In this document: one piece after another, positions 1 through 64,000 of the stretch
Numbering within the stretch: position 1 is the stretch's first letter
Layout of the letters: each line of letters starts with the position of its first letter
Source: Seonamhaeicola sediminis
GTDB lineage: Bacteria > Bacteroidota > Bacteroidia > Flavobacteriales > Flavobacteriaceae
Direction: 5' to 3'
Length of the DNA: 64,000 nucleotides
Assembly (NCBI RefSeq): GCF_004358095.2
Contig: NZ_SMZJ02000002.1
Coordinates: 186,001-250,000 of the forward strand
The notes under the pieces: model-generated
What the model saw: the letters and a program-made list of their open reading frames with translations, nothing else
What the model was told of the DNA's origin: nothing
The model's database searches: none
Program-made: the position numbers and the translations under genes

Positions 1-112
1 TGGTAACTATAAAGTAACCATTTCTGCTACAGGTTATGTGACTCAAGAGTTTAATATCACCCTTGACCCAGACGAAAATGAAGTTGTAGATGCTACTTTA
101 GAGTTAGAATAA
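1..112 (+). CDS. C-terminal end of a cut protein, carboxypeptidase-regulatory-like fold
   Basis: The reading frame is open from base 2 to a TAA at 110-112, so only the last 36 codons are in the window. The residues (alternating Thr/Val/Ile strands, a GY turn, then an acidic tail ending LELE) resemble the end of a carboxypeptidase-regulatory or PEGA-type beta-sandwich, common in Bacteroidota surface proteins. A strong terminator follows 23 bases later, so this is the last gene of its transcript. The function of the whole protein cannot be judged from this piece. Confidence 0.6.
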   Translation, partial: GNYKVTISATGYVTQEFNITLDPDENEVVDATLELE

Positions 113-135
113 TTAGATAACAAATGCATATTTTT

Positions 136-164
136 AAAGCAACGTTTTTAACGTTGCTTTTTTT
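136..164 (+). terminator. Rho-independent terminator after the cut gene
   Basis: A perfect 11-bp stem (136-146 with 150-160) with a TTT loop is followed by a T run to 164. It ends the transcript of the partial gene and separates it from the MoxR/Bat operon. Confidence 0.85.
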
Positions 165-220
165 ATTCTGTAAAAGGTTTATTTTCTATTGAATATTCAT
201 AATCATTCATAAAATTGCAC

Positions 221-303
221 GTCATCCTGAATTTATTTCAGGATTACATCATAAAGAGTTGATTTATAAACAGTATGAAATGCCGAAACAAGATCGGCAT
301 GAC
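221..303. repeat. Intergenic element of two hairpins bounded by GTCAT/ATGAC
   Basis: The element starts with GTCAT (221-225) and ends with its inverse ATGAC (299-303). Inside are two hairpins: 224-231 with 237-244 (ATCCTGAA/TTCAGGAT) and 280-286 with 294-300 (ATGCCGA/TCGGCAT). Short hairpins of the same style recur at 51746-51766 and 57670-57688. From memory this resembles the scattered noncoding repeats common between genes in Flavobacteriaceae; copy number in this genome was not checked. Confidence 0.6.
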
Positions 304-396
304 GAAAATAATATGTTATAACACTAAACGGACAATCAAAATTTTACTTAATATTTTAACCAATTGTTAACAACAATTCACTAAAAAATTTAACAA

Positions 397-428
397 TTTG
401 CAACACTCAATCAAGCTTACTATATTCG
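397..428 (+). promoter_or_regulatory. Likely promoter of the MoxR/Bat operon
   Basis: TTTG at 397-400 is followed after 20 bases by TATATTCG at 421-428, one base away from the Bacteroidota -7 consensus TAnnTTTG. It lies 20 bases before the moxR start codon and is the only good match in the intergenic stretch, so the following eight genes are probably transcribed from here. Confidence 0.5.
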
Positions 429-447
429 GGCTTTTAAAAAATAAAAA

Positions 448-1452
448 ATGATGGAAGAAACAGGTACAATTGATATTAAGACCATTAACGAGAAGATTGA
501 AAAAGAAAGTGCTTTTGTTGATTTACTGATGCTGGAAATGAATAAAGTAATTGTTGGCCAAAAAGGTATGGTTGAACGTTTGCTTATTGGCTTACTAGGG
601 CAAGGACATATATTATTAGAGGGTGTTCCCGGGCTTGCAAAAACATTAGCAATTAACACGCTTTCTCAAGCCGTAGACGGGAGTTTTAGTAGAATACAGT
701 TCACACCAGATTTATTACCAGCCGATGTTGTTGGTACCCTCATTTACAATATAAAAGAGAACGATTTCTCAATAAAAAAAGGACCAATTTTTGCAAACTT
801 TGTGTTGGCAGATGAGATTAACAGAGCGCCTGCAAAAGTGCAATCAGCCTTATTAGAGGCAATGCAGGAAAAACAAGTGACTATTGGTGATGAAACTTTT
901 ATTTTGGATAAACCTTTCTTGGTAATGGCTACTCAAAACCCGGTAGAACAAGAAGGCACCTATCCGTTGCCAGAAGCTCAGGTAGACCGTTTCATGTTAA
1001 AAACAGTTATTGACTATCCTAAAATTGACGAAGAGCAACTTATTATTAGAGCTAACTTGAAAGGAGGATTTGAAAAAGTAAATCCAGTGGTTTCCATCCA
1101 ACAAATTCTCACTGCTCAAAAAGTTGTGAGAGAAGTTTATATGGATGAGAAAATTGAAAAATACATTTTGGATATCATTTTTGCCACAAGATATCCTGAA
1201 AAATACAAACTAGCCGATTTAAAACCATTGATTTCTTTTGGAGCATCACCTCGTGGAAGTATCAATTTGGCTGTTGCTGCTAAATGTTACGCCTTTATCA
1301 AGCGTCGTGGATACGTAATCCCAGAAGATGTTAGAGCTGTGGTTTATGATGTATTACGACATAGAATTGGTATTACCTATGAAGCTGAAGCCGAAAATGT
1401 TACTTCAGTAGATATCATCAATAAAATAGTAAACGAAATAGAAGTACCTTAA
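448..1452 (+). CDS. MoxR-family AAA+ ATPase
   Basis: A 334-residue AAA+ ATPase of the MoxR family, thought to act as a chaperone that matures partner proteins with von Willebrand A (VWA) domains. Walker A (GVPGLAKT, about 59-66), Walker B (VLADEIN, about 119-125) and sensor 1 (ATQNP, about 161-165) are intact, and the C-terminal lid domain is present, so the length is normal. ATG codons at 448 and 451 are both possible starts. It opens the aerotolerance (Bat) operon, and its likely clients are the VWA proteins encoded directly downstream (the DUF58 protein, BatA and BatB). Confidence 0.95.
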   Translation: MMEETGTIDIKTINEKIEKESAFVDLLMLEMNKVIVGQKGMVERLLIGLLGQGHILLEGVPGLAKTLAINTLSQAVDGSFSRIQFTPDLLPADVVGTLIYNIKENDFSIKKGPIFANFVLADEINRAPAKVQSALLEAMQEKQVTIGDETFILDKPFLVMATQNPVEQEGTYPLPEAQVDRFMLKTVIDYPKIDEEQLIIRANLKGGFEKVNPVVSIQQILTAQKVVREVYMDEKIEKYILDIIFATRYPEKYKLADLKPLISFGASPRGSINLAVAAKCYAFIKRRGYVIPEDVRAVVYDVLRHRIGITYEAEAENVTSVDIINKIVNEIEVP

Positions 1453-1453
1453 A

Positions 1454-1503
1454 AATTGCCCAATTGATAATTGCCAATTGATTATTAGAACTCAATAATC
1501 AAT
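1454..1503. repeat. Short tandem repeat and hairpin between moxR and the DUF58 gene
   Basis: Two near-identical units built on AATTGCC and AATTGAT lie side by side at about 1454-1482. They overlap a 10-bp inverted repeat (1477-1486 with 1494-1503, loop of 7). There is no T run, so it is not a classical terminator. It may act as an RNA-stability or processing element inside the operon, or be neutral. Confidence 0.5.
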
Positions 1504-1530
1504 AATAAATATTCAATAGACAATTGAAAA

Positions 1531-2397
1531 ATGGATACTAAAGAATTACTAAAAAAAGTACGGAAAATTGAGATTAAGACACATAGGTTGTCTGATCATA
1601 TTTTTGGGGGCGAATATCATTCTACCTTCAAAGGGAGAGGTATGACTTTTAGTGAAGTACGTCAGTATCAGTTTGGTGATGATGTCAGAAACATTGATTG
1701 GAATGTGACTGCGCGTTACAATGAACCTTTTGTAAAAGTTTTTGAAGAAGAGCGTGAATTGACCATGATGCTTATGGTTGATGTCTCTGGTTCTGAATTC
1801 TTTGGAACATCGCAACAATTTAAAAAAGACGTGATTACTGAAATTGCGGCAACCTTAGCATTTTCAGCAACTCTAAATAATGATAAAATTGGATTGATTT
1901 TATTTTCTGACAAAGTAGAACTTTACATTCCACCTAAAAAAGGACGATCTCATGTGTTGAGAATCATTCGTGAACTCATAGAATTTGAACCAGAAAGCAA
2001 ACAAACTAACATTGCAGAAGCATTGAAGTTCTTAAGCAATGTTATGAAGAAAAAAGCCATTGTCTTTGTAATGTCTGATTTTATTGCGGATGCTTATAAT
2101 CACACCATGAAAATTGTTTCTGGAAAACATGATGTTACTGGAATTAGAATTTATGACAAACGGGAGGAGGAAATCCCAAACTTAGGCATGGTTCAAATGT
2201 TAGATGAAGAAACTGGTGAGTTGATGTTAGTGAATACTGCATCAAAAAAAGTAAGGCTTAATTACAGTAAATTCTACAGTGATAAAGTAAATTACTATAA
2301 AGAGAGTTTCACCAAATCAGGTGCTGGAACTATAGATTGTAGAGTTGATGAAAGCTATGTTAAAAAGCTATTAGGATATTTTAAAAGAAGAGGATAA
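1531..2397 (+). CDS. DUF58 domain protein (VWA-like)
   Basis: A 288-residue cytoplasmic protein with the DUF58 signature around residues 43-62 (Arg-x-Tyr, Gly-Asp-Asp, Arg-x-Ile-Asp-Trp, Thr-Ala-Arg). A VWA-like fold with the MIDAS sequence DVSGS follows at 84-88. No signal peptide or membrane segment is seen. DUF58 proteins regularly sit directly after MoxR ATPases and are considered part of the same chaperone module. The next gene starts 12 bases after its stop. The exact activity of the family is unknown. Confidence 0.92.
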   Translation: MDTKELLKKVRKIEIKTHRLSDHIFGGEYHSTFKGRGMTFSEVRQYQFGDDVRNIDWNVTARYNEPFVKVFEEERELTMMLMVDVSGSEFFGTSQQFKKDVITEIAATLAFSATLNNDKIGLILFSDKVELYIPPKKGRSHVLRIIRELIEFEPESKQTNIAEALKFLSNVMKKKAIVFVMSDFIADAYNHTMKIVSGKHDVTGIRIYDKREEEIPNLGMVQMLDEETGELMLVNTASKKVRLNYSKFYSDKVNYYKESFTKSGAGTIDCRVDESYVKKLLGYFKRRG

Positions 2398-2409
2398 TTA
2401 AAGTTAAAA

Positions 2410-4062
2410 GTGATAAGCAAAAAGTTTAATAACATTAAAAAAAAGAATAAAGCATTGTTGGGTACTCTAACTTTTGCCTTGTTCCTTTTTTCTAACATCT
2501 TGTTAGCTCAAGTCTCTTCTTCAATCGATTCTACTTCCATTAAAATTGGCGAGCAAATTACTTACAAAATTCTAGTTGAAACAGATACAACCAATTTAGT
2601 GGTTTTTCCAGAAGGACAAACTTTTGCACCGCTAGAAATGATAGAATCTTATGATATTGACACTTTAAAAAATAAGGATAAGTATAACCTCATCAAAAAA
2701 TATGGTTTAACACAATTTGATTCTGGAACTTATACCATCCCGCCTCAAAAAATAGTAATTGCAGACAAAACGTTTTTAACAGATTCACTAAAAGTTGAAG
2801 TTAACAACATTTTAGTAGATACTACAAAACAAGGTTTATATGATATAAAACCAATTATTGAGGTTAAAAAAAAGGGGGGGAATTGGTGGAAATATGTTTT
2901 GATTTCACTTTTGATTTTAGCTGTTATAGGAACTGTTTTATGGTGGTTTATTTGGCGTAAAAAACCATTAACAGAAGCAGAGCAAATAGCACTCTTGCCA
3001 CCTTATGATAGGGCTAAATTGGCTTTACAGAAATTGGATGAAAGCCATTATTTAGAACATGAAGAACTAAAGACCTATTATTCTGAGTTAACTCTAATCA
3101 TTAGAAAATATCTAGACGAAAAAGTTTATGATCATTCCTTAGAAAGTACAACCGATGAATTGATTTCTAGACTTAAATTACTAAAAGAAGGTAATCAAAT
3201 AAATTTAAGTAACGAAACCATTAAGAATATTGAAAGTATTTTAAAGCGAGCAGATTTAGTGAAGTTTGCAAAATCAGCTCCCGATATTGCTTTGGCAGAA
3301 CTAGACAGAAAGACAATTGATTCAGAAATTGATCATGTTAAAGAAGTATTACCTGAACCAACTGAAGAAGAAAAACTACTAGATGAAACATACAGAAAAG
3401 AATTAGAACGAAAAAAACAACGCAAAAAAGTAATAATTACAGTTGCAATAAGTGTTTTCCTTTTAATGGCAACAATAGCAGGTTTCTCTGTCAAATATGG
3501 TTTCGATTATGTAAAAGACACCCTAATTGGTCATGATAGTAAAGAATTATTGGAAAACGAATGGGTAACAAGTGAATATGGCTTTCCACCAATAAACATT
3601 TCAACCCCTAAAGTTTTAAAGCGTTTTGAACTTCCTGTTTCAGATGAAGTTAAAGATAAAACCGAAATGACCACCTTTATGTATGGAACCCTACTGGATG
3701 CCTTTAGTGTTATGGTAAACACAACCAAGTTTCCAAATAGCGGTGAAAATAAAATTAACTTAGAAGCCATTTCAGAAGGAAGTATAAAAGGGATGGAAGC
3801 TCAAGGGGCTCAAAATATTACGGTACTTCGTGATGAATTTATGACCCCTAATGGAGCAGAAGGTTTGAAAACTCATGGAAAACTTACTGTAGTAGACCCT
3901 ATTACTAAAAAGCAACAAAAAGCAGAATATGTTTTGCTTCATTTTACGGCCGAAAATGTATTACAGCAAATAGTTATAACCTACCCAGATAATGATGATT
4001 ATGCAGACCAAATAATAGAACGTATTTTAAATTCTATTGAACTTAAAAAAGAACAAAGCTAA
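2410..4062 (+). CDS. Bat-operon membrane protein with two transmembrane segments
   Basis: A 550-residue protein that starts at a GTG. The N-terminus is a signal peptide ending LLAQ near residue 34. An exported beta-rich domain follows (about 35-155), then a TM segment (161-182), a charged helical cytoplasmic part, a second TM (341-363) and a C-terminal domain of unknown type. It corresponds to the poorly characterised gene between DUF58 and BatA in Flavobacteria, in part like DUF4381 proteins. Its stop overlaps the batA start by one base, suggesting translational coupling. An A8-G7 run at 2866-2880 encodes KKKGG just before the first TM segment and could be prone to slippage. Function unknown beyond membership in the operon. 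Confidence 0.8.
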   Translation: MISKKFNNIKKKNKALLGTLTFALFLFSNILLAQVSSSIDSTSIKIGEQITYKILVETDTTNLVVFPEGQTFAPLEMIESYDIDTLKNKDKYNLIKKYGLTQFDSGTYTIPPQKIVIADKTFLTDSLKVEVNNILVDTTKQGLYDIKPIIEVKKKGGNWWKYVLISLLILAVIGTVLWWFIWRKKPLTEAEQIALLPPYDRAKLALQKLDESHYLEHEELKTYYSELTLIIRKYLDEKVYDHSLESTTDELISRLKLLKEGNQINLSNETIKNIESILKRADLVKFAKSAPDIALAELDRKTIDSEIDHVKEVLPEPTEEEKLLDETYRKELERKKQRKKVIITVAISVFLLMATIAGFSVKYGFDYVKDTLIGHDSKELLENEWVTSEYGFPPINISTPKVLKRFELPVSDEVKDKTEMTTFMYGTLLDAFSVMVNTTKFPNSGENKINLEAISEGSIKGMEAQGAQNITVLRDEFMTPNGAEGLKTHGKLTVVDPITKKQQKAEYVLLHFTAENVLQQIVITYPDNDDYADQIIERILNSIELKKEQS

Positions 4063-5066
4063 TGTTAGAAGGCATAGAATTTTTAAATAAACAATGGTTT
4101 TGGTTGCTTTTGGTTTTACCGCTAGCTATACTTTGGTATATTATTAAGCATAAAAAACAAACGGCAGAGTTAAGAATATCAAGTTTAAAGGGTTTTAAAA
4201 TAACCAACTCTTGGTTGCCAAAACTAAGGCACTTTTTATTTGTTTTAAGGCTTCTGGCATTAACCCTATTGATTACGGCTTTAGCAAGACCTCAAGCGGT
4301 TGATGTATCTACAAAAACCAAAACCACTAGAGGCATTGATATTGTCATGGCTATAGATGTTTCAGCTAGTATGTTAGCAAAAGATTTATTACCTAACAGG
4401 CTAGAAGCCTTAAAAGATGTTGCTGAAGAATTTATAAAAGGAAGGCCAAATGACCGTATTGGTTTAGTGGAATATGCTGGAGAAAGTTATACCAAAACAC
4501 CCATAACAAGTGACAAGGCCATTGTTTTAAGGTCGCTAAAAGAAATTCAGTACAACAATATAATTGAAGGAGGAACCGCTATTGGAATGGGGTTGGCAAC
4601 GGCAGTTAATAGATTAAAAGATAGTAAAGCAAAAAGCAAAGTCATTATTTTACTAACTGATGGTGAAAATAATGCCGGTTTTATAGACCCAATAACAGCA
4701 AGTGGATTAGCAGAGGAATATGGGATTAAAACTTATACCATTGGTTTAGGAACTAACGGTATGGCACTTTCTCCCATAAGACAATTGCCTAATGGAAGTT
4801 TTCAATATAGCCGTATCCAAGTTAATATTGATGAAGAATTACTAAAGGAAATAGCTCAAGCCACTGGTGGCAAATATTTTAGAGCTACAGATAATAAGAA
4901 GTTAGAAGAAATTTATCAAGAGATTAATAAACTAGAAAAAACAGAAGTAGAAGAGTTTAAATTTTACAATTACGAAGAAAAATACAGGCCATTGGTATTG
5001 CTGGCAGGAATGTTATTATTGTTAGAATTACTGATGAGATTCTCCGTTTTCAGAAGCTTTGTTTAA
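4062..5066 (+). CDS. batA: BatA: membrane-anchored VWA protein
   Basis: A 334-residue inner-membrane protein. Two TM segments lie at the N-terminus (about 12-29 and 55-75), then a VWA domain with an intact MIDAS (D99-V-S101-A-S103, later Thr and the TDGEN loop), and a TM segment near the C-terminus (about 312-331). The VWA domain should face the periplasm. Bat proteins were named for aerotolerance in Bacteroides; in other bacteria the link to oxygen stress is weaker, and a role in envelope stress is possible. Its start overlaps the preceding stop by one base. Confidence 0.93.
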   Translation: MLEGIEFLNKQWFWLLLVLPLAILWYIIKHKKQTAELRISSLKGFKITNSWLPKLRHFLFVLRLLALTLLITALARPQAVDVSTKTKTTRGIDIVMAIDVSASMLAKDLLPNRLEALKDVAEEFIKGRPNDRIGLVEYAGESYTKTPITSDKAIVLRSLKEIQYNNIIEGGTAIGMGLATAVNRLKDSKAKSKVIILLTDGENNAGFIDPITASGLAEEYGIKTYTIGLGTNGMALSPIRQLPNGSFQYSRIQVNIDEELLKEIAQATGGKYFRATDNKKLEEIYQEINKLEKTEVEEFKFYNYEEKYRPLVLLAGMLLLLELLMRFSVFRSFV

Positions 5067-5091
5067 TACAAGAAACAAATAAACAACAAGA

Positions 5092-6129
5092 ATGTATCAA
5101 TTAGAAGAAAAAATATGGTTTTGGGCATTACTGATTATTCCGGTGATCATACTGTTCTTTTTGGTGCTTCAAATATGGAAACACAAAGCACAACGCAACT
5201 TTGCAGACAAAGCATTGCTAAAAAAATTGAGTCCTAACAAATCGCTTTTCAAATCAATATTAAAAACGGTTGTTTTAAGCTTAGCTTTTGTTTGTTTAGT
5301 ACTTGCCATGGTAAATCCTAAAATAGGTACTAAGTTGGAAACCGTAAAGCGTGAAGGGGTTGATATTGTTTTTGCAGTTGATGTTTCAAAAAGTATGTTG
5401 GCAGAGGATGTTGCACCAAACCGATTGGAAAAAGCAAAACAATTGGTCACACAAATAATTAATAATCTGGCCAGTGATCGTGTTGGTATAATAGCTTACG
5501 CAGGAAGGGCATTTCCACAATTGCCAATTACAACAGATTATGCTTCGGCTAAAATGTTTTTGCAAGGCATGAATACCGATATGTTGTCATCTCAAGGAAC
5601 TGCTATTAGCGAGGCTATAAAACTGGCAACTACCTATTTTGATAATGAAGAACAAACCAATAGAGTGCTCATTATTATATCAGATGGTGAGGACCACAGC
5701 GAGGAAGCTGCAGCAGTTGCAGAACAAGCCAGTGAAGAAGGTATTAGAATTTTTACAATAGGGGTTGGTGATGTGAAAGGAGGCCCCATTCCTATAAAAC
5801 GAAACGGGGTAGTTCTCAACTACAAAAAGGATAATGAGGGTGAAACAGTTATTACGCGTTTGAATGAGGAAATGCTTCAAGAAATTGCTAAAGAAGCAAA
5901 TGGAGCCTACATTAATGGAAAAATAACCAAGAATGTGGTTGAAGACATTAAGGAAATTTTAAGCAACATGGATAAAACCGAGTTTGAAGCCAAACAATTT
6001 GCCGATTTTAAAGACCAATTTCAATGGTTTTTAGGATTTGGGATTTTCTTTTTGTTACTAGATGTGTTCCTGTTAGAACGCAAAACAGCATGGTTAAAAA
6101 AGCTCAACCTGTTTAATGAGAATTTATAA
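5092..6129 (+). CDS. batB: BatB: membrane-anchored VWA protein
   Basis: A 345-residue paralogue of BatA with the same plan: two N-terminal TM segments (about 9-28 and 57-75), a VWA domain with MIDAS D97-V-S99-K-S101 and a SDGEDH loop, and a C-terminal TM segment (about 311-329). BatA and BatB probably form a membrane complex with the TPR proteins BatC and BatE. The ATG at 5092 lies 25 bases after batA, with no sign of a separate promoter. Confidence 0.93.
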   Translation: MYQLEEKIWFWALLIIPVIILFFLVLQIWKHKAQRNFADKALLKKLSPNKSLFKSILKTVVLSLAFVCLVLAMVNPKIGTKLETVKREGVDIVFAVDVSKSMLAEDVAPNRLEKAKQLVTQIINNLASDRVGIIAYAGRAFPQLPITTDYASAKMFLQGMNTDMLSSQGTAISEAIKLATTYFDNEEQTNRVLIIISDGEDHSEEAAAVAEQASEEGIRIFTIGVGDVKGGPIPIKRNGVVLNYKKDNEGETVITRLNEEMLQEIAKEANGAYINGKITKNVVEDIKEILSNMDKTEFEAKQFADFKDQFQWFLGFGIFFLLLDVFLLERKTAWLKKLNLFNENL

Positions 6130-6185
6130 ATTATTTAACGAATTAAACATACAAGGTTTTATATATTAGAAAGTAGAATACACAA

Positions 6186-7049
6186 ATGAAACGTTTAGTA
6201 ATTATAATATCGACCTTATTTGTATCTATATCTTTTGCTCAAGAAAAAGAAGATAAAGAGCAGCTATTAGCTTTAAAAAAAGCTAATAATTATGTTTACC
6301 AAGGTAATAATTTGGTGGAAGAAGATGATTTCATTGAAGGTGAAGCCTCCTACAGAAAGGCCCTTTCTGAAAATCCAAACTCTGTTGAAGGTCACTATAA
6401 TTTAGGGAATGCCTATTATAATAAAGGTAATTACGAAGAAGCATTGTACCGTCATCAGCAAGCTGCCAACAAAAGTGCATCAAAAAAAGAAAAGCATAAA
6501 GCATTTCATAACATTGGCAATATTTTAATGCAAAACAAAAAATGTAGAGAGGCTGTTGAAGCTTTTAAAAGTGCGCTTAGAAACGATCCTACTGATGATG
6601 AAACCCGTTATAACTTAGCATTAGCAAAAGAATGTGCCAAAGACGAAAAGGAGAATAAAGATCAAAACGAAGACGATAAGAACAACGAGCAAAACAAAGA
6701 AGACCAAGAAAACCAAGAGGATAATAAAGACCAAAAGGATAAAGATAAGAACGAAGACGGCGATAATAAAGAACAAGAAAAAGATAACGGCGAGCAAAAG
6801 GAAAAAGAAGGAGATGATAAAAAAGATGACCAAGGCAATCCTAAGGATGAAAAAGACGACAAGGGAAAACAAAGCGATGAAAAAGATGATCAAAAGAAGC
6901 AACCTCCTAAACCACAACAAGGAAAAATGTCTCCGCAACAAATAAAGAACTTACTAGAGGCTATGAATAATCAGGAGCAAAAAGTTCAAGAAAAAATGAA
7001 TGCTGAAAAGCAAAAAGGAATAAAAATAAAAACAGATAAAGACTGGTAA
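6186..7049 (+). CDS. batC: BatC: exported TPR protein with a Lys/Glu/Asp-rich tail
   Basis: A 287-residue protein. A signal peptide (1-18, ending SFAQ) is followed by TPR repeats (about 30-150) and then about 100 residues of low complexity made almost only of Lys, Glu, Asp, Asn and Gln (about 150-245). A short helical end follows. The TPR part probably binds BatA and BatB in the periplasm. The low-complexity stretch creates long spurious frames on both strands between 6620 and 6945, which are not genes. Confidence 0.9.
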   Translation: MKRLVIIISTLFVSISFAQEKEDKEQLLALKKANNYVYQGNNLVEEDDFIEGEASYRKALSENPNSVEGHYNLGNAYYNKGNYEEALYRHQQAANKSASKKEKHKAFHNIGNILMQNKKCREAVEAFKSALRNDPTDDETRYNLALAKECAKDEKENKDQNEDDKNNEQNKEDQENQEDNKDQKDKDKNEDGDNKEQEKDNGEQKEKEGDDKKDDQGNPKDEKDDKGKQSDEKDDQKKQPPKPQQGKMSPQQIKNLLEAMNNQEQKVQEKMNAEKQKGIKIKTDKDW

Positions 7050-7076
7050 TAAGGTTATAAGACTGAAGTAGGAAGC

Positions 7077-8849
7077 ATGAAGTTAGTTAAAAACATATCA
7101 ATATTAGTACTGTTATTTATTTCAAGTATTGCTGTGGCTCAAGTAAAATTTGAGGCAAAGGTTAGTAAACAAAAACTTGGAGTTAATGAGCGTTTGCGTG
7201 TTGATTTTGAAATGAATAAAGACGGGGATAATTTCAATCCTCCAAGCTTTTCAAACTTCACTGTTGTTGGTGGGCCAAACCAATCTGTTAGTAACTCTTG
7301 GGTTAACGGTGTTAGAACTTATAAAAAAACCTATAGCTATTTTTTAGCGCCTAAACAGCGGGGAACATTTACTATCTCGCAAGCCTCTATTACTATTGAT
7401 GGCGAAATCTATAAAACCACACCAGTTAAAGTAGAAGTAACTGCAGCTGTTGAAGTACCAAAAGATCCAAACGACCCTAATTATGTTGCCGCAGAGAATA
7501 TACACTTGGTAGCTGAAGTTTCAAAAACTAATCCTTATTTAAACGAAGCTATCACAGTTGTCTACAAACTATATGTGTCACCTAAAATAGCCGTTGACAA
7601 TTGGAACGAATTAGATAGCCCAAGATACAATGATTTTTGGAGCCAGAATTTAGATGTTCATAATGAGAAAGCTGTAAATACAACTTACAAAGGTGAGGAT
7701 TACAGATATGTCATTTATAAAAAGGCAGTACTATATCCTCAAAAAACAGGCAAATTAAATCTTGAGCCTTTAACTTTAGACGTTTCTTTAAGAGTACCCA
7801 CCAACAGACGTGATATTTTTGGTAGCCGACTTATGACCCGGGTGAGCAGAACTATTTCTGCTGGTAATCAAGTTATCAATGTAAAACCCTTACCAGAAAT
7901 AGGAAAACCACAAGATTTTACTGGAGCTGTTGGAGATTTTAGTTTAAATGTTAGTAGCTCAAAAACAGAACTGGATGCCACAGAGTCTTTACAGGTAAAA
8001 GTCTCAGTTACAGGAAAAGGAAACTTAAAATTATTTAAACTTCCAAAAGTATCTTTACCAAGCTCATTAGAAGTATATGAGCCTGAACATAGTGAACGTG
8101 TTAGTACCAATTTATCTGGAATGAAAGGCAGTATATCAGATAGTTATACTGTTGTACCTCAGTACAAGGGCAAATATCCAATACCAAGTGTTTCATTCTC
8201 TTATTTCGATTTAAAAACAGAATCTTACAAAAGACTTTCATCAAACGAAATTGTGATTAATGTGCTCAACGGTCCATTATCAAGTAATTCAGACTCTAAT
8301 ACTACTTCAGTTAATAACAATAAACAAGTGGTAGTGCTTAATAGAGATCAGTTTTCGTTCATTAAAACACAAACTAGTTTTAGTAGCATAACCACGTCAT
8401 ATTTCTTTAAAACGAATGCCTTCTGGACAATGCTTTTACTGCCATTTTTGGCAATCCCGTTGGCTATTGTGATTAGAAAAAGAAAGGCTAGTAGAGATGC
8501 TGATATTTATGGTAACAAAATAAGAAAGGCAGATAGATTAGCTAGAAAATATTTGAAGGGTGCAAAAAAATCACTTGGACAGAAGGAGTTATTTTATATA
8601 GCACTTGAAAAAGCATTACACAACTACTTAAAAGCAAAGTTACATATTGAAACTAGTGAGTTTAGTAAAGACCGTATTACACAACTTTTAAAAGATAAGC
8701 AAGTTGAGAAAGCTGTGATAGGTGATTTCATAAATATTATTGAAAGTTGTGAGTTGGCAAGATATACCCCAATAGACAATGTAACAATGCAAGATGATTA
8801 TGAAAAAGCCGCAAGAACCATTTCTTTAATTGATAAACAAGCGCGTTAA
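7077..8849 (+). CDS. batD: BatD: oxygen-tolerance family membrane protein
   Basis: A 590-residue protein. It has a signal peptide (1-21, ending AVAQ), several beta-sandwich repeats in the periplasm, a TM segment at about 448-466 and a helical cytoplasmic C-terminal region. This matches the BatD family in length and plan. BatD is expected to scaffold the BatA/B/C/E complex. The stop codon lies one base before the batE ATG, so the two genes are probably translationally coupled. Confidence 0.92.
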   Translation: MKLVKNISILVLLFISSIAVAQVKFEAKVSKQKLGVNERLRVDFEMNKDGDNFNPPSFSNFTVVGGPNQSVSNSWVNGVRTYKKTYSYFLAPKQRGTFTISQASITIDGEIYKTTPVKVEVTAAVEVPKDPNDPNYVAAENIHLVAEVSKTNPYLNEAITVVYKLYVSPKIAVDNWNELDSPRYNDFWSQNLDVHNEKAVNTTYKGEDYRYVIYKKAVLYPQKTGKLNLEPLTLDVSLRVPTNRRDIFGSRLMTRVSRTISAGNQVINVKPLPEIGKPQDFTGAVGDFSLNVSSSKTELDATESLQVKVSVTGKGNLKLFKLPKVSLPSSLEVYEPEHSERVSTNLSGMKGSISDSYTVVPQYKGKYPIPSVSFSYFDLKTESYKRLSSNEIVINVLNGPLSSNSDSNTTSVNNNKQVVVLNRDQFSFIKTQTSFSSITTSYFFKTNAFWTMLLLPFLAIPLAIVIRKRKASRDADIYGNKIRKADRLARKYLKGAKKSLGQKELFYIALEKALHNYLKAKLHIETSEFSKDRITQLLKDKQVEKAVIGDFINIIESCELARYTPIDNVTMQDDYEKAARTISLIDKQAR

Positions 8850-8850
8850 A

Positions 8851-9609
8851 ATGAAAGCTATTTTTTATATAATATCGTTTTTGTTTAGTTCCATGGTGAT
8901 AGCTCAAAGCCAATCGTTATTTGAAGAGGGAAACACACTATATAACGAAGGTAAATATGCTGAAGCTATTGATAAATATATGGCTATTTTAGAAAGTGAA
9001 AACCATTCGGCAGACCTATATTTTAATTTAGGGAATGCTCATTATAAATTAAATAACATAGCACCAAGTATTTACTTTTATGAAAAGGCATTACAATTAA
9101 ATCCTAATGATAAGGATATAAATAACAACATTGCCTTTGCAAGAAACATGACTATTGATGCCATTGATGTTGTTCCTGACACTGGATTTTCAAAATTAGT
9201 AAAAAGTATTACAAATAGCTTTAGTTTTGATAGTTGGGCAAAGGTATCGGTAGTATTAGTATTTTGTTTTGTGCTGCTCTTTTTGGTTTACTATTTTGCA
9301 TTTTCAACACTAATAAAACGTCTTACATTTATAAGTAGTTTGGCATCACTATTTTTGGTGTGCGTAACTTTAGCATTTGCATTCCATAAGTATAATTTAG
9401 ACAAAAAAGATAATCCAGCTATCATCTTTTCTCAGGAGGCAAAAGTTAAAAGTGACCCAAATGTGAGAAGTGAAGAGGTGTTTAGACTACACGAAGGCAC
9501 CAAAGTCCAGGTGGTTAACAGCTATAACAATTGGAAGAAAATTGAACTATCTGATGGTAAAACAGGATGGGTAGCTTCTGAAGACATTAAGTTGATAAAT
9601 GAGTTTTAG
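8851..9609 (+). CDS. batE: BatE: TPR and SH3-like protein
   Basis: A 252-residue protein. I choose the ATG at 8851, one base after the batD stop; an in-frame TTG at 8830 would add seven residues in front of a normal signal peptide (ending SMVIAQ). TPR repeats lie at about 20-95, two TM segments at about 133-180, and a bacterial SH3-like domain closes the protein (about 195-250, with a Gly-Trp-Val-Ala motif). It is the last gene of the Bat operon. SH3b domains of this type often touch peptidoglycan, which would fit an envelope role. Confidence 0.9.
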   Translation: MKAIFYIISFLFSSMVIAQSQSLFEEGNTLYNEGKYAEAIDKYMAILESENHSADLYFNLGNAHYKLNNIAPSIYFYEKALQLNPNDKDINNNIAFARNMTIDAIDVVPDTGFSKLVKSITNSFSFDSWAKVSVVLVFCFVLLFLVYYFAFSTLIKRLTFISSLASLFLVCVTLAFAFHKYNLDKKDNPAIIFSQEAKVKSDPNVRSEEVFRLHEGTKVQVVNSYNNWKKIELSDGKTGWVASEDIKLINEF

Positions 9610-9663
9610 AGCAAAATATACAATAAAAAGTATATATTTGTTATTTACCAAAGCTCTAAACAG

Positions 9664-9966
9664 GTGTCTAGACAAAACATTTCAATTTTACTATCAATAA
9701 TATTTTTGGCCTTTTTAACAATGCCAACAATCATTACGTTGGTAGATGATTCTGTAGACATCTCAATTTTTTATACTTACTCTGAAGAAGAAGAAAAGGG
9801 TAGTGAAAAGAGTAAAGATGCTGAAAAACTTTTATTTGAAAGCCCTTGTCCCGAAACTGTTTTTTCTAGCTTCAAACCCGAAAGTGAATTAGAATATATT
9901 TTTAATTCATATTCTAAACCTCATCTAAACATTATATCTCCTCCTCCCGAAGTAATCATATTATAA
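9664..9966 (+). CDS. Small exported or membrane protein, unknown
   Basis: A 100-residue protein read from a GTG start. It has one hydrophobic segment (about 7-27), then an acidic, Ser-rich stretch and a hydrophobic C-terminus ending in PPPEVIIL. No family is recognised with certainty. It lies between batE (54 bases upstream) and a SulP transporter (92 bases downstream). Codon use is like its neighbours, which supports a real gene, but no ATG is available and no clear promoter is seen, so the call is moderate. Confidence 0.55.
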   Translation: MSRQNISILLSIIFLAFLTMPTIITLVDDSVDISIFYTYSEEEEKGSEKSKDAEKLLFESPCPETVFSSFKPESELEYIFNSYSKPHLNIISPPPEVIIL

Positions 9967-10058
9967 ATCTGGCTTTTAAGAGACTTGTTGTTTAGTCTTA
10001 ATTCAAAAAATTTTAATCACCTGTAACCGTGTTGTTGTAGGTAAAAGTTATTTATAAT

Positions 10059-11651
10059 ATGTTTAAAACAATTAAAAATGATTTACCGGCAAGTATTGTC
10101 GTTTTTTTCGTTGCATTACCTTTATGTTTGGGTATTGCATTAGCAAGTGGTGCTCCGCTTTTTTCTGGATTAATAGCAGGAATTATTGGAGGCATTGTAG
10201 TAGGATCTTTGAGTGGCTCTAAAATTGGTGTTAGTGGACCTGCTGCAGGATTAGCAGCTATTGTATTAACAGCAATAGGAACGCTTGGAGGTTACCAAAA
10301 CTTTTTGGTAGCTGTCGTTCTTGGAGGGATTATTCAATTACTTTTTGGCGTTTTAAGAGCAGGAGTTATTGGTTATTACTTTCCTTCTTCCGTTATTAAA
10401 GGTATGTTAACAGGTATTGGTATTATTATTATACTGAAACAAATCCCCCATTTTTTTGGTTATGATGCCAATCCCGAAGGTGATTTTGCCTTTTTTCAAG
10501 TAGATGGAGAAAATACATTCTCAGATATTTTTAAAACGCTTAAATACATAACGCCTGGTTCTGCATTAATAGGAATAATTGGTTTAGGTATTTTAATATT
10601 ATGGGAAAAAGTGCTCACCAAAAAGGCAAAAATATTTCAATTAATTCAAGGACCATTGGTAGCAGTGGTTGTGGGTATTATTTTTTACACATTAACAAAA
10701 TCAAATGATGCCTTAGCTATAGCTCAATCTCATTTGGTAACGGTTCCAATACCTGAAGACACAAGTTCGTTTTTTGCACAGTTTAGTTTTCCAAACTTTA
10801 GTGTGATTACACAACCAGAGGTTTGGATAGTAGCTTTTACAATTGCCTTGGTTGCAAGTTTAGAAACTTTACTTTGTGTAGAAGCAACAGATAAATTAGA
10901 CCCTCATAAAAACGTGACACCTACAAATAGAGAGTTATTAGCTCAAGGTACCGGTAACATCCTATCTGGATTAATTGGAGGTTTACCAATTACTCAGGTA
11001 ATTGTTAGAAGTTCTGCCAATATACAATCGGGAGGTGTTTCTAAGATGTCTGCCATAATTCATGGATTTTTCCTTTTAATATCGGTCATTGTTATACCAA
11101 AGTTGTTAAATATGATTCCTTTATCTGTGTTAGCCGCTATTCTACTAGTGGTAGGTTACAAATTGGCTAAACCAAAGCTGTTTAAACAAATGTATAACCT
11201 AGGTTGGAAGCAGTCTGTTCCTTTTACAGTCACAGTTTTTGGAATTGTATTTATAGACCTTCTTTATGGTATTGGTCTAGGGCTTGGAGTTGGTATAATA
11301 GTTATATTGTTAAAAAGCTATCAAAATTCACACTTCCTTCACATTGAAGACAAGAGTAACGGAAAACACAAAATAAAGATGTCTCTTGCTGAAGAAGTAA
11401 CCTTTTTCAACAAAGGAGCTATTTTAAAAGAACTTGATAGCTTACCAAGAGACACCTATTTAGAACTTGACCTGATGAAAACAAGATACCTAGATAATGA
11501 TGTTATTGAGATTTTAGATGACTTTGCAGTAAAAGCAAAAGAACGACATATAGATATAAAATTAGTATCTAAAAGAGGCGTGGTAGAAAACCCAGAAAGT
11601 TTTATGGAGTTCTTTAGAACCAGACCAAAATCCAATTTAAGTTTAAGTTAA
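10059..11651 (+). CDS. SulP-family anion (probably bicarbonate) transporter
   Basis: A 530-residue SulP transporter with about 12-14 hydrophobic segments in the first 440 residues, including the conserved GVSGPAAG loop. A short C-terminal STAS-like domain follows (about 445-530). SulP proteins carry sulfate, bicarbonate or other anions. Bicarbonate is favoured here because a second SulP gene and a beta-carbonic anhydrase lie in the same cluster. A UspA-like gene follows six bases after its stop, so the two are co-transcribed. Confidence 0.9.
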   Translation: MFKTIKNDLPASIVVFFVALPLCLGIALASGAPLFSGLIAGIIGGIVVGSLSGSKIGVSGPAAGLAAIVLTAIGTLGGYQNFLVAVVLGGIIQLLFGVLRAGVIGYYFPSSVIKGMLTGIGIIIILKQIPHFFGYDANPEGDFAFFQVDGENTFSDIFKTLKYITPGSALIGIIGLGILILWEKVLTKKAKIFQLIQGPLVAVVVGIIFYTLTKSNDALAIAQSHLVTVPIPEDTSSFFAQFSFPNFSVITQPEVWIVAFTIALVASLETLLCVEATDKLDPHKNVTPTNRELLAQGTGNILSGLIGGLPITQVIVRSSANIQSGGVSKMSAIIHGFFLLISVIVIPKLLNMIPLSVLAAILLVVGYKLAKPKLFKQMYNLGWKQSVPFTVTVFGIVFIDLLYGIGLGLGVGIIVILLKSYQNSHFLHIEDKSNGKHKIKMSLAEEVTFFNKGAILKELDSLPRDTYLELDLMKTRYLDNDVIEILDDFAVKAKERHIDIKLVSKRGVVENPESFMEFFRTRPKSNLSLS

Positions 11652-11657
11652 AAAGGC

Positions 11658-12446
11658 ATGAAAAATAAAGCAGATAAAATACTGGCGCTTTTAGATTTAA
11701 ATAAAAGTTCTGACGCCATTATAAAAACTACTGCTAATTTAGCTAAAATGGTTGGAGGTCATATTGATTTGTTATATGTAAAAAAACCTGTTGACGTTGT
11801 TAAAAACGAGAATCAGCTTTCTTCAATGCGAAACATCAACAGAGATTATATAAAAAGTAGAAGTCACATTGAAAATGTTATAAAATCTGTTGATAAAGAT
11901 TTGAACATAAATTATTCCTTAACGTATGGTAATGTGAAACAAGTAGTAGAAGAACATATAAATAATACCAATCCCGATATAATAGTTTTAGGTAAAAAGG
12001 AACTTAATTCATTAAAGTTAGTTGGTGATAAACTTACTAGTTTTATCCTTAAAAAACATAACGGAATAGTGCTTATAGCCTCTAACAAACATGTGTTAAG
12101 ATATGATGAAGACATGTCGTTAGGTGTGTTAAATAACCTAGAACAACCTCTTGAAGATTTGGTAAAAAAGTTAATGACAATATCCCAAAAACCCATAAAG
12201 GCCTTTAAAATTTCAAAAGCTAGTGAATCTGACTCTAATAATAGTTCTGAATATAATAAGTTTGTAGAGTATGTTTTTGAACCAAATGACAATGCTTTAA
12301 GTAATCTGTCCAAATACATGGCTAAAAGTAACATTGATCTTTTGTGTGTTAATAGGCATGCAATAACTTCAAAAAAATCAGGATATTTAGATTTAAATAG
12401 CTTGTTAAACAAAATGAATACTTCCATAATATTTGCAGGAAAATAG
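11658..12446 (+). CDS. Universal stress protein (UspA) family
   Basis: A 262-residue cytoplasmic protein. Its first half has the UspA fold (KILALLDL strand, long helix, LLYVKKP strand, later IIVLGKK); the second half is a weaker, diverged copy. It follows the SulP gene by six bases. USP proteins often bind nucleotides and modulate neighbouring transporters, so a regulatory role on the SulP protein is plausible but not shown. A long minus-strand frame over its 3' half (11912-12454) is a shadow. Confidence 0.8.
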   Translation: MKNKADKILALLDLNKSSDAIIKTTANLAKMVGGHIDLLYVKKPVDVVKNENQLSSMRNINRDYIKSRSHIENVIKSVDKDLNINYSLTYGNVKQVVEEHINNTNPDIIVLGKKELNSLKLVGDKLTSFILKKHNGIVLIASNKHVLRYDEDMSLGVLNNLEQPLEDLVKKLMTISQKPIKAFKISKASESDSNNSSEYNKFVEYVFEPNDNALSNLSKYMAKSNIDLLCVNRHAITSKKSGYLDLNSLLNKMNTSIIFAGK

Positions 12447-12535
12447 CTCAACAATTAAATTGATTTTGTCATTTGCTAATTGTATTCAATGACGTCCGAG
12501 TATCTATTCATTTTTAAAAATTATAAAAGAAGTTA

Positions 12536-13213
12536 ATGAAGAAAAAGTTAGTTAGAGTAAATATGGTAGCATTAGGAATATACCTTTTACTACCACTATT
12601 TACTAATGCTCAGGATAGTGATTTTGGCAATTGGTTAATTTATATCGGCAATAAAAAACTAGACCAAAAGTGGAATATACACAACGAAGCTCAATACCGA
12701 AACTACAATGCTATTGGAGATTTAGAACAACTTCTTCTAAGAACAGGTTTAGGTTATACTTTTAATCAAGGTAAGAGTGATGCGTTGTTGGGATATGGAT
12801 ATATACTTTCTGAGAATTATTTAGGAGATTCAGATGAAAAAGTATCAATTAATGAACATAGAATTTTTGAGCAGTTTATATCAAAACAAAAAATAGGTAA
12901 CGTTGGATTGACCCATAGATATAGATTTGAACAACGATTTATTGAAAGTGATTTTAAAATGAGATTCCGTTACTTTTTAGCTTTTAAAATACCTTTTAAA
13001 AACAAAGAAAAAGACAACAGTAAACTTTATCTTTCCGCCTATAATGAAATATTTTTAAATACCAAAAGTTCAGTTTTTGATAGGAATAGAGTATATGCTG
13101 GTTTAGGGTATGATGTGTCTCAAAACATAAGGGTAGAAGCGGGTTATATGAACCAGTTTTTTGAACAAGGAGCAAGAGACCAATTTAATTTAATAACCTT
13201 TGTGAATTTTTAG
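12536..13213 (+). CDS. DUF2490 outer-membrane protein
   Basis: A 225-residue protein with an N-terminal signal peptide (about 1-25, ending TNAQ). The rest is made of amphipathic beta strands rich in Tyr, Phe and Arg and ends in a strand closing with Phe, as in outer-membrane barrels. It matches DUF2490, an outer-membrane family of unknown function that is frequent in Bacteroidota. Its place between two SulP genes suggests a link to anion uptake, for example as a porin, but this is inference. Confidence 0.8.
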   Translation: MKKKLVRVNMVALGIYLLLPLFTNAQDSDFGNWLIYIGNKKLDQKWNIHNEAQYRNYNAIGDLEQLLLRTGLGYTFNQGKSDALLGYGYILSENYLGDSDEKVSINEHRIFEQFISKQKIGNVGLTHRYRFEQRFIESDFKMRFRYFLAFKIPFKNKEKDNSKLYLSAYNEIFLNTKSSVFDRNRVYAGLGYDVSQNIRVEAGYMNQFFEQGARDQFNLITFVNF

Positions 13214-13283
13214 GTTTGTAAGAAAATTTTAAAAGCATTACCTTTTTAGTGCACTTTTAAACTCAACTAAATAATCAATCATA

Positions 13284-15146
13284 ATGAAAGATTTGTTCTC
13301 TAACATTAAAGGAGATGCTTTTGGTGGTATTACGGCAGGTATAGTGGCTTTACCTTTGGCATTGGCCTTTGGGGTATCTTCTGGTTTAGGGCCAAGTGCA
13401 GGACTTTACGGAGCTATTTTTATTAGCTTTTTTGCAGCCCTTTTTGGAGGAACAAATACGCAAATTTCTGGACCAACGGCTCCCATGACCGCTGTTAGTA
13501 TGGTAATAATTGGCAGTATTATTGCTGCCAATGATGGTGATGTAAATAAGGCATTACCGGTAATACTCACTGTTTTTTTGTTAGCAGGACTTATGCAAAT
13601 AGGCCTTGGTATTTTAGGCCTTGGTAAATACATAAGATACATTCCTTATCCTGTGGTCTCTGGTTTTATGACCGCCATAGGTGTTATTATACTCATTACT
13701 CAAATTTTACCATCATTGGGTTATTATCCCAAAGAAGATTTAGACTTTGTGAATCAATTTAAACCGCAATCTGAGGAGATTATATTGGAAAACATTCTAA
13801 AAGAGGAAGCTGGTGAAGGTATTTTGGTATTAGAAAATTTCAAAGAAACTATTAAACGGGCAGAAAAAATCACAGAAGAAGATATCTTAAGAGAAAGTAA
13901 AACGCTTGCAGTTAAAGAAGCTTCAGGGGTTTTAGGCACCATTAAAGTGTTACCAAGAGCTTTACTAAATATCAAATGGTTGGAGTTGGCATTAGCAATA
14001 GGCACTATAATTATCATATATGGTTTTAAAAGAATAACTAAGGTGATTCCTAGCACTTTGGTAGCGTTAATCGTTATGTCTGGAATAGCTATTGGTTTTG
14101 GTTTAAATTATAGACCAATTGAAGAAATTCCTAGTGGTTTACCTATTCCAAATATTGAAATATTTAGCCAATTTAAGTTAAGTAGTCTCACGCCCTATAT
14201 TTTTACCGCACTAACTTTGTCATTATTAGGCGCTATAGATTCTTTGTTAACTAGTGTAGTTGCAGATAACATGACAAAGACCAAGCATAAGCCTAATAAG
14301 GAATTGGTTGGGCAAGGCATAGGTAATAGTATAGCAGCAGTTTTTGGAGGTATTCCAGGAGCTGGGGCAACCATTCGTACAGTTGTAAATATTACTTCGG
14401 GCGGAAAAACTAAACTATCTGGTATGATAGCTGGTTTATTGTTATTCATCATTTTATTGGGTTTAGGCCCAATAGCTTCAAAGATTCCAGCCGCAGTTCT
14501 TGCGGGTATTTTGGTTACTGTTGGTGTTGGTGTTATGGATTATAAAGGTCTAAAAGCCATCCCTAATTTACCAAAAGATGTTAGCATTGGTCCCATTAAA
14601 TTTAGTATGGAAGTAGTAATTATGCTAACCGTTTTAGTTCTGTCTACTTTTTGGAATTTAGTTTATGCTGTAGGTATAGGTTTGGTCATTGCTTCTCTTA
14701 TGTTTATGAAAAAAATAGGAGACCTAACGGCAGAACGTTCTGATGTAAAACCGCTAAAAGAAGAAGCTTGGGCAGATGAGGTGGGCTTCCCTGAAAACTT
14801 AAAAGAGGAAGTATTCATTAAACATATTAAAGGGCCTTTGTTCTTTGGTTCAACAAGTGAATTCCAACAGTTAGCTGCTCAAATACCCAATACAGCTAAA
14901 ACCGTTGTCATTCGTTTTGATCGTATGCAGTATATGGACCAGTCTGGTTTATATACTTTAGAAGATATATTGTTGGATTTAAGAAAGCGAGGTGTAGATT
15001 TTTTATTTGTTGATTTACTACCCCAGCCACGTTATATGATGGAAAGAATAGATATAATTCCAGATTTTGTGCCAGAAGAACATATTTTTGACACTTTTAA
15101 TGAGTGCATGAAATGGATAAAAGAGAATATAAAAGATAGATATTAA
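13284..15146 (+). CDS. SulP-family transporter with STAS domain
   Basis: A 620-residue SulP transporter. The core (about 1-480) has the expected TM pattern and the SGPTAPM loop, with a charged insert at about 155-225 that the other SulP protein in this window lacks. A full STAS domain lies at about 510-615, with the conserved MDQSG motif. The carbonic anhydrase gene follows 25 bases later; a SulP and carbonic anhydrase pair is a common sign of bicarbonate/CO2 handling. The substrate is not proven by sequence. Confidence 0.92.
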   Translation: MKDLFSNIKGDAFGGITAGIVALPLALAFGVSSGLGPSAGLYGAIFISFFAALFGGTNTQISGPTAPMTAVSMVIIGSIIAANDGDVNKALPVILTVFLLAGLMQIGLGILGLGKYIRYIPYPVVSGFMTAIGVIILITQILPSLGYYPKEDLDFVNQFKPQSEEIILENILKEEAGEGILVLENFKETIKRAEKITEEDILRESKTLAVKEASGVLGTIKVLPRALLNIKWLELALAIGTIIIIYGFKRITKVIPSTLVALIVMSGIAIGFGLNYRPIEEIPSGLPIPNIEIFSQFKLSSLTPYIFTALTLSLLGAIDSLLTSVVADNMTKTKHKPNKELVGQGIGNSIAAVFGGIPGAGATIRTVVNITSGGKTKLSGMIAGLLLFIILLGLGPIASKIPAAVLAGILVTVGVGVMDYKGLKAIPNLPKDVSIGPIKFSMEVVIMLTVLVLSTFWNLVYAVGIGLVIASLMFMKKIGDLTAERSDVKPLKEEAWADEVGFPENLKEEVFIKHIKGPLFFGSTSEFQQLAAQIPNTAKTVVIRFDRMQYMDQSGLYTLEDILLDLRKRGVDFLFVDLLPQPRYMMERIDIIPDFVPEEHIFDTFNECMKWIKENIKDRY

Positions 15147-15171
15147 CTGAATTAAATAATATAAAAATATT

Positions 15172-15801
15172 ATGAAAGCACACACGCAAGAAACTCAATC
15201 AACTATGACTCCAGAAAAGTCATTACAGTTCTTAAAAGAAGGAAATGATAGATTTGTAAAAAACTTAAAAGCAAATAGAAATTTATTAGAACAAGTTAAT
15301 GACACCAAAGAAGGGCAATTCCCATTTGCAACAATTTTAAGTTGTATAGATTCTAGAGTTTCAGCAGAATTAGTTTTTGATCAGGGATTGGGAGATATAT
15401 TTAGTGTAAGAATTGCAGGGAACTTTGTTAATGAAGATATTTTAGGAAGCATGGAATTTGCTTGTAAGTTGGCAGGTACAAAGTTAATTGTGGTTTTAGG
15501 GCATACCAGTTGCGGGGCGGTAAAAGGCGCTTGTGATCATGCTGAAATGGGTAATTTAACTAAACTTATTCAGAAAATAACCCCAGCAGTAAATGCTGTA
15601 ACAGAACCAAAAGATGAAAGTTTAAGAAACTCTAAAAATTTAGATTTTGTAGACACCGTTTCTAAAAAGAACGTAGAGTTAACTATTGAGAGAATTCATA
15701 AAGAAAGCCCTATTCTTGATGAAATGGAAAAAAATGGTGAAATAAGAATCATTGGAGCCATGTATAATATTAATACAGGAGCTGTCGAATTTTATGATTA
15801 A
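15172..15801 (+). CDS. Beta-carbonic anhydrase
   Basis: A 209-residue beta-class carbonic anhydrase that interconverts CO2 and bicarbonate. The zinc ligands are C58, H111 and C114, and the catalytic pair D60/R62 is intact (CIDSR and GHTSCGA motifs). It lacks a signal peptide and should be cytoplasmic. It is the last gene of the SulP cluster and is followed directly by a terminator, so it probably supplies or consumes the bicarbonate carried by the SulP proteins. Confidence 0.95.
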   Translation: MKAHTQETQSTMTPEKSLQFLKEGNDRFVKNLKANRNLLEQVNDTKEGQFPFATILSCIDSRVSAELVFDQGLGDIFSVRIAGNFVNEDILGSMEFACKLAGTKLIVVLGHTSCGAVKGACDHAEMGNLTKLIQKITPAVNAVTEPKDESLRNSKNLDFVDTVSKKNVELTIERIHKESPILDEMEKNGEIRIIGAMYNINTGAVEFYD

Positions 15802-15824
15802 ACCAAACTTATTTTGTATTTATT

Positions 15825-15849
15825 AGCCGCTAGTTAGCGGCTTTTTTTT
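15825..15849 (+). terminator. Terminator after the carbonic anhydrase gene
   Basis: The stem AGCCGC/GCGGCT (15825-15830 with 15837-15842) has a six-base loop and is followed by a T8 run. It ends the plus-strand cluster and overlaps the 3' end of the convergent cvpA gene. Confidence 0.85.
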
Positions 15850-16381
15850 ATATCTCATTATTCATTTTATCATTATCGGTCTCAGTAGCCTCATTATTTT
15901 CAAATTCTAAAATATAGGGAAGGAAAATAGGTACAATAGCCTTTACATGCGCGTATAAAACAGAATTCTCTAAATCATCTTCATCAGCAAAAGGAATGGA
16001 TTTATTAAACTTATCAAAAACAATTAAAACCACACTCAGTATTACAGCAATTTTTAAAGCTCCGAAAATACCCCCCAAGATTTTATTAAAGAACCCTAAA
16101 AAAATAAAATCTGCTATTTTAGTTAGGGCTTTTCCAGCTAAGGCTATAACAAATACAATAACTACAAATGTTATGGCGAAGGCCATAATATTAATATATT
16201 TTTGTTCCCAATCAATTTTTTCAACCAAAAAATCGGCTGCAAAATTACTAAAGTGAATGGCGCCATAAACACCTGCTACCAGAGCTACTAAAGAGGCAAT
16301 TTCAACAAAGAGGCCTTTTTTCAAACCTCTAATAAATCCATACAAAATCAAAGCCCCTAAAACAATGTCTATTACACCCAT
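15848..16381 (-). CDS. CvpA-family membrane protein
   Basis: A 177-residue protein with four TM segments and the family start pattern (VIDIVLGALILYGFIRG). In E. coli CvpA is linked to colicin V export and bile tolerance; the molecular function is unclear. The C-terminal 20 residues are acidic and Asn-rich. It is convergent with the carbonic anhydrase gene and divergent from the small gene at 16450. Confidence 0.88.
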   Translation of the reverse strand: MGVIDIVLGALILYGFIRGLKKGLFVEIASLVALVAGVYGAIHFSNFAADFLVEKIDWEQKYINIMAFAITFVVIVFVIALAGKALTKIADFIFLGFFNKILGGIFGALKIAVILSVVLIVFDKFNKSIPFADEDDLENSVLYAHVKAIVPIFLPYILEFENNEATETDNDKMNNEI

Positions 16382-16425
16382 AATTTTTCTGTTTAAACAA
16401 ATATAAATAAGAGTACCTAGTTTAT

Positions 16426-16433
16426 TAACTTTG
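16426..16433 (+). promoter_or_regulatory. -7 promoter element TAACTTTG
   Basis: A perfect TAnnTTTG match 16 bases before the ATG at 16450. No good -33 element is seen at 19 bases. Confidence 0.5.
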
Positions 16434-16449
16434 CAACTTAAAAATTAGT

Positions 16450-16806
16450 ATGTCTAGAGACGAGCAGTTAAAAGAACGATGGGAAATGGTGGTTAAAAAA
16501 CTTTCCAATCAGTTTGCCGATGGCGATACTTTAGACCTCGATGCCATAATTTACCTAATAGGTGTTCAAGAATTAGGGCAGCTTAACAGAACCTTTAAAA
16601 AAGATCAAAAGCTAGACCTTATGCATATTGCCATATGCAAACTTCTAAGTCCATATGGGTATTACGAACTCGATTTTGTAGACCCTGATGGCTGGCCACA
16701 TTATAGGATGTTGGAAAGATTACCTCATTTAAAAGCGGGAGAACAAAGTGTACTCATGAAGGAGGCTATAGTAAACTATTTCTTAGAAACAGAGTTTATA
16801 GATTAA
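16450..16806 (+). CDS. Conserved hypothetical protein upstream of pheS
   Basis: A 118-residue, mainly helical, soluble protein without signal peptide, Cys pairs or recognised motifs. It is acidic and has a Trp-rich middle (GWPHYRMLERLPHL). I do not recognise a characterised family. Genes of this kind next to pheS occur in other Flavobacteria as I remember it. It has its own -7 element and pheS starts 37 bases after it with another. Confidence 0.8.
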   Translation: MSRDEQLKERWEMVVKKLSNQFADGDTLDLDAIIYLIGVQELGQLNRTFKKDQKLDLMHIAICKLLSPYGYYELDFVDPDGWPHYRMLERLPHLKAGEQSVLMKEAIVNYFLETEFID

Positions 16807-16813
16807 CTTTTAT

Positions 16814-16821
16814 TAAATTTG
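16814..16821 (+). promoter_or_regulatory. -7 promoter element TAAATTTG of pheS
   Basis: A TAnnTTTG match 22 bases before the pheS ATG, lying in the short gap after the preceding gene. No clear -33 element. Confidence 0.45.
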
Positions 16822-16843
16822 CCGTCTATTTTGAATTCATATC

Positions 16844-17863
16844 ATGATTGATAAGTTAAAGGAACTCATTACAGAAGCAGAAGCATTTTCAGCCCAAACA
16901 AAAGAAGAGGTAGAAGCATTCCGCATAAAATACTTAGGTAAAAAAGGATTGTTAAACGACTACTTCGCCGAGTTTAAGAATGTGGCAAATGAGCAAAAGC
17001 GCGAGTTTGGTCAAACTATAAACCAGCTGAAGAAAACAGCCGAAGAAAAAGTAAAAGCTCTAAGGGAAGAACTTGAAAGTAAGGAAGAGATTAAAGGTGT
17101 TTTCGGTGATTTATCACGTCCTGGTGAACCTATTCAAATTGGAGCGCGTCATCCTATTTCTATAGTTAAAAATCAAATTATAGATATCTTTTCACGAATT
17201 GGTTTCAATGTAAGTGAAGGTCCTGAAATTGAAGATGATTGGCATAACTTTACGGCTTTAAACTTACCAGAATATCACCCAGCTCGTGACATGCAGGATA
17301 CGTTTTTTATTCAAACCAATCCTGATATACTTTTAAGAACACATACCAGTTCAGTTCAGGTGCGTTATATGGAAAATAATAAACCACCTATTAGAACGAT
17401 TTCTCCAGGTAGAGTATATAGAAATGAAGCTATATCGGCACGTTCACACTGTTTTTTCCATCAGGTGGAAGGATTATACATTGACAAAGACGTAAGTTTT
17501 GCAGATTTAAAGCAAACGTTGCAATATTTCACCACTGAAATGTTTGGGAAGTCTGAGATTCGTTTACGTCCGTCTTATTTCCCATTTACAGAACCAAGTG
17601 CTGAGGTTGATGTGTATTGGGGCTTAAAAACTAAAACCGATTACCGGATTACCAAAGGAACCGGTTGGTTAGAAATTATGGGATGTGGTATGGTAGATCC
17701 TAACGTTTTAGAAAATTGTGGGATTGATTCTAGAGAATACTCTGGTTTTGCATTTGGTATGGGTATAGACCGTATAGCCATGTTATTACATCAAATTGGG
17801 GATATTCGTTTGTTAAGTGAAAATGATGTGCGTTTCCTAGAGCAGTTTAAGTCGGCTTTATAA
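16844..17863 (+). CDS. pheS: Phenylalanyl-tRNA synthetase alpha chain
   Basis: A 339-residue class II synthetase subunit that charges tRNA-Phe together with PheT. An N-terminal coiled-coil arm (about 1-90) binds tRNA. The catalytic core shows motif 2 ([14 protein letters not shown]) and motif 3 ([14 protein letters not shown]), both complete. Length is normal. pheT is not in this window, so the two subunits are encoded apart, which is common in Bacteroidota. Confidence 0.97.
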
Positions 17864-18044
17864 GCTGTGATTTTTTTGAAATTTCAATTTTTATACCTCT
17901 CAGAATCAATGGTTTATATGAAATTTGTCATTGCCCTTTAACTGACTAATCAATATATTTATAGAGCTTAAATAAGCATTTTAATTCTTTACTTCTTTCA
18001 CTTGTACTAGACTTTGGTAATGAAAAGGTCATTCAAACTAAAAC

Positions 18045-18497
18045 TTAAAAAAGCCTCAATTTTTTGGCAACATTATGCCCTGAACGCTTGTAGCTAACTT
18101 TGGTCCCATTAACACAAAAATCATAGATACCACTTGCTTTAGTTTCTTTAACAGACAACAGAACAACATCCTCTACAACACATTTAAAATCTTTAGCTAC
18201 TTTCTTTTTTACATGACCCATAGTAGCACGCCCTTTTTTGAGCTGTTTCTGAATCTTTTGGTTCAGTTTAGGTTCTTCAAAATCTACAGGTAGGTTGCAG
18301 GCTGTTTCTTTTGATGATTCCGTTTTTTGAATTTCAGCTTGATTAGTTGCTTGAGGTTTTACCAAATCAATATATTCCCAAGTAAAATCTGCTTTGAGTA
18401 GTACACGACGACCGTCTTCGGTTTTAACGATGTGATTGTCTTGAGAGAAACTGACAAAAGAAAATAGGAATACTAAAGCATAAACAATGGACTTCAT
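18045..18497 (-). CDS. DUF3157-like exported protein
   Basis: A 150-residue protein with a signal peptide (1-18, ending SFSQ). The motif that follows (VKTEDGRRVLL, then FTWEYI) is typical of DUF3157-type proteins, which are short, secreted and of unknown role. The C-terminal half carries three Cys residues that could form a disulfide. It stands alone, with about 180 bases of featureless sequence between it and the convergent pheS. Confidence 0.7.
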   Translation of the reverse strand: MKSIVYALVFLFSFVSFSQDNHIVKTEDGRRVLLKADFTWEYIDLVKPQATNQAEIQKTESSKETACNLPVDFEEPKLNQKIQKQLKKGRATMGHVKKKVAKDFKCVVEDVVLLSVKETKASGIYDFCVNGTKVSYKRSGHNVAKKLRLF

Positions 18498-18542
18498 AAC
18501 TTGGAAAAATAATTCATATTGATACGATTCAAAAGTACAATT

Positions 18543-18749
18543 TTATTCTTCAATGAACTCTAAAATATCTGCTGGTTGACAATCGAGCGCTTTACAGATA
18601 GCTTCTAAAGTAGAAAACCGTACTGCTTTGGCTTTGCCCGATTTTAAGATGGAAAGATTTGCTGTGGTAATTCCTATAATTTCTGCCAATTCCTTGCTCT
18701 TCATTTTTCGCTTTGCGAGCATTACGTCTAAGTTTACAATTATTGGCAT
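18543..18749 (-). CDS. Small Cro/C1-type HTH regulator
   Basis: A 68-residue protein that is almost only a helix-turn-helix domain of the YozG/Xre type (helix pair around residues 18-43, SKELAEIIGITTANLSILKSG). It is the third gene of a minus-strand operon with two DUF2975 membrane proteins and starts two bases after the preceding stop. Regulators of this type usually accompany DUF2975 genes. Two TTATTG-N5-CAATAA palindromes around the operon promoter are the likely binding sites, which would make it an autoregulator. Confidence 0.9.
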   Translation of the reverse strand: MPIIVNLDVMLAKRKMKSKELAEIIGITTANLSILKSGKAKAVRFSTLEAICKALDCQPADILEFIEE

Positions 18750-18751
18750 AA

Positions 18752-19234
18752 CTAAATGGTTAAATCGTTTTCTTGTTTAAGTAAAGTTCCATCATGAATT
18801 ATGTCCGAGGCATAGTAAAGGCTTACTCCAATTATTAAAATAAGAAAATCGTTTCCGATAAACATATTTAGAGGGTTTCTTTTAAATAGTATAAATAAAG
18901 GAATGATGAAATTTATTACAAAGCCAAAAAAACCCGAAATGATAAAGAATAACCCACCTCTTTTTAGCAGTAAATGTAATTTGTTATTAAAAGCTCCTTT
19001 TTTTATGATATTGTTTAATGCTCTTTGAACAAAGAAAATACCCACTAAAACTAAAAATTTAAAAAATAAGTCGATAAAAAACTTGTAATGTTTGAATAAG
19101 CTTGTTTTAAAAGTCTGCTTTAATTCTTCATCATTTAGTAGATTAAATGAAAAGATAGAATATCTTATAAACCAAAATACGTTAATTAGTAATAAACCAA
19201 TTACTAAATAATTTAGGATTTTAATTTTTCTCAT
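18752..19234 (-). CDS. DUF2975 membrane protein, second copy
   Basis: A 160-residue protein with four TM segments, matching DUF2975, a family of unknown function in Bacteroidota and Firmicutes. It ends in KQENDLTI, exactly like the gene before it, and the DNA is near-identical over this tail as well. Start and stop spacing (two bases on both sides) indicates translational coupling within the operon. Confidence 0.82.
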   Translation of the reverse strand: MRKIKILNYLVIGLLLINVFWFIRYSIFSFNLLNDEELKQTFKTSLFKHYKFFIDLFFKFLVLVGIFFVQRALNNIIKKGAFNNKLHLLLKRGGLFFIISGFFGFVINFIIPLFILFKRNPLNMFIGNDFLILIIGVSLYYASDIIHDGTLLKQENDLTI

Positions 19235-19236
19235 AA

Positions 19237-19764
19237 TTATATGGTTAAATCGTTTTCTTGTTTTGTTTCCTTTGCTTTTGCGAAGGCCTCACTTAAAAAA
19301 AGAAAGAATAATCCTAAAATTGAGGATAAAAAAAGTGTGTTATCTATCCCTAGCTTAAGATCATTAACAAATATTAATTGTACAGCTATTTTAAATATCC
19401 ACTGGCCAAACCCAAATATTAAAAAACATACCCCAATTTTCTTGAAATTAGTCACAACTAAATCTGAAAAATAATTTCCGTTGGATAAATCGTGCAACGA
19501 TTTTTTAAATAAATAAATCCCTTTTAAAAACGGAAATAATATGATTGCGCCAATAACAATTATTGCTATAAATGCTCCTAGACCCATATTTGAAACATCA
19601 ATATTCATATCCATAAAATTCAATTCTATAGGTTCTTCCAAACTAACTTTGTTCTTTTTTATGCTAAATATAATAGGGAATCCAATCGTTAAAAATAGAA
19701 ATCCAAATATGGCGAGGTAATAGTAAGCTGTAATTATTTTTTTAAGGATAGTTATTGTTTTCAC
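19237..19764 (-). CDS. DUF2975 membrane protein, first copy
   Basis: A 175-residue protein with four TM segments and the DUF2975 pattern. It is the first gene of the operon; its ATG lies about 22 bases after the predicted transcription start. The middle of the protein has diverged from the second copy, while the last eight residues (KQENDLTI) are identical. The pair most likely arose by tandem duplication. The role, perhaps sensing or modulating the HTH regulator at the membrane, is inference. Confidence 0.82.
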   Translation of the reverse strand: MKTITILKKIITAYYYLAIFGFLFLTIGFPIIFSIKKNKVSLEEPIELNFMDMNIDVSNMGLGAFIAIIVIGAIILFPFLKGIYLFKKSLHDLSNGNYFSDLVVTNFKKIGVCFLIFGFGQWIFKIAVQLIFVNDLKLGIDNTLFLSSILGLFFLFLSEAFAKAKETKQENDLTI

Positions 19765-19773
19765 GACTATTAA

Positions 19774-19822
19774 TTATTGTTTATCAATAACAAACATATT
19801 AAAAATTATTGAAAAACAATAA
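19774..19822 (-). promoter_or_regulatory. Promoter of the DUF2975/HTH operon flanked by two operators
   Basis: On the minus strand TATGTTTG (19798-19791) is a perfect -7 element, with ATTG (19820-19817) 18 bases upstream. Two identical-half palindromes TTATTG-N5-CAATAA lie at 19774-19790 and 19806-19822, 32 bp apart from centre to centre. The first covers the expected start site and the second covers the -33 element, so a bound dimer on either should block transcription. Confidence 0.65.
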
Positions 19823-19865
19823 TTTTTGTTTAAAATGAATAATTAATTATTTTAAAGCACTCTAG

Positions 19866-19896
19866 TTTTTAAAACCGAAAGGTCTTTGTACTTTTG
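19866..19896 (+). promoter_or_regulatory. Promoter of the biotin operon
   Basis: TACTTTTG (19889-19896) fits the -7 consensus, with TTTT at 19866-19869 exactly 19 bases upstream. The bioF ATG at 19901 begins only four bases after the element, so the transcript may have little or no leader. Confidence 0.5.
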
Positions 19897-19900
19897 ATTT

Positions 19901-21052
19901 ATGTTTCCTAAAAAGCTTCAAAAAAAAATAGATAATCGAAAAGCACATAATGCTTTACGAACACTTAAAAACGAAAGTAATCTAGTTGATTTTTCGTCTA
20001 ACGATTATTTAGGGTTTGCAAAAAATGAGTCCATTTTTGATAGTGCACATAATTACTTAACCGGACATAACATCAAGCAAAATGGAGCAACGGGGTCGCG
20101 GTTATTATCTGGAAACCATAACTTATATCCTGTTGTTGAAAATATTTTAGCCAATTTTCATGATAGTGAATCGGCCCTAATTTTTAATTCAGGCTACAAT
20201 GCTAATGTAGGTTTCTTTTCTGCTGTGCCTCAAAAAGATGATATTATTCTATATGATGAGCTAAGTCATGCCTCAATTAGAGATGGGATTGCCTTAAGCC
20301 ATGCAAAAGCCTACAAGTTTAAGCATAACAATTTAGAAGAATTAGAGCAATTAATACGGCGTCATTCTGAACTTGTTTCAAAATCTCACTCGCATATTTA
20401 TATAGTAACAGAATCTGTGTTTTCAATGGATGGCGATTCCCCTAATTTGGTGAAATTATCGGAGTTATGTAAAAAACAAAACGCTTATTTGGTGGTTGAT
20501 GAAGCACATGCCATTGGTGTTTTTGGAAACAAAGGTGAAGGGCTCGTTCAGCATTTAAAACTAGAAACTGAAGTTTTTGCGCGTTTGGTAACGTTTGGAA
20601 AAGCCCTTGGATGCCACGGAGCTGCTATTTTAGGAAGTGAACAGTTAAAACAGTATTTAATTAATTTTAGCAGAAGTTTTATTTATACCACAGGTTTAGC
20701 ACCACACACTTTGTCTACCATTCAATCTGCTTATTCAGAGATTACAGTTACAGACCAAAGACGTAAATTGTTTCAAAATATTGTCTATTTTAAAAATGGC
20801 ATCTTGAATAACAAGCTACAAGATGTATTTATTGAAAGTCATTCAGCTATTCATTGTTGCATTATTTCTGGAAACGAAAATGTAAAATATATTTCAAAAA
20901 AACTTCAAGGCAAAGGTTATGATGTAAAACCTATTTTATCTCCAACAGTTCCTGAGGGACAGGAAAGATTACGGTTTTGTTTGCATAGCTACAATTCTGA
21001 AAAAGAAATTGTGGAAGTTCTAGCCTTACTTGCTACTTTTGTAAGCTCATGA
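19901..21052 (+). CDS. bioF: 8-amino-7-oxononanoate synthase
   Basis: A 383-residue PLP enzyme of the alpha-oxoamine synthase family that condenses a pimeloyl thioester with alanine, the first ring-precursor step of biotin synthesis. The PLP lysine is K234 (TFGKALGCHG), and the DEAHAIGV motif (about 200-207) and the SNDYLG start pattern are intact. The 3' end overlaps the next gene by four bases (ATGA). Confidence 0.93.
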   Translation: MFPKKLQKKIDNRKAHNALRTLKNESNLVDFSSNDYLGFAKNESIFDSAHNYLTGHNIKQNGATGSRLLSGNHNLYPVVENILANFHDSESALIFNSGYNANVGFFSAVPQKDDIILYDELSHASIRDGIALSHAKAYKFKHNNLEELEQLIRRHSELVSKSHSHIYIVTESVFSMDGDSPNLVKLSELCKKQNAYLVVDEAHAIGVFGNKGEGLVQHLKLETEVFARLVTFGKALGCHGAAILGSEQLKQYLINFSRSFIYTTGLAPHTLSTIQSAYSEITVTDQRRKLFQNIVYFKNGILNNKLQDVFIESHSAIHCCIISGNENVKYISKKLQGKGYDVKPILSPTVPEGQERLRFCLHSYNSEKEIVEVLALLATFVSS

Positions 21053-21474
21053 TAGACACATTTAAAACCGTAGCAAAATATCAATACTCTGCAGAGGCCC
21101 AAATTATAAAAGGAAGGTTAGAGGCAGAAGGCATTCAAGTATTTTTAGCAGATAATATTACCATTGATACAGATCCTTTGGTTAGTAATGCCATTGGTGG
21201 TGTAAAACTTAAAGTGCTATCCTCACAAGCTAAAGAAGCAGAACAAATTTTAGAATCCATAAAAAAATATTCTGTTGATGACTACGGAAATAGTATAAGT
21301 TGCCCAAATTGTAATAGTAACAAAACACAACTTTATTCTACAGTAAAAGATAGTAAATCTTTTTTTGCTTTTATTTTTGCGCTTATTCTCAATCTATTTG
21401 TTACCATGCTTCCTTTTTACACAAAGCATAAATATAAATGTGATGATTGTAAAACAGAATTTGATTTAAAATGA
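21049..21474 (+). CDS. DUF2007-like protein with a zinc-ribbon-like part
   Basis: A 141-residue protein. The first half resembles DUF2007 (a small ferredoxin-like fold, YSAEAQIIKGRLEAEGI). The second half has a CPNC pair (about 85-88), a hydrophobic TM-like stretch (about 102-120) and a CDDC pair (about 131-134), so four cysteines could bind zinc on both sides of the hydrophobic segment. It overlaps bioF and bioD by four bases each, a sign of tight co-translation, but no role in biotin synthesis is known for it. Confidence 0.78.
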   Translation: MIDTFKTVAKYQYSAEAQIIKGRLEAEGIQVFLADNITIDTDPLVSNAIGGVKLKVLSSQAKEAEQILESIKKYSVDDYGNSISCPNCNSNKTQLYSTVKDSKSFFAFIFALILNLFVTMLPFYTKHKYKCDDCKTEFDLK

Positions 21475-22088
21475 ATACATACTTCATCACAGGAATATCA
21501 ACCGAAGTTGGTAAAACAGTAGCTTCAGCAATAATTACAGAGTCATTGAAAGCTGATTACTGGAAACCTATTCAAGCAGGAGAACTTGATAATAGCGATA
21601 CCATGAAAGTGAAGCGGCTGGTGTCAAATCCAAAATCTAAATTTCACTCAAATGCTTTTGCTCTAAATACACCGATGAGTCCTCACGCTGCAGCAGAAAT
21701 TGATGGGGTTTCGGTTAGTGTTTCTAAAATTAAAAGACCTAAAACCACCAATTATTTGGTAATTGAAGGCGCAGGTGGTTTATTAGTACCTATAAATGAT
21801 ACCGAAACTATTTTAGATTTAATACATCCTAATGATAAAGTTATTGTGGTGTCTCGTCACTATCTAGGAAGTATTAACCATAGCCTACTAACCATAAACA
21901 CATTAAAAAACAAAGGATTTAAAGTAGCTGTTCTGTTTAGTGGAAATGAGCACCCATCAACAGAAAGCATTATTAGAAATATGACTGATGTAACTGTTAT
22001 TGGTAGAATTAATGAAGAACCCTATTTTGACCAAAATGTGGTAAAGGAATATGCAGACATTTTTAGGGATAACCTGAAAGCATTATGA
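21471..22088 (+). CDS. bioD: Dethiobiotin synthetase
   Basis: A 205-residue ATP-dependent enzyme that closes the ureido ring of dethiobiotin using CO2. The P-loop GISTEVGKT lies at residues 8-16 and the VIEGAGGLLVP motif is complete. Length is slightly short for the family (about 220) but all motifs are present. It overlaps its neighbours on both sides by four bases. Confidence 0.93.
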   Translation: MNTYFITGISTEVGKTVASAIITESLKADYWKPIQAGELDNSDTMKVKRLVSNPKSKFHSNAFALNTPMSPHAAAEIDGVSVSVSKIKRPKTTNYLVIEGAGGLLVPINDTETILDLIHPNDKVIVVSRHYLGSINHSLLTINTLKNKGFKVAVLFSGNEHPSTESIIRNMTDVTVIGRINEEPYFDQNVVKEYADIFRDNLKAL

Positions 22089-23350
22089 GCCTAAAACAAC
22101 GCGATAAAAAACATATTTGGCATCCTTTAACCCAACATAAACTGCATCCAGATGCTATTGCCATAACCAAAGCGAAAGATTGCGTACTTTATGATGAAGA
22201 TGGCAATGAATATATAGATGGCATTGCCTCATGGTATACCTGTATGTACGGTCATTGTAATGATTATATTACAAATAAAGTAGCGACCCAAATGAAGCAA
22301 CTAGATCAAGTTGTTTTTAGTGGTTTTACTCATGAGCCTGCTATAAAATTATCGGAAGAACTTATTAAAATGCTTCCTAAAAATCAGGAGAAGGTGTTCT
22401 TTAGTGATAATGGCTCAACCTCTGTTGAGATAGGCATTAAAATGGCATTACAATACCATTCTAATAAGAATGATAAACGTAATGTTTTAATTGCTTTTGA
22501 AGATGGTTTTCACGGAGACACCTTTGGTGCCATGAGCGTCTCTGGTTTATCTGTTTATAACGGTCCTTTTGAAGAATTTTTTATAACCGTAGAGCGTATT
22601 CCAACCCCTAATGGAGAAAACAATATAGAGGTTTTAAACACGCTTAAAAACATCATTAAAAACAATAAAGTAGCAGGCTTTGTTTACGAACCGTTAGTGC
22701 AAGGTGCAGCCGCTATGAAAATGTATGACCCCAAAGGTTTGACTGAAATTCTATCCTATTGTAAAGAAAATAATATTATAACCATTGCCGATGAAGTAAT
22801 GACAGGCTTTGGAAAAACAGGACGTTATTTTGCTTCAGATTATATTGAGCCACAACCAGATATTATTTGTTTGAGTAAGGCATTAACTGGAGGTTTGTTA
22901 CCAATGGCAATAACGTCATGTTCTCAGAAAATCTACAATGCCTTTTACAGTAATGATATTGGTAAAGGCTTATTTCATGCCCACACCTATTCCGCCAACC
23001 CCATAGCATGTACTGCGGCTTTGGCAAGTATTGAACTGCTGCAATCAGATGAGATTCAGAATTGTATTAAAGTCATTATAAAATCACATAAAAACTTTGG
23101 AGAACGGATTGAAGGTCATCCAAAAGTTAAGTCTATTAGACAGAAGGGTATTATTTTCGCATTGGATTTGAATATTAAAATGGAACGTTATGGTAACCTT
23201 CGTGATAAGCTATTGAACTTTTTTATGGATAATGGTGTGTTTCTCCGCCCGTTAGGAAATACTATTTATATACAAGCACCCTATACCATTACCCAAAAGC
23301 AATTAGATAAAATATACAAAACCATTGAACAAGCTCTGGAAATAGTATAA
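22085..23350 (+). CDS. bioA: Adenosylmethionine-8-amino-7-oxononanoate aminotransferase
   Basis: A 421-residue class III PLP aminotransferase that turns KAPA into DAPA, normally with S-adenosylmethionine as amino donor. The PLP lysine is K265 (LSKALTGG) and the aspartate motif DEVMTGFG is at 236-243. The N-terminal WHPLTQ motif is typical of BioA and separates it from other class III enzymes. Confidence 0.93.
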   Translation: MSLKQRDKKHIWHPLTQHKLHPDAIAITKAKDCVLYDEDGNEYIDGIASWYTCMYGHCNDYITNKVATQMKQLDQVVFSGFTHEPAIKLSEELIKMLPKNQEKVFFSDNGSTSVEIGIKMALQYHSNKNDKRNVLIAFEDGFHGDTFGAMSVSGLSVYNGPFEEFFITVERIPTPNGENNIEVLNTLKNIIKNNKVAGFVYEPLVQGAAAMKMYDPKGLTEILSYCKENNIITIADEVMTGFGKTGRYFASDYIEPQPDIICLSKALTGGLLPMAITSCSQKIYNAFYSNDIGKGLFHAHTYSANPIACTAALASIELLQSDEIQNCIKVIIKSHKNFGERIEGHPKVKSIRQKGIIFALDLNIKMERYGNLRDKLLNFFMDNGVFLRPLGNTIYIQAPYTITQKQLDKIYKTIEQALEIV

Positions 23351-23371
23351 ATTTACGCAAAATAAAAACCC

Positions 23372-24529
23372 TTGCACAAAACAATTTCAATTACAGCGGT
23401 AGCTTCTATTTCATCTTTGGGAAATAATCAAGATGAAGTTTGGGATAACTACCTTAAAGACAAATCTTTTACTTCTGAAAAACTGTTTCAAGAAAAAAGT
23501 GTTTGGGTTGCTGCCATTTCGGAAGAAATAAAAGCTGATATCGAAAAGTTAAGAAAATCGGACAACAAATATAAATCTTTAGACGATACTGTGTTATATG
23601 CTATTTATGCTTCTAGAGAAGTGGTAAAACAAGCGGATTGGAAAGCTTCAGATAATTTTGGAATTAATATTGGATCTTCTAGAGGAGCCACATCACTTTT
23701 TGAAGAATATTACAAAGGCTTTTTAGAAAACAAAAAGGCTGAAACTTTAAGTTCCCCTACAACAACCTTAGGAAATATTGCCTCTTGGGTAGCTCACGAT
23801 TTGCAAACCAAAGGACCAGAAATAAGTCACTCCATCACTTGTTCTACAGCGCTACATGCCATGTTAAATGGTATTGCTTGGATTAATTCCGGTATGTGCA
23901 ATAAGTTTTTGGTTGGAGGGAGTGAGGCACCTTTAACACCGTTTACCATTGCCCAAATGAAAGCTTTAAAGATTTATTCAAAACAAAACGATGATTATCC
24001 TTGTAAAGCATTAGACTTTTCGAAAAAACAAAATACTATGGTTTTGGGTGAAGGTGCTGCTATGGTTTGTATAGAAGAAGGTGAAAAAGATAACGCTTTG
24101 GCTACGGTTAAAGGTATAGGTTATGCCACCGAAATTCTAGAACATAACATTTCCATTTCTAGTGACGCCCAATGTTTTCAACGCTCCATGAAAATGGCCT
24201 TAGGAGATTTGCACCCAAAAGATGTCGATGTTATTGTGATGCATGCTCCTGGAACCATAAAAGGCGACCTTTCAGAATACAAAGCTATCAAAGCGATTTT
24301 TAAAAATGATTTGCCAGCACTAACATCAAATAAATGGAAAATTGGCCATACGTTTGGTGCTTCGGGTACTTTAAGTCTTGAGTTGGCTATTTTAATGCTA
24401 CAATATCAAAAGTTTATAGATGTTCCATATCTAGAAACTCAAAAACAACCAAAAGCTATTAATAACGTTTTAGTAAATGCGGTAGGTTTTGGTGGTAATG
24501 CCGTTAGTATATTATTGAGTAAAAAGTAA
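23372..24529 (+). CDS. Beta-ketoacyl synthase in the biotin operon
   Basis: A 385-residue condensing enzyme of the thiolase/KAS superfamily, read from a TTG start (no ATG fits). The catalytic triad is complete: C157 (ITCSTAL), H291 (HAPGTIKGD) and H326 (KIGHTFGASG). It therefore looks active rather than a degenerate chain-length factor. It lies between bioA and bioB, 21 bases after bioA. No bioC, bioH, bioG, bioW or bioI gene is in this window, so a part in making the pimeloyl precursor is an attractive inference. A general fatty-acid role is the alternative. Confidence 0.85.
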   Translation: MHKTISITAVASISSLGNNQDEVWDNYLKDKSFTSEKLFQEKSVWVAAISEEIKADIEKLRKSDNKYKSLDDTVLYAIYASREVVKQADWKASDNFGINIGSSRGATSLFEEYYKGFLENKKAETLSSPTTTLGNIASWVAHDLQTKGPEISHSITCSTALHAMLNGIAWINSGMCNKFLVGGSEAPLTPFTIAQMKALKIYSKQNDDYPCKALDFSKKQNTMVLGEGAAMVCIEEGEKDNALATVKGIGYATEILEHNISISSDAQCFQRSMKMALGDLHPKDVDVIVMHAPGTIKGDLSEYKAIKAIFKNDLPALTSNKWKIGHTFGASGTLSLELAILMLQYQKFIDVPYLETQKQPKAINNVLVNAVGFGGNAVSILLSKK

Positions 24530-24549
24530 CCCAGATACTTTAAAATTAG

Positions 24550-24557
24550 TATTTTTG
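24550..24557 (+). promoter_or_regulatory. -7 promoter element TATTTTTG before bioB
   Basis: A TAnnTTTG match 22 bases before the bioB ATG in the 50-base gap after the beta-ketoacyl synthase gene. No convincing -33 element. bioB may be transcribed both from here and by read-through. Confidence 0.4.
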
Positions 24558-24579
24558 ATTTTGATTAACCCACCTGTTT

Positions 24580-25668
24580 ATGAGCGAAACAAGACACAAT
24601 TGGACTAAGCAAGAAATTCTAGACATATACAATAAGCCTTTCATGGAGTTACTTTATGAAGCGGCTACTGTTCATAGAAAGCATCATGACCCTAATGTGG
24701 TTCAGGTAAGTACGCTATTATCTGTTAAAACAGGAGGGTGTAGTGAAGATTGTGGCTATTGTCCGCAAGCCGCCCGCTATCATACTAATATAGAAGGCAA
24801 TGACTTAATGAGTGTACAGCAAGTAAAAGCTCAGGCTTTACGGGCTAAAGAAGGTGGAAGTTCTCGTGTTTGTATGGGAGCTGCATGGCGTAATGTAAAA
24901 GATGGTGAAGAGTTTGATCAGGTTTTAGAAATGGTACGCACTATCAACAAACTAGATATGGAAGTATGTTGTACACTTGGCATGCTTACCGAAAATCAAG
25001 CAAAGCGTTTAGCAGAAGCTGGTTTATATGCTTACAATCATAATTTAGATTCATCTGAGGAGTATTATAAAGAAGTTATATCTACAAGGGGTTATCAAGA
25101 TAGATTGGATACCATAGACAATGTTAGAAAAACTAATGTAACGGTTTGTAGTGGCGGTATTATTGGCATGGGTGAAACTCTAGAAGACAGAGCCGGCATG
25201 CTTGTGGCGCTTTCAACGTTAAATCCACAACCAGAATCTACTCCAATTAATGCCTTAGTGGCAGTTGAGGGCACACCTTTAGAAGACCAAAAACCAATTT
25301 CTATTTGGGAAATGGTAAGAATGGTAGCCACAACCAGAATTATCATGCCTGAAACTCAGGTACGTTTAAGTGCGGGTAGAACGCAAATGACTCGCGAGGG
25401 TCAAGCCATGTGTTTCTTTGCAGGTGCTAACTCCATTTTTGCAGGAGATAAACTATTAACAACGCCAAATCCTGATGTAAATGAGGATATGGAAATGTTT
25501 GCTGTTTTAGGTTTAGAACCCCAAAAACCATTCACTAAAAAAGTACAACCACAAACAGTGGAAGCCAAAGATTCTCAGTTTGAAAGCTTGGGAGAAAAGC
25601 CTAAATGGACACGACCAGATCACAAAATTGAACGTAACGAAGCTGCTAAAGCAAAAGCCTTAAAGTAA
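24580..25668 (+). CDS. bioB: Biotin synthase
   Basis: A 362-residue radical SAM enzyme that inserts sulfur into dethiobiotin. The radical SAM cysteines C54, C58 and C61 (CSEDCGYC) are present, as are the later Cys residues for the second cluster (MEVCCTLG, TVCSGG) and the SAGRTQM motif. The C-terminal 40 residues are a charged extension beyond the usual core. It closes the biotin operon. Confidence 0.96.
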   Translation: MSETRHNWTKQEILDIYNKPFMELLYEAATVHRKHHDPNVVQVSTLLSVKTGGCSEDCGYCPQAARYHTNIEGNDLMSVQQVKAQALRAKEGGSSRVCMGAAWRNVKDGEEFDQVLEMVRTINKLDMEVCCTLGMLTENQAKRLAEAGLYAYNHNLDSSEEYYKEVISTRGYQDRLDTIDNVRKTNVTVCSGGIIGMGETLEDRAGMLVALSTLNPQPESTPINALVAVEGTPLEDQKPISIWEMVRMVATTRIIMPETQVRLSAGRTQMTREGQAMCFFAGANSIFAGDKLLTTPNPDVNEDMEMFAVLGLEPQKPFTKKVQPQTVEAKDSQFESLGEKPKWTRPDHKIERNEAAKAKALK

Positions 25669-25780
25669 AATTGCTTTTATAAAAGAGGTTAGAGCAAATC
25701 ACAAAGTGTTGCAAAAAGACCTATTACGTTACAGACGTGATAGCCCAAATTATACTATTTTAAATGTCTTAACGTTTTCT

Positions 25781-25788
25781 TAACTTTG
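25781..25788 (+). promoter_or_regulatory. -7 promoter element TAACTTTG of the JmjC-like gene
   Basis: A TAnnTTTG match with TTTT at 25758-25761, 19 bases upstream. It lies 19 bases before the TTG start at 25808. Confidence 0.5.
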
Positions 25789-25807
25789 GCAATCTAATTT
25801 CATCGAC

Positions 25808-26680
25808 TTGAAACTAAACCTACAAGACATTCCTAGGGTTAATACTATAACCAAACAGGATTTTATCAAGCATTATTTTAAACCACAAAAACCTGTGGTT
25901 ATTGAACGTTTTATTGAAGATTGGCCTGCTTGTAAAAAGTGGAATTTAGACTATATTAAACAGATTGCTGGCGATATAATAGTACCGCTTTACGACGATC
26001 GGCCTGTGGATTATAAAGACGGTTTTAATGAACCACACGCAAAAATGAAAATGGCAGATTACATTGATTTGCTAAAGCGTGAACCTACCAAATACCGTAT
26101 TTTTTTATGGAATATTTTAAAGGAGATGCCACAATTGCAACAAGATTTTAAGTTTCCGGATTTTGGGTTACGACTCTTGAAAGGCATTCCCATGCTATTT
26201 TTTGGCGGTGAAAATTCGCATACTTTTATGCATTACGATATTGATTTAGCAAACATTTTTCATTTTCATTTTGAAGGCAAAAAACAATGCATTTTGTTTG
26301 ACCAAACACAAAATGATTATCTGTATAAAATTCCACATTCCTTAATCACTAGAGAAGATATTGATTTTAAAAATCCGGATTTTAAAAAATGGCCTGCGTT
26401 AAAAAAAGCTAAAGGCTATATTACGGAATTGAACCATGGAGAAATATTATATATGCCTGAAGGCTATTGGCACTATATGCGATATATAACACCTGGGTTT
26501 TCTATGAGTTTACGTGCCATAGCTAGAAACCCTAAAAATTTTAGTAAGGCTGTTTACAATGTATTAATTATGCGTCATTTTGATAATGCCATGCGACGCA
26601 TAAAAGGTCAAAAATGGATTGATTGGAAAAATGAACAAGCTATAAGTAGAACACATAAAAAAAATGGAATTACGGTATAA
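25808..26680 (+). CDS. Cupin-like (JmjC-type) oxygenase
   Basis: A 290-residue protein of the cupin 8/JmjC type, Fe(II)/2-oxoglutarate-dependent hydroxylases. The iron ligands H142, D144 (HYD) and H222 (EGYWH) are all present. The fold pattern (VVIERFIEDWP start, FHFHFEGKKQ strand) fits protein hydroxylases of the FIH group. It starts at TTG; no ATG is available near the promoter. Its end overlaps the convergent recX by 11 bases. The substrate is unknown. Confidence 0.85.
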   Translation: MKLNLQDIPRVNTITKQDFIKHYFKPQKPVVIERFIEDWPACKKWNLDYIKQIAGDIIVPLYDDRPVDYKDGFNEPHAKMKMADYIDLLKREPTKYRIFLWNILKEMPQLQQDFKFPDFGLRLLKGIPMLFFGGENSHTFMHYDIDLANIFHFHFEGKKQCILFDQTQNDYLYKIPHSLITREDIDFKNPDFKKWPALKKAKGYITELNHGEILYMPEGYWHYMRYITPGFSMSLRAIARNPKNFSKAVYNVLIMRHFDNAMRRIKGQKWIDWKNEQAISRTHKKNGITV

Positions 26681-27143
26681 GTTCATTAACTTTTTCATAC
26701 ACCAATTGAGATTCCCACCCTCTATACAATAAATAATCTGCCAACTTCTTCCTTTTTTTAAGTTTATTTTTGTCTGTTAGGCTTAAAACTTGCTTTTTAG
26801 CTAAATCATTAAAAGTTTTGTAATAATTTTCATCATCAATTTCATTAATTGCCTGATTTATATTAGTTTTGGATATATCTTTTTTCTTTAATTCTAAAGT
26901 TAATCGATATTTTCCCCATTTTTTTATATTGAACTTACCCCTTACGAATGCTTTGGCAAAACGTTCTTCATTTAGAAAGTTATGCTTTATTAGATGTACC
27001 ATTATAACATCTATGGCTTCGGGAATCATATTCATTTCCTGCAGTTTTTGTCTAACTTCTTTATGACAACGTTCTTGATATGCACAGTAGTTTTCAAGCT
27101 TTCGTTTAGCTTCATCTAAAGTGTATGTCTGTTTTTTAACCAT
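26670..27143 (-). CDS. recX: RecX regulatory protein
   Basis: A 157-residue helical protein built of three-helix repeats, matching RecX, which limits RecA filament growth. The start pattern (TLDEAKRKLENYCAYQERCHKEVRQKL) is cut here to key residues: Cys14-type helix, ERCHKEVRQKL and the LLYRGW end motif. recA is not adjacent. It is convergent with the cupin gene and divergent from the T9SS substrate gene. Confidence 0.88.
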   Translation of the reverse strand: MVKKQTYTLDEAKRKLENYCAYQERCHKEVRQKLQEMNMIPEAIDVIMVHLIKHNFLNEERFAKAFVRGKFNIKKWGKYRLTLELKKKDISKTNINQAINEIDDENYYKTFNDLAKKQVLSLTDKNKLKKRKKLADYLLYRGWESQLVYEKVNELIP

Positions 27144-27221
27144 AAGATTAAGGTAATAAAGAATTGATTAATAGCAAATCTGAATTTTTATTTTACCAAA
27201 TCTAAAAATAAACTTAACTAA

Positions 27222-29477
27222 ATGAGAAAATTATTTCTTAGTGTCTTAACTTGTGCCCTAACTTGTTTCATTTATTCGCAAGAGATTGCTTCTTTTAGTT
27301 CTCTTAATAACACGGGATGCAGTGGTGTTGTTGCTAATGATATTAATTTAACAGCCAGTGGGATTTGTAGAGGATCTGGAATTGATATAAAAACTGGAGC
27401 GAGTACATTTAACTCAATAAATTGGTCTACAGTCTTTGATAATACTGATTATTTAGAATGGACTATTTCTCCAAACTTAGGTTATGAAATCAATTTATCC
27501 TCTATGGATATAGCTTATGATAGAAGTAACAATGGTCCGACATCAATTGACATTCAGATAGATTATGGCTCAGGATTTAATAGTATATATATAGATAATG
27601 CTGTAAATACAACTGTTAAAAACATCACAATAGACTTATCTTCGTTCACAAACATCAATTCAACAATAACTTTTAGATTATATGGTTATAATGCCGTTAA
27701 TGGAACTGGGACTTTGGATATTGAAGAACATTCTCCAACAAATAAAGGCGTTGTAATTCATGGGACAATTACTCCCCTTTGTTCTACTACAACAACTTGG
27801 GATGGGTCTACATGGGATAATGGCTTTCCAAATATAAACAAGGCAACTATTTTAGATGGTGATTATGACACATCTACTAACGGCAGCTTTACCGCTTGTT
27901 CTTTAACAATTAATTCTGGATCTACGTTAATTGTGAGTGACGCAACTTTTGTTGAAGTTGAAAATGATGTTGATGTTAATGGGACTATTTCTGTACAAAC
28001 TCAGGGCAACTTTATACAAAATGACCCTTCTGGAGCTTTTAACTTAAATGGTAGTGGAACTGCTTCATTGTTTAAACTTACTGCAACAAAACAGGCATGG
28101 TATTACTATACTTTTTGGAGTTCTCCTGTTACCGATGAAACAATAGGTGATGCCTTCCCTAATACTAGCTCAAATAGGCGCTTTATTTATAATGCTGCAA
28201 ATTATTTAGATTCTAATGGTGATAATGTTGATGATAATGGCGATGATTGGGAAGTGGTACCAAGTGGCCATACTATGATTCCAGGTGTTGGCTATGCTGC
28301 CACTTCAAGCACATTAGGATTATATCCAAGTAGTGATAGTGCCCTTTTTGAAGGTGCTTTTAATACTGGCAATATATCTACTTCCATACATTATAATGTG
28401 GCTAACACCTTGGGAAGTTGGAATTTTCTTGGAAACCCCTATCCAGGTGCTATAGATTTTGCAGCTTTTCAAGCAGCAAACTCCTCTGTTATTGATGGGG
28501 TAGCATATTTTTGGTCACAAGCTTCACCTCCTAGCAGTAGTAACCCAGGAAACCAGGTTGAAAATTTTAGTCAAAATGATTATGCTACGTATACGGTTGG
28601 CACTGGGGGTGCTGCAGGAGCAAGCGGTATCATTCCCACACAATATATTCCCTCTGCTCAAGGTTTTTTCGTTTCTAGTTTATCCAATGGAAATGTTACA
28701 TACACCAATGCAATGCGAATTGCAAATGGCACAAGTAATTCTCAATTTTTTAAAAATTCGAATTTTAAAACTCAAAACAATATTGGAGCCAACAAACTGT
28801 GGATAGATTTAACCTCAAATAATGGTGTTTATAATCAAATTTTAGTGGGCTATGTTGATGGGGCTACTAGTGGCAATGACGGTTTAAGTTTTGATGCTCC
28901 TCGCTTATTATCAAGTAAAAAAGGCGCTTCTTTATATTCATTAATCGACGGAACTGACAAAAAATTTGCTATTCAAGGAAAAAGCCCTAATAGTTTAGAT
29001 AAAAAAGAGAAGCTTAGAATAGGCTTTAAAACCAATATTGAAGTTGCCACTGTATACACTTTGTCACTAGCTAAACTTCAAGGGACATTTTTAACAGAAA
29101 ATGCCATTTATTTAAAAGATAAGTTATTAAATAAATATCATGAGTTATCTTCTTCAGATTACTCGTTTACTTCAGAAACAGGAGAATTTAACAATCGTTT
29201 TGAAATTGTTTTTAAAACGAAAAATAGTTTAAACAGTGCTCAAGCTTCAGTTAAAATTTTCGAATTAGAGAATGGCAATATAACTTTTGCTTCTAGAAGT
29301 AATTTAGGCATTAAATCTATTGAGATATTTGATTTTTTAAACACTCCATTATACAAATTGAATGGACCCTTTGATTCTAAAGCTTTTGAATTATCAAAAC
29401 TTAAAAAAGCTATTTATATAGCCAAAGTTGAATTTACTGACGGAACTATTGTTACAAAAAAATTTATTAAAAAATAG
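27222..29477 (+). CDS. Large secreted protein with T9SS sorting domain
   Basis: A 751-residue secreted protein. A signal peptide (about 1-19) precedes several beta-sandwich modules rich in Ser, Thr, Asn and Gly. The last 80 residues form a type A sorting domain (strands around SIEIFDFLN, LKKAIYIAKVEF and the end VTKKFIKK), which directs export by the type IX system and surface attachment. No catalytic motif is recognised; adhesion or binding is likely. It is convergent with a TonB-dependent receptor gene, with three bases between stops. Confidence 0.85.
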   Translation: MRKLFLSVLTCALTCFIYSQEIASFSSLNNTGCSGVVANDINLTASGICRGSGIDIKTGASTFNSINWSTVFDNTDYLEWTISPNLGYEINLSSMDIAYDRSNNGPTSIDIQIDYGSGFNSIYIDNAVNTTVKNITIDLSSFTNINSTITFRLYGYNAVNGTGTLDIEEHSPTNKGVVIHGTITPLCSTTTTWDGSTWDNGFPNINKATILDGDYDTSTNGSFTACSLTINSGSTLIVSDATFVEVENDVDVNGTISVQTQGNFIQNDPSGAFNLNGSGTASLFKLTATKQAWYYYTFWSSPVTDETIGDAFPNTSSNRRFIYNAANYLDSNGDNVDDNGDDWEVVPSGHTMIPGVGYAATSSTLGLYPSSDSALFEGAFNTGNISTSIHYNVANTLGSWNFLGNPYPGAIDFAAFQAANSSVIDGVAYFWSQASPPSSSNPGNQVENFSQNDYATYTVGTGGAAGASGIIPTQYIPSAQGFFVSSLSNGNVTYTNAMRIANGTSNSQFFKNSNFKTQNNIGANKLWIDLTSNNGVYNQILVGYVDGATSGNDGLSFDAPRLLSSKKGASLYSLIDGTDKKFAIQGKSPNSLDKKEKLRIGFKTNIEVATVYTLSLAKLQGTFLTENAIYLKDKLLNKYHELSSSDYSFTSETGEFNNRFEIVFKTKNSLNSAQASVKIFELENGNITFASRSNLGIKSIEIFDFLNTPLYKLNGPFDSKAFELSKLKKAIYIAKVEFTDGTIVTKKFIKK

Positions 29478-29480
29478 CTT

Positions 29481-31892
29481 CTATAAACTATACAATAACG
29501 ATACAATAAAATTTCTTCCTGGTGCCGTTATTCCAGAGGAATAGGTTCTATACCGCTGGTTGCTAATATTTTCTAGCGTAGCTGTAATGGTGGTACTAGC
29601 ATTTAATACATATTGTGTTCTTAAATTACAAGTGTACCATGATGGGCTATACGGGTTTCCATTGGCATCTAAAGCATATAAATACGCTTTTTGAATTTCA
29701 GAAGGGGCTAACTCATTAAAAGCTAAGTCATCATTATAGTTTAGAAAAAAGTCAAGCTTTAAGTCTTTATGATTCCAAACTAAATGTGTGTTGCCAAAAC
29801 TAGGTGCTACATGTCTTATGGGTACTTCAATAGCTCCCACCTCTTCAGTACCACCAATAATACTGTATTGTGAGGTTAACTCTAAGCTATTGGTAATAGG
29901 CATTTTTAACCCAACTTCAAAACCATAAATCCATGCTTTTGAAGCGTTTTGAATGGCCTGTACCATACTTAGTTCTCCATCATACATAATGTTACTTTGG
30001 CCATTTAAGGTATAATACCTTCTTACCAGAGCATTGTTCAGATAAGTGTAGTATGAGCTTATATCTAAAACCAACTTGCTATCAAAGTCTAGTTTTAACC
30101 CTAGTTCACCACCATAGGCATATTCTGGTTTTAGGGTTTCATTGGGTACCACAACAGCGCCAGGTTCAGAATCAAAAACTTTACCAATATCATCAATATT
30201 GGGAGCTCTAAAGGCCGATGACGCATTTAACCGCCATTGTATAACTTCGTTAGGAGACCAACTAATACCCGCAGTTCCAGTGAGTGCACCCGCTTTATTT
30301 TTAGAGCTACTAAACGGTAAATTTAAAAAGACATTATTTTCTTCAAAATTGGCTTTTGAAACAATATGATTAAATCTGAGCCCAGATTGAAGTACAAACT
30401 TAGGATTGGGTTTGTACTTGATACTGCTGTATATAGCTGCCGATTGCCAATTGGCGCCATTTGGATATCGAGAGACCGTGCGAGAAATGGTGTTATTAAA
30501 GATATTCTCTTCTTTGCCTTCAGACATTACTTTGTTAAATACATACTCCAGACCATAATAAAACTGCGTTTTAGGGCTGAGTCGCTTTTCTAAATCTAAA
30601 TTGAATGAATAGGCATCTACAGACTCTGCTCTTATATTTCGAGTATCAGACTGGAAGTTTCGGTCTTTTCTGCTTTCCTTAAAGTTTTGGTACGCTAGGG
30701 TGGTATTAATTTTGTCGTACAAATTAGAACGACTACTTAATTTGGTAATCTGAAAATTAGATAAAAACCACTGTTGAGGGCCATAGTTCCATTCTGCAGA
30801 TCGTAGCGTATCATCATTATATCTAATGAGCCTATCATATCTTGGAATATCTGATGTAGAGGTATAGTACAATCCTAAATCAAAAGTTAAATTTTCAAAA
30901 GGTTTGTAACGCGCTTTTTGCATTAAATTTAGTTGATTATAGCCAGTATATCTCTGAATTAAAGGGTTATTATTTTGAATAATCTCATCACCAGTTGGGG
31001 TTGTTATTACAAATTCTGGTCTTAAATATTCGTTTGGCCCATGTTTTCCCATTTTCAAATCGGCAAAATCTGAATAACTGGCACTGGTAAAAAACCCCCA
31101 TTTCTTATAACCTAAATTTAAATTAAAGTGACCGGTTTTTTCATTATTGGCAGAGGCATACCTTAGAATGACATTCGATTTTATGAGTAAAGAATCTGTA
31201 TGGGATAGCCTAGGCTTTTGGGTGTAGAAACTCATTACGCCTCCAATGGCATCACTTCCGTAAATAACAGAACCAGCCCCCAAAGTTACTTCGGTATTTT
31301 GAATGGCAAAAGGATCAATAGAAATGACATTGTGTAAATTTCCACCTCTAAAAATGGCATTGTTCATTCTAACACCATCAACACTTATTAATAAGCGGTT
31401 AGTAGAAAAACCTCTAATCATGGGGCTTCCGCCTCCTAACTGACTTTTTTGCACATAAACTTGTCCTGTGTTGGCTAATAAATCGGCACTGGTTTGTGGG
31501 TTCGTAAATTGAACATTTTGTGACCGTATGCTAATTATTTTTTGAGGAACATCTTTTTTATGCTGTTGGAATTTGGAGGCAGAAATCACAATTTCATTAA
31601 GTCCTTGTGTGTTAGATTCTAAGTAAACTGTTCTGGTGGCCGCCAATTCTTGTTTTGTAAGTTTCTTGAGTATGTGCGATAAATGTTTGAAGTAAATCAC
31701 TTCTGTATTGTTGAATTCGCTAATATCTGCTTCACCCCTAAAATTGGTAACAATACTTTTAGATTTGTCTATGTTATAAATAGCCACATTAATAATGGGC
31801 TCTTGAGTTGCACTATTTAAAACCTTAATGTTTTGAGCCTGAATATTTAAAAAAGCGAGTAGAAAAAACGAAAATGTGAATAAAAGCTTCAT
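29481..31892 (-). CDS. TonB-dependent outer-membrane receptor
   Basis: An 803-residue receptor. I choose the ATG at 31892, which gives a clean signal peptide (ending NIQAQ); a longer frame from 31964 would add 24 residues and run into recO. A carboxypeptidase-regulatory-like domain lies at about 20-95, the plug at about 105-225 (QLGGGSPMIRGF motif) and the barrel follows to the C-terminal Leu. The plug and barrel resemble receptors for siderophores, heme or cobalamin, but the ligand cannot be named. It starts four bases after recO and is probably co-transcribed with it. Confidence 0.9.
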   Translation of the reverse strand: MKLLFTFSFFLLAFLNIQAQNIKVLNSATQEPIINVAIYNIDKSKSIVTNFRGEADISEFNNTEVIYFKHLSHILKKLTKQELAATRTVYLESNTQGLNEIVISASKFQQHKKDVPQKIISIRSQNVQFTNPQTSADLLANTGQVYVQKSQLGGGSPMIRGFSTNRLLISVDGVRMNNAIFRGGNLHNVISIDPFAIQNTEVTLGAGSVIYGSDAIGGVMSFYTQKPRLSHTDSLLIKSNVILRYASANNEKTGHFNLNLGYKKWGFFTSASYSDFADLKMGKHGPNEYLRPEFVITTPTGDEIIQNNNPLIQRYTGYNQLNLMQKARYKPFENLTFDLGLYYTSTSDIPRYDRLIRYNDDTLRSAEWNYGPQQWFLSNFQITKLSSRSNLYDKINTTLAYQNFKESRKDRNFQSDTRNIRAESVDAYSFNLDLEKRLSPKTQFYYGLEYVFNKVMSEGKEENIFNNTISRTVSRYPNGANWQSAAIYSSIKYKPNPKFVLQSGLRFNHIVSKANFEENNVFLNLPFSSSKNKAGALTGTAGISWSPNEVIQWRLNASSAFRAPNIDDIGKVFDSEPGAVVVPNETLKPEYAYGGELGLKLDFDSKLVLDISSYYTYLNNALVRRYYTLNGQSNIMYDGELSMVQAIQNASKAWIYGFEVGLKMPITNSLELTSQYSIIGGTEEVGAIEVPIRHVAPSFGNTHLVWNHKDLKLDFFLNYNDDLAFNELAPSEIQKAYLYALDANGNPYSPSWYTCNLRTQYVLNASTTITATLENISNQRYRTYSSGITAPGRNFIVSLLYSL

Positions 31893-31896
31893 GTTT

Positions 31897-32616
31897 TTAG
31901 CTAAAAACCTGATTAAATATAGTGAGTGATTTTGGTTGTTTAAAGTTGCCCAAATGTAATTCAAAATATAGCAAAATCATATTTAAAAAAGATTGTCTTT
32001 GTTTTGAACTTATTTGCACTGAAGATAAGTCATCAAATGTTATGCCTAACAATTGTTTTAGAAGTGTTAAATTTTCACCAGAAATGCTGTGATTATTAGT
32101 TTTTTTTATTTCAAATTGTCCTTCACTAAGATTAAAAAAGTAAGCTTCTGTATTGGTTGTATCAGGGTAAAAGCCTAAATATTTAGTTAGGTTAAGTAAA
32201 AACAACAAATGAAAATTTGCAAAATTGGTTTGAGCATCTAACCAAAGTAAGGTGTTTTCTATATAACTAAACAACGTTTTGTTTTGTTCTTCTTCTTGTA
32301 AAGCACCAAACAGAACTTCGGCTAAAAACATTACAATTGAGCTTTTTAAAACATTAGAGTGTAAACTGATATAAACGTGGTTGAGTTTGGTTTCTTTTAT
32401 AATTTGTAAAGACCTGTTGTTTTTATACTGAATTACCAATTGTAATTGTGATAGCAATTGAAAATAAGCCGCTTTGGTATTACCTTTTTTACTTTTTAAA
32501 ACCCCTTTTAATAAAAAGCTAACAACCCCAAGTTGTTCTGTATAACATTTTACAATAAGGTCATAGTCTTTATACTTTAGTTTAGAAAGCACAATGGCAT
32601 TTGTGGTTATAAGCAT
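31897..32616 (-). CDS. recO: DNA repair protein RecO
   Basis: A 239-residue RecO that loads RecA with RecR in gap repair. The N-terminal OB-fold shows the usual pattern (TNAIVLSKLKYKDYDLIVKCYTE is reduced here to its key features: AIVL strand, DLIVKCYTE and the LLKGVLKSKKG loop). The C-terminal helical domain is complete. The zinc-binding Cys cluster of other RecO proteins is absent, as usual in Flavobacteria. Its first base is the last base of the porZ stop. Confidence 0.9.
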   Translation of the reverse strand: MLITTNAIVLSKLKYKDYDLIVKCYTEQLGVVSFLLKGVLKSKKGNTKAAYFQLLSQLQLVIQYKNNRSLQIIKETKLNHVYISLHSNVLKSSIVMFLAEVLFGALQEEEQNKTLFSYIENTLLWLDAQTNFANFHLLFLLNLTKYLGFYPDTTNTEAYFFNLSEGQFEIKKTNNHSISGENLTLLKQLLGITFDDLSSVQISSKQRQSFLNMILLYFELHLGNFKQPKSLTIFNQVFS

Positions 32617-34967
32617 TATCTAACAACCATTAGTTTTATAACCTTAGTTTCAAAAGTGTCTAAATCTGAAAGCATAACTAAGTATACCCCAGAGGCCACT
32701 ATATTATTAGCTAGATTTTTACCATTCCAGTAAGCGGTTCCGCCATCAATTTCTAAGTTATAACCACTGTATCTTTGATTTACTCTAGATTGGGCTTCGG
32801 CTACTAAATTACCTTCAATATCGGTTATTTTAATATTGATATTTTCTGAAATGTCTTTAATCTTTACTTTTTCATCAACAATATTAAAGCCGGGTCTCAC
32901 AGGGTTGGGGTATGCATATGCAGAAGTTAAATCTTCAAATGGGCTAGAACCACCAGAACGAAAAGATACTAAACCTCTACTGGTAGCTATATAAACAATA
33001 CCATTACTATTATCTAAAGAAACATCGTTTATAGTATTTGATGGTAAAGGTGAGTTGCTTTTTGTAAAATGAAAGATGGTGTTTTGACCATCAGAAGAAA
33101 AATAGAACAAGCCAGAATCTGCCGTTCCAATCCATTTGTTGTTAGAGCCATCCACCTCTATATCTGTTACAAATTGCTCAAATAAAAGCTCTTTGGCAAT
33201 CCCATCTTCTTCAATAATAATTTCTTCAACTTGAACATTGTCATCAGTAAAAAAACTTGAAGTGTTGTATAATACTCTCAGCCCTTTTAATGTTCCAATC
33301 CATAATTGATTACGTTTATCTAAGGCAATTGACCTTACATCTCTAGATGGGAAATTTTTTTCTTCTCCTACAATATTCTTAATTTTTGGATTACCATTTT
33401 CATTAAATCCAATAACTCCATGAAACTGGCTTGTTACCCATTTAACATTGTCACTACCTATTGCTATATCAACAAATCCAGAATCATCACCAAAGCCATC
33501 TATAATAACATCAGAAAAACTGTATGAATTCCATTGATTTGCAATAGGATTATAAGAATTTAAAGGATCATCAACTCTTGAATTCATCATCCATAAAACA
33601 CCATTTTGATCAAATGCAGAAGCAGCTACTCTTATATCCCCAATGTAGTTTGGGTTATTTGGAATCACTAAATCTTCTAAAGTACTATTTGACTCATTAA
33701 ATAAATTTTCAGGAATATCATCATTAACTTCTAACACCCCATCAAAAAATGAACTTATAAAAACTTGATTATTATTAAACGGGTTAATAGAAATTGTATT
33801 TAAGCACCTAGCCTCAAACCCTAAGTCTTTATATTTTGTATTAACCCAAACTTCTTCTTTTAAGTGGCTTATTCCCCTACTATTTAATGGATATGGATTT
33901 AGCTGTGAATTGTACTCTCCAAAAGTTACCCATAATCCCGTTGATTCTGCTTGAATAGAAAATGGGATATTCATCAGTGGACCATCTGGATGAATTTCTT
34001 CAAATAAAATAGGATTTAAAATAGTTGTTTTTAATATTCCAAAATCTTGGGTTCCTATATAAACACTATCAGAATATATAGTGGCTGAAGTGTACTCAGT
34101 ATCAAAATCAACGCTAATGGGTATTTGAGATATTAAGCTAAAACTCATATTGTAAACAAAAACATGATTTTCTGTTGTGACAACTAAGTTTTCATTATCA
34201 GATTTAACATCAAGAGGTCTGTCTGTATAAACAAACTGCTCATTTAATATATCATTAGTTATATCATAAATCCTGTTTCCATCATTTACAGTGTAAAGTC
34301 TAGTTTCATGGGTCTCAATAAATAAATAATTTCCCGAAAATAGCGTTTGCCAGTTTTGAAAATCAATTAAATTAGGATTTGATACTTGAGCTTTTTTAAT
34401 TCCATTTCCATCAGAGCAAGCCGCATAAATAAAGTCACCAAAAACAGTCGTTTGGTTTACTTGAATTTGAATGCCGTTATTACCAATAAAGTATGTATCT
34501 CCAAACTCCAATCTTTCTAAATCAAAAACCGAAATCCCATAATTTGTTGATATATAAATTAAATTTTGATATGGATTAAAATGATTAATTCTTTTATCTG
34601 TTACAGGAATTGTGGCCTTTTCAATGATATCTACAACAGACAAAACCTCATTTCCATTATCAAACACTATTTCAATCAAGCCGATTTCATACCCTATAAC
34701 CAATAACTTATAATCTTCACTATAATATATGGTTGAAATTGTTTCACCAGACAACCCATTTACAGTATTGATCTCTTCAATTTCATTTGTTAGGAGATCC
34801 AAACTAAAAATTGCATTATCTGAAGCGGCATAAATTTTATCACCTCCTTTAATAACTTCCCTAATACTATTATATGAGAAATAACCCTTCCATAAAGCAG
34901 AGTAATCTTGACTAAAAGACAGAAATGAAAAGCAACTAATTAATAAAACTATATAGTTTTTACTCAT
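32616..34967 (-). CDS. porZ: PorZ-like beta-propeller protein of the type IX secretion system
   Basis: A 783-residue exported protein with a signal peptide (1-19, ending SFSQ). It has two beta-propeller regions (about 25-330 and 340-690, with repeated strand patterns such as LWIGTLKGL and IYIATSRGLVSF) and a C-terminal domain like that of T9SS cargo (about 700-783). This plan matches PorZ, the outer-membrane sortase-complex member that delivers anionic LPS to PorU in Porphyromonas. It is first in a three-gene unit porZ-recO-receptor. Confidence 0.82.
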   Translation of the reverse strand: MSKNYIVLLISCFSFLSFSQDYSALWKGYFSYNSIREVIKGGDKIYAASDNAIFSLDLLTNEIEEINTVNGLSGETISTIYYSEDYKLLVIGYEIGLIEIVFDNGNEVLSVVDIIEKATIPVTDKRINHFNPYQNLIYISTNYGISVFDLERLEFGDTYFIGNNGIQIQVNQTTVFGDFIYAACSDGNGIKKAQVSNPNLIDFQNWQTLFSGNYLFIETHETRLYTVNDGNRIYDITNDILNEQFVYTDRPLDVKSDNENLVVTTENHVFVYNMSFSLISQIPISVDFDTEYTSATIYSDSVYIGTQDFGILKTTILNPILFEEIHPDGPLMNIPFSIQAESTGLWVTFGEYNSQLNPYPLNSRGISHLKEEVWVNTKYKDLGFEARCLNTISINPFNNNQVFISSFFDGVLEVNDDIPENLFNESNSTLEDLVIPNNPNYIGDIRVAASAFDQNGVLWMMNSRVDDPLNSYNPIANQWNSYSFSDVIIDGFGDDSGFVDIAIGSDNVKWVTSQFHGVIGFNENGNPKIKNIVGEEKNFPSRDVRSIALDKRNQLWIGTLKGLRVLYNTSSFFTDDNVQVEEIIIEEDGIAKELLFEQFVTDIEVDGSNNKWIGTADSGLFYFSSDGQNTIFHFTKSNSPLPSNTINDVSLDNSNGIVYIATSRGLVSFRSGGSSPFEDLTSAYAYPNPVRPGFNIVDEKVKIKDISENINIKITDIEGNLVAEAQSRVNQRYSGYNLEIDGGTAYWNGKNLANNIVASGVYLVMLSDLDTFETKVIKLMVVR

Positions 34968-35033
34968 AGCGGTTTAAGAAAAATCAAATATATTTATAAC
35001 TAACGAGTTTTACTTTAAAATAATATACAAATG

Positions 35034-35063
35034 AAAAAGCTTCTCTAAAAAAAGAGAAGCTTT
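35034..35063 (-). terminator. Terminator of gdhA
   Basis: An 11-bp perfect stem (35036-35046 with 35053-35063), six-base loop and T run on the minus strand, just after the gdhA stop. Confidence 0.85.
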
Positions 35064-35085
35064 CAAAATATTAAGTTCTTTTGTA

Positions 35086-36429
35086 TTAAACAACACCTTG
35101 AGCTAACATAGCATCAGCTACTTTTACAAAACCTGCAATATTTGCACCTTTCACATAATTAATATAACCGTCTTCTTCTTGGCCATATTCAATACAAGAA
35201 TCATGAATATTACCCATAATTTCTTTTAATTTTTTATCAACCTCTTCTCTGGTCCAGTTAAATCTTAATGAATTCTGAGTCATTTCTAAGCCTGAAGTTG
35301 CAACACCTCCAGCGTTAGATGCTTTTCCAGGAGCAAATAATATTTTTGCATTAAGAAATGCCTTTATAGCATCATTAGTAGATGGCATATTAGCTCCTTC
35401 GCTCACGCAAATACAGCCATTATTTAGCAATGATTTAGCGTCGTCAACTTTTAATTCGTTTTGAGTGGCACAAGGAAGAGCTACATCACACGGTACTTTC
35501 CATGGTGTTTCTCCTTTAGTATATTTAGCATTGGGATATTCATTTAAGTACTCTTTTATTCTGCCTCTTTTTTCATTTTTTAAGTGCATAACAAACTTCA
35601 ATTTTTCAGTATTGATACCATCAGAATCATATATATATCCTGAAGAATCTGAGAGTGTTAAAACTTTACCTCCCATTTGAATAACTTTTTCGGCAGCGTA
35701 TTGAGCTACATTACCAGAACCAGAAATGACTACGTTTTTACCTTTTATAGAGTCATTTTTAGTATTTAGCATGTTTTCGGCAAAGTAAACGGTGCCATAT
35801 CCTGTGGCTTCAGGTCTAATTTTAGAACCTCCCCAAGACAAACCTTTACCAGTTAAAACCCCTGTGAACCCGTTACTTATCTTTTTATACATACCAAATA
35901 GATAACCAATTTCTCTGGCGCCAACACCAATGTCACCCGCAGGGACATCTGTATTATGACCTATATGCCTAAATAATTCACTCATAAAAGCATGGCAGAA
36001 ACGCATAATTTCATTATCACTTTTCCCTTTGGGGTCAAAATCACTTCCACCCTTTCCTCCTCCCATTGGCAAAGTTGTAAGGCTATTTTTAAAAACTTGT
36101 TCAAACGCCAAAAACTTGAGAATACTCATATTTACCGAGGGATGAAACCTGAGACCTCCTTTATAGGGTCCGATAGCAGAATTCATTTGAATCCTATACC
36201 CTCTATTTACCTGAATTTCTCCTGTGTCATCAACCCAACAAACTCTAAAAGTTACTACACGTTCTGGTTCAACCATTCTTAGCAGAATGTTTTTACCATA
36301 GTAAATATCATTTTTAACAATATAAGGTAAAACAGTTTCAGCAACTTCTTCTACTGCTTGTAAAAATTCTGGTTCGTTAACATTACGTTGTTTTACCAGA
36401 TCTAAAAATTCATTTATAATACTTTTCAT
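35086..36429 (-). CDS. gdhA: NADP-specific glutamate dehydrogenase
   Basis: A 447-residue hexameric-type glutamate dehydrogenase that makes glutamate from ammonium and 2-oxoglutarate. The glutamate/2-oxoglutarate site PMGGGKGGSDFDPKG and the NADP fold (VVISGSGNVAQYAAEK) are intact, and length is that of the small NADP-dependent class. It has its own terminator and a -7 element TATATTTG on the minus strand at 36482-36475. It is the main ammonium-assimilation enzyme in this window. Confidence 0.96.
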   Translation of the reverse strand: MKSIINEFLDLVKQRNVNEPEFLQAVEEVAETVLPYIVKNDIYYGKNILLRMVEPERVVTFRVCWVDDTGEIQVNRGYRIQMNSAIGPYKGGLRFHPSVNMSILKFLAFEQVFKNSLTTLPMGGGKGGSDFDPKGKSDNEIMRFCHAFMSELFRHIGHNTDVPAGDIGVGAREIGYLFGMYKKISNGFTGVLTGKGLSWGGSKIRPEATGYGTVYFAENMLNTKNDSIKGKNVVISGSGNVAQYAAEKVIQMGGKVLTLSDSSGYIYDSDGINTEKLKFVMHLKNEKRGRIKEYLNEYPNAKYTKGETPWKVPCDVALPCATQNELKVDDAKSLLNNGCICVSEGANMPSTNDAIKAFLNAKILFAPGKASNAGGVATSGLEMTQNSLRFNWTREEVDKKLKEIMGNIHDSCIEYGQEEDGYINYVKGANIAGFVKVADAMLAQGVV

Positions 36430-36474
36430 ACATAAAATTTTCGCTAATATTAAAAAATATTCAATTTACCAGAG

Positions 36475-36482
36475 CAAATATA
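36475..36482 (-). promoter_or_regulatory. -7 promoter element TATATTTG of gdhA
   Basis: A perfect TAnnTTTG on the minus strand, about 45 bases before the gdhA ATG. No good -33 match. Confidence 0.45.
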
Positions 36483-36565
36483 CATTATCTTTAAAAAAGA
36501 TGTTTATTTTTTTTATATTCTTCAATATTAAATTATTTCACATTTTTTAATCTATTAAACCATTA

Positions 36566-36596
36566 TTTGTTTGTTGATTCAGTTTTTATATATTTG
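36566..36596 (+). promoter_or_regulatory. Consensus promoter of the outer-membrane gene at 36626
   Basis: TTTG at 36566-36569, 19 bases, then TATATTTG at 36589-36596: a perfect match to both elements of the Bacteroidota promoter. The start codon follows 29 bases later. It is the best promoter in the window. Confidence 0.7.
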
Positions 36597-36625
36597 TTAA
36601 TTAATGCTCCCAAAAGCAAAGCCGT

Positions 36626-37459
36626 ATGATGCTTAACTTGAAACAGTTAGTTTTTTTGTTTTGCTTGTTGATTACATATCAAGCAATGTACTCTCAATTA
36701 GGTTTTTCTCATGAAATTGGTGTGATTGCAGGTCCTGTAGAATTTAGATCAGACTTTGGCAGTCGTTTTGATGAAGAAACTAACCTTGGTAACTCAGGTA
36801 TAGGAATTGGTATTGTGCATTATATAAACTTTGCCTATCGCGCCGATTGCAACTGTTATTCAACCGATACATATTTTAATGATCACTTTAAGTTAAGAAA
36901 TGAAATTTCATGGAACTACACCAGATTAGATCATCATGGAGAATGGGTAAAACCTAAATATACTTCAGCAAATGCTGATAAGCTAAGAACCCACCACGGT
37001 GTGGCTGAGAATTTTGACATAGGGACTCAATTGGAGTACTTTCCAAGGAGTATTAGATCATTTCAGGCTTTTAGTTACTTACTGGCGCCATATGTTAGTT
37101 TAGGCATTCATTATACCTCTTCCTCTCCTCAAGGGTGGACAGATTATGGTGACCAAGATATTTTTAATGCAGCAAACATATACTCCTACTGGTATGAAGA
37201 TCCAAGGTTTTTACCCACTTTACCTGCTGGTGAACAAAGAGAATATCCAGTTGATGTAAACCCATTTTCTGATTGGTCTATGGTAGCCAGTGTTGGTGCC
37301 AGATATAAAATTGGAGTACTTTCTGATTTATTAATTGATTTACGGTGGCAGCTTTATTTTAACGATTGGGTAGACGGATTTAACCATAAACTAAGCTACA
37401 ATAAATTTAATGATTGGTTGATATGGTTAAATGTTGGTTATATCTATTATCTAGACTAA
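36626..37459 (+). CDS. Outer-membrane beta-barrel-like protein beside gdhA
   Basis: A 277-residue exported protein (signal peptide about 1-23, ending AMYSQ). The rest is rich in aromatic residues and strands, ends in Tyr-Tyr-Leu-Asp, and has a CNC motif near residue 75. The protein type is known from many Flavobacteria next to gdhA and, as I recall, has been labelled glutamate dehydrogenase by neighbour transfer; nothing in the sequence supports enzyme activity. Two ATG codons (36626, 36629) are possible starts. Function unknown. Confidence 0.75.
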   Translation: MMLNLKQLVFLFCLLITYQAMYSQLGFSHEIGVIAGPVEFRSDFGSRFDEETNLGNSGIGIGIVHYINFAYRADCNCYSTDTYFNDHFKLRNEISWNYTRLDHHGEWVKPKYTSANADKLRTHHGVAENFDIGTQLEYFPRSIRSFQAFSYLLAPYVSLGIHYTSSSPQGWTDYGDQDIFNAANIYSYWYEDPRFLPTLPAGEQREYPVDVNPFSDWSMVASVGARYKIGVLSDLLIDLRWQLYFNDWVDGFNHKLSYNKFNDWLIWLNVGYIYYLD

Positions 37460-37467
37460 ACCTTCCT

Positions 37468-37926
37468 TTACACCGCTTTCAGGAGAGACATTACAATTCC
37501 TAAGTGCATACCTTCATGGAATAAAATGAACTGTAATGATTCATCTATATTGGTTAATGTATTCCCAGTGGTTGAAACGGTATACTCATTAAAGTTTTTA
37601 AAACGCCCTTTTTTATAATCTTCAGCAGTTTTCTCAATAGTAACTTCCAATAAACCTTTTATTTCATCAACTTCATTCTGAGTTACATATCCTTCTGGTA
37701 TTGAACCTTTTCTATATTTTTCAATTAAACTGTCACTAACCATGGTTGGTAGTCCAGACAATTTATAAGCCAAGAGTTGTTCTGTAACAAGGATGTGTCC
37801 AATATTCCAAATAATATTATTTTTATGGCCTTCAGGGATTTTATTTAGGTTATCTAAGGAAGTGTCTTCTAAAAAATTTTTGAATGATTTTCTGGTTTTT
37901 TGTAAAATTTCTAAAGGAAAAGGCAT
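37468..37926 (-). CDS. DinB-like protein
   Basis: A 152-residue four-helix-bundle protein of the DinB/YfiT type. The metal-site histidines appear in NIGHILV (about residue 42) and in FHEGMH (about 137-141). Members bind divalent metal; some are thiol transferases. The substrate is unknown. It is convergent with the gene before it, with eight bases between the two stops. Confidence 0.85.
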   Translation of the reverse strand: MPFPLEILQKTRKSFKNFLEDTSLDNLNKIPEGHKNNIIWNIGHILVTEQLLAYKLSGLPTMVSDSLIEKYRKGSIPEGYVTQNEVDEIKGLLEVTIEKTAEDYKKGRFKNFNEYTVSTTGNTLTNIDESLQFILFHEGMHLGIVMSLLKAV

Positions 37927-38001
37927 AATATTTATTTTTGAGGTAAATATAGTTTTTAATGCTATAATAGCGTTTATTTTTGTGGTAAATAGATATAAAA
38001 A

Positions 38002-38355
38002 ATGAAAAAAGTTTATTACTTAAAAACATGTAACACATGTTTAAGAATATTAAAAGAGCTTAACCTTTCTACAGAATTTATTCTTCAAGATATAAAGACA
38101 GAACCTATAACTGTAAAACAGTTGGAGGAGATGCGTGCCCTATCTGATAGTTATGAATCTCTTTTCAGTAAACGCTCTAAGCTTTACAAAGAAATGGGTT
38201 TGAAGGATCAAGCTTTAGAGGAGCGCGATTTTAAACATTATATATTGGAGCATTACACCTTTTTGAGCCGACCAGTTGTTGTTATTGACAATGCAATTTT
38301 TATAGGTAATTCTAAAAAAACTATAGAAGCGGTAAAGGCAAAAATTAACAAATAG
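38002..38355 (+). CDS. ArsC/Spx-family protein
   Basis: A 117-residue thioredoxin-fold protein of the ArsC family. It has a CNTC motif (C10, C13) at the usual active-site position, and the LSRPVVVID motif is present. Spx and YffB proteins share this plan; true arsenate reductases have a different Cys/Arg set and usually ars neighbours, which are absent. A thiol-redox role is more likely than arsenate reduction. Confidence 0.82.
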   Translation: MKKVYYLKTCNTCLRILKELNLSTEFILQDIKTEPITVKQLEEMRALSDSYESLFSKRSKLYKEMGLKDQALEERDFKHYILEHYTFLSRPVVVIDNAIFIGNSKKTIEAVKAKINK

Positions 38356-38529
38356 ATTTTGCTTAAATCATTATAAAACTTTGTCTGTATATACTTGATA
38401 CCTCAAGACGTGAATCTATAAAAGTGTTTATTATATCTTAAGTTATATATTAAAGCCTATAAATATCAATATTTTTATTAACTGAGACAATAACTATTTA
38501 ATAACATTAAGCATTATGACCAAATTAAA

Positions 38530-38619
38530 CATCTTTGTAATTTAGCGGTGCTATTAATTAGTTCTTAGGGAGAATTAAAGATAAAGGCTATTGATTTATG
38601 TTAATAGTCTTTTCTTTTT
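38530..38619 (+). ncRNA. Candidate small RNA
   Basis: CATCTTTG at 38530-38537 equals the -7 variant seen before two genes at 62.0 and 62.3 kb. About 45 bases later comes a 10-bp stem (38583-38592 with 38603-38612, one G-T pair) with a ten-base loop and a T-rich tail. The product would be about 75 nt and has no frame worth naming. No -33 element is seen, so confidence is low. Confidence 0.3.
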
Positions 38620-38721
38620 AAAAAACATTCCATTTCAAATTAAGCTCTTTTACTTTTGTTTGAACATACTATTTGTCTGATTAAATGACTCTTAGAGCAA
38701 TGCTAATTATCTATTCTGTAT

Positions 38722-38751
38722 AAAAAAAGCCCAACATTTCTATTGGACTTT
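38722..38751 (-). terminator. Terminator of the small membrane protein gene
   Basis: A nine-pair stem (38726-38734 with 38743-38751, one G-T pair) followed on the minus strand by seven T. Confidence 0.75.
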
Positions 38752-38771
38752 AGTGTTTCTTTTAAGAATAA

Positions 38772-38960
38772 CTAAGAACTCTTCTTGTCAATTGACAATT
38801 GAATTAAAATTGCCATAAGAACCCAAATTATCCACGTTTCCCCATGAGTCATTTCATAGTTTGACCCTGCCAATCTAGCTAATGTGAGCACAATGTAAAT
38901 AACAATTGGAGAAAGAATAAGTGATACTAAAAGATTAATAACTGTTTTTTTAATATTCAT
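38772..38960 (-). CDS. Small two-TM membrane protein
   Basis: A 62-residue protein with two hydrophobic segments (about 8-29 and 42-56) joined by a short polar loop containing NYEMTHGE. A near-consensus -7 element (TATATTTA, minus strand 38992-38985) lies 25 bases before the ATG and a terminator follows the stop, so it is a complete single-gene unit. I do not recognise the family. It might be a stress-induced or toxin-like membrane peptide, but nothing proves this. Confidence 0.65.
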   Translation of the reverse strand: MNIKKTVINLLVSLILSPIVIYIVLTLARLAGSNYEMTHGETWIIWVLMAILIQLSIDKKSS

Positions 38961-39187
38961 GATTTATGGTATTAGTTAGTATTGTAAATATACTGAAATT
39001 CTAATAAGCCAAACTTCAGGTATATGTATCTAATAAAGAAATTCTAAAGGCTACTTCAATGATTGGGTTTCCTATACTGATGCGGAAATTAAATTTTATT
39101 TCCATTGAAATACATTGTTATCTAGAATATCTTTTGTTTAAAAAGATTTTCTCGTAGGAATTAGGAACCTTGTTGGAGTAATTCCAT

Positions 39188-39297
39188 AAAAAAAGGTGAA
39201 CTTAGTAATTCACCTTTCTTTGCCCCAAATCTACCATGAACTTAACCTACTTATGTTATGGTACCCGAAAAGTAAACATCACATTTGATTTACCAAT
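39188..39297 (-). ncRNA. Candidate small RNA with promoter, hairpin and terminator
   Basis: On the minus strand ATTG (39297-39294), 19 bases, then TACTTTTC (39274-39267) form a near-consensus promoter. The transcript would start near 39262 and run about 75 nt. A hairpin follows (39258-39263 with 39232-39237, extended by 39251-39257 with 39239-39245 with one mismatch), then an 8-bp terminator stem (39193-39200 with 39209-39216) and seven T. No neighbouring gene explains the terminator. Confidence 0.5.
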
Positions 39298-39371
39298 AAA
39301 TTAACGACTAATAACCAGAATATTAGTTTATTTTAACATTTATATCTATTCTGTGTATTTTTTCTTATAAG

Positions 39372-39396
39372 AAAAAAGCCACTTTTTACAGTGGCT
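39372..39396 (-). terminator. Orphan terminator-like hairpin
   Basis: A 7-bp stem AGCCACT/AGTGGCT (39377-39383 with 39390-39396), loop of six, followed on the minus strand by six T. No gene upstream of it is recognised, so it may end another short RNA or read-through from further up. Confidence 0.55.
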
Positions 39397-39593
39397 CTTA
39401 TAACATATAAATAGGTGTTAAAAGGGGCATTTGTTCATGGAGAAAATATTTATAAAGTAAATTTGAGGTACTTTATTATAAAACAGCTAAAAAGGAATAT
39501 ACACTACCTGTTTAGTTAACTTTTAGTCAAAATACATGATATCAGCGATAAAATGCATATGATGCTGTTCTAGTATTTAAAAAAGTTTAGGCA

Positions 39594-39620
39594 CAAAAAA
39601 AGCCATCAATAATGATGGCT
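39594..39620 (-). terminator. Terminator of tRNA-Asn
   Basis: An 8-bp stem (39601-39608 with 39613-39620), ATAA loop, then a T run on the minus strand ten bases after the tRNA 3' end. Confidence 0.8.
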
Positions 39621-39629
39621 TGTCTAATT

Positions 39630-39706
39630 TGGCTCCTCAGGTTGGGCTCGAACCAACGACCCTCTGATTAACAGTCAGATGCTCTAACCAACTGAGCTAC
39701 TGAGGA
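39630..39706 (-). tRNA. tRNA-Asn (GTT)
   Basis: Read on the minus strand the gene starts TCCTCAG and closes with CTGAGGA plus G discriminator, giving a perfect 7-bp acceptor stem. The anticodon loop CTGTTAA has GTT, the T loop GGTTCGAGCC is standard, and CCA is encoded (39632-39630). The tRNA body is 74 nt. Confidence 0.97.
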
Positions 39707-39780
39707 AGGTTATCTTTCGCTTTTGCGAGCGCAAATATATACATATTTTTAATTATTGCAATGTAATTTTTAAAAAAAAA

Positions 39781-41124
39781 TTAATTGAAAATAGCTTTAT
39801 AAATATCGTTTCCATTAGCAAATAAAACCAAGGCAATTAGAATAAAGAAACCTACCATTTGTGCGTACTCCATGAACTTGTCTCCGGGTTTTCTTCCAGA
39901 TACCATCTCATAAAGTAAAAACATAACATGTCCTCCGTCTAAAGCAGGTATTGGTAATAAATTCAATATAGCCAACATAATTGATAAAAAGGCTGTTAAA
40001 TTCCAGAAATCTTGCCAAATCCATTGGTCTGGAAAAATATCAAAAATAGCCTTAAAACCACCTACACCTTTATAAGCACCAGTTTCAGGAGAAAATATTT
40101 TCCCTAACTGCTCCCAATAACTCGCTATTTGTTCGGTAAACTTATTTAAACCACCACCAAAACTTTCTAAAAATGTGTATTCTTTGCGTGTTATTTCAAA
40201 ATACCCAAGTTCGTCAAAGCGCTCTGGGTGGCTAGCAGGTGCTATTCCAAATTTACCTTCAGAATCTACCTTTAAATCTCTGGTAATCTCTTCTGTGCCT
40301 CTAAGAAATACAGTTGAAACGGTTTGATTCTTATACCCCTCTAATGTAGAAGATAATTGATCAAAATACCTAACCTCATCACCGTTAACGGTCAGCAAAA
40401 CATCTCCTTTTTCAAGATCAACACTAGCGTTATGTAACGTGTCAACAACATTATTTACCATAAATGGTATTCTTAGTTTAAACAAACTACCCTTAATTTT
40501 TTTTGAAGATAGTTGGCCTAAAAAGTCTACAGGCATTTCAATGGTTTCTGTAACACCATTTTTTTCAACGGTGTATTTTTCTCCACTAATAATCTTTTTT
40601 ACAACATCAGAATGGCTATTAATGGTTACATCATCAATAGCTATGATTTTGTCTCCCGTTTCAAAGCCTAATTCATTTAACAAGGGGTTATCAATCCAGT
40701 AACCATCTTTTAAACTTTCACTAGAAAAATCGGTATCACCATACACAAAGGAAGTCATAACATAAATGATATATGCCAACACAAAATTAACGGTAACCCC
40801 ACCAAGCATAATTATTAAACGTTGCCACGCGGGTTTAGATCGAAACTCCCAAGGTTGTGGTTCTTTAGCCATTTGCTCGGTATCCATACTCTCATCAATC
40901 ATTCCCGAAATTTTCACATAACCCCCTAATGGCAGCCAACCAATACCGTAAACAGTTTCGCCTATCTTCTTTTTAAATAGTGAAAACTTAACATCAAAAA
41001 ACAAATAAAACTTTTCTACCCTTGTTTTAAAGGCTTTAGCGGGAACAAAGTGTCCTAGTTCATGTAGCACAATGAGTAGTGAAAGACTCAATAAAAACTG
41101 AGATATTTTTATAACAAACTCCAT
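39781..41124 (-). CDS. rseP: Site-2 protease RseP
   Basis: A 447-residue inner-membrane zinc protease that cleaves anti-sigma factors and leftover signal peptides within the membrane. HELGH lies at 21-25 in the first TM segment, PDZ-like regions lie in the middle (about 140-300), and the LLPIPALDGGH motif that supplies the third zinc ligand is at about 391-401. All active-site parts are present. On the minus strand TACTTTTG (41163-41156) is a -7 element 32 bases before the ATG. Confidence 0.94.
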   Translation of the reverse strand: MEFVIKISQFLLSLSLLIVLHELGHFVPAKAFKTRVEKFYLFFDVKFSLFKKKIGETVYGIGWLPLGGYVKISGMIDESMDTEQMAKEPQPWEFRSKPAWQRLIIMLGGVTVNFVLAYIIYVMTSFVYGDTDFSSESLKDGYWIDNPLLNELGFETGDKIIAIDDVTINSHSDVVKKIISGEKYTVEKNGVTETIEMPVDFLGQLSSKKIKGSLFKLRIPFMVNNVVDTLHNASVDLEKGDVLLTVNGDEVRYFDQLSSTLEGYKNQTVSTVFLRGTEEITRDLKVDSEGKFGIAPASHPERFDELGYFEITRKEYTFLESFGGGLNKFTEQIASYWEQLGKIFSPETGAYKGVGGFKAIFDIFPDQWIWQDFWNLTAFLSIMLAILNLLPIPALDGGHVMFLLYEMVSGRKPGDKFMEYAQMVGFFILIALVLFANGNDIYKAIFN

Positions 41125-41155
41125 AAATCTTCAATCAAAATTTTTGATAATCGCA

Positions 41156-41163
41156 CAAAAGTA
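41156..41163 (-). promoter_or_regulatory. -7 promoter element TACTTTTG of rseP
   Basis: A TAnnTTTG match on the minus strand 32 bases before the rseP start; no -33 element at the usual distance. Confidence 0.4.
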
Positions 41164-41260
41164 AACTTTTAAAACAAGTATAAAAAGACATTTATACTTT
41201 GTGCGGCTATTTAACACTAATTTAAGGGTATAACTAGCTGCAGATATTCAAATTTCATTG

Positions 41261-41268
41261 TATTTTTG
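41261..41268 (+). promoter_or_regulatory. -7 promoter element TATTTTTG of the SCO1-like gene
   Basis: A TAnnTTTG match 23 bases before the ATG at 41292; no clear -33 element. Confidence 0.4.
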
Positions 41269-41291
41269 TTAAAATTTTCGCTCAATTCTTT

Positions 41292-41966
41292 ATGCTCTCA
41301 TTTTTTAAAGATTACAAGTTATTTGCTATTGTTTTTGGTGTTATTTCCATAATCATTGTTGGTATTATATACAACACTTTAAATGTGTATCAGCCACTTC
41401 CGGTGTATCAACCTTCTATGGTTAGTACAGAGTTGGTAGATAGCACGCTTCAGTACAAGAAAAAATATCATAAAATAGCCAATTTCTCTCTAACCAATCA
41501 AAACGGCAAAACAATTACCCAAAAAGACTATGAAAACAAAATTTATGTAGCCGATTTCTTTTTTACAACATGCCCTACTATTTGCCCTATCATGACCAAG
41601 AATATGGTGGTTATTCAAAAGGAAATTTTAAATGACGATGAGGTAATGCTCTTATCACATTCTGTTACTCCAGAAATTGATACGGTAGCACAACTAAAAA
41701 AGTACGCTTTAAAAAAAGGCGTTAATGACACTAAATGGAACTTAGTAACTGGAGATAAAAAGCAGATTTATCAATTGGCAAGAAAAAGTTATTTGGCTGT
41801 TAAAGATAATGGAGATGGCGGTCCTTTTGATATGATACACACCGAAAACTTTATGCTTATTGATAAAAAACTCCAAATACGCGGATATTATGATGGAACC
41901 AACCTAGAAGACATAGAACGCTTACTCAACGATATAGCCATTTTAAAAGAAGAGTACAATCAATAA
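41292..41966 (+). CDS. SCO1/SenC-family protein
   Basis: A 224-residue membrane-anchored thioredoxin-fold protein (TM at about 10-29). The copper-site residues C94 and C98 (CPTIC) and H183 are present. SCO proteins deliver copper to the CuA site of cytochrome oxidase or keep its thiols reduced; the oxidase genes are not in this window. It has its own -7 element and is not part of the Feo operon 120 bases downstream. Confidence 0.9.
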   Translation: MLSFFKDYKLFAIVFGVISIIIVGIIYNTLNVYQPLPVYQPSMVSTELVDSTLQYKKKYHKIANFSLTNQNGKTITQKDYENKIYVADFFFTTCPTICPIMTKNMVVIQKEILNDDEVMLLSHSVTPEIDTVAQLKKYALKKGVNDTKWNLVTGDKKQIYQLARKSYLAVKDNGDGGPFDMIHTENFMLIDKKLQIRGYYDGTNLEDIERLLNDIAILKEEYNQ

Positions 41967-42032
41967 ACATCAATAAGTTTAATACAATTAGAGACCTATT
42001 TATTATTAAACCCAAAACTTTAAACTTGAAAC

Positions 42033-42063
42033 TTTTTACTTATAAACTTTTACACTATTTTTG
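42033..42063 (+). promoter_or_regulatory. Promoter of the feoAB operon
   Basis: TTTT (42033-42036), 19 bases, TATTTTTG (42056-42063). The feoA TTG start is 27 bases on. AAACTT-like repeats lie around 42014-42050, but no clear Fur or DtxR palindrome is seen. Confidence 0.5.
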
Positions 42064-42089
42064 CTTCTTTAAAATCAATCTAAATAAGC

Positions 42090-42326
42090 TTGCAAGATAC
42101 TTTAGCACATTTAAAAAAAGGGGAACACGCTATTATTAAAGACGTTTCGTCTAACCTCATACCGTTAAAACTTCTTGAAATGGGATGCCTTCCAGGTAAT
42201 TCTGTAGAGCTTGTTCAAGTGGCTCCTTTTGCAGATCCCATGTATTTAAACATAAATGGATCGCATTTAGCCATAAGAAAGGAAACTGCTATTCATATTT
42301 TAATTGAAAAAGTAGCCCATGAGTAA
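42090..42326 (+). CDS. feoA: FeoA, ferrous iron uptake accessory protein
   Basis: A 78-residue SH3-like protein that assists FeoB. It reads from a TTG start; no ATG is available before the conserved core (LLEMGCLPGNSVELVQ). Its end overlaps feoB by eight bases, so the two are translationally coupled. Length is typical. Confidence 0.88.
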   Translation: MQDTLAHLKKGEHAIIKDVSSNLIPLKLLEMGCLPGNSVELVQVAPFADPMYLNINGSHLAIRKETAIHILIEKVAHE

Positions 42327-44418
42327 ACAAATTAATGTAGCTCTAATAGGCAACCCTAACACAGGTAAAACTTCGGTTTTCAATGCACTTACAGGTTTAA
42401 ACCAAAAAGTAGGAAACTACCCTGGAATCACTGTTGAAAAAAAAGAAGGTATTTGTAAATTACCTCGTGGTCTAAAAGCTCACATCATTGATTTACCTGG
42501 CACCTACAGCTTAAACGCTTCTTCTCTTGATGAGAATGTTGTTATTGAACTACTTCTAAATAAGAACGACAAAGATTTTCCAGATATAGCCGTTGTAGTT
42601 ACAGACGTTGAAAACTTAAAAAGGAACCTACTCCTTTTTACTCAAATAAAAGATTTGGAAATACCAACCATTCTGGTAATTAATATGGCCGATAGGATGT
42701 CTAGAAAAGGTATTTCATTAAATATTGCATATTTAGAAACATATTTAAAAACTAAAATAGCCTTAACAAGTACGCGTAAAAAAGAAGGTATCGACAATTT
42801 GAAGGAACTTATTTCAAATTATAAAGAGATTTCTACACAACCTTGTTTAGATACCACAACCATAGACCAAAATTACTTTGACAGTTTAAAAAAGGCATTC
42901 CCAAACCAATTACTGTATAAATTATGGTTGGTAATTACCCAAGACGTTAACTTTGGAAAAACAGATAGAAAAGAAATTGATGCTGTTAATCATTTTAAAA
43001 CTAAAAGCAAAACAGATTTAAAAAGATTACAGCAAAAGGAAACTATTAAACGATATCAGTTTATAAATAATGTTCTAAAGAAAGGTCAGACTATAGATCT
43101 GTCTCAAGCTAAAGATTTACGTATTAAATTGGATCGGATAATTACTCACAAGGTTTGGGGATATCTTATTTTTGGATCAATATTACTATTGATATTTCAA
43201 GCTATTTATGATTGGTCTGAAGTTCCAATGGACTTTATTGATGGTATTTTTGCTTCCTTAAGTGAGTGGACTAAAAACAACTTACCTAAAGGAGCATTCA
43301 CCAATTTAATTGCTGAAGGCATTATTCCAGGACTAGGGGGTATTGTAATTTTTATTCCCCAAATTGCGTTTCTCTTCTTATTCATTGCCGTATTGGAAGA
43401 AAGTGGATATATGAGTCGTGTAGTGTTTTTAATGGATAGGGTGATGCGCCGTTTTGGTTTAAGCGGAAAAAGTATCGTACCATTAATTTCTGGTACTGCT
43501 TGTGCTATTCCTGCTGTTATGGCTACGCGTAATATTGAAAACTGGAAAGAACGCTTAATAACCATTTTGGTCACCCCCTTTACAACATGTTCTGCAAGAT
43601 TACCCGTTTACTTAATTATTATTTCGTTAGTAATCCCTAAAGGGCGCTTTTTAGGGTTAAGTTACCAGGCATTAACACTAATGTTGCTCTACATTATTGG
43701 TTTTGTAACAGCAGTGTTTTCGGCTTATGTTTTAAACAAAGTCTTGAAAATTAAAAGTAGAACGTTTTTTGTAATTGAAATGCCCAACTACAAATTGCCC
43801 TTATTAAAAAACGTTGCTTTAACCGTAGTTGAAAAAACTAAATCTTTCGTTTTTGGAGCCGGTAAAATCATTTTGGCTATTTCAATCATATTATGGTTTT
43901 TAGCTTCCTATGGTCCTGGTGAAAACTTTAATAATGCCGATGATATTATTAGAACAGAATTTGCAACTAATAATTTAAGTGAAACTGATTTACAAAACAA
44001 AATAGCATCTTATAAACTGGAACATTCCTTTATTGGTATTACAGGAAGAGCCATTGAACCGGTCATAAGACCATTGGGTTATGACTGGAAAATTGGTATT
44101 GCCATTATAAGTAGCTTTGCGGCTCGAGAAGTATTTGTGGGTACATTAGCTACCATTTATAGTGTAGGAAATGATGACGAGGCAACTATTAAAAACCGAA
44201 TGGCGGCTGAAGTAAACCCTATTTTAGGAGGGCCTCTTTTTACCTTTGCATCAGGTATCTCCCTCTTATTATTTTATGCTTTTGCCATGCAATGTATGAG
44301 TACACTTGCCATAGTTAAAAAAGAAACCAACAGTTGGAAATGGCCAACGCTTCAACTAATATTAATGACAGTATTTGCATATATTGTTGCTTTAATAGCA
44401 TTTCAATTTTTGAAATGA
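42319..44418 (+). CDS. feoB: FeoB, ferrous iron transporter
   Basis: A 699-residue inner-membrane Fe(II) transporter. The N-terminal G domain has the P-loop GNPNTGKTS (11-19), switch region and DLPGTYSL (G3) motifs, followed by a helical domain and about ten TM segments. The two Gate regions with conserved Cys (GTACAIPAVM, FTTCSARLPVY) are present. It forms an operon with feoA and the Cys-rich partner downstream. Confidence 0.95.
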   Translation: MSKQINVALIGNPNTGKTSVFNALTGLNQKVGNYPGITVEKKEGICKLPRGLKAHIIDLPGTYSLNASSLDENVVIELLLNKNDKDFPDIAVVVTDVENLKRNLLLFTQIKDLEIPTILVINMADRMSRKGISLNIAYLETYLKTKIALTSTRKKEGIDNLKELISNYKEISTQPCLDTTTIDQNYFDSLKKAFPNQLLYKLWLVITQDVNFGKTDRKEIDAVNHFKTKSKTDLKRLQQKETIKRYQFINNVLKKGQTIDLSQAKDLRIKLDRIITHKVWGYLIFGSILLLIFQAIYDWSEVPMDFIDGIFASLSEWTKNNLPKGAFTNLIAEGIIPGLGGIVIFIPQIAFLFLFIAVLEESGYMSRVVFLMDRVMRRFGLSGKSIVPLISGTACAIPAVMATRNIENWKERLITILVTPFTTCSARLPVYLIIISLVIPKGRFLGLSYQALTLMLLYIIGFVTAVFSAYVLNKVLKIKSRTFFVIEMPNYKLPLLKNVALTVVEKTKSFVFGAGKIILAISIILWFLASYGPGENFNNADDIIRTEFATNNLSETDLQNKIASYKLEHSFIGITGRAIEPVIRPLGYDWKIGIAIISSFAAREVFVGTLATIYSVGNDDEATIKNRMAAEVNPILGGPLFTFASGISLLLFYAFAMQCMSTLAIVKKETNSWKWPTLQLILMTVFAYIVALIAFQFLK

Positions 44419-44444
44419 TAGTGTTTTTAGTGAACCCCTAAAAT

Positions 44445-44579
44445 ATGAACCTCATTATTCAAAACATACTGGTTTTATCAGCTATCCTACTTGCTGTTGT
44501 GTTTTTATTTAAAAAATTCTTTTCTAAAACTACTAAATCAAAAAAGGATTGCAATCATGATGATTGTGGTTGCCATTAA
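44445..44579 (+). CDS. FeoB-associated Cys-rich membrane protein
   Basis: A 44-residue protein just after feoB (26 bases): one TM segment (about 5-22), a basic linker, and a tail with the pattern C36-x4-C41-x-C43-H44 plus His38. This is the plan of FeoB-associated Cys-rich proteins, thought to act like FeoC in Fe(II) transport or regulation. Confidence 0.82.
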   Translation: MNLIIQNILVLSAILLAVVFLFKKFFSKTTKSKKDCNHDDCGCH

Positions 44580-44655
44580 TATTTTTGTAAATTAAATCTT
44601 CTCACATTCATTTTTATTATTTTAGTACCCTTACCACAATACTAAATACACCTTA

Positions 44656-45540
44656 ATGAAACACTCAATTATTTCTGGTTTAATTTTTTTGTTTTTAACC
44701 ATTAGCATAAACGCTCAAAACAATCAAACAATTAACTTATTAGACGCCAACTTAACTCATTTTAATAGATTTTTGGGAGTGCCACATACTACTGTTTTAG
44801 GACTTCCAGAGGGAACTCCGAAGTCTGATGACGTTACCAAAGGAACACCTTTAGGACTAAATAATGATATAAAAAATGTGTTCACTACAACCAATATAAA
44901 CGGTGAAACCATTCTTAACATTACCGGAGAGATTTATGGTGCTATAGTAACAAAAGATAATTTTAGCAACTATCACTTTAGCACCATGTTTAGATGGGGC
45001 CATAAAAAATGGGAACCTAGACTTCAAAGAAGAAAAGATACAGGTATTTTATACCATAGTTATGGTGATTATGGTAGATTTTGGAACACCTGGAAAACCT
45101 GCTTAGAATTTCAAGTTCAGGAAACAGATTTAGGTGATTTCATTTCTTTACCTGCTAATGCTATACAACCAAAATTAGGCGGACCAATAGTACAAATTAG
45201 AGGGAACAGTAAAATTGAAAAAAAACAGTATAACCCAAATTTCGACACTTACTTTGAAGGCAACGGTTACATACACGCCTATTTAGAACCTCAAAGTCCC
45301 CATGGCAATTGGAATCGTTTAGAATTATATGTTGTTGGTAACGATGCTGTACATGTAGTAAATGGCGAAATTGTTATGGTGGTAGAAAACGCCATTAATC
45401 CAGAAACCAACAAACCTTTAACAGAAGGACAAATTCAAATTCAATCTGAAGCTGCAGAGTGTTATTACAAAGACATGACTATTACACCAATTACAGAATT
45501 TCCTAAATTTATTTTAAATCAAGTTAAGTTTAAGCCTTAG
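44656..45540 (+). CDS. DUF1080 (3-keto-disaccharide hydrolase-like) protein
   Basis: A 294-residue exported protein (signal peptide ending INAQ, about residue 21). It is a concanavalin-like beta-sandwich of the DUF1080 type, whose members bind or cut sugars; some are 3-keto-glycoside hydrolases. Typical strands and the GNWNRLELYVVG and VVNGEIV motifs are clear. The first 100 residues are less typical. A strong terminator follows. Confidence 0.85.
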   Translation: MKHSIISGLIFLFLTISINAQNNQTINLLDANLTHFNRFLGVPHTTVLGLPEGTPKSDDVTKGTPLGLNNDIKNVFTTTNINGETILNITGEIYGAIVTKDNFSNYHFSTMFRWGHKKWEPRLQRRKDTGILYHSYGDYGRFWNTWKTCLEFQVQETDLGDFISLPANAIQPKLGGPIVQIRGNSKIEKKQYNPNFDTYFEGNGYIHAYLEPQSPHGNWNRLELYVVGNDAVHVVNGEIVMVVENAINPETNKPLTEGQIQIQSEAAECYYKDMTITPITEFPKFILNQVKFKP

Positions 45541-45580
45541 TTTGTTTTGATTCTTAAGACACATTAAAATTCCTCTTGAT

Positions 45581-45626
45581 AAATGTTCACTTTTTAATCT
45601 CTAAAAAGTGAACATTTATTTTTTTT
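45581..45626 (+). terminator. Terminator after the DUF1080 gene
   Basis: A perfect 16-bp stem (45581-45596 with 45602-45617), five-base loop, and a T-rich tail. Confidence 0.85.
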
Positions 45627-45644
45627 AACTACATTTGAAAACTT

Positions 45645-45662
45645 TTTTAAGTTAACTTAAAA
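45645..45662. promoter_or_regulatory. 18-bp perfect palindrome before the DtxR-type regulator gene
   Basis: The sequence TTTTAAGTTAACTTAAAA is a perfect inverted repeat centred 28 bases before the regulator start codon. It has the size and AT-rich style of MntR/TroR-type operators, and sits where the promoter of the metal operon is expected (TTTG at 45634-45637 just upstream). Autoregulation by the encoded protein is the natural reading. Confidence 0.6.
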
Positions 45663-45681
45663 TATTTTTAAAGCAAATCGA

Positions 45682-46341
45682 ATGTCTGTAGCTATAGAAA
45701 ATTTTGTAAAGGCCATTTACAAAAATGGAAAACGTGATAACAACGATACCAAACCAGGAAACATTGCCAAAGAATTAGGCATATCTAACGCCGCAGCCAC
45801 CGATATGGCCAAAAATTTGGCAGCTAAAGATTTATTAAAATATCAAAAATACAAACCATTAAAGTTAACAGATAACGGTACTAAAATGGCGCTTTCTGTA
45901 ATCAGAAAACATCGCCTATGGGAAGCTTTGTTATTTAAACTCTTTGATATGTCTCTGCACGACATTCATAGGGAGGCCGAACTTTTAGAGCACCAAACTT
46001 CCGATTTACTCGCAGAAAAAATAAGTGAATACTTAGGCAACCCAAAATTCGACCCTCATGGTGACCCCATCCCGAATGCCGATGGTGAAATCACCACTTC
46101 AGACACATCCATTTCGCTGTCTAATGCAAATGAAGGTAAATCATATACCATATCCAGATTAATGAGCGACGATAAAGAGTTCTTCGATTTTTGCGCCCTA
46201 AACGGATTGAAATATGGTAACACCCTTGTAGTATCTAAACAATTTACAAATAATAAAATGACTCAAATTTTAATAAACAACAATACTATTTTACTAAACC
46301 AAGATTTTACCTCAATTATATATGTCAATGAAAACAAATAA
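45682..46341 (+). CDS. DtxR/MntR-family metal-dependent regulator
   Basis: A 219-residue DtxR-family repressor. The N-terminal winged helix lies at about 1-70, the metal-binding dimer domain at about 75-140 (with EAELLEHQTSDLLAEKI and DPHGDPIP motifs) and an SH3-like FeoA domain at about 150-218. His and Glu ligands of the family are in place. It controls, in all likelihood, the following metal-uptake operon through the palindrome just upstream. Mn or Fe is the likely co-repressor; the sequence alone does not tell which. Confidence 0.9.
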   Translation: MSVAIENFVKAIYKNGKRDNNDTKPGNIAKELGISNAAATDMAKNLAAKDLLKYQKYKPLKLTDNGTKMALSVIRKHRLWEALLFKLFDMSLHDIHREAELLEHQTSDLLAEKISEYLGNPKFDPHGDPIPNADGEITTSDTSISLSNANEGKSYTISRLMSDDKEFFDFCALNGLKYGNTLVVSKQFTNNKMTQILINNNTILLNQDFTSIIYVNENK

Positions 46342-47131
46342 AACACTTTTAGCCGTAGGGTTTTTACTTTTATCATATAACCTTTTTTCTCAAGAAACCG
46401 AAAATGGCATTGGAACTTTAATAACAGATAGACCAGATGCAACAGAGTCTCCAAATACTGTTCCGGTTGGATATATCCAAGTAGAAACTGGTGCTTTTTA
46501 TGAAAGCTTTAAAGAAGATAATTCAAAATTTGAAAACTTCACTTTAAATACTACTTTAATTAGAATTGGATTAATAGACAATCTAGAATTAAGATTAGGT
46601 TGGGATTTTAACGAAAGTACTACAACAATTAGTAATATGAAATTAGATAACATAATGAGTGGTTTTAGCCCATTACTTTTTGGAGCCAAAGTTAATATTG
46701 CAAATGAAAAAGGATGTTTTCCAGAAATCGGTCTTATTGGTCACTTATTTTTACCCTTTACAGCTGGTACTGACTATAAAACAGAAACTACTGGGGTAGA
46801 TTTTAGGTTTTCATTTGCTCATACATTAAGCGAAACAACCAGTTTATCATATAATATTGGAGCTCAATGGGGTGATGACTCTTCGGAAGCTGCTTACATA
46901 TATACCATTGCATATGGCATAGGAATTACAGAGAAACTAGGTGCGTATGCAGAACTTTATGGAGATTTACCTGAAAATAATAGTGCTAATCACTTTTGGG
47001 ATGCTGGACTCACCTATTTAATTTCGGATAGCGTTCAGCTAGATGCCACTGTTGGTACCAGTATTACAAAAGGGCAAGATATTTTATTAAGTGGAGGTGT
47101 TAGTTTTAGAATACCAACTAAAAAGAATTAA
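46322..47131 (+). CDS. Outer-membrane barrel protein in the metal operon
   Basis: A 269-residue exported protein (signal peptide ending LFSQ, about residue 22). Strong beta-barrel pattern with a TDRPDATESPNTVP start motif seen in Phenol_MetA_deg/DUF-type transporters of the outer membrane. Its start (ATG at 46322 or 46328) overlaps the end of the regulator gene by 14-20 bases. Being first of the structural genes, it may be the outer-membrane entry pore for the metal; this is inference. Confidence 0.8.
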   Translation: MSMKTNKTLLAVGFLLLSYNLFSQETENGIGTLITDRPDATESPNTVPVGYIQVETGAFYESFKEDNSKFENFTLNTTLIRIGLIDNLELRLGWDFNESTTTISNMKLDNIMSGFSPLLFGAKVNIANEKGCFPEIGLIGHLFLPFTAGTDYKTETTGVDFRFSFAHTLSETTSLSYNIGAQWGDDSSEAAYIYTIAYGIGITEKLGAYAELYGDLPENNSANHFWDAGLTYLISDSVQLDATVGTSITKGQDILLSGGVSFRIPTKKN

Positions 47132-47132
47132 A

Positions 47133-48038
47133 ATGAAGAGAACAATATTTTCTATAATAATATTTACAGTTTTATTTAGCTGTAAAAACGAAAAAAAAGA
47201 CACCTCAAAACTTAATGTAGTAACCACCACAACGATGATAACTGATTTGGTTAAAAACATAGGAGGTGAAAACATCAACTTACAAGGCTTAATGGGTAGT
47301 GGAGTAGATCCACATCTTTATAAAGCCAGTGAAGGTGATGTTACTAAACTGGCTAATGCCGATATTATTTTTTATAACGGATTGCATTTAGAAGGCAAAT
47401 TGGTTGAAGTGTTCGAGAAGATGAAAAACAAGAAAACCATTGCCGTTTCCGATGCCATTGATAAAAACACATTAATAGGTTCAGAATATTTTGCATCCAA
47501 TTACGATCCTCACATTTGGTTTGATATTGACTATTGGAAACAAGCTACCCAATTTGTGATAAAAATATTATCAGAAGAAATCCCTGAAAATAAAACTGAT
47601 TTTGAAGCAAACGGCAACGCATATATTGATAAATTAGATGTATTAAAAACTAAAGTAGAAAGTACCATAGCAACGCTATCTGAAGAGCAACGTATCTTAG
47701 TTACAGCGCATGATGCCTTTAACTATTTTGGAAAATCATTTAATTTTGAAGTAGTTGGTTTACAAGGCCTTTCAACGGCTACAGAAGCAGGCGTAAAAGA
47801 TGTTCAAAAGTTGTCTACTTTTATTATTGAGAATAAAGTAAAGGCAATTTTTGTGGAAAGCTCGGTTCCAAAACGTACTATTGAAGCACTGCAAGCTTCT
47901 GTTAAATCAAAAGATCACGACGTTACTATTGGTGGCACTTTATATTCTGATGCATTGGGAGACGCAGGCACCGTTGAAGGTACTTATATTGGTATGTTTG
48001 AGTATAATGTGAATACGATTGTGGAGGCGCTAAAATAA
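47133..48038 (+). CDS. Metal ABC transporter substrate-binding lipoprotein (TroA-like)
   Basis: A 301-residue lipoprotein. I use the ATG at 47133, one base after the previous stop, because it gives a clean signal ending LFSC with lipid-anchor C17; a longer frame exists from 47091. The metal ligands H61, H127, H193 and D273 have nearly the spacing of TroA (His, His, His, Asp), which binds Mn or Zn. The long His-rich loop of ZnuA is missing, which slightly favours Mn. Confidence 0.9.
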   Translation: MKRTIFSIIIFTVLFSCKNEKKDTSKLNVVTTTTMITDLVKNIGGENINLQGLMGSGVDPHLYKASEGDVTKLANADIIFYNGLHLEGKLVEVFEKMKNKKTIAVSDAIDKNTLIGSEYFASNYDPHIWFDIDYWKQATQFVIKILSEEIPENKTDFEANGNAYIDKLDVLKTKVESTIATLSEEQRILVTAHDAFNYFGKSFNFEVVGLQGLSTATEAGVKDVQKLSTFIIENKVKAIFVESSVPKRTIEALQASVKSKDHDVTIGGTLYSDALGDAGTVEGTYIGMFEYNVNTIVEALK

Positions 48039-48040
48039 AC

Positions 48041-48340
48041 AGAAACCCCTCCTAAACTCCCCAAAAGGGGGAGAAATTTTACTCAAACTTTAGAGTTTAG
48101 AAAGGTGGAAAAATATTTAGTAAAAAAAATAAAATTAGCAGAAAGTCGACGCCCAAATCAATTCTCAGAATTGAACGTCAAGGCGCAGAATAGATAAAGA
48201 AAAGCTCCGAGAACAGGAGAACTATAGTTCGACGCGGAGTTTTTAAAATCGGTTTTCGGTCCGCCAAAGCGGACTGAAAAAATTCCTCGGCTTGAACTTG
48301 ATTTTTTGGTTCGTTTTTATCAAGAAAAAATGAACATATA
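48041..48340. repeat. Composite repeat-like insertion inside the metal operon
   Basis: The 314-base gap between the binding-protein and ATPase genes is packed with inverted repeats: 48057-48062 with 48068-48073 (CTCCCC/GGGGAG), 48158-48164 with 48168-48174 (TCAATTC/GAATTGA), the palindrome GAACTATAGTTC at 48219-48230, and 48259-48264 with 48269-48274 (GTCCGC/GCGGAC). It is locally richer in GC than its surroundings and carries no credible frame. I recall similar blocks between genes in other Flavobacteriaceae; that was not checked. Confidence 0.55.
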
Positions 48341-48352
48341 AACAAATTAAAA

Positions 48353-49090
48353 ATGGAAAATAAGATTGCCGTAAAAGTAGATGACCTCACAGTAGCCTAC
48401 AACTACAAGCCTGTATTATGGGATATCGATTTAGAAATCCCAGAAGGGGTGCTTATGGCCATTGTTGGACCAAACGGAGCTGGTAAGTCCACACTTATTA
48501 AATCAATTTTAGGCATTCTAAAACCCATTGCAGGTAGTGTTAGCATCTATGACGAACCTTACGAAAAACAACGCCAACTTGTGGCATACGTGCCACAAAA
48601 AGGAAGTGTGGATTGGGATTTTCCAACAACCGCTTTAGATGTTGTGATGATGGGCACTTATGGCAGTTTAGGCTGGATAAAACGTCCAGGTCAAAAAGAG
48701 AAAAAAGAAGCCTTAGAAGCTTTGGAAAAAGTAGGGATGTTACCTTTTAAAAATCGGCAAATAAGTCAGTTGTCTGGAGGTCAACAACAGCGTATATTTT
48801 TAGCTCGTGCTTTAGTACAAAATGCGTCTATTTATTTTATGGACGAGCCCTTTCAAGGTGTTGATGCTTCAACCGAAATTGCCATAATTAATATTTTAAA
48901 AGCATTACGAAAGGCAGGAAAAACAGTCATTGTGGTGCACCATGATTTACAAACTGTTCCCGAATATTTTGATTGGGTAACGTTTTTAAACGTGAAGAAG
49001 ATTGCTACAGGCCCAGTTAAAGACATCTTTAATGATGATAACCTTACTAAAACTTATGGAATTAATTATAAAGTAAGTATCCAAGAATAA
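48353..49090 (+). CDS. Metal ABC transporter ATP-binding protein
   Basis: A 245-residue ABC ATPase of the Mn/Zn/Fe type. Walker A (GPNGAGKST, 39-47), signature LSGGQ (140-144), Walker B (YFMDEP, about 162-167) and the switch His (VVHHD) are intact. It powers uptake through the two permeases encoded next; the first starts two bases after its stop. Confidence 0.93.
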
Positions 49091-49092
49091 CA

Positions 49093-50220
49093 ATGGATAT
49101 CATAGAATACATAAAACTCGTCTTTACAGACTACACCCTAAGAACCATAACACTTGGTACTGCGATTTTAGGTGCCGTAACTGGTATGTTAGGAAGTTTC
49201 GCCGTACTACGGAAACAAAGTTTATTAGGTGATGCTATTTCACACGCCGCTTTACCAGGTATTGCTATAGCCTTTTTACTCACGGGTGCAAAAGACAGCA
49301 ATACATTATTATTAGGCGCATTAGTAAGTGGTCTTTTAGGAACGTTCTGGATTCGAGGTATTATTAGTAAAACCCATTTAAAGTCAGATACTGCTTTGGG
49401 TTTAATTCTATCACTTTTCTTTGGTTTTGGTATGTTGCTACTCACTTTTATTCAAAAACAACCCAATGCAAATCAAGCTGGATTAGATAAATATTTATTC
49501 GGACAAGCAGCAACATTATTAGAAAGCGATGTTTGGATGATGGCTATCGTAACAGGAATTTGTTTACTGGTATTGCTACTGTTTTGGAAAGAATTCAAAA
49601 TTTTATTATTTGATGCAGACTATACTAAGACACTAGGATTTAACACTAAAATTATCGATATTTTAATTACCTCTTTTATTGTTCTGGCTATTGTACTAGG
49701 GCTACAAACGGTTGGTGTTGTTTTAATGAGTTCCATGTTATTAGCACCCGCTGCCGCAGCAAGACAATGGACCAATAGTTTAAGTGTTATGGTGTTTTTG
49801 GCTGCAATTTTCGGAGCGTTTTCAGGTGTTTTTGGAACTGCGGTAAGTGCAAGCCAGAATAATTTATCTACTGGACCTGTTATTGTAATAGTTGCCAGTA
49901 TTTTTGTTTTAGTATCTTTTATATTTTCACCAACACGTGGGCTTCTCTTTAAACAAATCCGCTTTATAAAAAATCGTCGCGATTTACAATTGCATAAAAC
50001 CTTAGCATTTATGTATAATATTGTTAAAAGCCATGAAAATATTTCACATCCGCATGCTATAAAAATTCTAAATAATTTTCAAGGTTATACAAAAAGTACA
50101 CTTCAAAAATTAGTAAGCAAAAACTATGTAACTCTAAATGGGAGTATGTGGAGTTTTACAGAAGAAGGTTTTAAAATAGCCTCCAACCTTTACAACCAAC
50201 AAACAGATAACAATGAGTAG
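49093..50220 (+). CDS. Metal ABC permease with C-terminal winged-helix-like tail
   Basis: A 375-residue permease. Residues 1-280 have the eight or so TM segments of the ABC-3 (Mn/Zn) family. The last 80 residues (about 296-375) are extra compared with a usual 280-300-residue permease and look like a winged helix: helices around 301-345 then a wing with WSFTEEG, close to the LTxxG wing of DtxR proteins. It overlaps the next permease by eight bases. Confidence 0.88.
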   Translation: MDIIEYIKLVFTDYTLRTITLGTAILGAVTGMLGSFAVLRKQSLLGDAISHAALPGIAIAFLLTGAKDSNTLLLGALVSGLLGTFWIRGIISKTHLKSDTALGLILSLFFGFGMLLLTFIQKQPNANQAGLDKYLFGQAATLLESDVWMMAIVTGICLLVLLLFWKEFKILLFDADYTKTLGFNTKIIDILITSFIVLAIVLGLQTVGVVLMSSMLLAPAAAARQWTNSLSVMVFLAAIFGAFSGVFGTAVSASQNNLSTGPVIVIVASIFVLVSFIFSPTRGLLFKQIRFIKNRRDLQLHKTLAFMYNIVKSHENISHPHAIKILNNFQGYTKSTLQKLVSKNYVTLNGSMWSFTEEGFKIASNLYNQQTDNNE

Positions 50221-51373
50221 CGCACAACTAGAAATACAATTAATTGCGAGTTTAGTTGCCATTGCTTGTGCTATTCCAGGGACATTTTTAGTGCTTAGAA
50301 AAATGGCGATGATTAGTGATGCCATTAGCCATTCTATTCTCCCAGGAATTGTCATTGGCTTTTTTATTACGCAGGACCTCAACTCACCATTACTTATTTT
50401 ATTAGCAGCAGTTACAGGAATTATCACCGTGATTTTAGTAGAATATATCCAAAAAACCGGTTTAGTTAAAGAAGACACCGCTATTGGTTTAGTATTTCCA
50501 GCACTATTTAGTATTGGTGTGATTATGATAGCCAAAAATGCCAATGATGTACATTTAGATGTTGATGCCGTTTTGTTGGGAGAACTTGCTTTTGCTCCTT
50601 TTGATAGATTAATAATTTCTGGAGTTGATGTAGGCCCAAAATCACTATGGATTATAGGTACAATTTTACTTATAACTATCGGACTTTTATTTGCCTTTTT
50701 TAAAGAATTAAAGGTAAGCACGTTTGATACTGGTTTAGCCGCTTCATTGGGCTTTTCGCCAGTTGCTATTCATTACGGCTTAATGACAGTGTCTTCGGTA
50801 ACAACCGTTGGTGCTTTTGATGCTGTTGGTGCTATTTTGGTTGTGGCTTTAATGATTGCTCCAGCAGCCACATCTTACCTATTAACCAACGAATTAAAGC
50901 GTATGCTTATTTATGCCATTTGTTTTGGCGTTTTTAGTGCTATTTCTGGATATTGGGTGGCGCATTGGTTAGATGCCTCTATTGCAGGGTCTATTACAAC
51001 CATGCTAGGTTTTTTGTTTTTGGCGGTATATCTCTTTGCTCCAAACAAAGGGGTCATTGCTGTATTATATCTTGAAAGACAACAACGCACCGAAGTGTCT
51101 TTACTTACGTTTCTCCTTCACTTAAAAAATCATACCGAAGAACGTGAGCGACATGTAAACCATCTTAATGAACATATCAATTGGCAGAAAGTTCGTTCTA
51201 AAACAGTTTTAGATTTGGCTCATAAAAACAATATGATTCAATTGGATAAAAATATTGTCTCACTAACAGAAAAAGGTGAAGATTTCACCTCTCAAGCCAT
51301 TGATTATATCATTACAAATCAAGATAGCAAGATAGAACACATGAAAGACGATTTCTTTTTGTTTAGAGGGTAA
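50213..51373 (+). CDS. Second metal ABC permease with C-terminal winged-helix-like tail
   Basis: A 386-residue ABC-3 family permease, paralogous to the one before it. The TM core ends near residue 285; a tail of about 100 residues follows, with helices (300-342) and a wing-like VSLTEKG segment (349-355). The two permeases probably form a heterodimer. The tail may sense metal, bind DNA or regulate transport; none of this is shown. Confidence 0.88.
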   Translation: MSSAQLEIQLIASLVAIACAIPGTFLVLRKMAMISDAISHSILPGIVIGFFITQDLNSPLLILLAAVTGIITVILVEYIQKTGLVKEDTAIGLVFPALFSIGVIMIAKNANDVHLDVDAVLLGELAFAPFDRLIISGVDVGPKSLWIIGTILLITIGLLFAFFKELKVSTFDTGLAASLGFSPVAIHYGLMTVSSVTTVGAFDAVGAILVVALMIAPAATSYLLTNELKRMLIYAICFGVFSAISGYWVAHWLDASIAGSITTMLGFLFLAVYLFAPNKGVIAVLYLERQQRTEVSLLTFLLHLKNHTEERERHVNHLNEHINWQKVRSKTVLDLAHKNNMIQLDKNIVSLTEKGEDFTSQAIDYIITNQDSKIEHMKDDFFLFRG

Positions 51374-51378
51374 TTATT

Positions 51379-51738
51379 ATGGCACAACACAACGATCTCG
51401 GTAAAAAAGGCGAACAACTTGCGGTAGATTTTCTTCTGAAAAACAACTACGATATTATAGAACGCAACTATCGTTTTGAAAAAGCCGAAGTTGATATCAT
51501 TGCACAAAAAGACGATACATTAGCCATCATTGAAGTAAAAACAAGATCTACTGTTGATTTTGGAGACCCGCAGGATTTTGTGAAGCCAAAACAAATAAAA
51601 AATCTAGTAAAAGCTGTTGACGAATATGTTACTGTAAATGATTTAGACGTTGAAATACGCTTTGATATCATTGCTATTGTTAAAGAAGGTAATCAATATA
51701 ACATTGAGCATTTAGAGGATGCCTTTTATCATTTTTGA
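51379..51738 (+). CDS. yraN: YraN/UPF0102-family protein
   Basis: A 119-residue protein with the restriction-endonuclease-like core of UPF0102 (ERNYRFEKAEVDII, later IIEVKTR), so the Glu-Asp-Glu-x-Lys catalytic set is present. Function is not established; a nuclease role in DNA repair or uptake has been proposed for the fold. It starts five bases after the second permease and is probably co-transcribed, though unrelated in role. Confidence 0.9.
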   Translation: MAQHNDLGKKGEQLAVDFLLKNNYDIIERNYRFEKAEVDIIAQKDDTLAIIEVKTRSTVDFGDPQDFVKPKQIKNLVKAVDEYVTVNDLDVEIRFDIIAIVKEGNQYNIEHLEDAFYHF

Positions 51739-51745
51739 TTCAATT

Positions 51746-51768
51746 TGTCATGCTAAATTTCAGCATAT
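51746..51768. repeat. Short hairpin of the GTCAT repeat type
   Basis: GTCAT leads into the stem ATGCT/AGCAT (51750-51754 with 51762-51766). It resembles half of the element at 221-303 and lies between two convergent genes. Confidence 0.4.
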
Positions 51769-51818
51769 CATAGTTTTTATAATTTAAGACACGACAAGTT
51801 GATTGTAAAAAAACCCTA

Positions 51819-53150
51819 TTATTTTTCATCAAAAATTACTTTTAATGCTTCAAAATCTACTGGTTTTATAATGATTTTTTTATCCTTATTTAGTATAAAG
51901 TAGGTAGGTGTTGCAGTAACACCATAATCATTACCAATGGGATTGTTCCATTTCCCCAAACCATACACATGAATAAAACCTGGATAGTTTTTTATGAGTT
52001 CTTTCCAATCATTGGGTTCTTCTTCTAAAGCAATAGCAATAACCTTTAAATTATTTTGAGTTTTGGTTAATGCATGTAACTCTGGTATTTCTTCTAAACA
52101 ATGAGAACAGGTTGTATTCCAAAATACAATTATATATTTATCAAAACCCTTTAAATCACTTAATTTCTTACTTATTGTCTTACCTCCTTCTTCTAGCTTA
52201 AAAGAAAAATCAGGAGCTATTTTCCCTATTGAAACATTTTGGTATTTTATTAATACATTTAGTAATTCTTGATCATTTAAAGCTACTGCCAAATCCATTA
52301 AGTATTTCTCTGAAATATAATTGGCTACACTTTCAAAATTTAAGTCGGCCATTTGTTGCCATAAGCTCACTAATAAAATACGTTTTACTTGCTTTGAAGC
52401 AGGCTCCATTGCTTTACATACAACATCAATATTGCTTTTGTAATTAACTATTTCATCATCAGAATCTATGGTCATTCCAAATACATAATTCAACATTTTC
52501 TCTTCTAAAAAATTTGAACTCTGCAATGTTTTGTTCGTGAAATCTATCGTATCAAAATAATGCGCCTTTAAACTATTTACATAGGTTTTTACATCTACAA
52601 AACTTTTAGGAATAAAAGGTTTATTGGCCTTAATAAACTCTAAAACCATAAGGTCTTTTGCCGCTTCCTCATAATTTTGTTGTGTATTTTTCTGGGTTTC
52701 AAAAATTTTTTTCAAAGCCAGTGTATCAGTACTATTCTCACTAAAAAACTTGCCAATACTATGTGTTACCATAGACATACTATTGGTGTAAGATGCCAAT
52801 AATGAATTCTCAATAGAGGAATGAAATTTTACACCCGTTTCACTATTAAAGGATAGATTAATATCCTCTGCACCATTGTAAATGATATCAAAATTATAAT
52901 CTTCTTGCGGAATGGCATAAACCAGTCTGTACATACCTTTTGTAGCCGTAGAATCTAATATAATTTCAAAAGAACCTTCTTCATCAATTTTAGCATTTGA
53001 AATATATTCTGAAACGGTAGGTGATACTTTGTAAAGAAGTACTACATTATAATCTTCGGCAGGGGTAAATGTGCCTTTAATAGTATGTTGTGCCCAAAGC
53101 AATGTTGGGATAAATATAAAAAATAAGATGTGTTTTAAAACTAGTTTCAT
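51819..53150 (-). CDS. TlpA-type thioredoxin-like exported protein
   Basis: A 443-residue exported protein (signal peptide ending LLWAQ, about residue 21). The N-terminal part resembles DUF4369, a helical middle follows, and the last 140 residues are a TlpA/ResA-type thioredoxin domain with active-site CSHC and a cis-Pro (TATPTYF). It should reduce disulfides in the periplasm. Its ligand or partner is unknown. It begins 20 bases after the mfd stop, so they may be co-transcribed. Confidence 0.87.
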   Translation of the reverse strand: MKLVLKHILFFIFIPTLLWAQHTIKGTFTPAEDYNVVLLYKVSPTVSEYISNAKIDEEGSFEIILDSTATKGMYRLVYAIPQEDYNFDIIYNGAEDINLSFNSETGVKFHSSIENSLLASYTNSMSMVTHSIGKFFSENSTDTLALKKIFETQKNTQQNYEEAAKDLMVLEFIKANKPFIPKSFVDVKTYVNSLKAHYFDTIDFTNKTLQSSNFLEEKMLNYVFGMTIDSDDEIVNYKSNIDVVCKAMEPASKQVKRILLVSLWQQMADLNFESVANYISEKYLMDLAVALNDQELLNVLIKYQNVSIGKIAPDFSFKLEEGGKTISKKLSDLKGFDKYIIVFWNTTCSHCLEEIPELHALTKTQNNLKVIAIALEEEPNDWKELIKNYPGFIHVYGLGKWNNPIGNDYGVTATPTYFILNKDKKIIIKPVDFEALKVIFDEK

Positions 53151-53170
53151 TTATTCCATTAAGACAATAA

Positions 53171-56100
53171 TCAAGCCACAATAGGTTTTAATAATGCTAA
53201 AGCTTTTTCAACCGATTTTACATTTCCAAAAGTAAGCAATAATCGTAAGCCTTGACGGGTTTGTTTTTCTTTCATTTTACACAAATCAGGATTAGTCTGT
53301 ACATAACCCAATACTTTTGTAAAAAAGGGACTGTGATAAAAACTACTTTGTTGGTCACTTATAAAATACCCAATGAGTTTTCCTTGTTTCATAACTATTT
53401 TCTCAAAACCAATTTTGGAGGCAATCCATTTTATTTGGACACTATTTAACAAATCCGTCACTTGTTCTGGCAACTCCCCAAACCTGTCAACTAATTCTTT
53501 TTCAAATTGACCTAATTCTTCTTCGTCTTTTAACTCGTTTAACTTGGTGTAAAGGTGTAATCTTTCGCTAATGTTATTCACGTAATTGTCTGGGAATAGT
53601 AACTCAAAATCGGTGTCTATGGTAACATCTTTAACGTAAACTTTATTCTCATCAGGTTCATTATATAGATCCTTAAACTCGTTATCTTTAAGCTCTTCAA
53701 TAGCTTCATTCAATATTTTTTGATAGGTATCAAATCCAATTTCGTTTATAAATCCGCTTTGTTCTCCTCCCAATAAATCACCAGCACCTCGAATTTCTAA
53801 ATCCTTCATAGCTATATTAAATCCGCTTCCTAATTCTGTAAATTGTTCCAACGCCGAAATACGTTTTCTGGCATCTTCTGTCATAGCAGAATACTCAGGT
53901 GTTATAAAGTAGCAGAAAGCCTTTTTATTACTTCTACCAACGCGCCCACGCATTTGATGCAAATCACTCAACCCAAAATTATTAGCATTATTAATAAAAA
54001 TGGTATTGGCATTGGGTACATCCAATCCGCTTTCAACAATGGTAGTACTAACCAAAACATCAAATTCACCATTGATAAAAGACAGCATGAGTTGTTCTAA
54101 TTTTTTGCCTTCCATTTGCCCATGACCAATAGCAACTTTAGCATCTGGCACCAATCGTTGTACCATGCCGGCTACTTCTTTGATGTTTTCAATGCGGTTA
54201 TGTATAAAGAATATTTGCCCGCCACGTTCAATTTCATAGCTAACCGCATCGCGAATCGTCTCTTCATTAAACCGAATTACATGACTTTCTATTGGGTAAC
54301 GATTGGGAGGAGGTGTTGTAATTACTGATAAATCTCTAGCTGCCATTAAGCTAAATTGTAATGTTCTGGGAATGGGGGTTGCTGTTAACGTAAGTACATC
54401 TACATTCTCTTTAATGGTTTTTAGCTTTTCTTTTACAGCCACACCAAATTTTTGTTCCTCATCAACAATTAGTAGCCCTAAGTCTTTAAACTTTACATTT
54501 TTATTTACCAATTGGTGGGTTCCAATGATTATATCTACTTTTCCTTGTTGTAAAGCTTCTAAAGTTTCACGTTTTTCCTTGGCAGTTCTAAATCGGTTTA
54601 AATAATCTACAACTACAGGGAAATCTTCTAGGCGTTTTTTAAACGTTCTTGAGTGTTGGTAAGCCAAAATGGTTGTTGGTACTAAAATGGCCACTTGCTT
54701 ACCATTATCAACTGCTTTAAAGGCAGCACGAATAGCTACTTCGGTTTTCCCAAAACCAACATCACCACAAACTAATCTGTCCATAGGGCGCTCACTTTCC
54801 ATATCGGCTTTTATATCAGCTGTAGCAGTACTTTGGTCTGGGGTGTCTTCATAAATAAAAGAGGCTTCCAACTCATGTTGCATATAACTATCTGGGGTAT
54901 ACTGATACCCCTTTTTTGTCTTTCGCTTTGCGTAAAGTTTAATTAAATTAAATGCAATATCCTTAACACGTGCTTTTGTTTTTTGCTTAAGGTTCTTCCA
55001 TGCAGAGCTACCCAATTTATAGATTTTAGGTGGCTTACCATCCTTACCGTTAAACTTAGTGATTTTATGAAGTGAGTGGATGCTTAGGTATAAAATATCA
55101 CGCTCCCCATAAATAAGTTTTATAGCTTCTTGTTGTTTACCTTCAACGTTAATTTTTTGAAGTCCTCCAAATCGACCGATACCATGATCTATATGTGTAA
55201 CATAATCACCAACATCTAAATTGGTAAGCTCTTTTAAGGTAATGGCTTGCTTTTTAGCATAGCCGTTTTTGATGTGGAATTTGTGGTAACGTTCAAATAT
55301 TTGATGATCTGTATAGCAAACTATTTTATTATCATGGTCTATAAAACCTTGATGCAACGATAAAATTACAGTCTCATAATCTTTAACATCTAATTTTGCA
55401 TCATCAAAAATATCATGAAAACGTTGCGCTTGTTGTTGGCTAATACAAGTAATGAAATTAGTATAACCTTTATCGTAATTGGCGTTTAAATCTTCAATTA
55501 ATAAGTTGAATTGCTTATTGAAGGATGGTTGAGGCGTGGTATTATATTCAATAATTTCGGTGCCGTCATTTTTAAATACACTCTGTGTCCCAAATTCAAT
55601 AAGAGCAAAGTCTAATAATTGCTTTTTAAGTAATGTAGAATTAACAAATAATTCTTCAGGCTTACTATGCTTTAATTCTGAAGATAGCTCTTTAAAAGCC
55701 TCTTCGGCCTTAGTGAAAAAGTCATCAATTCTAGAAAAACATAAATCGGCATTTTTTAAGCAGACAACTGTTTTTTGAGCAATGTATTTTAAGAAACTCT
55801 GTCTACTTTCCTCTAAAAACTTATTGGCAACATTGGGTATGATATTTATTTTCTTAATCTGGTCAACTGAAAGTTGTAACTCTACATCAAAAGTTCTTAT
55901 GCTATCTACCTCATCACCAAAAAACTCAATACGGTAAGGCTCATCATGTGAAAATGAAAACACATCAACAATACCACCTCTAACCGAAAACTCTCCAGGT
56001 TCTGTAACAAAATCTACACGTTTAAATTGGTACTCAAACAGAACTTCATTTACAAAATCTATGGATAGATTATCACCAACAGCCACTTTTAAAGTGTTAC

Positions 56101-56518
56101 GTTCCAACTCCTTTCTAGTAACCACTTTTTCAAAAAGGGCATCAGGATAAGTAACAATTATGGCAGGTTTTTTACGGGAATTTATTCTATTTAAAACTTC
56201 TGCTCTTAGCAGCACATTGGCATTATCAGTTTCTTCAATTTGATAAGGCCTTCGGTAGCTCCCAGGATAGAACAAAACATCTTTATCATTGATAAGTTGT
56301 TCTAAATCGTTTAGATAGTGTGCCGCTTCTTCTTTGTCATTAAATATTAACAAAAATGGCTTTTCTGATGCTTTAAAAACGCTTGAAATCACATAGGAAA
56401 AAGCAGAACCTACTAATCCTTTTAAATGTATTTTTCCTTGTGTTTGGGTAATAGCAGACATCAGATTTTGCGTTTGCAAAGCCTGTATATAAGACTGCGA
56501 GAGATTTGAAGTACTCAC
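53171..56518 (-). CDS. mfd: Transcription-repair coupling factor Mfd
   Basis: A 1115-residue SF2 translocase that removes stalled RNA polymerase and recruits UvrA. The UvrB-like N-terminal part, the RNA-polymerase-interacting domain (about 450-520, GDYVTHIDHGIGRF), Walker A (GDVGFGKTE), DEEQ box and the C-terminal TRCF domain are all present. Length is normal. Several plus-strand frames inside it are shadows. Confidence 0.96.
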   Translation of the reverse strand: MSTSNLSQSYIQALQTQNLMSAITQTQGKIHLKGLVGSAFSYVISSVFKASEKPFLLIFNDKEEAAHYLNDLEQLINDKDVLFYPGSYRRPYQIEETDNANVLLRAEVLNRINSRKKPAIIVTYPDALFEKVVTRKELERNTLKVAVGDNLSIDFVNEVLFEYQFKRVDFVTEPGEFSVRGGIVDVFSFSHDEPYRIEFFGDEVDSIRTFDVELQLSVDQIKKINIIPNVANKFLEESRQSFLKYIAQKTVVCLKNADLCFSRIDDFFTKAEEAFKELSSELKHSKPEELFVNSTLLKKQLLDFALIEFGTQSVFKNDGTEIIEYNTTPQPSFNKQFNLLIEDLNANYDKGYTNFITCISQQQAQRFHDIFDDAKLDVKDYETVILSLHQGFIDHDNKIVCYTDHQIFERYHKFHIKNGYAKKQAITLKELTNLDVGDYVTHIDHGIGRFGGLQKINVEGKQQEAIKLIYGERDILYLSIHSLHKITKFNGKDGKPPKIYKLGSSAWKNLKQKTKARVKDIAFNLIKLYAKRKTKKGYQYTPDSYMQHELEASFIYEDTPDQSTATADIKADMESERPMDRLVCGDVGFGKTEVAIRAAFKAVDNGKQVAILVPTTILAYQHSRTFKKRLEDFPVVVDYLNRFRTAKEKRETLEALQQGKVDIIIGTHQLVNKNVKFKDLGLLIVDEEQKFGVAVKEKLKTIKENVDVLTLTATPIPRTLQFSLMAARDLSVITTPPPNRYPIESHVIRFNEETIRDAVSYEIERGGQIFFIHNRIENIKEVAGMVQRLVPDAKVAIGHGQMEGKKLEQLMLSFINGEFDVLVSTTIVESGLDVPNANTIFINNANNFGLSDLHQMRGRVGRSNKKAFCYFITPEYSAMTEDARKRISALEQFTELGSGFNIAMKDLEIRGAGDLLGGEQSGFINEIGFDTYQKILNEAIEELKDNEFKDLYNEPDENKVYVKDVTIDTDFELLFPDNYVNNISERLHLYTKLNELKDEEELGQFEKELVDRFGELPEQVTDLLNSVQIKWIASKIGFEKIVMKQGKLIGYFISDQQSSFYHSPFFTKVLGYVQTNPDLCKMKEKQTRQGLRLLLTFGNVKSVEKALALLKPIVA

Positions 56519-56665
56519 TAAATCAACTTCATTTTAACGAATGCAAAAATACATGAATTTTTTTATTTGAAAATGAAAAAAAGCATATGGTTTTATTAAG
56601 AGAACTATCATTTTTGTGTTAGAGGTATAAGTAGTCTTTTTTATAAAATCTTTGAAATTATAGGG

Positions 56666-56749
56666 GTCATTACAAGAAGGCTCGACAAAGTAATCTTCAA
56701 TGAATAAGAGATTGCCACATAAGGTCTAAACGTGATTCACAATAACAGG
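56666..56749. repeat. Degenerate intergenic repeat (GTCATTACAAGAAGG type)
   Basis: The segment begins GTCATTACAAGAAGGCTCGA and contains AAAGTAATCTTC and AAGAGATTGCCAC. It recalls a widespread Bacteroidota noncoding repeat that starts GTCATTGCGAGGAG and includes AAGCAATCTT and GATTGCCACGTCG. The 3' terminal inverse is worn down. No second copy in this window. Confidence 0.45.
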
Positions 56750-56813
56750 CATATAAAAAATATATAGGAAAGCCCAACCCTAATTGACAGTGTCCAAAAA
56801 ATTCAAATTTGGG

Positions 56814-56844
56814 TTTAAATTCTTAAAAATAATATGTACGTTTG
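56814..56844 (+). promoter_or_regulatory. Promoter of the TerB-like gene
   Basis: TTTA (56814-56817), 19 bases, then TACGTTTG (56837-56844), 21 bases before the ATG. Confidence 0.45.
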
Positions 56845-56865
56845 CAGCTATAAACAAGATTATTT

Positions 56866-57297
56866 ATGTCAATTTCAGATTTATTTGATAGTGGGTTTAA
56901 AAAGCGTAACGAAGATCATTTTGCTGCTATTGTAAGAGTGGCTATGGCCGATGGCGTGATTACAGAGGAGGAAAAAGCTTTTTTAGATAGATTAGCACAA
57001 AGGTTGAATATTAATGAAGGGGATTACAAAGCTATTTTAAAAGATTATAATTCACATCCAATAAATCCGCCTGTGGCTTATGATGATAGATTAGAGCGTT
57101 TATATGACTTAGTACGTATGATTCATGTAGATACTATTACTGGGGAACCAGAAATGCTCCTTTTAAAGAAAATTGGTGTTGGACTTGGCTTTCATGCAGT
57201 AAACGTAAAATATATTATTGATAAAGCAATCTCTCTTGTAAACCAAGGGGTTGATTTAGACACTTTTGTTGATGCTATAAAGAATATGAACAGATAG
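56866..57297 (+). CDS. TerB-family protein
   Basis: A 143-residue helical protein of the TerB/DjlA-like type: HFAAIVRVAMADGVITEEEKAFLDRLA carries the typical Ala-Asp-Gly and Glu-Glu-Glu metal-binding pattern (key residues near 31-40). TerB proteins bind divalent metal and are tied to tellurite resistance and stress; no other ter genes are here, so a general stress or membrane role is more likely. It forms a single-gene unit with a promoter and terminator. Confidence 0.85.
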   Translation: MSISDLFDSGFKKRNEDHFAAIVRVAMADGVITEEEKAFLDRLAQRLNINEGDYKAILKDYNSHPINPPVAYDDRLERLYDLVRMIHVDTITGEPEMLLLKKIGVGLGFHAVNVKYIIDKAISLVNQGVDLDTFVDAIKNMNR

Positions 57298-57320
57298 ATA
57301 TAGTTCAAACTATCATATTT

Positions 57321-57354
57321 AAAGCGTCCAACAAATGTTGGACGCTTTTTTTTT
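57321..57354 (+). terminator. Terminator of the TerB-like gene
   Basis: A perfect 12-bp stem (57321-57332 with 57337-57348), AAAT loop, then a long T run. Confidence 0.9.
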
Positions 57355-57537
57355 GAAAAAATTTAGAATTAAATGAATAAAAATTTAAAAATCTAAAATA
57401 TAAGACTTTGGAGTGTAAGCAACTGAGAGACAAACTTTTGCAAAAACCCCAATTATCTGCTGAAAAGCGGACAGGAATTCCTTTATCTAGATTTTATTTT
57501 AACTATTTGATTATCAACAAATTAAATTGAATAAAAT
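57355..57537. other. AT-rich intergenic sequence
   Basis: No gene or strong hairpin is visible. A short stretch near 57448-57475 (CTGCTGAAAAGCGGACAG) is locally richer in GC and may be a worn repeat. Confidence 0.4.
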
Positions 57538-57846
57538 TTTGTTTGTAAAGAAAAAGATTTAATCTTTGCATCGCAGTTATTGTAAAGAGCCTGCAACAAG
57601 AAATAATAATTATTTTGTTGTGTGTTTTAGAGAACACTTCAACATCAATCTGTGTAACAAATAATATATTCCTGAGCCAAGTTCAGGATAAAAAAGAAGC
57701 CATGTTAAAACATAGTACATTCATTTTGGATAGGTATAGTGACCTAAAGTCATTCATGAAGCTTCGGTGTTTTCTGCCTACCTACTTTAAGTAGGTATAT
57801 TTTTCAGAAAAGAATCCGAAGCAAGACAACTGTTTCGGATTTTTTA
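57538..57846 (+). ncRNA. Structured leader RNA or free-standing RNA with attenuator-like end
   Basis: TTTG (57538-57541), 19 bases, AATCTTTG (57561-57568) form a promoter. The transcript from about 57573 has hairpins at 57594-57622 and 57671-57687. A stacked hairpin follows at 57761-57822: 57761-57767 with 57816-57822, 57770-57776 with 57805-57811, and 57779-57785 with 57791-57797. A terminator stem (57813-57820 with 57834-57841, then T) uses the same strand as the first helix, so only one of the two can form. A 30-codon frame (57702-57794) runs into the stacked hairpin. It lies before the TPR gene at 57980. Confidence 0.55.
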
Positions 57847-57979
57847 TTCCTAGAGAAATTATTTCCGATTCAATTAAAATCACACAATTATGTGGTCTAG
57901 AATCACATGTAAAAGATTAATGATTAGGATGATTATGCAATACTGATTGTACATATCATCTAAGAAAATATTTATAACA
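57847..57979. other. Stretch between the leader terminator and the TPR gene
   Basis: Contains no frame above noise and no second promoter that fits the -7 consensus well, which is why transcription of the TPR gene from the 57.54 kb promoter seems likely. Confidence 0.4.
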
Positions 57980-58561
57980 ATGAAAACTAATTTACATAAC
58001 TTATATTTATTTAGAGCTATTGAAGCCTACCCATACGAATTAGAAAAAACTGCCGAAGCATTAAATTATGCTCTGGCGTATGATTCTGAAAATGTAATAG
58101 CTTTATGCTTAATGGCTAAACTACAAAGTGAGCAATTGGGTGATTACAGAACTGCTAAAGCATTTTACGAAAAGGCTATTGCAAGCAATATGGATATGAC
58201 TGATATATATCCAGATTACTCAAGACTTTTAGTGAATAATGGCGATTATACTGAAGCCCAAAAATTAATAGATTTTGCTTTAACTATTAAAGGAATAGAT
58301 AAAGCTGCTATTCTATTAAACCAAGGTTATTTATTTGAAGCACTAAATGAATTTGAAAAAGCCGAGGAAGCACTTGAAAATTCCAAAATGGTTGCATTAA
58401 ACAATGACTTTATTTATTATGTTGATGAAGTCATTAAACGTGTAAACAAAAAAAGGAAAATTCAGAACAATAAAAATCGAGTTAAAGAAACCCAAGAATC
58501 TGCGAAAGCTGAAACTTCAAAAACAAATTGGTTTCAAACTAGATTAAATAACTTGTTGTAA
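57980..58561 (+). CDS. TPR-repeat protein, unknown
   Basis: A 193-residue soluble protein. I use the ATG at 57980; an in-frame TTG at 57947 would add 11 residues that do not look like a signal peptide. Four or five TPR-like helix pairs fill residues 5-150 (ALAYDSENVIALCLMAKL, YRTAKAFYEKAI, DYTEAQKLIDFAL), followed by a basic, Asn/Lys-rich tail. TPR proteins bind other proteins; the partner is unknown. It is interesting mainly for the long structured leader upstream. Confidence 0.82.
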   Translation: MKTNLHNLYLFRAIEAYPYELEKTAEALNYALAYDSENVIALCLMAKLQSEQLGDYRTAKAFYEKAIASNMDMTDIYPDYSRLLVNNGDYTEAQKLIDFALTIKGIDKAAILLNQGYLFEALNEFEKAEEALENSKMVALNNDFIYYVDEVIKRVNKKRKIQNNKNRVKETQESAKAETSKTNWFQTRLNNLL

Positions 58562-58562
58562 A

Positions 58563-58617
58563 AAATCGGCAATGTAATCCTATACCTAGTTTAGGAGCTA
58601 TATTTGCCGATTTCCTT
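58563..58617 (+). terminator. Terminator-like hairpin after the TPR gene
   Basis: A 10-bp stem (58563-58572 with 58604-58613) and an inner TCCTA/TAGGA pair (58578-58582 with 58592-58596). The tail TTTCCTTTT is only partly T-rich. Confidence 0.6.
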
Positions 58618-58724
58618 TTGATATATTCACATTATAAAAGTTCAATTCTAATAAAAGATTCGCACCCAAAATCATATTTTTTAAAATAAGCAATACTTAG
58701 TATCTTGTTGGAAAACCAAAGTAA

Positions 58725-60020
58725 ATGCAAATTAATCGCCGAAAGTTTTTAAAAAACACTGTATTATCTGGTGCAGCAGCCACCCTATTCCCTGTAACAT
58801 CTTGTAAATCTGATACTAGAGAAAAACAAATAACCATTACAACTGATTATTCAGCAATTGACCAAGCTTTAAGTAAACCTGTTTTAAAAAGAAACTTATT
58901 TTCAACCCCTGTAATAATTGAAACTATTGAATTGCTTCGAGATAGAGATAATTTTATATGCAGAACTCGTTCTAAAGACGGTGCTATAGGTATTTCCGTT
59001 GGTCATCCTTTTTATTCTAAAATTGGATACCCCTTGTTTAATGCTATCAAGAGACACTTTATAGGCAAAGATGCTAGAGATTTGGACACGTTGATTTATA
59101 ATGCCGCCGTAACTAATTACAGATTACATGGTATTGCTCTAAATGTGCAAATGGCTACTCTAGAATTTGCTATTCTAGATATGTTGGGAAATATAGCTAA
59201 TAAATCTGTGGGGCAACTTATTGGAGATATTCACAATAAAGAAGTATCAATCTATTTGGGTACCAGAATTAATGAACTCCGAAACAAAGAACCTGAAGAG
59301 TCTCTTGAATTGATGTATAAAGATTGGGAAGAAACCAAAGCTAAAGCTATAAAAATACGTGCGGGTTATGGGCATAATGTTGGCAACGATAAAGACAATG
59401 CCCCTGGAAGAACAGAAAAACTGGTAAAACTGGCTCGTGAAAAGTTTGGAGAGGACATGAATTTAATGATTGATGGCAATGGCACATATTCAGTTAATGG
59501 AGCCCTTAAATTAGGAAAATTATTAGAAGATTATAATTACTATTTTTATGAAGAACCTTTACCTTACGAATGGTATGAGGAGCAAAAACAAGTTCAGGAA
59601 GCTTTAACTATTCCTATGGCTGGAGGTGAGCAGGAATCTCGTTTACATACCTTTCGTTGGTTAATAGCCAATGACGTCTTTCAAGTTGTTCAACCAGATA
59701 TTTTCTATTTTGGAGGTATGATTAGAACCAAACAAGTTTCCCGAATGGCACATGTTATGGGGCAAACCATAGCACCTCATATGTCTAATGGAGGTCTTGG
59801 TTATTTATACATGTTACATATGGTTTCTGCTTGCCAAAATGCTGCAGAATTCCATGAATTTAAAATGTTTGCAACCAAAGATGCTAATGGTAGCATAATA
59901 CCTGTTGAGAGTAAATCAGAGCCGTTTAAAAGTGTAAACGGGGTAATTAGTGTCCCTATTGGTTCTGGCTTAGGCATAAATATAGACCCAGATTATATTA
60001 AAACGCATAAGGTAATGTAA
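58725..60020 (+). CDS. Exported enolase-superfamily protein
   Basis: A 431-residue protein. The N-terminus carries a Tat signal (RRKFLK, residues 5-10) and a lipobox-like end with C27 (FPVTSC). The rest is a mandelate-racemase/muconate-lactonizing barrel: K210-x-R212, metal ligands D250, E276 or E277 and E302, and H352 in APHMSNGG. The chemistry should be proton abstraction next to a carboxylate of a sugar acid or similar compound. The exact substrate cannot be told. The Tat route suggests that it folds with metal before export. Confidence 0.85.
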   Translation: MQINRRKFLKNTVLSGAAATLFPVTSCKSDTREKQITITTDYSAIDQALSKPVLKRNLFSTPVIIETIELLRDRDNFICRTRSKDGAIGISVGHPFYSKIGYPLFNAIKRHFIGKDARDLDTLIYNAAVTNYRLHGIALNVQMATLEFAILDMLGNIANKSVGQLIGDIHNKEVSIYLGTRINELRNKEPEESLELMYKDWEETKAKAIKIRAGYGHNVGNDKDNAPGRTEKLVKLAREKFGEDMNLMIDGNGTYSVNGALKLGKLLEDYNYYFYEEPLPYEWYEEQKQVQEALTIPMAGGEQESRLHTFRWLIANDVFQVVQPDIFYFGGMIRTKQVSRMAHVMGQTIAPHMSNGGLGYLYMLHMVSACQNAAEFHEFKMFATKDANGSIIPVESKSEPFKSVNGVISVPIGSGLGINIDPDYIKTHKVM

Positions 60021-60111
60021 TAGTGATTAGGAATTTAAGACTTACCTATATGTATCTTTATTTTCTAGCTTAAAATGAAATAGAAAAGCAATCACTTTAA
60101 GGGTGTTAAAA

Positions 60112-60273
60112 CTAAGCTACTTTTTTAAGAAGATCATAGCATGGGCATTTTTTACAACGCTTATTTTCGCCCTTTTTGAATTTTTTACAACAACTACTTT
60201 TTACTTTATCAGGAAGTTCAATTCCCAATTTCTTAAGTTTTTTAATTGCCTTTTTTTGTTTCTTTTTGCCCAA
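60112..60273 (-). CDS. Small Cys-rich basic protein (TTG start)
   Basis: A 53-residue protein missed by ATG-based searches. It starts at TTG (60273), with an in-frame stop six codons upstream, and ends at TAG (60112). The first half is Lys-rich; the second half has C28-C29, C40, C43 and C45, i.e. a CC pair and a CxxCxC motif fit for zinc or iron-sulfur binding. A perfect -7 element TATATTTG lies about 30 bases upstream. It precedes ferritin in the reverse direction of reading, 78 bases downstream of the ferritin stop. Confidence 0.72.
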   Translation of the reverse strand: MGKKKQKKAIKKLKKLGIELPDKVKSSCCKKFKKGENKRCKKCPCYDLLKKVA

Positions 60274-60302
60274 AACTTGAAAACTTAGTTACAAATTCTT
60301 GA

Positions 60303-60310
60303 CAAATATA
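60303..60310 (-). promoter_or_regulatory. -7 promoter element TATATTTG of the Cys-rich gene
   Basis: A perfect TAnnTTTG on the minus strand with TTTA 18 bases upstream (60332-60329), 29 bases before the TTG start. Confidence 0.55.
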
Positions 60311-60351
60311 ATTTATTTTTAATTAATCTAAATAAGAATAATTGTTAAAAT

Positions 60352-60879
60352 TTAAGCATCATTATTTAATCCATTGGCAGCAGCAGAACTTACAGTTAAA
60401 TTTTCAATATCTCTATCAAACAAATACAAACCACCTTTATCATCACCAATGAGATTAATTTTATCTAAAATAGTTCTTGCCATAGCTTCTTCTTCTATTT
60501 GCTCAGACACATACCATTGTAAAAAGTTGTGGGTTGCATAGTCTTTTTCCTGAAGCGTAATATGTACCAGTTCGTTAATACTATTAGACACAAAAACCTC
60601 ATGCTTAAAAAGTAATTCGAACATTTCTTTAAAAGACTCAAATGTAACACCAGGAGCTTTTAAAGCCGAAATTTGTGCATGTCCACCACGTTCATTTACA
60701 AACTTTACAAGCTTTAGCATGTGATCTCGTTCTTCATCAGATTGAGCATACATAAAATTGGCTATTCCTTCTAATCCCTTAACTTCTGCCCAGCATGCCA
60801 TAGCTAAATAAATTTGAGAAGATTCTGCTTCTATTCTAATTTGATTATTTAAGGCCTTTTCTATAGTTTTTGATAACAT
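60352..60879 (-). CDS. Non-heme ferritin
   Basis: A 175-residue iron-storage ferritin of the bacterial FtnA type. The ferroxidase residues E17, E50 and H53 (EERDH) and the later EEQ-type Glu (EQIEEE) are in place. No heme-binding Met of bacterioferritin is seen at the usual spot. It stores iron taken up through systems such as Feo. Confidence 0.94.
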   Translation of the reverse strand: MLSKTIEKALNNQIRIEAESSQIYLAMACWAEVKGLEGIANFMYAQSDEERDHMLKLVKFVNERGGHAQISALKAPGVTFESFKEMFELLFKHEVFVSNSINELVHITLQEKDYATHNFLQWYVSEQIEEEAMARTILDKINLIGDDKGGLYLFDRDIENLTVSSAAANGLNNDA

Positions 60880-60937
60880 AACTCTCGGTTTTTTGTAAAG
60901 TTAAAAAATTCTACTGGCTCTTGTAAGTCCACAATGT

Positions 60938-60971
60938 AAAAAAGGTTATTCTTTATTAGAATAACCTTTTT
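60938..60971. terminator. Bidirectional terminator hairpin
   Basis: A perfect 14-bp stem (60939-60952 with 60958-60971) with A run before and T run after, so it can stop transcription in both directions. It ends the minus-strand cupredoxin-like gene. Confidence 0.85.
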
Positions 60972-60995
60972 CAAACTAATTGACTTTATTACTCC

Positions 60996-61385
60996 TTACT
61001 CTACAGTAAGTGTGTACTGTGGTGTTTTGTTTAAAGGACAAAAATACACGTATTCTCCTTTGGTTAAAGTGGTAGTTTTTGATGACTCTACCTTACCTTC
61101 TTTAACTACAGCTGTAACATAAGCGGTTTGAATATGGTTTTCTGGTTTGCTGGCATCTTTGCCTTTTGGCACAAGTACAAAACCCACATCTGTACCAGAA
61201 TTGGCATTGCTAATTTCAAAGATGTAAGATCCTTCGCTTACTGTTAACCCCTTTTGGGTAAATTCACCTGGGGTTTGTTCTAAAGCAATCGTTTTAACGG
61301 CCTTATCTTTCATCATGTTGTCTTGAGCATTACCGTTTAAAGAGAAACTTAATACCATAACTAAAATTACTACTACTTTTTTCAT
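60996..61385 (-). CDS. Cupredoxin-like exported protein
   Basis: A 129-residue exported protein (signal peptide ending GNAQ, about residue 20) with a cupredoxin-like strand pattern (FEISNANSGTDVGFVLVP, then GEYVYFCPLN). The Cys is where the copper ligand belongs, but the following His and Met of true blue-copper proteins are missing (CPLNKTPQYT). It may therefore not bind copper. It might instead bind another ligand or be a structural relative. Confidence 0.75.
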   Translation of the reverse strand: MKKVVVILVMVLSFSLNGNAQDNMMKDKAVKTIALEQTPGEFTQKGLTVSEGSYIFEISNANSGTDVGFVLVPKGKDASKPENHIQTAYVTAVVKEGKVESSKTTTLTKGEYVYFCPLNKTPQYTLTVE

Positions 61386-61443
61386 TTTTTAAATTATTAT
61401 ATGAGCTTTTGCTCTGGTTATTGATTATTTGTTTTTATTAAAA

Positions 61444-61992
61444 TTATACTGTTGCGGCTTCCAATGGTTGGGCTTCAGGAAAATCTACGGGTATTTGTGT
61501 CGTACTATGAATATAGTTTGAAATGGTTTTATCCCCTACTAAAGAAATCACATCAATTAAATTTCCTTTAGAATATCCAGCACTGAAAAAGTTTTCTAAT
61601 ACATCTACATCTGTTCTTCCTCTATTTTCAGTAACGTTTTTGGCTAATCTTGCCAATGCATCCAGCTTGTTGTTAAAAGAAGCTTCTCCGGCTCGTAATT
61701 CTAAAATTTGTTCATCTGTAAATCCGTTCATTTTTCCAATAGCTGTGTGCGCCGATAAACAATAAAGACAATTATTTACTTCACTAACTGCTAAGTTTAC
61801 CACTTCTCTCTCTTTAGCTGATAAAGATGTTTTAGCATTTGAAAAATTTAGATAGTTTTCTAAAGCTGTATCACTATGTGCGTAAGTAGCATATAGGTTA
61901 GGTACAAAACCTAAAGCTTTATTCAAATTATCAAAAATAGCTTGGTTATTTTCAGTTACTTCTTCTCTTGTTGGTACATTAAATGTGCTCAT
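61444..61992 (-). CDS. AhpD/carboxymuconolactone decarboxylase-like peroxidase
   Basis: A 182-residue protein of the CMD/AhpD family. I use the ATG at 61992; a longer frame from 62031 adds 13 residues with no support. The active-site pair C75-x2-C78 and H82 (CLYCLSAH) is intact, so it is probably a thiol peroxidase. A -7 variant CATCTTTG lies at 62036-62029. Confidence 0.9.
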   Translation of the reverse strand: MSTFNVPTREEVTENNQAIFDNLNKALGFVPNLYATYAHSDTALENYLNFSNAKTSLSAKEREVVNLAVSEVNNCLYCLSAHTAIGKMNGFTDEQILELRAGEASFNNKLDALARLAKNVTENRGRTDVDVLENFFSAGYSKGNLIDVISLVGDKTISNYIHSTTQIPVDFPEAQPLEAATV

Positions 61993-62028
61993 AATTTTAA
62001 TTTTATTAATTATTGTTAATTGATGGTA

Positions 62029-62036
62029 CAAAGATG
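62029..62036 (-). promoter_or_regulatory. -7 variant CATCTTTG before the AhpD-like gene
   Basis: CATCTTTG on the minus strand, 37 bases before the ATG. The same eight bases occur before the small His/Cys gene and the candidate RNA at 38.5 kb. Confidence 0.4.
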
Positions 62037-62117
62037 TGGTTGTTATTAACCCTAAACCATGTAACCATTTCCTTTTTGATTGTCAATTTTTCCCTTATTA
62101 TTTTATAACAATATTAT

Positions 62118-62270
62118 TTAGTTAACATGTGGCATTTCTGCATCACAATAGAAATCGTGAATATGCTTCTGCTCACAATGCGTTTTTGGAGAAATAGTAT
62201 TTAATCCTTCTTTTCTTTTTCCTCTGAATATTTCAATTAAATTGAAAATAGATATGTGTTTTAAATTCAT
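62118..62270 (-). CDS. Small His/Cys-rich protein
   Basis: A 50-residue protein. The first half is hydrophobic then basic (FRGKRKEG); the second has C32-x3-H36-x-H38-x3-C42 and H48, a set that could bind Zn, Cu or Fe. Start ATG at 62270 and a CATCTTTG element 27 bases upstream (with TTTT 19 bases before that) support a real gene. It sits between the AraC regulator and the AhpD-like peroxidase. Function unknown; metal or redox handling is inferred. Confidence 0.68.
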   Translation of the reverse strand: MNLKHISIFNLIEIFRGKRKEGLNTISPKTHCEQKHIHDFYCDAEMPHVN

Positions 62271-62296
62271 CTCTTTATTGTTTTAATTATACAGTG

Positions 62297-62327
62297 CAAA
62301 GATGAAGTAAAGGCAAGAGCAATAAAA
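62297..62327 (-). promoter_or_regulatory. Promoter of the small His/Cys gene
   Basis: TTTT (62327-62324), 19 bases, CATCTTTG (62304-62297) on the minus strand. Confidence 0.45.
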
Positions 62328-62361
62328 TGAAGAGAATGCCCTATATGTTGTCAATATTTCC

Positions 62362-63204
62362 CTAAACAGATTGTTTCAGCTGTTTTTTAAAATCTGAAGG
62401 TGAAAGTTCGGTATATTTTTTAAATAAACGACTTAAATGAGAAGCATCTTCAAAACCTATTTCATAGGCAATTTCCTTGGCGGTTTTATCTGTGTATATT
62501 AGTAATCGCTTTGCTTCTAATATTACCCGTTCGTGTATAATTTGAAGCGGACTCGTATTTAGTTTAGCAAACGTATTAGATAAGGTTTTAGGAGATTTAA
62601 AGAGTTTTTCAGCGTAAAATGAGACACTGTGCTCAGTTTTAAAGTGTGCTTCTACCAAGAGGTTGAAATCACGTAACAAGTCTATCTTTGTGTTTTTTGA
62701 AGATTCTACAAAACCTTCTTTAGCTTTTAACAAACGGGTGCTTATGATGATAAAACGTGCCATAAGCATACGTAACATTTCTGCTTGAATAGTATCTTTT
62801 GTTTCTAATTCATCCAAAAACACTTCATTCAAAATATCTAATTTTCGTTGCTCCTTGTTATCTAATTCAATAATAGGTATATGAACATTTCCAAAGAATA
62901 ATAACCCTGCGCAACTCACCTCATGGTCATGATCTTTTATGCAATAAAACTCTCTATTGAATTGATAGACTACTAAATCTGTACCCGTAATAAATTGAAA
63001 GTATTGTACCACCGTTAAAGCCAAAATGCTATGGGGCTCTATAGTGTAAGGGATACTATCTACAATGATTTCGGCTTTAGAACTTTTTGTACGAATGAAA
63101 GTGTATAACTCTGGTTGTTTTGAAGTTCTAAAGGAATCTAGTAATTCCTCATTACCAATTTTAAGAACAGCGTTGGTTGAAAACTCTGTGAATGTTTTTT
63201 GCAT
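62362..63204 (-). CDS. AraC-family regulator
   Basis: A 280-residue regulator with an N-terminal cupin-like sensing domain and a C-terminal AraC DNA-binding domain (about 185-278; SVSFYAEKLFKSPKTLSNTF and EIAYEIGFEDASHLSRLFKKY are the two HTH units, given here by their key parts). It is the natural candidate to control the small His/Cys gene and the AhpD-like peroxidase downstream. The ligand is unknown. Confidence 0.88.
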   Translation of the reverse strand: MQKTFTEFSTNAVLKIGNEELLDSFRTSKQPELYTFIRTKSSKAEIIVDSIPYTIEPHSILALTVVQYFQFITGTDLVVYQFNREFYCIKDHDHEVSCAGLLFFGNVHIPIIELDNKEQRKLDILNEVFLDELETKDTIQAEMLRMLMARFIIISTRLLKAKEGFVESSKNTKIDLLRDFNLLVEAHFKTEHSVSFYAEKLFKSPKTLSNTFAKLNTSPLQIIHERVILEAKRLLIYTDKTAKEIAYEIGFEDASHLSRLFKKYTELSPSDFKKQLKQSV

Positions 63205-63281
63205 TTTTCATAAGTCGAAATAAATGCTAGACATTACACAACATACTTTGAAATGAAATAGTTTTAACTTTTTAAATATAT

Positions 63282-64000
63282 TTAAATATTGGTATAGATG
63301 TAGCTGTTAAGGTCTTTATTATAGTACCCAAAAATATAATCATTACCAGTTTTAAAAATAGTTTGTAATGGGGCCGTTTCTAAATTCATCTTATCAACAT
63401 ATTCTTTAATCCGATCAAAGCCATTTAAAGGAATATTTCCTGAAACATGATTAAAACTTTCATCAAACAAACATTCTATTCTAGTAGACTTAGTAGTAAT
63501 ATAAGAATGATATGAAGAGGTAAGTAATTGATGTGCTGCTATTGCCATTAAACCTCCAACTAAGCCTCCTGGATAATAATAACCCATTTGAGCTTGTTGC
63601 TTTGGCTCACTACTTCCTATGCTAATCACATAATTTCCTCCCATTTTATATACATAGGTGCTGATTTTTGAATTAGTTACTTTTCTTATAAATTGAGTTG
63701 TTTTGTCGAGCTCTCGATAATTTTTAAAATCGCCCCCTTCTAATATTATTGGTGTATTCTTAAACCTTATAGAATCCTTTCTACTAAAATTCAGTCTTTT
63801 AATTAATTCTTTAGTGCTTCTGTCGTAAATATCATAAGTCAACCCTTCCTTTGAAATATACATGTTAAAGAAGTAATCTCCATAAATAAAAGAATTAGCT
63901 TTATTCCAAAGGTCTTCCTTCTTATAATTTACATTATCAAATTTTGAATATTCATAACTTCCATCATCTACATTAATATCAATTATATAAGTGCAATGGT
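63282..64000 (-). CDS. Gene cut by the window end, unknown exported-type protein
   Basis: The frame is open from 63282 to the edge of the window; a first ATG in it lies at 63863, but no stop occurs upstream of that, so the true start is outside. At least 239 residues are visible. A Gly/Tyr-rich segment with GGLVGGLMAIAAHQ (about two thirds along) could be a weak membrane or turn segment. The rest is strand-rich and polar. No family is recognised. Confidence 0.65.
   Translation of the reverse strand, partial: HCTYIIDINVDDGSYEYSKFDNVNYKKEDLWNKANSFIYGDYFFNMYISKEGLTYDIYDRSTKELIKRLNFSRKDSIRFKNTPIILEGGDFKNYRELDKTTQFIRKVTNSKISTYVYKMGGNYVISIGSSEPKQQAQMGYYYPGGLVGGLMAIAAHQLLTSSYHSYITTKSTRIECLFDESFNHVSGNIPLNGFDRIKEYVDKMNLETAPLQTIFKTGNDYIFGYYNKDLNSYIYTNI

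Follow-up and report, generated by a model that had tools for sequence, protein, structure and literature searches.

A 64,000-nucleotide stretch of the Seonamhaeicola sediminis genome (the window) carries, ahead of a gene for a tetratricopeptide repeat (TPR) protein, a leader RNA that belongs to a real and conserved attenuator family. This conclusion is well supported by comparison among relatives; the kind of mechanism is known, and the family and its target are new, being undescribed in Rfam and in the literature that could be searched. The best explanation, in which we have considerable confidence, is a ribosome-mediated transcription attenuator. It very probably switches on genes for ribosome and RNA repair when a ribosome becomes stuck, which we infer without RNA or reporter data.

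Layout and predicted folding of the leader

The leader lies between a TerB-like gene (56866–57297) and the TPR gene (57980–58561); the TPR gene, the parts of the leader with its promoter, and the two elements described farther upstream are on the + strand. Its promoter (57538–57568), read from the sequence, consists of TTTG (57538–57541), a 19 nt spacer and AATCTTTG (57561–57568), where the initial annotation had placed it. The promoter consensus is TAnnTTTG (PMC9723704), and in the window the −7 box begins with A rather than the consensus T. Transcription is expected to start at about 57573, as judged from the promoter position in the absence of transcript data. Relatives keep this promoter box upstream of the leader, and the 5′ part of the leader (57573–57695) varies among them.

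Segment 1, GAAGCC (57696–57701), abuts the ATG of a 30-codon upstream open reading frame (uORF; MLKHSTFILDRYSDLKSFMKLRCFLPTYFK) that runs from ATG at 57702 to TAG at 57794 and is found at the same place in relatives. Within the uORF lies segment 2, GCTTCGG (57761–57767), which can pair either with segment 1 (helix 1:2) or with segment 3, CCGAAGC (57816–57822; helix 2:3, the antiterminator). The upper part of the antiterminator (57770–57811) pairs TTTTCTG (57770–57776) with CAGAAAA (57805–57811) and encloses an inner hairpin (57779–57797). Segment 3 can instead pair with segment 4, GTTTCGG (57832–57838), which together with an A and six Ts (57840–57845) makes up the 3′ arm of an intrinsic terminator (57832–57845; helix 3:4). 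Sequence and computed fold agree that the three helices are mutually exclusive. The initial annotation had proposed both the 30-codon frame and the choice of segment 3 between segments 2 and 4, and each proved correct on direct reading; segment 1, which it lacked, completes a four-segment layout of the trp type.

By computation, the 2:3 hairpin alone (57761–57822) has a free energy of −24.0 kcal/mol and the terminator alone −14.0 kcal/mol, and none of 200 dinucleotide shuffles folds as well as the leader (z −4.9 for 57573–57850; z −3.6 for 57690–57850). When the window RNA was folded stepwise, 1:2 formed first, 2:3 once segment 3 had emerged, and then 3:4. These alternatives suggest how the leader may work. 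Normally, a ribosome would reach the end of the uORF and block 2:3, so that 3:4 would form and transcription would stop before the TPR gene; with no ribosome, 1:2 pairing would lead to the same outcome. A ribosome stalled early in the uORF would cover segment 1 and leave segment 2 free to pair with segment 3; the terminator would then form too late to prevent transcription of the downstream gene.

We then estimated terminator formation with assumed ribosome footprints, as equilibrium probabilities. For the window RNA ending at 57840, the terminator probability was 0.84 with no ribosome present, 0.24 when a ribosome occupied the AUG and 1.0 when it was at the stop codon; at 57846 it was near 1 in all states. 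Across 77 leaders, the corresponding means just before the U tract were 0.68, 0.32 and 0.98, and two bases later 0.87, 0.67 and 0.98. The calculation thus favours read-through most when the ribosome is at the uORF start. In an earlier run with the whole terminator, the states differed hardly at all, and the cut-off point for the 77 leaders was picked afterwards. As the difference shrinks while the terminator grows, the outcome depends on timing, and kinetics are not in the model.

Conservation, covariation and reading frame in relatives

The leader was found upstream of all 78 TPR loci that had upstream DNA, and directly before the TPR gene in 66. This count rests on the best 80 of 126 relatives, two of the 80 loci having no upstream DNA, and is not a fully independent test because some of the genomes also contributed to the covariance model. 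The recognised leaders share the promoter, a uORF that begins a few bases downstream of GAAGCC (or one of its variants) and has CUUCG close to its end, then CCGAAG, and UUUCGG with Ts behind it. In the upstream DNA examined for the most distant TPR relatives, such a terminator was not seen; several of these relatives carry it farther upstream, before rtcB or prfH. A first covariance model, built from 35 leaders, had matches in 44 of 299 genomes of the family, the weakest of which (e.g. loci L142–L146) have no leader-type uORF and are probably ordinary terminators. A second model, built from 52 matches, had hits in 77 of the 396 genomes searched from the order, in the family of the window and in two families labelled f5 and f13, the former of which we infer is probably Weeksellaceae; two rows of its training set are doubtful, a reverse-strand match in L047 and L006 341–470. 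Across 395 sampled genomes of the phylum, all 24 matches fell within the order of the window. The L006 row (minus strand) is a second leader-like copy downstream of the TPR gene in genome G002, with the uORF MITKCVIQIFDCGCSSHIKLRLFCK.

The initial annotation would have been refuted had neither conservation nor covariation of its helices been seen in relatives; both were. Terminator and protector (1:2) pairs were formed in 92.4% of the cells tabulated for the 35 leaders, a level that none of 500 shuffles reached. The protector helix by itself was paired in 83% of cells, is weak in one subgroup and is broken at one pair or more in about a quarter of the set. The 2:3 core is nearly invariant in these 35 leaders and therefore says little there; at one position, a C-G pair of the antiterminator corresponds to a G-U pair retained in the terminator. 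Among distinct relatives, the end pair fits in 53 of 55 cases for 1:2, 57 of 63 for 2:3 and 55 of 63 for 3:4, levels reached in 0 of 5000 shuffles for each helix; these shuffles ignore relatedness. The words flanking segments 2, 3 and 4 change together (GAC/GTC/GAC, GGC/GCC/GGC, GGT/ACC/GGT and GAT/ATC/GAT), and in leaders without a bulge after CUUCG, including that of the window, the flank beyond the core is unpaired.

Segment 2 lies in the uORF frame, where it is read as Leu-Arg, in 77 of 80 leaders, the exceptions being L147, L198 and L202. This figure follows a revised assignment of segment 2; the first rule had given 71 of 80, with five leaders misassigned via another CTTC. L200 is counted as in frame, yet its uORF stops just before segment 2, and rtcB is split at that locus. 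By eye, GTG replaces ATG in L190 and L193, both outside the 80. The uORF thus meets the sequence criterion of spanning segments 1 and 2, translation itself being inferred. Its peptide is only weakly conserved: independent pairs gave 15 silent against 38 changing differences, i.e. 28% against the 21.5% expected, and therefore the position of the ribosome rather than the peptide seems to matter. That ribosome movement could choose the fold, as initially proposed, draws support from the conservation, the covariation and the preserved frame, its function in cells remaining an inference.

The repair operon and its surroundings

When the leader does not adjoin the TPR gene, the genes behind it are in most cases prfH-TPR or rtcB-(NTase)-prfH-TPR, which a PcfJ-like gene sometimes precedes. 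In 20 newly fetched loci found with the second model, rtcB was downstream in all 20, prfH in 19 and TPR in 17, and in every case the leader precedes rtcB accompanied by prfH and/or the NTase gene. Among these loci, the contig of L195 runs out behind the NTase gene, the stretch available for L210 ends at prfH, and no TPR gene was found in L202. Four PrfH operons fetched via the protein have the leader before rtcB. Other contexts are an SPFH gene behind the leader in L133 and a TPR/histidine-kinase-like gene in L135. An SPFH/Band 7 gene was seen near the leader or operon at L133 1982–3085 (in the orientation of the leader) and L204 5229–6002. Operons of prfH and rtcB with TPR and NTase genes were already known (PMC6514570). 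From the order of the genes, the assignment of the leader to this rtcB-prfH-TPR repair operon is supported. The genes it would switch in relatives are those for the RNA ligase RtcB, the rescue release factor PrfH and the TPR protein, and in the window the TPR gene only.

In the window genome, rtcB and prfH, met downstream of the leader in many relatives, were not found: there is no rtcB, and a PrfH search gave only RF1/RF2-like matches below the cut-off. The TPR gene there is therefore either a remnant or working alone. It encodes 193 aa with Pfam TPR matches, predicted by AlphaFold2 as an all-helical, plain TPR solenoid (pLDDT 90); the nearest named relative of the protein, from Seonamhaeicola aphaedonensis, is 91% identical, and PADLOC and NCBIfam gave it no convincing name. 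TIGR03073, the model for PrfH-linked RtcB, had no match in 296 genomes, and the RtcB of these operons is on that ground probably another branch; Pfam RtcB does match it.

Upstream of the promoter is a conserved element (element U, 57400–57510) with the hairpin TCTGCT-GAAA-AGCGGACAGG, the stem of which varies in sequence among relatives with its pairing kept. It is also present in L004–L007, L033–L041, L048–L051, L059, L062, L064 and L065, and has no Rfam match. In L045–L047, L052, L053 and L055–L058, its place upstream of the leader is taken by an inverted repeat that is itself conserved (TTAATACTTCGTATTAA, with close variants). Farther upstream, a terminator (AAAGCGTCCAAC...GTTGGACGCTTT with a T-run, 57321–57348) ends, in relatives, a second uORF unit, uORF-A, whose place in the window is occupied by the TerB gene. 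The uORF-A unit, with a peptide like MRKTTVHIAPKSLICQWDYRG and the motifs GGACG and GCGTCC/GGACGC, is present in L034, L036, L038, L041, L048, L218–L235 and others, and copies in L062, L251, L266 and L268 carry stops.

Several relatives have, after the operon, up to 19 tRNA genes preceded by two more uORF units. These arrays cover most isotypes and lie downstream of the TPR gene at L271 7195–9211, L275 6876–8943, L254 8200–9930, L136 5122–5929 and L288 9521–10434; the two extra units were read in all of these with the exception of L288, which was not included. A gene for tRNA-Tyr (GTA) was also seen shortly downstream of the TPR gene at L204 4493–4577 (locus strand +), L273 5977–6061, L264 6045–6129, L294 6056–6140, L287 5692–5775 and L293 5785–5868.

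Rival readings, the signal and its meaning

Conservation, covariation, frame and gene context are observed; in the absence of expression data, stalling as the signal, the direction of control and function in cells are inferred only, and other readings of the leader have to be weighed. It might house a drug-specific arrest peptide, the ribosome stalling on a macrolide-like drug at Arg-Leu-Arg, as in erm leaders. RLR is a known macrolide arrest motif, and R/K-L-R occurs near the end of many of the uORFs. We nevertheless consider this reading improbable and reject the motif, because the Leu-Arg is dictated by the pairing of segment 2 (CUUCG); the motif is moreover missing from many leaders (MLRDYR, SLRGF, ILRGLF), the peptide is hardly conserved, and a stall at that point would, we infer, cover segment 2 and favour termination. 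A ligand-binding riboswitch or protein-controlled attenuator, with an incidental uORF, would also show alternative terminator and antiterminator folds, and no RNA data exclude a ligand. That reading has to contend with a uORF frame preserved despite very different sequences, with variable sequence between the segments in place of a conserved aptamer-like core, and with the lack of an Rfam match, and we think it very improbable. The failure of the initial annotation to recognise a known riboswitch class was borne out by a search of the leader against Rfam 15, which gave no match at the gathering score; searches at E-values up to 10 added only chance-level matches, and Rfam on the loci of six relatives gave a single match, Flavo-1, outside the leader.

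An attenuator specific for one amino acid, like those of the trp or his leaders, would have the identical four-segment layout, and attenuation by a leader peptide has been inferred for Flavobacterium (PMC9723704). It would, however, call for a run of codons for one amino acid, none of which was seen in the uORF lists checked by eye, and the downstream genes are not biosynthetic, so that it seems highly improbable. Least probable of all is a stand-alone small RNA with its own terminator that does not control the TPR gene. A terminated RNA of about 270 nt is expected under either model; against independence stand the position of the leader before TPR, rtcB or prfH in nearly all sampled loci, and the covariation of the antiterminator. 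Nor is the RNA 6S, the free RNA that the initial annotation had offered as its alternative: neither the 6S nor the 6S-Flavo model (RF00013, RF01685) matches the leader, in which Rfam finds nothing convincing, and a 6S-Flavo identity was rejected, that RNA of the genome lying on another contig (G000:C4:44492–44600). The ribosome-mediated attenuator is accordingly preferred over a free RNA.

What would stall the ribosome is less certain. It is possible, and we put it forward only tentatively, that the leader responds to tRNA trouble in general: with many different amino acids in its uORF, the lack or cleavage of any one tRNA would stall the ribosome and turn on a kit for RNA repair and ribosome rescue, which in some relatives ends in the array of up to 19 spare tRNA genes with uORF units of its own. 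The 49 uORFs less than 50% identical to one another use a mean of 14.67 different amino acids, compared with 13.58 for M plus real protein windows (reached in 0 of 2000 sets) and 13.63 for the pooled composition (0 of 3000). Without M and the tail, representatives below 25% identity have 13.12 types against 11.13 and 11.51. The gain is smaller against other frames of the same DNA (13.8 versus 12.9–13.0), the uORF being higher in 20–22 and lower in 11 of the 41 cases. The direction stayed the same with each of the several cut-offs and backgrounds applied; the idea was drawn from these same sequences, so that an independent set is needed. In uORF-A, the peptides use 17–20 of the 20 amino acids (mean 18.8 versus 15.9; 17 representatives of 25–60 residues, an 18th, L266, which a stop shortens to 15 residues, being excluded by the length filter). 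The diversity in relatives is a hint that the shortage of any tRNA could be sensed; this signal is absent from the uORF of the window itself, which is not diverse, with 13 types among its 30 residues.

Among the closest known systems is the vmlR leader of Bacillus subtilis, with its uORF, anti-antiterminator, antiterminator and intrinsic terminator, where read-through follows from a stalled ribosome and translation defects also induce (PMC9226507); that leader serves an antibiotic-resistance ABCF protein in Firmicutes, whereas the present one is of another sequence family, in Flavobacteriales, before rtcB, prfH and TPR genes. The trp-type attenuators share the 1:2, 2:3 and 3:4 pairings and a uORF across segments 1 and 2, and differ in having a control-codon run and in lacking repair genes downstream. 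As in Escherichia coli topAI, where the toiL uORF responds to ribosome stalling of several kinds, a single uORF may be the sensor of such stalling here; the targets of toiL are translation and Rho termination, without an intrinsic terminator route (PMC12121999). RtcB repair operons are also induced by RNA damage through RtcR, a protein activator of rtcBA that binds tRNA fragments; the abstract describes no leader RNA (PMC7790460). The RFH/prfH-RtcB operons with TPR and NTase genes reported in PMC6514570 and PMC9223846 are of the same kind as those found here. A word search of these two papers and PMC1586002 found no mention of a leader or attenuator, and how rtcB-prfH repair operons are switched on is not stated in the accessible literature.

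For the lone TPR gene of the window, the leader suggests a role in ribosome or RNA repair. In genomes more widely, it marks repair operons and possibly arrays of spare tRNAs, and it would serve as a ready reporter of translation damage, for which the phylum has few tools. If the proposed mechanism is true, many flavobacteria couple the repair of ribosomes and tRNAs directly to a stuck ribosome, with no regulatory protein.
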